Virus record (IMG/VR): IMGVR_UViG_3300045912_000683
Span: 1 to 24,251 of that record
Strand: one strand, 5' to 3'
Length of the DNA stretch: 24,251 nucleotides
Origin: a virus
Positions 1-24,251 of the stretch are shown one piece after another (the first letter of the stretch is position 1; each line of letters begins with the position of its first letter). The notes beneath the pieces are model-generated. The model was not told the DNA's origin and did not search any database. It saw only the letters and a program-made list of their open reading frames with translations. Made by a program: the position numbers and the translations under genes.

Positions 1-170
1 CTGGTGAAAAAAAGGATTCTGATGAAAAACCTAAAGAAGATGAAGAAGATGATGATAAAAAAGAAAAAACATCTGAAAAATTAAATTATTATACGTATCA
101 TCAAAAATTATTTGAACAAAATTTGAAAAAAATAAATAAGTTTTTAAATGAAAATAAAAGATATAGATGA
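1..170 (+). CDS. C-terminal fragment of an acidic, lysine-rich protein
   Basis: The reading frame is open from base 3 to a TGA at 168-170, and its start lies outside the window. The visible part of about 55 residues begins with a highly charged Glu/Asp/Lys stretch and ends in a more ordinary helical-looking segment containing NYYTYHQKLFEQ. Nothing identifies its function; such charged linkers occur in scaffold, capsid or DNA-binding proteins. The stop overlaps the next start by 4 nt (ATGA at 167-170), so it is translationally coupled to the SET-like gene. Confidence 0.6.
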   Translation, partial: GEKKDSDEKPKEDEEDDDKKEKTSEKLNYYTYHQKLFEQNLKKINKFLNENKRYR

Positions 171-589
171 AGAGTTTTTTAGAATTAGATGAAGGATTGC
201 AAATTATTACAAATAGTTATGGAGGGTCTGTAGTTAAAAAGAAAAAATTAACAAGTCTTCCGGAACTATCTTATGGACCAAATTTTAATGGATTATTTGC
301 AAATAAAGATTTTAATGCAGGAGAATGGATTGAGTCGGTACCATATATTGAAATTCCTAAATTTAGTTTTGAAAAGTTCCCTTTAGATAAAGTTTTTAAA
401 CTATTAGAAGATGTTTATGTTATACCATTAGGTTGGGCAAGTTTAATAAGATATTCAAAAGATCCCAATGTTGATTGGGAATGGGATTACGATGATGAAT
501 TAATTCACATCTATGCTCTAAAAAATGTTCAACGGGGTGATGAATTATTTATTTCATTTTTAAGAAAAATAAAACTAAAAAAAGATTAA
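167..589 (+). CDS. SET-domain (lysine methyltransferase-like) protein, degenerate active site
   Basis: The 140-residue product resembles the small stand-alone SET-domain proteins found in phages and bacteria. It has the early FANKDFNAGEWIE segment (about 44-56), matching the 'vFA.kdi..Ge.ie' strand, a central YVIPLGWASLI segment (84-94), and the C-terminal block YALKNVQRGDELFISF (116-131). Known SET enzymes bind S-adenosylmethionine with an NHSxxPN motif and use a tyrosine at the end of the GEEL.xxY block. Here these read RYSKDPN (95-101) and GDELFISF (124-131): the Asn-His pair and the tyrosine are replaced while the fold-defining parts remain. Methyltransferase activity is therefore doubtful and a binding role is possible. 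It starts on an ATGA overlap with the upstream gene. The fold call is fairly sure; the function is not. Confidence 0.7.
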   Translation: MKSFLELDEGLQIITNSYGGSVVKKKKLTSLPELSYGPNFNGLFANKDFNAGEWIESVPYIEIPKFSFEKFPLDKVFKLLEDVYVIPLGWASLIRYSKDPNVDWEWDYDDELIHIYALKNVQRGDELFISFLRKIKLKKD

Positions 590-592
590 ATC

Positions 593-979
593 ATGGCAAA
601 TTTAAAAGTAACAATCAAAATAGAAAGTACCGAACTGTTTCCATCACCTGTTAATCAAACCTCTGTTCATAACCTAATTGTTAATGGGACATTTATTGGT
701 TTTACAAAATTGCAATTGGATACTACTCCTACTAAAATAAATCAAGGTGCTATTAATGGTCCTTCATTGAGCGCATATTTATATGTGATGGCTCCTTTAA
801 CCAATTTGCAAACAGTATTTATAAAGAAAGGAACGGATCTTGAACCATTCATTAAATTGCTTCCCGGTGATTTTGCATTTATACCTTATGGCGCGCAAAC
901 TTCAGTTGAAGATTTATCGGCATATACGGCAGGCGCCGGAGCTGCATCAATACACTATTTTATCGCAGAAAAGGATTAA
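593..979 (+). CDS. Small beta-rich protein of unknown function
   Basis: I do not recognise this 128-residue protein. It looks mostly beta-stranded, with alternating polar and hydrophobic residues, many Thr, Ser and Gly, and a Gly/Ala-rich segment near the end (TAGAGAASIHYF). There is no signal peptide or membrane helix. Its codons are slightly richer in G and C than its neighbours'. It starts 3 nt after the SET-like gene and is followed within 30 nt by a strong terminator, so it ends a transcription unit. A small virion protein (decoration or fibre-associated) would fit this composition, but that is only a guess. Confidence 0.6.
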   Translation: MANLKVTIKIESTELFPSPVNQTSVHNLIVNGTFIGFTKLQLDTTPTKINQGAINGPSLSAYLYVMAPLTNLQTVFIKKGTDLEPFIKLLPGDFAFIPYGAQTSVEDLSAYTAGAGAASIHYFIAEKD

Positions 980-1005
980 ATAGGATTACTATAAGAATTT
1001 TTATT

Positions 1006-1036
1006 AAAACACCATTACAAATGGTGTTTTTTTATT
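1006..1036 (+). terminator. Rho-independent terminator
   Basis: An 11-bp perfect stem (AAAACACCATT at 1006-1016 paired with AATGGTGTTTT at 1020-1030) with a 3-nt loop (ACA) runs straight into a T-rich tract. It closes the unit ending with the small beta-rich gene and separates it from the nucleotide-metabolism genes. Confidence 0.9.
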
Positions 1037-1087
1037 TTTTTAAACAAACCATATCTTTTTTTATTTTTTTATAAAAACAAAAAAAAA

Positions 1088-1678
1088 ATGAAACTAATTA
1101 TTGTAGAAGGCATGGATAGGACTGGAAAAGACACAATAATCCAATCTTTGTATAATCAATATCATAATTTGGGTGTTGAGTTTACTTCTAAACACTTTAA
1201 AAAACCTAAAAATAAAGGTTTTTTAGGATTATCTGAGCAAATAAAGACTTTTAATAATGCTTTTTTAGAAGATTATGAAAAGCGTGATCAACCAGGTGTA
1301 ATTGTTTATAATAGATCATATTTAGGTGAATGCGTTTATGGACCTTTATATAGAAATATTAATAGGGAATATTTTGAATGGGTATGGACATTAGATAAGA
1401 TTTATACTGATAGTTTTGATGATATTAGTCTAATTATTCTTGATGCTTCACCAGAAGCATTATTAAAAATTGATGATGGTAAAGGATTTTGGAAAACAAT
1501 TGAAAACATTAAGAATGAAAGAGCACTTTTTTTAGAGATTTTTTCAAAATCTAGTATAGGTAGGAAGATATTATTGCCAACTTTTGATGAAATGGGCAAA
1601 AGAATAGATAAAAATGAATTATTTAAAGTGATTTTTAATTTTATAAACCTAAATCAATCTTATGTTAAGCATAAATAA
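1088..1678 (+). CDS. Thymidylate kinase-like deoxynucleoside monophosphate kinase
   Basis: This 196-residue P-loop kinase probably phosphorylates a dNMP to the dNDP using ATP. The N-terminus is a hydrophobic strand (KLIIVE) followed by the Walker A loop GMDRTGKDT (8-16). The segment VIVYNRSYLGE (71-81) corresponds to the (D/N)RS region of thymidylate and deoxynucleoside kinases. The strand SLIILDASPEALLKI (114-128) with the following Lys/Gly region matches the position before the LID. Length and motif order fit the family. The next gene, a thymidylate synthase-type enzyme, overlaps its 3' end by 17 nt, so the two probably act in the same pathway. If that partner makes hydroxymethyl-dCMP, this kinase could be the functional counterpart of T4 gp1. 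The leader is a run of A residues with no Shine-Dalgarno motif. Substrate is not determined by the motifs. Confidence 0.82.
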   Translation: MKLIIVEGMDRTGKDTIIQSLYNQYHNLGVEFTSKHFKKPKNKGFLGLSEQIKTFNNAFLEDYEKRDQPGVIVYNRSYLGECVYGPLYRNINREYFEWVWTLDKIYTDSFDDISLIILDASPEALLKIDDGKGFWKTIENIKNERALFLEIFSKSSIGRKILLPTFDEMGKRIDKNELFKVIFNFINLNQSYVKHK

Positions 1679-2537
1679 GCAAATTAAAAATATTTTACGC
1701 CAAATTTTAGAATCTAAAGACGCAGAAATCACTATAAATGGCAATAAATGTTATGAAATTTTAAATCAACAATTCATAATTGATCCTACTAGACCTATTA
1801 TTTCATTTTCAAACCGACCATTTAATTGGAAATATTTTTTAGGTGAAATAGTGTGGTATTTAAAGAGAACAAATGATCCAAAATTTATTTCTAATTTTTC
1901 TAAATTTTGGAATGGGTTAAAGAATCCCGATGGTACTGTAAATTCAAATTATGGGTATCAATTATTTGGTGAAAATCCCTATAATCAACAATTATATTGG
2001 GCACTTGAACAATTAAAAAGTGACCAATTCACTAGAAAAGCGGTTTGTTTTGTTTCAAAACCTAATTATCAATATCCAAATAATAAAGATTTTATATGCA
2101 CAATGTATTGCAATTTTTGGATTAGGAAGAATGAGTTACATATGAAAGTAAATATGCGTAGTAATGATATATTTTGGGGTGCTACATATGATATACCATT
2201 TTTTTCTCTAATAATGCAATCTATGCGACTATTATTATTGCCATATTATCCAAACCTAATATTAGGGAAATATATTCACCAAATGGATAATGTACATTTT
2301 TATCAAAGGCATCTTGATATTGCTAAAAAAATATGTTACAATGATGAAACAGAGGAAATAAATAATTTTATTGCTCTTAAAACACCACTTTTAAAAGAAT
2401 ATGGGGATAAAATTAGTGTTTCTCCACAAGCAGAAAATTTAATAACAAGTACAGAATTAATCATAGAAAAATATGGTGATATAAATAATATAGAAATAGT
2501 TAAAGATTTAATAAAATTATTTTTATTAGTTCAATGA
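1662..2537 (+). CDS. Thymidylate synthase-superfamily enzyme, probable dCMP hydroxymethylase
   Basis: This 291-residue protein aligns with E. coli ThyA almost without renumbering. The catalytic Cys is C146 (FICTMYCNFWIR), the phosphate and pyrimidine block is R166-S167-N168-D169, and the His/Tyr pair is H212 and Y214 (DNVHFY). GEIVWYLK (61-68) matches the ThyA ELLWFL helix. The residue aligned with ThyA Asn177, which distinguishes dUMP, is D177 in GATYDIPFF. Asp at this position is characteristic of T4 gp42 dCMP hydroxymethylase and is known to switch thymidylate synthase towards dCMP. I therefore infer a dCMP hydroxymethylase (or methylase) using methylene-tetrahydrofolate. The usual ThyA C-terminus (PVAI-like) and the R.TGT loop are absent, which also argues against ordinary thymidylate synthase. 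It overlaps the kinase gene upstream and the next gene by 4 nt (ATGA). Confidence 0.8.
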   Translation: MLSINKQIKNILRQILESKDAEITINGNKCYEILNQQFIIDPTRPIISFSNRPFNWKYFLGEIVWYLKRTNDPKFISNFSKFWNGLKNPDGTVNSNYGYQLFGENPYNQQLYWALEQLKSDQFTRKAVCFVSKPNYQYPNNKDFICTMYCNFWIRKNELHMKVNMRSNDIFWGATYDIPFFSLIMQSMRLLLLPYYPNLILGKYIHQMDNVHFYQRHLDIAKKICYNDETEEINNFIALKTPLLKEYGDKISVSPQAENLITSTELIIEKYGDINNIEIVKDLIKLFLLVQ

Positions 2538-2782
2538 GTTTAAAAAAGAAAAACCTGTGGTTTAATTGGGAAACACTTAAAATTATATTAGAATTAAAGA
2601 AAAAAAGAAGTCCTTATAAAATATTATTTTTAGAAGATCCGGAAGACCCATGGTTTATTCTTGTTTGCACAATTAAAAATAAAGGAAATAGTTTAGAATA
2701 TTTTACCATTATCACAAAAAATGATTTAGATTCTTGGATAAGTTATAAAAAAAGTGAAGGATATGCCAATGACAATAGTTGA
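2534..2782 (+). CDS. Small hypothetical protein
   Basis: This 82-residue protein is not recognised. It has a basic N-terminal half (KKKNLWFNW, then ELKKKRSPYK), a central beta-type stretch (PWFILVCTIKNKGNSLEYFTIIT) and a short helical tail. It has no membrane helix. It starts on an ATGA overlap with the thymidylate synthase-like gene and overlaps the next gene, so it belongs to the same operon. Overlapping small genes of this kind in phage metabolic operons are often accessory or regulatory; no specific role can be given. Confidence 0.6.
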   Translation: MSLKKKNLWFNWETLKIILELKKKRSPYKILFLEDPEDPWFILVCTIKNKGNSLEYFTIITKNDLDSWISYKKSEGYANDNS

Positions 2783-3260
2783 AATAAAAGAAATTTTAGG
2801 GAAAATGCAAAAAATATATCACAGTTTAGAGACCGATGATCTAAATGAAGATAATGTAATTGAAAATTTTGAAACTGTTAAAAGATACCAAATGCTAATT
2901 GAAGATGAATTACGCAGTGGGTTTAAAGATTATCCTGTTGATTTTATATTAGAAACATTTCATTTTTTTGGTGACCAAATTATGATTATGTATGATCCAA
3001 CTAGAGGATATTGTGCATATGATTTAAGTAATTTTATTGAAGATATAGATTGCGATGTAGAACCTGATTTTTCTAATTTTAGTGAAGAAGAATTGAAAAA
3101 ACTAAATATTGATAAAAATAATGTTAAAAAAATAAATTTAAAAGGTTCTATCTACAGATTTATTGTTCAAGATGAAGGTTGGGCACCAACTGTTAGAGAA
3201 GCTTTATGGAAATGGTTAGAGAAAATAAACAATACAACTATAATTTTTGATCATGCTTAG
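2763..3260 (+). CDS. Hypothetical acidic protein
   Basis: The frame opens at a GTG at 2754, but I prefer ATG at 2763 (MPMTIVEIKEIL); a second ATG at 2769 is also possible. The product of about 165 residues has an acidic helical N-terminus, a core with FHFFGDQIMIMYDPTRGYCAYD, and an aromatic C-terminal segment QDEGWAPTVREALWKWLEKI that could form an amphipathic helix. I do not recognise the family. The start lies inside the preceding gene, and the stop (TAG at 3258-3260) overlaps the ATG of the truncated gene at 3253. Before that gene was broken, this operon therefore ran on into it. Confidence 0.6.
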   Translation: MPMTIVEIKEILGKMQKIYHSLETDDLNEDNVIENFETVKRYQMLIEDELRSGFKDYPVDFILETFHFFGDQIMIMYDPTRGYCAYDLSNFIEDIDCDVEPDFSNFSEEELKKLNIDKNNVKKINLKGSIYRFIVQDEGWAPTVREALWKWLEKINNTTIIFDHA

Positions 3261-3330
3261 AGAATTATTTAATAATGTAAAAAGAATAATCCAATGGATT
3301 CCTATAATTAATAAATTATTTTTACTTTAA
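3253..3330 (+). pseudogene. N-terminal remnant of a conserved phage protein
   Basis: An ATG at 3253-3255 overlaps the upstream TAG. The frame encodes 25 residues, beginning MLRELFNNVKRIIQWIPII, before a TAA. The pattern LxxLFxNVKRIIxWIPII matches, from memory, the first residues of a conserved Caudoviricetes protein whose full-length members continue with an aromatic WKDRDWD-type segment and end in WWD or WWE. That continuation is missing here: the sequence departs after PII and stops. A matching C-terminal end lies 300 nt downstream (3595-3705) in the same frame. I read both as the two ends of one gene destroyed by insertion and deletion. It could instead be a short functional peptide, but its similarity to the family's start and the downstream partner argue against that. 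Confidence 0.5.
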
Positions 3331-3409
3331 AAAATTATCAATGAAATTTAGTTAATGGATAGTTGAATCAAGATCAATTAAATTAAAAAGGGTTAAAAAA
3401 GATTGTTAA

Positions 3410-3417
3410 GATAAATA
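3410..3417 (+). promoter_or_regulatory. GATAAATA late-promoter-like motif upstream of the tnpB remnant
   Basis: An exact GATAAATA in intergenic DNA, 18 nt before the tnpB-remnant ATG. Its context (TAAGATAAATAATAAAA) matches the other copies in the window and resembles the T4 late promoter core TATAAATA. If active, it would transcribe the tnpB remnant and its 3' structured RNA. Confidence 0.45.
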
Positions 3418-3435
3418 ATAAAATATCTCTATTAA

Positions 3436-3594
3436 ATGACCAGACTTGTAGCATACAAATATAGACTATATCCTAATAAAACCCAAGAAACCAAAATAAA
3501 TAAGACTTTTGGTCGTAGGAGTTCATGCGACCTAACGGACGCTGAGGTGGAGGATACAAAACCGATGAAGTGTCTAAAATTTCAGTGTCTATAA
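3436..3594 (+). pseudogene. tnpB: Internally deleted tnpB (IS605 OrfB) remnant
   Basis: The 52-codon frame starts MTRLVAYKYRLYPNKTQETK and continues to NKTFG (residues 22-26). This matches the N-terminal helix-turn-helix start of IS605 OrfB/TnpB ('...YRLYPTKEQ...L.KTFG...'). The frame then jumps to GRRSSCDLTDAEVEDTKPMK (26-45) and FQCL, which looks like the variable tail that follows the last zinc-finger/RuvC segment in TnpB proteins. Everything between is missing: no RuvC Asp/Glu residues and no CxxC zinc motifs. A protein of about 400 residues has thus been reduced by an in-frame deletion and cannot be a nuclease. The stop codon TAA (3592-3594) lies in the loop of the right-end hairpin. The N-terminal assignment is strong; the C-terminal one is weaker. 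Confidence 0.7.
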
Positions 3595-3612
3595 ATGACA
3601 TTGAAATTTGGA
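3511..3612 (+). ncRNA. Putative orphan omega-RNA (TnpB guide scaffold) remnant
   Basis: The segment overlaps the end of the tnpB remnant, where TnpB omega-RNAs are encoded. It contains a 7-bp stem (GGTCGTA 3511-3517 with TGCGACC 3526-3532, one G-U pair, 8-nt loop), a GC-richer stretch to about 3570, and a 13-bp stem (AAATTTCAGTGTC 3577-3589 with GACATTGAAATTT 3597-3609, one G-U pair, 7-nt loop). Preservation of paired arms while most of the coding part is gone suggests the RNA or DNA structure was kept longer than the protein. In functional systems the guide is the DNA just past the right end, here about 3613 onwards. Not proven to be transcribed. Confidence 0.42.
3577..3609 (+). repeat. 13-bp inverted repeat at the right end of the tnpB remnant
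   Basis: Arms 3577-3589 and 3597-3609 pair over 13 positions with one G-U; the 7-nt loop TATAAAT contains the tnpB stop. IS200/IS605 ends carry such subterminal hairpins, recognised by TnpA as single strands. It lacks a following T-tract, so it is not a typical terminator. Confidence 0.75.
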
Positions 3613-3705
3613 ACTATAAACCTTGTTAAGGAGGAATTGCTTGAAAAAGCAGAGGATTTAGCAATTAAAATTTTTAAGAATTATCACAAAAAATGGTGGG
3701 AATAA
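3595..3705 (+). pseudogene. C-terminal remnant of the broken conserved phage protein
   Basis: A 36-codon frame runs from ATG at 3595 to TAA at 3703-3705 and ends with a charged helix and the tail NYHKKWWE. From about 3628 (KEELLEKAEDLAIKIF) it looks like the C-terminal helix of the conserved phage family whose N-terminal start sits at 3253, which typically ends in a charged helix and WWD/WWE. The first ten or so codons (MTLKFGTINL) derive from the IS right end. Both gene ends are in the same frame, but roughly two thirds or more of a usual family member is missing, so no functional protein can be restored. It ends 1 nt before the glycosyltransferase start. Confidence 0.45.
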
Positions 3706-3706
3706 G

Positions 3707-4852
3707 ATGAATCGGATATGTTTAAATATGATTGTTCGTAATGAATCTAAAACAATAAAAAGGTGTTTAGATTCTGTTAAACAATATATAGATTATTGGG
3801 TTATATGTGATACTGGGTCAATTGATGATACAATAGATGTGATTAGGGATACTTTAAAAGATATTCCTGGTGAAATTTATAATGACCAATGGGAAAATTT
3901 TGAAACTAATAGGAATTTAGCGCTAGAACGTGCAAAAAAGACTAAATGCGATTGGATTTTTTTAATAGATGCTGACCAAGTCTTAAATTGTTCTTTTGAT
4001 ATTAAAAGTTATTTAAGTTCTTTAAAACCTAATGATAATGGGTATAAAATTTATGTATTACAAAAATTAAACCAATTAGAATATTATAATATTAGATTAT
4101 TCTCAATAAAAGGGAATCAAAATGCAAAATATGTAGGAGTAACTCACGAATATATTGATTTAGATAAAAATAATCAAAAGATTAAGATTGACCTAAATTA
4201 TTTCTATATTTATGATTATGGTGATGGCGGGTCTAAAGAGAATAAATTTAAAAGAGATTTAGAATTATTAAGTAAAGATCTTATTAAAAATCCCAATAAT
4301 CACAGAACAGTCTTTTATTTGGCACAAACATATAGATGTTTACAAATGTATAAAGAATCTTATGATACTTATATGAAAAGGTATCAAATGGGTGGTTGGG
4401 ACGAAGAAGCGTGGTATGCTCACTATTCTGCAGGTTTAAATATGATTAGTCTTAAATATGATGAAAAACAAATAATTGATCATCTTTTAAAATCTTGGAG
4501 TTTTAGACCGTGGAGAAATGAACCAATGGTTATGATTGGATCATTATTAAAGCAATCAAATCCTAAACACGCCGAATATTATTTAAGATTTGCGTTAGAA
4601 TTAAAAAATCCATTAGAAACCGGTGATATACTGTTTGTAGATTCACAATTTTATCATAATTACCCAAGAATGTATTTAGCAGATGCTTATTATAATCAAA
4701 AAAAATACAGAGAAGCAATAAATGAGTATCTAAAAACAGATTTTAAAAATAAGCCAATAAAAACCTATATTGAAAGGAAAATAATTGAAATTCAAAAAAA
4801 ATTAGGGTCATATTCTATAGAACAATTAGAAAAAATTTTAATAGGATCATAA
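3707..4852 (+). CDS. GT2-family glycosyltransferase with C-terminal TPR-like region
   Basis: This 381-residue protein starts with the GT-A fold signature of family 2: CLNMIVRNESKTIKRCLDSV (5-24), then WVICDTGSIDDT (31-42), the nucleotide-sugar-binding region, then WIFLIDADQVLN (83-94) with the metal-binding D88-A-D90. Residues from about 195 onward look like tetratricopeptide helices (VFYLAQTYRCLQMYKESYDTY; YLADAYYNQKKYREAINEYL). This GT2-plus-TPR layout is common in bacteria and giant phages. It transfers a sugar from a nucleotide sugar to an unknown acceptor. Possible acceptors are modified cytosine in phage DNA, a virion protein, or host surface glycan. It starts 1 nt after the broken gene and is 2 nt from a second glycosyltransferase, so the two form a pair. 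Confidence 0.85.
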   Translation: MNRICLNMIVRNESKTIKRCLDSVKQYIDYWVICDTGSIDDTIDVIRDTLKDIPGEIYNDQWENFETNRNLALERAKKTKCDWIFLIDADQVLNCSFDIKSYLSSLKPNDNGYKIYVLQKLNQLEYYNIRLFSIKGNQNAKYVGVTHEYIDLDKNNQKIKIDLNYFYIYDYGDGGSKENKFKRDLELLSKDLIKNPNNHRTVFYLAQTYRCLQMYKESYDTYMKRYQMGGWDEEAWYAHYSAGLNMISLKYDEKQIIDHLLKSWSFRPWRNEPMVMIGSLLKQSNPKHAEYYLRFALELKNPLETGDILFVDSQFYHNYPRMYLADAYYNQKKYREAINEYLKTDFKNKPIKTYIERKIIEIQKKLGSYSIEQLEKILIGS

Positions 4853-4854
4853 AT

Positions 4855-5778
4855 ATGTATAAAGTTGGGATAATAACTGCAGTTAAGGGATATAAAATAA
4901 AGGATTTATTGCCATTTTTAACAACATTCTATTCTATTTCTACTAGTTCGGAATTATTTTTAATAATGTATGATTATAGAGATGAAGAATTAGAATTGTT
5001 AAAAAAAATGGCTAATAATTTTAGTCAAAAGACTTATATATACACATCAGAGAGTAATTCTTTTCAAATAAGTGTTAAAAGATACCAAGAATTCTTAGAA
5101 ATAGCAAATAAACACCCGGAAATAGACTATTGGTGCCAAGTTGATGTTAGAGATTCTTATTTTCAATGGGATCCGGGTGAATGGATATTATCAAAAATTA
5201 AAGATTATTCAATAATAGCGTCTGGAGAAGGAGTAACACATTGGAATGAAGATTGGAATGGTGGTGGTTTACAATATTATTTTGGTGATAATTTTTGGAA
5301 CCGTTTAAAAGATAAAGAAGCTCTTTGCGCGGGTGTATGGGCAGCACATAAATCAAAATGGAATAATATATGTAGTGATATAATAGAATATTCTATTTAT
5401 TCAAAAGACCCATTTGGTAATTATGATCAACAATTGTTTAATATATTAATTTATGAAAAATATTTTAAAGATACCCTAATTGCGTCATTAGACCAAGATT
5501 TTGCAGTTAATCTTGGGTGTGCATACGCGTTACCAAATTTTAATCCTAAATGGTCAAATGGTAATAAATGTGAACGTTATGGATATGCTAGAGAAAATCG
5601 AGAATTGAGTGAATTTAAAGATGCTTTATTATATGAACAAATCATAATAACAAATGATCATAAAAAAATAATAAAAAATAGTTATGAAAAACCGTTTTCG
5701 ATAGTTCATCAATATGATAGAGTTCCACAATTAAAAAAATCTATTTTTGAAAAAATAGAAGAAATATTTAAAAATTAA
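4855..5778 (+). CDS. Putative glycosyltransferase (GT-A type)
   Basis: This 307-residue protein has hallmarks of a nucleotide-sugar transferase outside GT2. YWCQVDVRDSYFQWDP (about 97-112) carries the 'DvRDxxFQxDP' pattern in which the first Asp pair binds the metal and sugar donor. ALCAGVWAAHKSKW (157-170) matches the acceptor-side '.AG..g' block. DQQLFNILIYEKYF resembles the 'DQ..fN.L' block, and SIVHQYDR near the C-terminus is a recurrent ending in this group. No signal peptide or membrane span is visible, so it is cytoplasmic. It lies 2 nt after the GT2 gene and the two probably act in sequence on one acceptor. It ends its cluster 21 nt before the lysis gene. Confidence 0.7.
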   Translation: MYKVGIITAVKGYKIKDLLPFLTTFYSISTSSELFLIMYDYRDEELELLKKMANNFSQKTYIYTSESNSFQISVKRYQEFLEIANKHPEIDYWCQVDVRDSYFQWDPGEWILSKIKDYSIIASGEGVTHWNEDWNGGGLQYYFGDNFWNRLKDKEALCAGVWAAHKSKWNNICSDIIEYSIYSKDPFGNYDQQLFNILIYEKYFKDTLIASLDQDFAVNLGCAYALPNFNPKWSNGNKCERYGYARENRELSEFKDALLYEQIIITNDHKKIIKNSYEKPFSIVHQYDRVPQLKKSIFEKIEEIFKN

Positions 5779-5799
5779 ATAAAATAACCTAAAAATTTT

Positions 5800-6372
5800 A
5801 TGAGAATAAATGAAAAACAATCAGAATACATAGTAAAAATTATAATTGTAGCAACAATTTTAACATTTGTCTTTTTTACAAATGTTATCATTAAAAAAAA
5901 TGTTTTTAATAATGAATTAAAAAGAAATTTAAAAGAAAAACAATCATATATTCATAAAATTTCAAATAATTATAGTGATACAACCCAAACTAATGCAATA
6001 AGAATGAATAAAGCATTACTGTTTCATTCTAAAAGATTGGGAATTCCCCTTAATATATCATTTGGTATTGCTTATTATGAATCTGGTTATAGGGGTGTTT
6101 GGGATAATAAATGGAAACATAATCGCATTTCACCATCTGGAGCTCTTGGTGCAATGCAAATAATGCCGCAATGGGCTAATTCTTATCATTCAAAAGATTA
6201 TTTTGTCACAAAACGTGACCTTTTAGAAGATATTGACCTTAATGTTGAAATTGCTCTAAATATTCTCAGTTCTCATTATAAAAAATATGGGGATTGGGGA
6301 TTGGCATTGGGACATTATAATACTGGGCGTCCTGTTATAAATAATTATGTTCTAAAAATCTTAAATTTTTAA
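5800..6372 (+). CDS. Membrane-anchored lytic transglycosylase (SLT domain)
   Basis: A single hydrophobic helix (about 10-32, IVKIIIVATILTFVFFTNVI) near the N-terminus, not followed by a cleavage site I can see, would anchor the 190-residue protein in the inner membrane with its domain in the periplasm. Residues 66-190 form an SLT/goose-lysozyme-type domain: catalytic Glu E94 in AYYESGYRG, then GALGAMQIMPQWA (114-126) and LALGHYNTG (168-176). It would cleave peptidoglycan glycan strands. A signal-anchor endolysin for host lysis fits, given the holin-like gene 300 nt downstream; a wall-piercing entry enzyme is the alternative. There is no Shine-Dalgarno motif before the ATG. Confidence 0.85.
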   Translation: MRINEKQSEYIVKIIIVATILTFVFFTNVIIKKNVFNNELKRNLKEKQSYIHKISNNYSDTTQTNAIRMNKALLFHSKRLGIPLNISFGIAYYESGYRGVWDNKWKHNRISPSGALGAMQIMPQWANSYHSKDYFVTKRDLLEDIDLNVEIALNILSSHYKKYGDWGLALGHYNTGRPVINNYVLKILNF

Positions 6373-6391
6373 TTTTTTTTCACAATCCAAA

Positions 6392-6399
6392 GATAAATA
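6392..6399 (+). promoter_or_regulatory. GATAAATA late-promoter-like motif
   Basis: An exact GATAAATA lies 13 nt before the ATG at 6413, in the 40-nt gap after the transglycosylase gene. It would start a unit containing the small gene at 6413 and the holin-like gene. No distinct -35 element is visible, as in T4 late promoters. Confidence 0.5.
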
Positions 6400-6412
6400 A
6401 ATAAAATAATTA

Positions 6413-6643
6413 ATGGAAACAAACGCTTGGTTTAAGATAACAATTCAATTTACAGTTGAAACAGAAGACAAAAAAGGCAATTTAAAACATAAAAAAGAAA
6501 AAAAAGACTATTTAATTTTTGGGACAGATCCCAAAAACGTCCAAGAAAAATTTTTTGAAATCGGGTTGTATGACAATATTGACGAATCAGATGTTAGAAT
6601 AATTTCAATAGTTAAGACTAACATTTTCTTAGTTATCCCTTAA
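6413..6643 (+). CDS. Small hypothetical protein, faintly DUF4494-like
   Basis: This 76-residue protein begins NAWFKITIQFTVETEDKKGN and continues with a Lys-rich segment and KKDYLIFGTDPKNVQEKFFE. The order of an N-terminal aromatic beta strand, a charged turn, then 'yLv.a.s..eAe..' recalls the N-terminal part of DUF4494 proteins, which are common in Bacteroidota and their phages. The match is from memory and weak; family members are usually longer. There is no membrane helix. It has its own GATAAATA motif 13 nt upstream and precedes the holin-like gene. Its role is unknown. Confidence 0.6.
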   Translation: METNAWFKITIQFTVETEDKKGNLKHKKEKKDYLIFGTDPKNVQEKFFEIGLYDNIDESDVRIISIVKTNIFLVIP

Positions 6644-6673
6644 AAAAAATTAAAATTGGAAAAATTAAAAACT

Positions 6674-6949
6674 ATGCTAGGAAACATTAAAGAATTTTCA
6701 TTCGCTGAAATGTTTTCTAATGATTCAGGAAGAACATCTATCACTAAATTTGCAGGATTTTATATCATTATGATTGGCGGATTTTGTTTTTTCTTAGGTT
6801 GTATTGACATCATGTTTCTTGATAAAACGGTTGACATCATCACTGAATCCACTGTTTTTACAGGAATAGGCGCAGGTTTATTAGGTGTTAAAAACATTGT
6901 TAACGGTCAAAAAACTAATGTAACAAATAATGGTCACAATGGAGAATAA
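6674..6949 (+). CDS. Two-helix membrane protein, candidate holin
   Basis: From ATG 6674 the product is 91 residues; an in-frame TTG at 6656 could add six residues, and TTG starts are used elsewhere in this window. A polar N-terminus contains NDSGRTSITKFAGFY, an 'S..rf' entry often seen in small phage membrane proteins. Then come a hydrophobic helix (about 27-48, GFYIIMIGGFCFFLGCIDIMF), a short acidic loop, a second glycine-rich helix (59-75, STVFTGIGAGLLGVKNIV) and a polar tail. Size and topology fit a class II-type holin, and the nearby transglycosylase supports a lysis role. It overlaps the next gene. There is no sequence proof of pore formation. Confidence 0.6.
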   Translation: MLGNIKEFSFAEMFSNDSGRTSITKFAGFYIIMIGGFCFFLGCIDIMFLDKTVDIITESTVFTGIGAGLLGVKNIVNGQKTNVTNNGHNGE

Positions 6950-7136
6950 TGATTATGATCAAATAATTATTCAACTAAATCTTAATGGTGTAGGTGTAAG
7001 AAATCTTTCTATCTTAAAAAAGGACCTTGAAATGATTTCAAGTGATAATGGTTGCGATAAAAGTGAAGTTTTAATCCATTTAATAAATGATTTACTATGC
7101 CCAACAGAGACGCACCAAAAAAACTTAATGGAATAG
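6930..7136 (+). CDS. Small hypothetical protein
   Basis: The product is 68 residues from ATG 6930 or 65 from ATG 6939; both starts lie inside the end of the holin-like gene, so they are translationally coupled. The sequence suggests a strand (QIIIQLNLNGVGVRNL) followed by two helices and a Cys (SDNGCDKSEVLIHLINDLL). It has no membrane span and no family that I recognise. It overlaps the next gene by 40 nt, an unusually long overlap here. Expression is likely given the coupling, but its role is unknown. Confidence 0.5.
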   Translation: MVTMENNDYDQIIIQLNLNGVGVRNLSILKKDLEMISSDNGCDKSEVLIHLINDLLCPTETHQKNLME

Positions 7137-7435
7137 AAACAGTAGATTTAGAGATTAAAGGATGGTTATCCCCATTAACTATAGAATGGGGATATTCTTT
7201 TATAAATGGTCACCAATATCTATTTTGGCATATAAAAGATACTGATCATTGGTTTAAAATTTCTCAATACGAGATTGAATATTATGAAATTACATCTATA
7301 ATAGACCATTTTATTAAAACTTTGGAGATTTTTAGGAATGATTATTTAGAATGGTTTTTTTTACCTAAAGAGGAAAAAACTGATTGGATGATTGAATATA
7401 TAGAGATTTTTAAAGATTACATAAAAATTGCCTAA
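7097..7435 (+). CDS. Hypothetical protein rich in aromatic residues
   Basis: The 112-residue product is not recognised. It is rich in Trp, Tyr and Phe (GWLSPLTIEWGYSF, YLFWHIKDTDHWF, EWFFLPKEEKTDWM) and acidic overall, with no signal peptide or membrane helix. A beta-type first half followed by helices is suggested. The ATG at 7097 is the only good start, giving the 40-nt overlap with the preceding gene. It ends the small-gene run started at 6413; the next gene has its own promoter-like motif. Confidence 0.55.
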   Translation: MPNRDAPKKLNGIETVDLEIKGWLSPLTIEWGYSFINGHQYLFWHIKDTDHWFKISQYEIEYYEITSIIDHFIKTLEIFRNDYLEWFFLPKEEKTDWMIEYIEIFKDYIKIA

Positions 7436-7448
7436 GAATTTTTTTTAT

Positions 7449-7456
7449 GATAAATA
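7449..7456 (+). promoter_or_regulatory. GATAAATA late-promoter-like motif
   Basis: An exact GATAAATA sits 22 nt before the ATG at 7479 in a 43-nt gap. It would drive the unit 7479-9208. Confidence 0.5.
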
Positions 7457-7478
7457 ATTAAAACAAATCTTATCAAAA

Positions 7479-7982
7479 ATGGATAATTTTAGTAACTATT
7501 GGGTTTGGAACACATTTGATTATCAAGGAGAAGTTTCTGAACTAGAAAAAACTGAAACAGAAGATGGTGTTGACTATTTAGTTTTTAAAGATGGTAAAAG
7601 AGCTTCTACACAACTAATTGGTGATATTATTTCACCAATAGATGATTTTTCAGCAATAGAAATAATAAATTTAAGAAATAAAACTGGAGAATATAGTAAA
7701 AATAACATACCAATAGGGCAATCCGCATCTTTAAAAGTTGAATCACAACAACCACAACATAACTTTTCTATTGCGTCTTCAATTATTAAATCTGTAAAAA
7801 AAGAGGTTAAAAATATAGAAATAATTGTTTCTTTAGAATTGCCTAAATATAGTGGTATATTATTTACTAAAGATAATTTTGATATATTAGATGAAGAGAT
7901 TGAAACTGAAATAAAAAATATGATTTTACTCTATAAAGATGAAATTATTGATAAAATTTATAAAAAATACGTAAGCCAATGA
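7479..7982 (+). CDS. Hypothetical protein, possible virion component
   Basis: This 167-residue acidic protein is not recognised. It opens with an aromatic segment (NYWVWNTFDYQGEV), has a beta-type middle with a Gln/Ser-rich linker (KVESQQPQHNFSIASS), then a strand (NIEIIVSLELPKYSGILF) and a C-terminal amphipathic helix ending KIYKKYVSQ. The late-type motif upstream and its place at the head of a run leading into the baseplate genes suggest late expression. The stop overlaps the Nudix start by 4 nt (ATGA). Confidence 0.55.
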   Translation: MDNFSNYWVWNTFDYQGEVSELEKTETEDGVDYLVFKDGKRASTQLIGDIISPIDDFSAIEIINLRNKTGEYSKNNIPIGQSASLKVESQQPQHNFSIASSIIKSVKKEVKNIEIIVSLELPKYSGILFTKDNFDILDEEIETEIKNMILLYKDEIIDKIYKKYVSQ

Positions 7983-8494
7983 CACCTGTATTTTCAAACA
8001 AATCATTTAATTTGTTTTTAAATGATGATTATCCAAGATTACAATTAAAATATAAATCTGTTCTATTGCTTCCTTATATTTTGGATAGTAACAATAAAAT
8101 AGATAAAATTTTATTATTAAATGAGCCATATCTAACCCGAACATATCAAAATAATATTATTGCTCCTATTACAGGAACAATTGAAAATGGTGAAACATTA
8201 GTTCAAACAATTGTTAGAGAATTATGGGAAGAAGGTGGAATTGAACTTAAACCAGATGATATACCTACTAGAATTGACAATTTAGGATATATTTATACAA
8301 ATAAATGGTCAAATGAAAAATATTATTGTTTTGGTATTAATATCACCGGTTTAGAGCGTTCTAAACCAAAAGGAGACGGGTCTAAAAAGGAAAAAAATAT
8401 TGAAATTAATGAATATAATCCCAAAGACGTTATTGATATAAGAGAATCTTTAGTTTTGTCATCAGTTTATTTATTACTTTATAATAAAATTTAA
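7979..8494 (+). CDS. Nudix hydrolase
   Basis: This 171-residue protein contains a perfect Nudix box, G-x5-E-x7-REL-x-EE-x-G-I, at residues 66-88 (G66, E72, R80-E81-L82, E84-E85, G87-I88), preceded by the expected beta strands (SVLLLPYILD; KILLLNEPYLTR). The Glu residues of the box bind Mg2+ or Mn2+. Such enzymes hydrolyse a nucleoside diphosphate linked to another group; candidates are oxidised dNTPs, ADP-ribose, NAD or capped RNA ends. The substrate cannot be read from the sequence. T4 encodes a Nudix enzyme (NudE), so a phage-encoded one has precedent. It starts by ATGA overlap with the upstream gene and lies 4 nt from the next. Confidence 0.9.
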   Translation: MTPVFSNKSFNLFLNDDYPRLQLKYKSVLLLPYILDSNNKIDKILLLNEPYLTRTYQNNIIAPITGTIENGETLVQTIVRELWEEGGIELKPDDIPTRIDNLGYIYTNKWSNEKYYCFGINITGLERSKPKGDGSKKEKNIEINEYNPKDVIDIRESLVLSSVYLLLYNKI

Positions 8495-8498
8495 TAAA

Positions 8499-8804
8499 AT
8501 GAATCATAATAAAAGAAGAAAAATTGAAAAAGAATTAGGTCTTTTTAAGCTAAAAAATACCTCATATAAGAATAGAATGAAAATAATGAGTCGTAAAATT
8601 TTAGCTGGTCAGCAAATAAATGATTATAATCAAAATAATATTGAAAACCAAAGGATTAATGATGAATCAGAATGGTATGTAAAAAGATTTAATTTTTATT
8701 TAGAACTATATGGAGATCACGAAAAGGCTAAAATAGATGCTGATAAAGAATTAGAATCCCGTAGAAACAAAATAGTACAAAAACGAAAAAAATATTCGTT
8801 GTGA
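8499..8804 (+). CDS. Small highly basic hypothetical protein
   Basis: This 101-residue protein is rich in Lys, Arg and Asn, and helical throughout. It has a basic start (NHNKRRKIEKELG) and a charged C-terminal helix (EKAKIDADKELESRRNKIVQKRKKYSL). It could bind nucleic acid or act as a small assembly factor, but no motif is diagnostic. The final TGA overlaps the GTG start of the next gene (GTGA, 8801-8804), showing translational coupling. Confidence 0.55.
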   Translation: MNHNKRRKIEKELGLFKLKNTSYKNRMKIMSRKILAGQQINDYNQNNIENQRINDESEWYVKRFNFYLELYGDHEKAKIDADKELESRRNKIVQKRKKYSL

Positions 8805-9208
8805 ACTTTTATGTTACTTTTAAAACAATAAATGAATTAAAAAAAAATGTATTTTCTGTTAGAAAACAACATATTATTGATATACAAAACATTTTTAAAG
8901 AAATTGGTTATACAATAGGTGATGAGAACCCAATAAAAGAATCTATTATTAATAAAAAAATAGAAAAATCTTTATTATATTCTATCAATAGAAATATACC
9001 AATTGTAATCTATTCGAATCCTTGGTTAACTGAAGAAACTGTTATAAATCTATTAAAGTGGATAGAATCTCATAACCCGTATTGCCAATTTATCTTATTA
9101 ACAAATAAAGGAGAGAATGAAGATTATTATAAATTTTTTGACAGGGTTTTATTTTTTTTAGAAATAAAAAAAATGCGTATTTTTAAGAACAATAGTCTTA
9201 AAACATGA
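8801..9208 (+). CDS. Hypothetical protein with GTG start
   Basis: The 135-residue frame starts at GTG 8801 in a GTGA overlap with the previous stop; no better ATG exists nearby. The C-terminal half shows an alternating strand-helix-strand pattern (IPIVIYSNPWLTEETVINLL, then CQFILLTNKG), which resembles part of an alpha/beta nucleotide- or protein-binding fold, but lacks a Walker A motif. The family is unknown. It ends inside the next late-type motif (TGA within CATGATAAATA), so the following promoter overlaps its stop. Confidence 0.5.
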   Translation: MNFYVTFKTINELKKNVFSVRKQHIIDIQNIFKEIGYTIGDENPIKESIINKKIEKSLLYSINRNIPIVIYSNPWLTEETVINLLKWIESHNPYCQFILLTNKGENEDYYKFFDRVLFFLEIKKMRIFKNNSLKT

Positions 9209-9214
9209 TAAATA
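9207..9214 (+). promoter_or_regulatory. GATAAATA late-promoter-like motif before the baseplate cluster
   Basis: An exact GATAAATA overlaps the stop of the previous gene and lies 8 nt before the ATG at 9223. It is the only such motif before the run 9223-17977, so it could drive the whole baseplate block. Confidence 0.55.
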
Positions 9215-9222
9215 TATAAAAA

Positions 9223-11301
9223 ATGCCTGTACCTAGACCTCCTAAAAAAGAAATAAGTGCAACGGTTTTGGCAGAAAAGGAAATTTCTGAATCAAATAAT
9301 ACAATAAATCAATCCCAACTAATAAAACAAGGATATGAGGCAATTATTTTAGAAAATTTACCCAATAATAGGATAAAGATAAAAATATTTCAAACTAATC
9401 AAATAGTTGAAGGAACTTCTATTTCTTTAAGGCAAACTTATGTAATATATCCTTCCGAATCTAATCAAATTACATCGCTTTCAACCCAATCTGAAGAAAT
9501 AAATCAAGATACAATACCAAATAAATTTGGTGAATCTTTTGATAAAAGACTTGTATTTGCTCAAGAAGGGGATAAAATTCTAACATCTTTTAATAGTACC
9601 GTAGAAGCGCCTCTAACTGACGGTATGGCTTTTAAGGATACTTATACAAAAGATGGGAAATCAGCAACTAAATTTGTCCCTTGGTCACAATATACTAAAT
9701 CAGATTCACTAAATGAGTTTTTTGGCGTTCCATCACTAATGAATGAAAATGCTTACATAAATCTGTTTGCAGCAGGAGGTAAAAATAATAATAAATACTT
9801 ATTTGATGGTGAAAAACGGTGGTATAATGTAAAAGAAAGAAGCATAGAAAATGGTCAAGGAGTTCAACCATCATCAACACCAACTGTTTCAGAAATAGTA
9901 GAATGGAGTAAACAACCTGAAAATATCAATAAATTTCCCTATAGATTTCAAGATTTTGCATATTGTAAATATTGGAATAAAATTCCAAATAATTATTTAA
10001 TAACCCTAAGGAGATACCCGTATCCTGTTAATGATGCTGTTGATTTGGGTGTTATTGACAATGAAGTAGAACCCACCAGTTTAAGACCAGCGGCAACTTT
10101 ATTGTCTTGGTTGGGTGAATCTACAGGAAACACAATGAATTCTATATTGGGACCATTAGAAACTTCTCTAAAATGGGGTGAAGCAAAAGCACAAGTTTGG
10201 GAAGTTACAACTGATGTAACACCTGCAACTGTGAACAATCCAGCTCCCAAATACGCATTTATTGCGCAAGCATTAACAGGTGGATTGGCAAGTACAAGAC
10301 AAAAACAACCACCTCCTACACCACAGGACCCGTATAACAATGGTCCATACGCAAATAAAATATATGGTCCCGTTAACGTAATTGACAGTGTTAAAAAGAG
10401 AGAACGGGGGATGGAATTTAAACATTCTCTAAATTTAGTATTTGAATGGGTTGCTAGACCTTACGGGGGAATAAATACAAAAGCAGCAGCACTGGATATA
10501 ATTGGTAATATATTGGTATGTTGTTCAGCCACCGCACCATTTTGGGGAGGAATAAACCGTTTTATGCCATCTGCCGCGCAAGGACAAACAGACCCATTTT
10601 TAGGAGGTCCGGCTGGACGTCAAGCATGGATAAACGCAAATCCAGGACAATTTTTGTCTGCAGTTATGAGCCAATTTAATACAATATATGATAATATTAA
10701 AGGTATTTTTGACCAATTGATGGGAAATCCTATTGAAGGATTAAAAAAATTGGCAAATGATGGTGCAAAAGATTTTATGAAATACGCTACAACTGATGGT
10801 AGAACAATAGTTCAAGGAATCCGTTCACTCCTAACGGGTGAACCTGTAGGCGAATGGCATGTTACAATTGGTGCACCACATAACCCAATTATGATGATTG
10901 GTAATCTGATTTGTACAAATTGTAAAATAGAATTAGGGGACGAAATGGGTCCTGATGATTTTCCAATTGAAATAAAAGCAACTATAACATTAGAACACGG
11001 GATGCCGAGAGACCGAGTTGGTATAGAATCAATGTTTAATAAGGGTAGAGGAAGATTTTATTCGCTTCCAAAAGGATATGAAGAATCATTTAGCTCACTA
11101 TCTGAAACAAGAGTTGATAAAGTCACTGGTAAAACTATTATTTCAAGGTTAAAAACAATTGATAAAGCAGTTGTAGGTAGTAAAAGAACTGCATTGTATT
11201 CTCTTGGTTTTGATTCTCCAGAGAATATAGAAGCAGAAAACAAGAAAGCAAGGGAAGCAAACGAAAGGGATAGAGAAAATAATTCTACACCTCAAAAATA
11301 A
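9223..11301 (+). CDS. Large tail/baseplate structural protein
   Basis: This 692-residue protein heads the baseplate cluster. The N-terminal 100 residues are low in complexity and polar; the centre is rich in Pro, Gly and Asn. The most distinctive part is the C-terminal third: WHVTIGAPHNPIMMIGNL (about 545-562), then a strand, then 'GPDDFPIEIKATITLEHGMPRDR' (about 575-597) and FNKGRGRFYSLP. I recall this 'tiG.P.nPimmignLi....PddfP.ei...i.LeHgmpRdr' pattern in virion proteins of other large myophages, but no precise T4 counterpart is certain. By position, a tube-cap or tube-initiator role (T4 gp48/gp54) is one option; a baseplate wedge protein is another. There is no signal peptide. It is 5 nt from the gp53-like gene. 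Confidence 0.65.
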   Translation: MPVPRPPKKEISATVLAEKEISESNNTINQSQLIKQGYEAIILENLPNNRIKIKIFQTNQIVEGTSISLRQTYVIYPSESNQITSLSTQSEEINQDTIPNKFGESFDKRLVFAQEGDKILTSFNSTVEAPLTDGMAFKDTYTKDGKSATKFVPWSQYTKSDSLNEFFGVPSLMNENAYINLFAAGGKNNNKYLFDGEKRWYNVKERSIENGQGVQPSSTPTVSEIVEWSKQPENINKFPYRFQDFAYCKYWNKIPNNYLITLRRYPYPVNDAVDLGVIDNEVEPTSLRPAATLLSWLGESTGNTMNSILGPLETSLKWGEAKAQVWEVTTDVTPATVNNPAPKYAFIAQALTGGLASTRQKQPPPTPQDPYNNGPYANKIYGPVNVIDSVKKRERGMEFKHSLNLVFEWVARPYGGINTKAAALDIIGNILVCCSATAPFWGGINRFMPSAAQGQTDPFLGGPAGRQAWINANPGQFLSAVMSQFNTIYDNIKGIFDQLMGNPIEGLKKLANDGAKDFMKYATTDGRTIVQGIRSLLTGEPVGEWHVTIGAPHNPIMMIGNLICTNCKIELGDEMGPDDFPIEIKATITLEHGMPRDRVGIESMFNKGRGRFYSLPKGYEESFSSLSETRVDKVTGKTIISRLKTIDKAVVGSKRTALYSLGFDSPENIEAENKKAREANERDRENNSTPQK

Positions 11302-11306
11302 TTGGT

Positions 11307-11894
11307 ATGATAACTTTTAGATATACAATAGATAATAAAGAAGAAACACAAAAAAATGGCGAAATCTACATAGATTTTATTAAAAAAGATTTTAGAGATC
11401 GTCCTGTTGAAAAAATACTAAATTTTTACATTGTAAAAGAAGATGATCTTTGCAGACCAGATAAGATTTCTAAAAAAATGTATGGTGATCAAAATAGTCT
11501 TGAAATCTTACTAAAAACAAATGAAATTTCAAACCCATTTTCAATTGAAGAGGGAGAAATTCTTTATCAATTTGACAGGGTTTCAGTTGAAAAGAGTATG
11601 ACAAATAATACTGCAATTGCATATAAAAGGGATATTAGAGAACAGTATATAAAACCCGACAAGGGATCAAAAATAGACCCAAATCTACTATTATTTGAAA
11701 ATCGTGAAGACGCTGCAGAAAAGAATAAAGATCTTAATTTACCACCAAATTTTGCAAAAATAGGTGATTTAGAGGTTAAAATAGAGGGAGGTAAAATCAT
11801 ATTTGGTGATGATGTAACCCGAAATAATCAAGATTGTGACAAACCGTTATCAAAAAGTCAATTACTAGAGAAAATTATAAAAAATAGGATTTAA
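11307..11894 (+). CDS. Baseplate wedge protein, gp53-like, with LysM-like domain
   Basis: This 195-residue protein has a LysM-like segment at about 41-90: YIVKEDDLCRPDKISKKMYG (41-60), then a helix (SLEILLKTN), then EISNPFSIEEGEIL (73-86). This is the 'y.v...D..r.D.is...yGd...w..il..N.i.nPf.i..G..l' pattern of the T4 gp53 family and related wedge proteins, where the fold binds other baseplate subunits rather than peptidoglycan. The C-terminal part is polar, ending in a short basic helix. T4 gp53 has a similar size (about 196 residues). Its neighbours are hub and wedge genes, as expected. I am fairly sure of the domain and reasonably sure of the role. Confidence 0.75.
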   Translation: MITFRYTIDNKEETQKNGEIYIDFIKKDFRDRPVEKILNFYIVKEDDLCRPDKISKKMYGDQNSLEILLKTNEISNPFSIEEGEILYQFDRVSVEKSMTNNTAIAYKRDIREQYIKPDKGSKIDPNLLLFENREDAAEKNKDLNLPPNFAKIGDLEVKIEGGKIIFGDDVTRNNQDCDKPLSKSQLLEKIIKNRI

Positions 11895-11900
11895 TCTATT

Positions 11901-13433
11901 ATGGAACTTGACGAAAAAACAATAATAAAGTCATTATTTGACCCTACTATTCCTATTGATAAAATGGAGATACGTGATGTTTCTACTAAGACAGGTGACG
12001 AATATGGTCCTGATGTTAAAGGAACTGAAACTGGGTGGAAAGTAGAAAATTTATTGGGTCAAGATTATCCTTTTATCATTATTAATGATTACCATTTTGA
12101 TGAACGGGAAATCCTTTATTTTGAAATAAATGAATCAGATTTTTTGCCAACTTGTACTTTTATATTTAGTTTAGTAAAATCAGATGTATTTTCATCAAAA
12201 TCAATGCCAAAAGATGGTGATATTTTATCAGTGTTTATAAGAGCAAAAAATGATGCTTTTAAACCTATTAGAAATGATTATTTAATCCTAACTTGTGATG
12301 CTGGTGAAGGTGGTTTGGAAAATTTAGGTAGGGAAATAACTATTACGGGTGAATTATTTATTCCGCGCATACATGATCAAAAAATTGCTTCAAAAAAGGG
12401 AACTTCTTTTTCAGTGTTAAAAGAAATTGCTAAAGAATTAGGATTAGGATTTGCAACAAATGAATCTGATACAAATGATTTTCAAGAATGGGTATGCCCT
12501 AATGAATCTTATAAACAATGGATTGAAAAAATTGCAAAACATTCTTGGAAGAATACTGAATCATTTTATAAAGTATTTATTGATGTTTATTATCACCTAA
12601 ATTTTGTGAATGTTAACAACCAATTGATTGGACAAGAAATAGTTGCATCACAAATAATTGATATTCCTGGTATTAAAAACTATTGGTTAGACCAAAAAAA
12701 TGATAGTCAAGATAATCAGCAGGTTTCAACCAAAATGTTAACAAATATTGATGGGTTTTCTCCAACCAATATGTTTATTAAAGGATACAAAACAATAAAT
12801 AACAGCTCTTCTATAAATAAAATATGGGGATACAAAAAATTAATACAATTTTTTGATCTTAAATCTAAGAAATATTGGGAATTATTTATAGAACCAATTG
12901 TAACAAAGGGTGCAGAACGTGAAAAAATCCTATTAAAAGGTAGAATAAAGACAAATAAAAGTGATAATAATCCCAAAACGTATGAAGAAGATCTTTGGAA
13001 AACACAAAATATATCTGAATGGAAAGGAATACAATCAAAAAATGTTCATTCCAAATGGTTTTATGCAGAAGAATATAATGCTAGAAACTTAGCAGAATTA
13101 GAAAAAATGTATCTTGAAGTAAGAATAAACAGATGGAACCCAAATATTTTTATGTATGAAAAATTGCCTGTTTTATTTATGAATAGTGAAATAGATTATA
13201 CAAAAAATACATCAGATACCTCTGCAGAAGACGAAGAAATAATTGGAAATGAAACATTTAGATTACCTTCAATAGACCAATTTAATAGTGGATTTTATGT
13301 TGTTTTTGGAAAACGAATATTATATGAAAAAAATAACAGCCAATTTGACCCATATCCTAGTGGAACAAAATATTCAGGTCCAATGTTCTCTGAAGTAATA
13401 ATGTTAACAAGAAGGGAGTGGAATATTCCTTAA
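11901..13433 (+). CDS. Baseplate hub protein, gp27/gpD-like
   Basis: The 510-residue product shows a beta-rich first part (PFIIINDYHFDEREILYFEI, then CTFIFSLVKSD; residues about 55-100) and a second beta domain. Residues about 165-250 then contain SFSVLKEIAKELGLGFATN, a helix with SYKQWIEKIAKHSW, and FYKVFIDVYYHLNFVNVN. This 'lk.ia..lgL....n...t.D...W......y...i..i..h.......ff...id..y.lnfv' series is typical of the hub proteins (T4 gp27, P2 gpD and relatives) that form the ring on which the spike sits. The C-terminal 150 residues are specific. The spike gene lies one gene downstream, consistent with a hub complex. Confidence 0.62.
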   Translation: MELDEKTIIKSLFDPTIPIDKMEIRDVSTKTGDEYGPDVKGTETGWKVENLLGQDYPFIIINDYHFDEREILYFEINESDFLPTCTFIFSLVKSDVFSSKSMPKDGDILSVFIRAKNDAFKPIRNDYLILTCDAGEGGLENLGREITITGELFIPRIHDQKIASKKGTSFSVLKEIAKELGLGFATNESDTNDFQEWVCPNESYKQWIEKIAKHSWKNTESFYKVFIDVYYHLNFVNVNNQLIGQEIVASQIIDIPGIKNYWLDQKNDSQDNQQVSTKMLTNIDGFSPTNMFIKGYKTINNSSSINKIWGYKKLIQFFDLKSKKYWELFIEPIVTKGAEREKILLKGRIKTNKSDNNPKTYEEDLWKTQNISEWKGIQSKNVHSKWFYAEEYNARNLAELEKMYLEVRINRWNPNIFMYEKLPVLFMNSEIDYTKNTSDTSAEDEEIIGNETFRLPSIDQFNSGFYVVFGKRILYEKNNSQFDPYPSGTKYSGPMFSEVIMLTRREWNIP

Positions 13434-13448
13434 TAAAAAAATTATAAA

Positions 13449-15011
13449 TTGAATTACGTTGATACATTAACAAAAAGGTTCTTAACTGCTGGAACAAGAT
13501 TAGGATTAAATGATAAATTTCAAAATTATCAAGATCCTACATATTTAGGATTTACTATAAAAATAGTTAATAGTCTTAATTCTCAATCATTAGACGAGAT
13601 ACCGCACGGACTTTTTTGTATAAGTGGTGAAAATAATGAATATAGTGCAATAAAATACTTAGAATCAAGAGGTGAAAAATTACGTGCTAATTATTTAAGG
13701 GAATTTGAGTCATATTTCAGGAAAATCGTTACAAAAGCGCCTTGGTATTTCACTAAAATAAGCGGTTTAGCAGACCTTTGGAAAATAGATCCTAAACAAA
13801 ACTGGAGAGCAAAAGATAAAAAAATAGTCATTGATACGCTAGAATCTATAGATTTAAGGATAAATTATATGATAGATTTATACAGAAAAGCGTGTTTTGA
13901 CCAAAAATGGATGAGATGGGCTTTACCTGATATAATGAGACAATTTAAAATGGAAATTATAGTTTCTGAGGTTAGATTATTAAAAATTCAAGAGGGAGGA
14001 AATATTCCAGAATTTAATCCTGGCTATATTATAGATGATACTTTTAGTTCAGATACATTAGATTATCCTGGTGCAAGGTCCTTACCATGGTCGGCAGGAA
14101 CATTTATGAAATTTACACTTGAACAATGTGAAATTGACATAACAGAATCAAATCCTACCTTAGAAAGTTTAGGTACAATTGCAGAATCTCCCGTTTCAAA
14201 CAAAATAACTATAAAATTTGGTAATATTGTAGAAAGAAATGTATATGGGTTATTAGGTGGTATAATTGAAGAAACATTAAATTGGCGTGATTATACTAAA
14301 GGAAATTTCTTTTTACCATCTGAAATTGCTTCTTCAAATAGTGAACCTAATATATTTTTAGACAGAAATGTTGTTGAAGAAGGATTTTATGGAACTGATT
14401 ACCTATTAGGTGAAAGGGAACGTAAATTAAGATATATGGAGTTTTTTCCGGAAAATGTATTTGCTGGACAAAATTTTGATAGAGGCAACGGTTTAATAGA
14501 AAATACTTTATCTGATTATGCAGAACCACAAACATTATCTGTTTTAACTGGGAATATAAATCTTTCTTCATTTGATAAATTATCAATTGCTACTCTTGAA
14601 AATGAAATTAAGGAATTAGTCAAATCTGGAGGAATAAAAGATTTAAACAGTCTTAAAACATTATTTACTAATACTGCTAAATCTTTTGAAAACCAATTAA
14701 AAGATTTACCAAAAAATGTACAACAAAATTTTGAAACCTATCTAAATGAATCTTTGGGAACAAATAATATCACATTAAAAGAACCAGCATCAATTGTCAA
14801 CGCATTACAAAAATTTTCTTTAGAAAAAATAGAAAATATAGGTTTAAAAGACGTACAATCATTTTCATTTGGTTCTATCAAATCTTCTGTTGAAAATTTG
14901 GTAAAAAATCAAAAACCAAAATTGGAAAACGCATTAACAAAAGATTTAAAGTTTTTTGCAGGAATAGTTGGTGATAAAAAAGGAAATTTAAAAAAACCAT
15001 CTAAAAAATGA
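13449..15011 (+). CDS. Large conserved phage structural protein, TTG start
   Basis: The 520-residue frame begins at TTG 13449; there is no in-frame ATG near the start and the preceding stop is close. The N-terminal half carries an ordered series I recall from large myophage virion proteins: DPTYLGFTIKIV (28-39), AIKYLESRGEKLRANYLREF (67-86), PWYFTKISGLADLW (98-111), LESIDLRINYMIDLYRKACF, and RWALPDIMRQFKMEI. The centre is beta-rich. The last 150 residues are helical and Lys/Asn-rich, ending GNLKKPSKK. The position between hub and spike genes indicates a baseplate or inner tail component. No T4 equivalent can be named. It overlaps the spike gene by 4 nt (ATGA). Confidence 0.6.
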   Translation: MNYVDTLTKRFLTAGTRLGLNDKFQNYQDPTYLGFTIKIVNSLNSQSLDEIPHGLFCISGENNEYSAIKYLESRGEKLRANYLREFESYFRKIVTKAPWYFTKISGLADLWKIDPKQNWRAKDKKIVIDTLESIDLRINYMIDLYRKACFDQKWMRWALPDIMRQFKMEIIVSEVRLLKIQEGGNIPEFNPGYIIDDTFSSDTLDYPGARSLPWSAGTFMKFTLEQCEIDITESNPTLESLGTIAESPVSNKITIKFGNIVERNVYGLLGGIIEETLNWRDYTKGNFFLPSEIASSNSEPNIFLDRNVVEEGFYGTDYLLGERERKLRYMEFFPENVFAGQNFDRGNGLIENTLSDYAEPQTLSVLTGNINLSSFDKLSIATLENEIKELVKSGGIKDLNSLKTLFTNTAKSFENQLKDLPKNVQQNFETYLNESLGTNNITLKEPASIVNALQKFSLEKIENIGLKDVQSFSFGSIKSSVENLVKNQKPKLENALTKDLKFFAGIVGDKKGNLKKPSKK

Positions 15012-15772
15012 AAGGATTAACTAAAGATGAGATTAAATCTAGGATATTTTATGCAGAAGTGATCGATTCAGATGATCCAGAATATGATGGAAGATGTAAA
15101 GTGAAAGTATTTGGTGTATTAGACCAAATTCCTGATGAATCTTTGCCTTGGGCGCATCCTGGGGGTTTTACAATATTTAGTGGTGATGGCGGTGGTGATA
15201 TATCAATACCAAAAAAAGGTTCAATTGTAAGAGTTAGATTCCCATCTGGTGATATTTATTCGCCTGAATGGTTTTCTATGCCATATCTTAATGAAAAGCT
15301 TAAAAATGAAATAAAAAAGTCATATTTAGGGTCTCAAGTGATATTATATGATGAAATTGAAGATGTAAAAATCTATTATACTCCTTCAATAGGGTTACAA
15401 TTATGGTATGGAGGGAGTAAATTTTTAATAAATCCTGATAAATCTATAACAATTGAACATAATGGTATCGAAAGCATAATTGAATTTTTGGGAACAACTA
15501 TCAATATAACAACACAAAATGAGATAAAATTAGCTGCTCCAAATCTTATAGAGGAAACGGCTACTAATGTGATATTGAATGGTAAAAAATTAACGCAACT
15601 TGGTCCCTCTGGTAATATGAGTGCAGTTGGTTCTGAACCTTTGTTTGCGTTTTTAAAAGCTCTTGCCAGCGCAGTTGACAATAAATGGCCTGCGACTCCT
15701 GGAGTCTTATCTTCATTGGCAGAGGCGGCAGAAGTTGCTTCTACATCAAAAATCGTAAAAGTAACAGTTTAA
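15008..15772 (+). CDS. Baseplate spike/hub OB-fold protein, gp5/gpV-like
   Basis: The first 95 residues form the OB-fold of T4 gp5 and phage spike proteins: FYAEVIDSDDPEYDGRCKVKV (14-34, with the 'v..n.DP...gRv.V' signature), LPWAHP, then ISIPKKGSIVRVRFPSGD (65-82) and SPEWF. The rest repeats short beta strands (SITIEHNGIESIIEFLGTT, IKLAAPNL, NVILNG), typical of a trimeric beta-helix spike. The lysozyme domain present in T4 gp5 is absent. The C-terminus (LFAFLKALASAVDNKWPATPG) is helical and Ala-rich, as in other tailed-phage OB proteins. It would pierce the outer membrane at the baseplate tip. ATGA overlap with the upstream gene; ends directly at the next ATG. Confidence 0.82.
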   Translation: MKGLTKDEIKSRIFYAEVIDSDDPEYDGRCKVKVFGVLDQIPDESLPWAHPGGFTIFSGDGGGDISIPKKGSIVRVRFPSGDIYSPEWFSMPYLNEKLKNEIKKSYLGSQVILYDEIEDVKIYYTPSIGLQLWYGGSKFLINPDKSITIEHNGIESIIEFLGTTINITTQNEIKLAAPNLIEETATNVILNGKKLTQLGPSGNMSAVGSEPLFAFLKALASAVDNKWPATPGVLSSLAEAAEVASTSKIVKVTV

Positions 15773-17977
15773 ATGAATCCAATAGAAGAATTACTTAACA
15801 AATTAAAGATTTGGCGGGAACGTTTTTCAAAATTATATGAAGATCCCCAAAATGATACAATACCCCAATTTCAAGATCAATTAAAAGAATTATTTGGGAT
15901 TGATGGGTTTAAAACTGTAGAACCTGCAATCCAAACTATAAATTTACCAATAAATAGCGATTCTATTCTTAATTTAAGAGATTTAGAACCCAATATTCAA
16001 CCAGTAAAAGATATATTTAAAAATTTAGATAATATAAAACTAAATCCTTGTGAACCGGACCCGTTATTCATCCCAGAAATCCCATTTAGTGTGAAACCAG
16101 CCGCAACAACCAATCAAGAAGAAAAATGGGTAGCAAAATATGTTGATTTAAAAACCACTGATACCGGGATTGTAAATGGAGAATATAATGGCGTAGACAT
16201 TCCATTTGGAGGAAAAATTATATCTAATATTGGTAATGATCTTGAAATAGAATTAGATGGCGAAATAGAAATATTTAGTCAAAAGATTATAGAAGACATT
16301 AAAGTGCAAATAGACAAACGGGTAGATGATATTGAGTCTTATATAAATAATAAGGAATATTATGCAAATAATCTACATACTTATCTTGTTCAAGATTTAT
16401 TTGCAACTTTTTTTAAAAATTCATCAAATATTGCCAAATCGTACATTAATTCAGCAACCCAAATCATAACAAAAAGAAAGGAATTTATTACTAAATTTAA
16501 TCAAAATTCAACAAAATATAAAATATTAACAAATGATAATGACCGAAATAGATTATTAGATGAACAAAGGGATTTATTAAATAAAATAGAAAGTTTAACA
16601 TTAGAATTGGATAGTATAAAATCTTCTAATGGGTTTTATGGGTTTTCAACATATCAATTGCCATCAATAACTATAAAAAATAGTTTGCAAAATGCTTCTT
16701 TTCAACCGTTTTATCCCAAAAATAGTTCATTAAATCCTATACAAATTTTAACTAAACTAAAGAATAAAATAGAACAATTCTCTAATGCTATAATAATAGG
16801 AAATCAACAAATAAATCTTTTAACGCAAACTAATATATTAAATCTTTGCGATCCAACAAAAATAAAAATAAATCCTTTAAATACTATAGAGAATAAATCT
16901 GGCGTATATTTTAGTGAAATTTCATCATTAGAAACACAAATAATAGGGTTTAAACCTAAAGAAGATCAAAAAAATTTAGATATTGAGAAAGTTTGGAGAG
17001 AAAAACTTTTTAATATACACGAAAATTTTAAAAAAGATATAATAGAAATATCTAAAGAATGGACTTTTTATAATTTACAAAAAAATAATAATATTGATGA
17101 CCAAAATAATCCAACAGATTCTATATCTTATTTAGAATTAAAAAGTAACCAATTTATAAATATATGGAAAGACTTTATTACTAAATGGGAAGAAAATCAG
17201 CAAAAAATATCTAATTATGAGGATAATAATGATATTAATATTAAAATTGAAGGATTTAATTCTAAATATTGGAACCAGCCATCAATATTTAAAATGAACA
17301 ATATAAATTATTACATTTTTTCTAGGAAAACTACTCAATTAAATGAACAAGGGGATCCCGTTTATAATGAACAAATAAAATTACCAAATATTAAAGATAT
17401 TAAAATTGAATCTGTTAATTATTGGAAAAAATGGTGCCAAATAGCAACAATTGTTAATCTAAATCCTTTATTTTGGCCGATTGGATTCATTTTACCAGGA
17501 CCAAATGGAATAATAAAAATACCATTTCCTATTATTTGGAGACATATAACAACAATACAAACCCCATTAACTGTATTTGTAATAGGAATAGCTATTTGTG
17601 GCGCTTGCCCGTGCCCTTTCATTTATGCATTTAATCCTGGTTGGGAAATTCCTATATTGGGTATTAATAGGGACCAATCTTATTTTTTAGTAGGTGTCAG
17701 AGGTCCAGTAAAAATAAGTGATAAGATTGAAAACAGGACTTTTTTAGATTTAATTCCTAAAAAAGACAATTTATACAAGATTAGGGAAGAATTAGAAACT
17801 AAAACAATTACTTTTTCTTGGACAATTTTTAATGAAATTAATAAAAAATTACCATTAGAAAAAGAAGATCACCCTCCGTATGAAAAATTAAGTCTTAAAA
17901 ATCTTCAATGGGTGAATTATTTAACTAAATGGTGTAAAGCAGGTAAAAAAACTTATGGTTTTTTTGAAAACCCATAA
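15773..17977 (+). CDS. Large hypothetical tail-associated protein with hydrophobic segment
   Basis: I do not recognise this 734-residue protein. The first 200 residues are mixed. Residues about 180-290 look like long coiled-coil helices (DDIESYINNKEYYANNL; RLLDEQRDLLNKIESLTLEL). A Pro/Gly/Ile-rich hydrophobic block occupies about 555-625 (FWPIGFILPGPNGIIKIPFP, then QTPLTVFVIGIAICGACPCP), followed by an ordinary polar end. The hydrophobic block could insert into the host membrane or pack inside the tail. A baseplate hub or tape-measure-related role (compare T4 gp29, also hub-associated) is possible but not shown. The start immediately follows the spike gene's TAA, implying coupling. It ends the large baseplate run; the next gene has its own late-type motif. 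Confidence 0.6.
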   Translation: MNPIEELLNKLKIWRERFSKLYEDPQNDTIPQFQDQLKELFGIDGFKTVEPAIQTINLPINSDSILNLRDLEPNIQPVKDIFKNLDNIKLNPCEPDPLFIPEIPFSVKPAATTNQEEKWVAKYVDLKTTDTGIVNGEYNGVDIPFGGKIISNIGNDLEIELDGEIEIFSQKIIEDIKVQIDKRVDDIESYINNKEYYANNLHTYLVQDLFATFFKNSSNIAKSYINSATQIITKRKEFITKFNQNSTKYKILTNDNDRNRLLDEQRDLLNKIESLTLELDSIKSSNGFYGFSTYQLPSITIKNSLQNASFQPFYPKNSSLNPIQILTKLKNKIEQFSNAIIIGNQQINLLTQTNILNLCDPTKIKINPLNTIENKSGVYFSEISSLETQIIGFKPKEDQKNLDIEKVWREKLFNIHENFKKDIIEISKEWTFYNLQKNNNIDDQNNPTDSISYLELKSNQFINIWKDFITKWEENQQKISNYEDNNDINIKIEGFNSKYWNQPSIFKMNNINYYIFSRKTTQLNEQGDPVYNEQIKLPNIKDIKIESVNYWKKWCQIATIVNLNPLFWPIGFILPGPNGIIKIPFPIIWRHITTIQTPLTVFVIGIAICGACPCPFIYAFNPGWEIPILGINRDQSYFLVGVRGPVKISDKIENRTFLDLIPKKDNLYKIREELETKTITFSWTIFNEINKKLPLEKEDHPPYEKLSLKNLQWVNYLTKWCKAGKKTYGFFENP

Positions 17978-17999
17978 AATGGGGTAAAAAATTTAGTAA

Positions 18000-18007
18000 G
18001 ATAAATA
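18000..18007 (+). promoter_or_regulatory. GATAAATA late-promoter-like motif upstream of the S1-domain gene
   Basis: An exact GATAAATA in a 64-nt gap, 34 nt before the ATG at 18042. With the terminator at 19180 it defines a single-gene unit. Confidence 0.5.
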
Positions 18008-18041
18008 AAACAAAATATAAACCATTTAAACCTAAATAAAA

Positions 18042-19181
18042 ATGAAACTACAAATAAACAAAAAACTGTCAAATTCAACTCAAAAAGTTTATTGTCAAGA
18101 GGAGTATGCTGAAGAATTGCTACAAATGTATAATTCTGCATCTATTAGTCAAGAACAACCTAGAGTTCCGTCTGGTGACCTTAAAAAAGGTGATGTATTA
18201 AAAATAATGGATATTTCTCCTGTTAATAATCACGATGTATTAGTATCTACTGAAAAAGGAGATATTATTATAAATATGAACAATGAGAGACAATTTTTAA
18301 AAGTTTTTGGTGTTGATTTGGACCAATTTATGACTTCTATCTTATTAGAAGAATCTAAAGAACTTATAAAAAATTATTCTGTGACAATAATTTCAGTAAA
18401 TCCCCATTTAAGAGGAAGTTTTATGTCAGGATTTGTTAGTGCCACTAAAGAAGAAATGTTAAAGGAAATTAAAAACCCATCTAAGGTGTATAAAGCTAAA
18501 GTTATTTCAAAAAATAATGGAGGATTTATGATAAAACTAAATGGTGGAATAACAGGATTTTTACCTGGTTCTTTAGCAGCAGCAAATATTGTTAAAGACT
18601 TTGATAAAATGGTTGGAAAGGACATTTATGTGATGGTTGATGATTATTTATGGAGTTCTAAAATGTTTGTTTTCTCTGTAAAGAAATATATACAACATGT
18701 TTTACCACAAAAAATTAAAGAATTAGATTTAGACAAAAAATATACTGGAACAATAACAGATACGTCTAAATTTGGTATATTTATTGAATTTTGTGAAATT
18801 TTTACAGGATTGTTACATACTAGTAAAATGTCTCCTGAATTGCTCCAAAAATTTAATAAAAGAGAATTAAAATCTGGACAAGAAATAGATTTTTGGATCC
18901 TATCAAATAATGATAATAAAATCATTTTAACTGATTTAGATGCGACTTTAATAAGGAAACAAAAAGAAGAATTAATTGAAGAATTAGTACAAAAAAATTC
19001 AGTAACTGGTACTATTATTGCTATAAAAGAATGGGGGTTCTTAGCTAAAATAGGAAGAACTCCATTAGAAGATATTATAGGTGTTTGTTATAAGAAAACT
19101 AAAAAAGAAATTGGAAATCAAATAGATTGTAAAGTTAATTGGAATCGGGATGCTGGGAAAATAATCCTAGACTTAGTTTAA
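18042..19181 (+). CDS. Triple S1-domain RNA-binding protein, ribosomal protein S1-like
   Basis: This 379-residue protein has three consecutive S1-type OB folds. They lie at about 148-214 (KVYKAKVISKNNGGFMIKLN, GGITGFLPGS), 232-298 (KKYTGTITDTSKFGIFIEF, FTGLLHTSKM, IILTD) and 320-378 (SVTGTIIAIKEWGFLAKIG, IIGVCYK, IILDLV). A weaker one may occupy 47-80. The second has the classic 'G.v.....fG.fv.f....GLlh.s.m' pattern. S1 domains bind single-stranded RNA, and ribosomal protein S1 recruits mRNA to the ribosome. A phage version made from its own promoter could favour phage mRNAs, which here lack Shine-Dalgarno motifs; an RNA-protection or decay role is the alternative. It forms a single-gene unit with its own motif and terminator. 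Confidence 0.8.
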   Translation: MKLQINKKLSNSTQKVYCQEEYAEELLQMYNSASISQEQPRVPSGDLKKGDVLKIMDISPVNNHDVLVSTEKGDIIINMNNERQFLKVFGVDLDQFMTSILLEESKELIKNYSVTIISVNPHLRGSFMSGFVSATKEEMLKEIKNPSKVYKAKVISKNNGGFMIKLNGGITGFLPGSLAAANIVKDFDKMVGKDIYVMVDDYLWSSKMFVFSVKKYIQHVLPQKIKELDLDKKYTGTITDTSKFGIFIEFCEIFTGLLHTSKMSPELLQKFNKRELKSGQEIDFWILSNNDNKIILTDLDATLIRKQKEELIEELVQKNSVTGTIIAIKEWGFLAKIGRTPLEDIIGVCYKKTKKEIGNQIDCKVNWNRDAGKIILDLV

Positions 19182-19208
19182 AAGAAGGTTTAGACCTTCT
19201 TTTTTTTA
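19180..19208 (+). terminator. Rho-independent terminator after the S1-domain gene
   Basis: A 10-bp stem AAAAGAAGGT (19180-19189) / ACCTTCTTTT (19194-19203) with loop TTAG continues into a T run. It begins within the stop codon of the S1-domain gene and precedes the next late-type motif by 12 nt. Confidence 0.9.
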
Positions 19209-19219
19209 TATTTTTAGTG

Positions 19220-19227
19220 GATAAATA
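19220..19227 (+). promoter_or_regulatory. GATAAATA late-promoter-like motif
   Basis: An exact GATAAATA lies 13 nt before the TTG at 19241 and just after the terminator. It would start the last transcription unit in the window, running through neck, gp25 and gp6 genes. Confidence 0.55.
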
Positions 19228-19240
19228 AAATAAAATAATC

Positions 19241-20587
19241 TTGGAAAACGTATTAAATAATGCATTAGTAGGAATAGAATTTGAATTTTATTCAAAATTA
19301 CCTATAGAAAAAGCAGCAAAATCAATAGGAGAGAAATTAGGAAAAAAAATAATTGTTCCATATTCTGTGACTGATATACTAAATCCAAGACCACTATATC
19401 ATTCACCCATTGAGCCTAAACCTGATATTTTTAAGCTTGAACCAGATTACTCTGGAGGAAAGGATATGCGTGAATTAATAACAGGACCATTACCATATAA
19501 AGAAGCTAGAAATATTATTATAAGAATGTTTGAATGGATAAATGATAATGGATATACAAATAATAGATGTTCTATTCATTTAAATATTTCTGTGAAAGGT
19601 CAAGCACTAACTGTTGATAAAATGAATACACTATATTTTATTTTAAGTTTTGATGAATCAAAAGTATATGATAAATTTCCAAATAGAAAAGACAGTGTAT
19701 ACGCAAGAAGTATTAGTAAAATAGTTCCTAATACTATTGCATTTTATAATAGTATGCAAAAGATGTCAAGAGAAACAATGGAAATCCCATCTGAAAAATA
19801 TTTTGGTGTGAATTTCTTAAAACAAGAAAAAGGTTATCTTGAATATCGATATATTGGAGGCGATAATTATCATAAAAAAAGAAAAGATATTTTAGAATGT
19901 TTAGAATATTTTATAACACATCAAGCATCTGTATTAAATTGGAATGAATCGCAAAAATTATCCCCATTTGTTGAGAAAAAATGGAATGAATATTTAGAAA
20001 GATATAATAAAATAATTAAAGCATATCACAATCCAGAAGATTGTATAGAAATATTTCCAGATCTTAAGATTACAGTAGATTTAAAAAATAATATTCAAAT
20101 ATTAAAAACATATTGGGGACTTATTCAACCACATTTATATCGTCTATTAACTTCTTTTGATATGGATGCTGGGAAGATAAATTATGACACTGATTTAGGA
20201 GCATTTGAAATAAAAAATGCTAATATATCAGGTGGAACTATGAAATATGTTCATTTTTATAATTGTAAATTAGAAGGCGCATTTGAAGGTTGTTTCTTTA
20301 CAAATTGTGAAATAAAGAATTCTAGAATCTTGCAGTGTAATTTTTTAGGTAAAACTAATGTTTGGTCATCTAAAATTCAAGAAACATATCTTAAACCAGG
20401 ACAAATTATGACCGATTGTTTTATAGAAAATAAAAATAGTATTATTGATTGTACTGTAGAAAAAGGCGTGATTAGAGATGGTATTATATCTAAAAATGCA
20501 AAAATATCAAAAGAAACTCTAATTGTATTTGCTAAAAAAGCCGCTGAAACTCTTGGAAACAGCACTAAAAAATCTAAAAAAAACTAA
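19241..20587 (+). CDS. Amidoligase-like protein with C-terminal pentapeptide-type repeats
   Basis: The 448-residue frame starts at TTG 19241; no in-frame ATG exists before the conserved NALVGIEFEFYSK (7-19). That block, then EPDYSGGKDMRELITGPLP (67-85) and a helix followed by NRCSIHLNIS (108-117), follows the amidoligase order 'G.E.E......D.S....ElvT.pl.........C..HvH'. This is a family of COOH-amine ligases related to glutamine synthetase/ATP-grasp ligases. From about 320 to 425 the sequence becomes a pentapeptide-like beta-helix: ISGGTMKYVHFYNCKL, FEGCFFTNCEIKNSRILQCN, and so on. The joint product might form an amide on a peptide or protein, with the repeats giving localisation. The substrate is unknown. 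It leads the unit of neck and baseplate genes, which suggests a role in virion maturation. Confidence 0.68.
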   Translation: MENVLNNALVGIEFEFYSKLPIEKAAKSIGEKLGKKIIVPYSVTDILNPRPLYHSPIEPKPDIFKLEPDYSGGKDMRELITGPLPYKEARNIIIRMFEWINDNGYTNNRCSIHLNISVKGQALTVDKMNTLYFILSFDESKVYDKFPNRKDSVYARSISKIVPNTIAFYNSMQKMSRETMEIPSEKYFGVNFLKQEKGYLEYRYIGGDNYHKKRKDILECLEYFITHQASVLNWNESQKLSPFVEKKWNEYLERYNKIIKAYHNPEDCIEIFPDLKITVDLKNNIQILKTYWGLIQPHLYRLLTSFDMDAGKINYDTDLGAFEIKNANISGGTMKYVHFYNCKLEGAFEGCFFTNCEIKNSRILQCNFLGKTNVWSSKIQETYLKPGQIMTDCFIENKNSIIDCTVEKGVIRDGIISKNAKISKETLIVFAKKAAETLGNSTKKSKKN

Positions 20588-20590
20588 ACA

Positions 20591-21322
20591 ATGACTAGAG
20601 AAGAATTTATTTCAGACATAAGAAATGAAATTACTATTTCTGGTGCAATGCCTTATGATATTCCTGAAAAAGAATATGATAGGATTATTTCCCAAGCAAA
20701 ATCGTGGTTTTACATAAATTATCGTCACGCAGTAGAAGTTCAATACTATGTTATAGAAAAAAAATGGTTTAGTACACCTGAATTTTTAAAAACAAAGAGT
20801 ATATTGCTACCAGATTGTGTTGTTTCAGTTTATGAATGTAAAGAAATGAAAGGTGGTAATAGATTAGGGACTCCTGATAAAGATTTTAGCGCCAATCGTT
20901 TAATTGCAGCAGAATTATTCTTATCACCATTTCAAAGTGATGATTTAATTCTTAGAACTGCACAATATGCTTATTGGGATTTAACTAAAGCATTTATTTT
21001 AGAACATATACAATATGAATTTAATACAAATACTAAAAGAATAAGAATTACTGGTAGACAACCTAAAACAAATGTTTTTTTAGAGACATATATCGCAATA
21101 GAAGAAGAAAAATTAATGGATGATTGGTATTTTAAAAGGTATTGCACTTGTAAAGCAAAAGAATCACTTGCAAGGATTATTAATGCTTTTAAATATCAAT
21201 TACCAGGAGGTATAGAAGTTAATGGTGATTTATGGAAAGAAGAAGCATCAACTGAATTAGAATCAATTTTAACAAAAATTGATGAAGAAAATGTTCCAGA
21301 TTGGTGGTTTATAACAAATTAA
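20591..21322 (+). CDS. Virion neck / head-tail connector-like protein
   Basis: This 243-residue protein starts 3 nt after the amidoligase-like gene. An N-terminal helical region leads to YINYRHAVEVQYYVI (41-55). The C-terminal third reads YFKRYCTCKAKESLARIINA (180-199), then LPGGIEVNGDLWKEE (204-218), then a helix and PDWWF. The order 'y...k.lA.ake.lg.i...f...lPGG..ingd.l..ea..e...l..ei...ppd.f' recurs in neck or tail-completion proteins of T4-like phages, from memory, without a fixed T4 name (gp13/gp14 are candidates). It lies just before gp25 and gp6, so a baseplate-linked virion role is the other reading. No membrane span or signal peptide. Confidence 0.55.
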   Translation: MTREEFISDIRNEITISGAMPYDIPEKEYDRIISQAKSWFYINYRHAVEVQYYVIEKKWFSTPEFLKTKSILLPDCVVSVYECKEMKGGNRLGTPDKDFSANRLIAAELFLSPFQSDDLILRTAQYAYWDLTKAFILEHIQYEFNTNTKRIRITGRQPKTNVFLETYIAIEEEKLMDDWYFKRYCTCKAKESLARIINAFKYQLPGGIEVNGDLWKEEASTELESILTKIDEENVPDWWFITN

Positions 21323-21326
21323 TATT

Positions 21327-21686
21327 ATGATTGACATATATTGCCGAAACCAATCGGATCCTGGTTATGATCCAAACGCATTATTTACAAAAGATAAAAG
21401 GGAAATATTATTGTCAAAGATAAGGATGATCCTTTTTACTAAACCGGGTGAGGTTTTAGGTCACCCAGATTTGGGCGTTGATTTAGAAAAATATGTGTTT
21501 GAAACAGGATTAAATGCAAGTTGGTTAGAAACTAAATTATACAATCAATTTAATAAATATATTCCTGAAATTTCAGATTTTAAATTAGACATTAAAGTAA
21601 CCCTACAAAAAGGAGAATATAGGGATATTTGTTTTATTGATATATTTATTGATAATCAAAAATACTTAGGTGTATTAGTGAAATAA
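21327..21686 (+). CDS. Baseplate wedge protein gp25 (GPW/gp25 family)
   Basis: The 119-residue protein has the gp25 family signature at about 28-59: LLSKIRMILFTKPGEVLGHP (28-47) followed by DLGVDLEKYVFE, and ends in the alternating strands (LDIKVTLQK, CFIDIFIDNQKYLGVLVK) of the gp25 sheet. The Glu in PGE is the conserved residue of the EPR-type core motif region. gp25 joins gp6 and gp53 to form the wedge core in T4 and all contractile injection systems. Normal length. It is followed at 7 nt by the gp6-like gene, the usual order. Confidence 0.9.
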   Translation: MIDIYCRNQSDPGYDPNALFTKDKREILLSKIRMILFTKPGEVLGHPDLGVDLEKYVFETGLNASWLETKLYNQFNKYIPEISDFKLDIKVTLQKGEYRDICFIDIFIDNQKYLGVLVK

Positions 21687-21693
21687 TATTTTA

Positions 21694-23385
21694 ATGCAAG
21701 ATATTTTTAAAAAATCAAGAATAAGATTTGATGAACTTATAAGTGACGCAAAATCTTATTTGTCTTTTAAATATGGTCAAATAGGGGAAATTTTTTCACC
21801 AGCGTCTCCATTTGGACAATTATTAGAAGTGATAATTAGCTTAGGGAGATTAATAATGTTTTATATTGAAGATAGTATAACAGAATTAAACCTATTTACT
21901 GCTAGTAGAAATAGTTCAATTAGGACATTAGCAAGAATTAGTGGTCACAATCCAACAAGATCAATTGCAGCAACCGGAAAAATAAATATTAAATGGAACG
22001 AATCAAATCCCAATGGCGTTAGAGATGGTGTTATTTTAATCCCTAATTGGACTAAAATAGTTAGTGAAAAAAATGGTTTGCCATACGTTATAAATCTTGA
22101 TAACGATTGGGTTAAAGTAAATTTAGATAAGACAATTTATTCATTTAAAATCTATCAAGGTGAAATAGAATCACAACAAGTAACAGGAACTGGTCAGCCT
22201 CTTCAATCATTTAATTTAAGAGCAAAAAGAGGAGCCAAAATTGACCAATATGTTTATAAAGTTTATGTTAATGGGACTGAATGGAAACCTTACGAGTCAA
22301 TATATGATATACCTTATGAAGAGAACGGTTATGTGTTAAAAACGGGTATAAAAGATGGTATAGACCTGTTTTTTGGGAACGGTTTCTTTGGAAAAATACC
22401 TGAATTAGGTTCCATTATTAGAATTGATTATTTGGTTACTAATGGTTCATTTGGTAATATTTATAGTGATGGGGGTGAAACATTTATATGGGAAGAACCA
22501 GGATATAATTTAGATAATGAAGAAGTTGACTTATCAACAATTTTTACTATAAAATCAGAAGGACCAATACTATTTGGTGCAGATGAAGAAGATATTGAAA
22601 TGACAAGATTAATGACGCCATTAGTCTCAAAATCTTTTGTTTTAGCAAATGAAAACAATTATTTTCAATACTTATACAAATATGGTCAATGGTCAGTTAT
22701 AGAGGTTTTTAATACATTTGGTGACGAAAATATTTCTGATGATAATATAATCTATATTTTTTTAGTGCCTGATGTGTCTAAAAGGATATTATCAAACCAA
22801 ACATATTTTAGTATTAATAAGGATTTATTTGGTTTAAGTCCTAAAGAAAAAGAAATGATTTATGATTTAATAGACCAATCTGGACAAAAAATTATTACAA
22901 GTGAAGTAGTAATTTTAGACCCAATAATCACAGAATATGTCCTTAATATAAATATTAGGGCATTTGCCGGGTATCCTAAAGAAAATATTTGGCAAGAAAC
23001 TGTTTCTAGAGTATCACAATATTTTTTAACTAATAAAAGAAGGGATAAGATTCCTAAAAGTGATATTATATCAATTTTAGAAGGGATTAAAGGAATTGAT
23101 TCAGTCAATGCTTGGTTTATATCAAAACAAAATGAAGATAATTTTATCCTAACTGGTAATGATGATAATGTTGGGTTAGATGATTTTGGTGATATAAATA
23201 TTAAAAAGAATGAATTACCTATAATTAGAGGCGGTTGGTACGATAGAAACGGTGTTTTTTATCAAGATGGCGCATTTCGAGATTCACCTTGTAGTATTAA
23301 CATATATTTTTCTAAAACCGATGCAAACGAGAATTCTTTATCAAATTTACAAATAATGAACAAAAAAACTATAAAAAATGTTTAA
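21694..23385 (+). CDS. Baseplate wedge protein gp6-like (baseplate J family)
   Basis: The 563-residue protein directly follows gp25, as in most contractile tails. The N-terminus (SASPFGQLLEVIISLGRLIM-like stretch at about 36-56, then NLFTASRNSSIRTLARISGH at 68-87 and NPTRSIAATG) is the gp6/baseplate J segment that lines up with the wedge core. A beta-rich centre follows (GTEWKPYESIYDIPYEENGY; DGIDLFFGNGFFGKIPELGS), with the typical 'f.....GIdv.FGng.fG..P..G..i.v.Yl.t.G..gN' series. The C-terminal 200 residues contain a LNINIRAF strand and a helical segment (VSRVSQYFLTNKRRDKIPKS), ending basic. gp6 forms the dome ring that dimerises around the hub. It overlaps the next gene by 8 nt. Confident call. 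Confidence 0.88.
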   Translation: MQDIFKKSRIRFDELISDAKSYLSFKYGQIGEIFSPASPFGQLLEVIISLGRLIMFYIEDSITELNLFTASRNSSIRTLARISGHNPTRSIAATGKINIKWNESNPNGVRDGVILIPNWTKIVSEKNGLPYVINLDNDWVKVNLDKTIYSFKIYQGEIESQQVTGTGQPLQSFNLRAKRGAKIDQYVYKVYVNGTEWKPYESIYDIPYEENGYVLKTGIKDGIDLFFGNGFFGKIPELGSIIRIDYLVTNGSFGNIYSDGGETFIWEEPGYNLDNEEVDLSTIFTIKSEGPILFGADEEDIEMTRLMTPLVSKSFVLANENNYFQYLYKYGQWSVIEVFNTFGDENISDDNIIYIFLVPDVSKRILSNQTYFSINKDLFGLSPKEKEMIYDLIDQSGQKIITSEVVILDPIITEYVLNINIRAFAGYPKENIWQETVSRVSQYFLTNKRRDKIPKSDIISILEGIKGIDSVNAWFISKQNEDNFILTGNDDNVGLDDFGDINIKKNELPIIRGGWYDRNGVFYQDGAFRDSPCSINIYFSKTDANENSLSNLQIMNKKTIKNV

Positions 23386-23620
23386 AGAATCATATTTTAG
23401 ATATATGTTATCAAGAAATGACAAGAGATTAAATATGGGTGAAGAATGGAGAAAGTCTATAATTAAAAGAAATATATCTACATATTTGTATAATGATGAA
23501 AAGAGACGTCATATAATTGATATATTTGATAAATTTTTACAATTTTTAATTATAGAAACTTCAAATATTAAAAATTTTTTCAATTACGCTAAAGAAAAAG
23601 ACCAAATAGATGCAAATTAG
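23378..23620 (+). CDS. Small basic hypothetical protein after gp6
   Basis: The 80-residue product is helical and rich in Lys, Arg, Asn and Tyr (MFKESYFRYMLSRNDKRLN; EEWRKSIIKRNISTYLYN; IIDIFDKFLQFLIIETSNI). It has no membrane helix, and I do not recognise a family. It starts inside the gp6-like gene (8-nt overlap), and its stop overlaps the next start, so it is tightly coupled within the baseplate operon. A small wedge-assembly chaperone or adaptor is conceivable; there is no direct support. Confidence 0.55.
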   Translation: MFKESYFRYMLSRNDKRLNMGEEWRKSIIKRNISTYLYNDEKRRHIIDIFDKFLQFLIIETSNIKNFFNYAKEKDQIDAN

Positions 23621-24251
23621 TTTTAGGATTTTTAATCGTAAAGGAGAAGACTTAAATCCTCAATTATTTGAAAATATTACTTATGAAATCAGTGATCCAG
23701 AAGGAAGCGGGTGTAAATTAAGAATATGGTCAAATTGGTTAGGAAGTATTACCCATATTTGGATAATAGATGGCGGAATTGGGTACATTTCTCCAAATAT
23801 AACTTTTAAAAGTTCTATAGACTCAAGAATTTTTTTTATAGTTGACAATTCTAATATAACCCTATCACCACAAGGTGAAATAATTGCTATAAATCTAAAC
23901 CAACCTGATAATATTGATTTAGATTCAAATTCTTTCTTTTATTTCTCAAATAATTTTTTAGACAGGGCTTCAGTTGGTTTAATCCAATCAGAAACATATT
24001 ATTTATTAGAGGAAGTATGGAATGAAGATACTAATAAAAAAGAATTTTCAAAATTATCATATGAATTATTAGGTCCATTTGTTTCAGATTCATATTTTAC
24101 AAATAATGGAATAACAACTTTAAATATTCCATTTAATCAATTTAATGCGTTTGGTGATAAAAATAACACTAAAATAAATGTTATTGGTGCTTTTCCAACC
24201 GTTCAAATTGGACAAAAAATAAAAGGTCCTGGGATTGACACCGAAACATAT
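23610..24251 (+). CDS. N-terminal part of a structural protein, cut by the window edge
   Basis: From ATG 23610 (overlapping the previous stop by 11 nt) the frame stays open for all 214 codons to the last base. The sequence starts MQISFRIFNRKGEDLNPQLF and is beta-rich, with many Asn and Ser and a WIIDGGIGYISPNITF segment that resembles the 'GG.GY...P.v.f' loops in tail and baseplate proteins of large marine and gut myophages. Following gp25, gp6 and a small protein, the position corresponds to the gp7/gp8 wedge region of T4, so a peripheral wedge or fibre-attachment protein is likely. The C-terminus lies outside the window. Confidence 0.7.
   Translation, partial: MQISFRIFNRKGEDLNPQLFENITYEISDPEGSGCKLRIWSNWLGSITHIWIIDGGIGYISPNITFKSSIDSRIFFIVDNSNITLSPQGEIIAINLNQPDNIDLDSNSFFYFSNNFLDRASVGLIQSETYYLLEEVWNEDTNKKEFSKLSYELLGPFVSDSYFTNNGITTLNIPFNQFNAFGDKNNTKINVIGAFPTVQIGQKIKGPGIDTETY

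Follow-up and report, generated by a model that had tools for sequence, protein, structure and literature searches.

The gene at positions 18042-19181 of the window, by which we mean the whole of a 24,251-base virus record that is itself a fragment, encodes a homologue of ribosomal protein bS1. Relatives of this gene are widespread among viruses, and in those closest to the window it occupies a conserved site within a baseplate/neck cassette, next to an amidoligase-like gene. We think it probable that the product serves as a phage substitute for bS1, which would join the 30S subunits of the host and help the translation of phage mRNAs lacking Shine-Dalgarno (SD) sites.

A four-fold homologue of bS1

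The reading frame starts at an ATG (18042), a position fixed by the in-frame TAA directly 5' of it, and ends with a TAA at 19179-19181. Its 379-residue product matches the Pfam S1 family (E 1.9e-14), and its top PDB sequence matches with phmmer are bS1 proteins of ribosomes (E 3.3e-10). NCBIfam models, including those of bS1, match with E down to 6.5e-19, all far beneath their equivalog cut-offs. The curated rpsA cut-off is also missed by the window's protein (TIGR00717, 51.2 bits vs 577, and likewise for other bS1 models); none of eight other records rises above it, in a genome search that passes only 2 of 14 control genomes. The AlphaFold2 model, built with 50 homologues (L074, L118 and the loci of annotated records were omitted, and L042 was begun at a later ATG), has an N-terminal helix and four OB folds (pLDDT 89.7, pTM 0.62). 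The initial annotation had proposed a phage-encoded S1-type protein, which the Pfam, phmmer, profile and fold matches bear out, and had counted three S1 domains, which given the model should read four.

18042..19181, + strand: phage bS1-like gene, 379 aa, four OB folds (sequence, Pfam, AlphaFold2, Foldseek)
18105..18146, + strand: N-terminal helix, residues 22-35 (YAEELLQMY stretch), proposed docking helix (AlphaFold2, alignments)
18195..18419, + strand: OB1, residues 52-126, diverged (AlphaFold2, profile and structure alignment)
18489..18677, + strand: OB2, residues 150-212, equivalent to bS1 domain 2 (GGF...FLPGSL; AlphaFold2, profile alignment)
18738..18932, + strand: OB3, residues 233-297, nearest to bS1 domains 4 and 5 (AlphaFold2, profile alignment)
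19002..19175, + strand: OB4, residues 321-378, nearest to bS1 domains 5 and 6 (AlphaFold2, profile alignment)

The solved structures that best match the model with Foldseek are bS1 in 30S complexes (9gut_B, 3.6e-17, followed by 9guv, 9gux and 6h4n), and OB1 and OB2 together superpose on bS1 residues 3-174 of the 30S pre-initiation complex 9guq_B (Z 12.8, rmsd 4.4, 166 residues). Viral entries of the same fold already bear the names 'S1 motif domain-containing protein' (Virus NIOZ-UU157) or '30S ribosomal protein S1' (uncultured phages); a PHROGs search with the S1 protein gave no useful lead.

Profile-profile comparisons with hhalign allow most folds to be assigned. The phage OB2 scores 84 against domain 2 of bS1 and at most 37 against the other five domains, OB3 is closest to domains 4 and 5 (70 and 69) and OB4 to domains 5 and 6 (68 and 67), with OB1 too diverged for assignment to any one domain. 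When the profile of the phage family is set against full-length bS1 of the Bacteroidota type, the alignment runs from the N-terminal motif on (probability 99.8, E 6.6e-28; the 54 of 88 bS1 proteins of 620 residues or shorter were used). According to passages of D'Urso 2023 (PMC10123108), F120 and F130 of E. coli bS1 make up an mRNA pocket in OB2. Among the 58 non-redundant proteins of our 86 phage S1, the first position holds F or Y, and the second F, in all 58. Lysine 43 of E. coli, which enters the zinc pocket of uS2, is matched by a lysine in 3 of these 58 proteins vs 40 of 40 motif-bearing Bacteroidota-type bS1, and by G73 in the window's protein, with the alignment unsure in the diverged OB1. 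This apparent loss is the chief result against a simple docking through OB1. In the N-terminal helix (residues 22-35), L26 and Y30 align with F5 and F9, aromatic residues of the uS2-docking helix of E. coli bS1, and L and Y are common there in Bacteroidota-type bS1.

Relatives, host and the N-terminal motif

A profile scan of IMG/VR matched at least 599 stretches, of which at least 581 encode a relative of the S1 protein; the best 80 of these loci, on contigs of up to 482 kb, were kept. Among named records, good matches were found in 15 Lak and six LR records (462-735 kb). Short records labelled as phage with weak matches (H22-H26, H116, H117 and H120-H127) look bacterial and were excluded. 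In the phage collection, the gp6-like protein of the window is nearest to that of LR756500 (40.6%), then to those of the 15 Lak records of Prevotella (34%) and of the 634-735-kb phages (30-33%), followed by phages of Flavobacterium, Tenacibaculum and Chryseobacterium and phage PAU (22-27%), with enterobacterial phages after these. The order of these relatives makes a host in the Bacteroidota likely. PAU is recorded as a phage of Sphingomonas, but a reference title in PMC10537231 calls its host a Sphingobacterium, of the Bacteroidetes. An S1 gene common to all the Bacteroidota relatives was considered and rejected: no match was found in the cultured gp6-matching phages (Tenacibaculum, Chryseobacterium, Flavobacterium and PAU).

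In a tree of 24 phage S1, hand-picked from the 58 non-redundant ones, with 12 Bacteroidota-type and seven other bS1, the phage proteins form one clade (100/100) apart from all others, in which the window's protein and that of L002 are sisters. With a phage clade that is both deep and separate, the tree names no donor.

Many phage relatives resemble Bacteroidota-type bS1 at the N-terminus, where both have an F[DN]W motif and, after it, a stretch of acidic and aromatic character. It lies within the first 75 residues in 44 of the 77 phage S1 with an intact 5' end (called from the best 80 of at least 581 loci) vs 1 of 833 further ORFs on these contigs, a difference whose Fisher p of 1e-52 is overstated because the rows are related; none of the 80 phage S1 has it beyond residue 90. 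Our set of Bacteroidota-type bS1 comprised the 88 of 118 loci (L122-L239) that gave whole ORFs of more than 450 residues, and 80 of the 118 records were placed by title, all in the Bacteroidota but one in the Chlorobiota. The motif is present in 85 of the 88 (the exceptions are L204, L207 and L228) and in none of seven other bS1 (E. coli, Pseudomonas, Paracoccus, Neochlamydia, Limosilactobacillus, Acetoanaerobium and Nonomuraea). Its place, N-terminal to the uS2-binding helix, leads us to read it as a putative docking tag, and a tag common to many phage relatives and to the hosts' own bS1 suggests that the virus swaps its S1 into host ribosomes. The motif is missing from the window's protein, from that of its closest relative L002 and from the six LR proteins; the S1 of Lak-B5 carries it and L004-L008 lack it. 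We found no report of it in bS1 or in phage S1 in the literature searched, largely without subscription papers, and in the bS1 of Bacteroidota it may act as a docking element that has escaped description. A protein very closely related to a Flavobacterium bS1 is contained in PDB entry 9zcd.

These comparisons bear on a different reading, that of an RNA-binding protein acting off the ribosome, which would coat, unfold or protect phage mRNA, or act as a cofactor of a phage RNA-processing enzyme, without entering ribosomes. OB3 and OB4 do resemble RNA-binding domains of bS1, OB1 has diverged and K43 is lost, lone S1 domains are present in many RNA enzymes and regulators, and host bS1 is itself described, in passages of PMC13157829, as a cofactor of the RegB protein of T4. 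Yet a generic RNA chaperone is not expected to keep a bS1-type OB2 with its pocket residues, nor a host-type F[DN]W in 44 of 77 relatives. We regard this role as rather unlikely, though it is the strongest competitor of the bS1 substitute.

Gene neighbourhood, transcription signals and leaders

The S1 gene of the window lies between a tail gene and a run of amidoligase-like, adaptor, gp25 and gp6 genes, and L002, LR756500 and most of the 80 S1 loci have homologues arranged in this order.

9223..17977, + strand: tail/baseplate genes, six ORFs including gp53-like and gp5-like, upstream of S1
18000..18007, + strand: GATAAATA, promoter-like motif before S1 (placement analysis)
19180..19203, + strand: intrinsic-terminator-like hairpin with T run (hairpin search)
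19220..19227, + strand: GATAAATA before the next gene, the amidoligase (placement analysis)
19241..20587, + strand: amidoligase-like gene, glutamine-synthetase fold with C-terminal beta-helix, constant neighbour of S1
20591..23385, + strand: head-tail adaptor-like, gp25-like and gp6-like genes, part of the cassette downstream of S1

The amidoligase-like protein has a glutamine-synthetase fold by Foldseek (7e-5), and 6 of 29 relatives match Amidoligase_2. Among the best 80 of at least 581 S1 loci, it is encoded by the next called gene in 59 of the 75 cases (of 77 intact S1 ORFs) with a called gene downstream. Conversely, when loci were fetched by the amidoligase and not by S1, 80 of 80 contained S1, mostly directly upstream and inside the baseplate/neck cassette. 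These were the best 80 of 525 amidoligase relatives, 61 of them with at least 4 kb of upstream DNA; as both sets are best scorers, nearest to the window and with contigs in common, the 80 of 80 is valid for this neighbourhood and not for all 525. In the phage collection, amidoligase-like matches were confined to six records of huge phages, and each of these has S1 too. The association is looser elsewhere: the four 634-735-kb phages have both genes, but apart, and tblastn with the amidoligase matched no Lak record. The idea that S1 requires the amidoligase was rejected, since two Lak genomes have S1 without an amidoligase match. The pair itself was not encountered in the literature searched, largely without subscription papers.

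Further upstream, the window has thymidylate kinase-like, thymidylate synthase-like, glycosyltransferase family 2 and NUDIX genes (1088-2537, 3707-4852 and 7979-8494, before the tail cassette). A SET-domain protein (167-589, Pfam SET 1.1e-9) has a 30% relative near the S1 of the 735-kb LR756501 (L005).

The S1 gene appears to form its own transcription unit within this cassette, in line with the single-gene unit proposed initially: GATAAATA precedes both S1 and the next gene, and the terminator-like hairpin separates them. The window has six copies of GATAAATA on the + strand and none on the - strand. Five of the six are wholly intergenic, and for five of the six a called gene begins 16-42 nt downstream, a placement that is hard to obtain by chance (binomial p 8e-6; intergenic DNA makes up 1,653 of 24,251 bases). 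The exact 8-mer departs from chance in its placement only. Its number is not raised (6 on the + strand vs 7.6 for GATA[AT]ATA in mononucleotide shuffles), and over-representation of the late-type motif as a loose consensus was rejected (RATAAATAAAA with one mismatch, 32 found and 28 expected). Within 110 nt before S1, [GA]ATA[AT]ATA occurs in 65 of the 75 relatives that, among the best 80 loci, have enough upstream DNA, whereas the count is 234 of 821 for other ORFs and 79 of 1,600 for random stretches; no such motif was seen in the inspected upstream stretches of L002 and LR756500. GATAAATA resembles the late promoter of T4, TATAAATA. In the window, S1 is followed by a perfect hairpin with a T run, as it is in 9 of 79 relatives vs 8 of 800 random stretches.

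The site of the gene might suggest that the protein is a part of the virion, delivered with the DNA or used in the assembly of the baseplate or neck, and in the window's clade its position between the tail genes and the adaptor, gp25 and gp6 genes is indeed fixed. However, S1 lies far from gp6 in Lak phages and in the 634-735-kb phages, 65 of 75 relatives give it a promoter-like motif of its own, and the protein has the fold and the conserved residues of bS1. We therefore deem a structural role improbable and return to the substitution of bS1, for which the leaders of the phage genes are relevant.

The initial description of the window as SD-poor with A-rich leaders agrees with our counts. SD matches of at least 4 nt precede 3 of its 29 genes (10%; shuffled 3.4%) and matches of at least 5 nt none of the 29; in the 80 loci, those of at least 4 nt reach 8.5% (shuffled 6.2%, n=821). 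Adenine makes up 59% of positions -20 to -11 in the window, 55% in the 80 phage loci and 40% in Bacteroidota loci, against backgrounds of 41%, 35% and 29%, respectively, and in the window it reaches 72% at -12 and 79% at -13. The further suggestion that a phage S1 recruiting such leaders would bias host ribosomes towards late phage mRNA found no support, and A-rich leaders as a mark of late genes were rejected: at -20 to -11 the fraction of A is 0.588 in the 17 non-structural genes and 0.583 in the 12 structural ones (0.647 and 0.771 at -14 to -11). Because the two classes do not differ at -20 to -11 and Bacteroidota genes are also A-enriched there, late mRNA would not stand out by a high A content as such.

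In the window's lineage, the S1 gene may be expressed late, as its place among structural genes suggests. Recoded TAG codons mark the later genes in phages such as Lak. The S1 of Lak-B5 (L003, 19899-21008) has no in-frame TAG in 369 codons, and TAG amounts to 4.7 per 1,000 codons in its 40-kb surroundings vs 19.6 around gp6. We read the Lak region as early-type from its codons, which hints at early expression, and together with the distance to gp6 this speaks against a universally late role.

Possible action on the ribosome and known systems

In the reading that we favour, a phage bS1 shortened to four OB folds would sit on 30S subunits during infection of a Bacteroidota host and compete with, or replace, the loosely bound host bS1. 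Docking would involve the N-terminal helix together with OB1 and OB2, and the F[DN]W tag as well in the many relatives that carry it. OB3 and OB4 would keep the leaders of phage mRNAs, A-rich and devoid of SD sites, close to the exit of the mRNA and so allow good initiation on them. Passages of Baez 2019 (PMC6847099) propose that bS1 binds A-rich leaders and place its domain 4 near mRNA positions -12 to -15, which fits the 72-79% of A at -12/-13 in the window. Against the substitution of bS1 count the loss of K43, the lack of F[DN]W in the window, scores below the equivalog cut-offs, A-rich leaders beyond the late genes and the early-type region of Lak phages.

A broader version is conceivable, and we put it forward tentatively. 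Huge phages of Bacteroidota might run a ribosome-reprogramming module, in which a short bS1, tagged in mimicry of the bS1 of the host phylum, and an amidoligase fixed beside it that perhaps modifies a ribosomal or phage partner, would yield hybrid ribosomes tuned to SD-less phage mRNA; in the window's lineage the tag would have disappeared or given way to the conserved helix. The protein could also be a decoy that displaces host bS1 to shut down host translation rather than aid phage mRNA, as a truncated and diverged bS1 with a host-like N-terminal tag in many relatives might do, but it keeps the RNA-contact residues of OB2 and bS1-like OB3 and OB4, and in the window's clade its gene sits among structural genes, when translation is needed, which makes this very improbable.

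As a substitute for bS1, the phage protein would be a reduced one. Complete bS1 has six OB folds in about 590 residues. The resemblance to Bacteroidota bS1 lies in homology along the length, the OB2 signature, the N-terminal helix and, in 44 of 77 relatives, F[DN]W; the phage protein differs by its four folds in 379 residues, its diverged OB1, the loss of K43 and its separate clade. The question addressed is how Bacteroidota ribosomes choose start sites without SD pairing, and a compact four-fold bS1 with natural variants that have or lack F[DN]W offers a ready test of docking vs leader-reading parts.

The LR745206 and LR756500-LR756504 records, whose S1 is homologous to that of the window, presumably stem from Al-Shayeb 2020. 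The general idea is already published: passages of that study (PMC7162821) describe S1-domain proteins in a few huge-phage genomes, where a true rpS1 was hard to confirm, and the absence of SD sites with a role in initiation. Both cases concern S1 domains in SD-poor genomes; ours differs by the at least 581 IMG/VR stretches, the assignment fold by fold, F[DN]W and the fixed site by the amidoligase, and we did not find the motif, the cassette or the breadth in print. The bS1 of cyanophage PhiMa05, a jumbo phage, is said in passages of PMC13157829 to come, together with five other ribosomal proteins, from Vampirovibrio-like bacteria; we set it beside the window's S1 by description only. Another parallel is bS21, which passages of Chen 2022 (PMC9723584) place among the structural genes of Bacteroidetes phages and interpret as a late-stage takeover of ribosomes. 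It is likewise a ribosomal protein for initiation encoded among structural genes in such phages, but a different protein, absent from the window fragment. It did not emerge as a constant partner of S1, being found in 4 of 26 records, all above 630 kb (many of the others are fragments). In LR745206 and LR756502 (W02 and W05), phages of more than 630 kb, the bS21 genes lie about 19-25 kb from S1.
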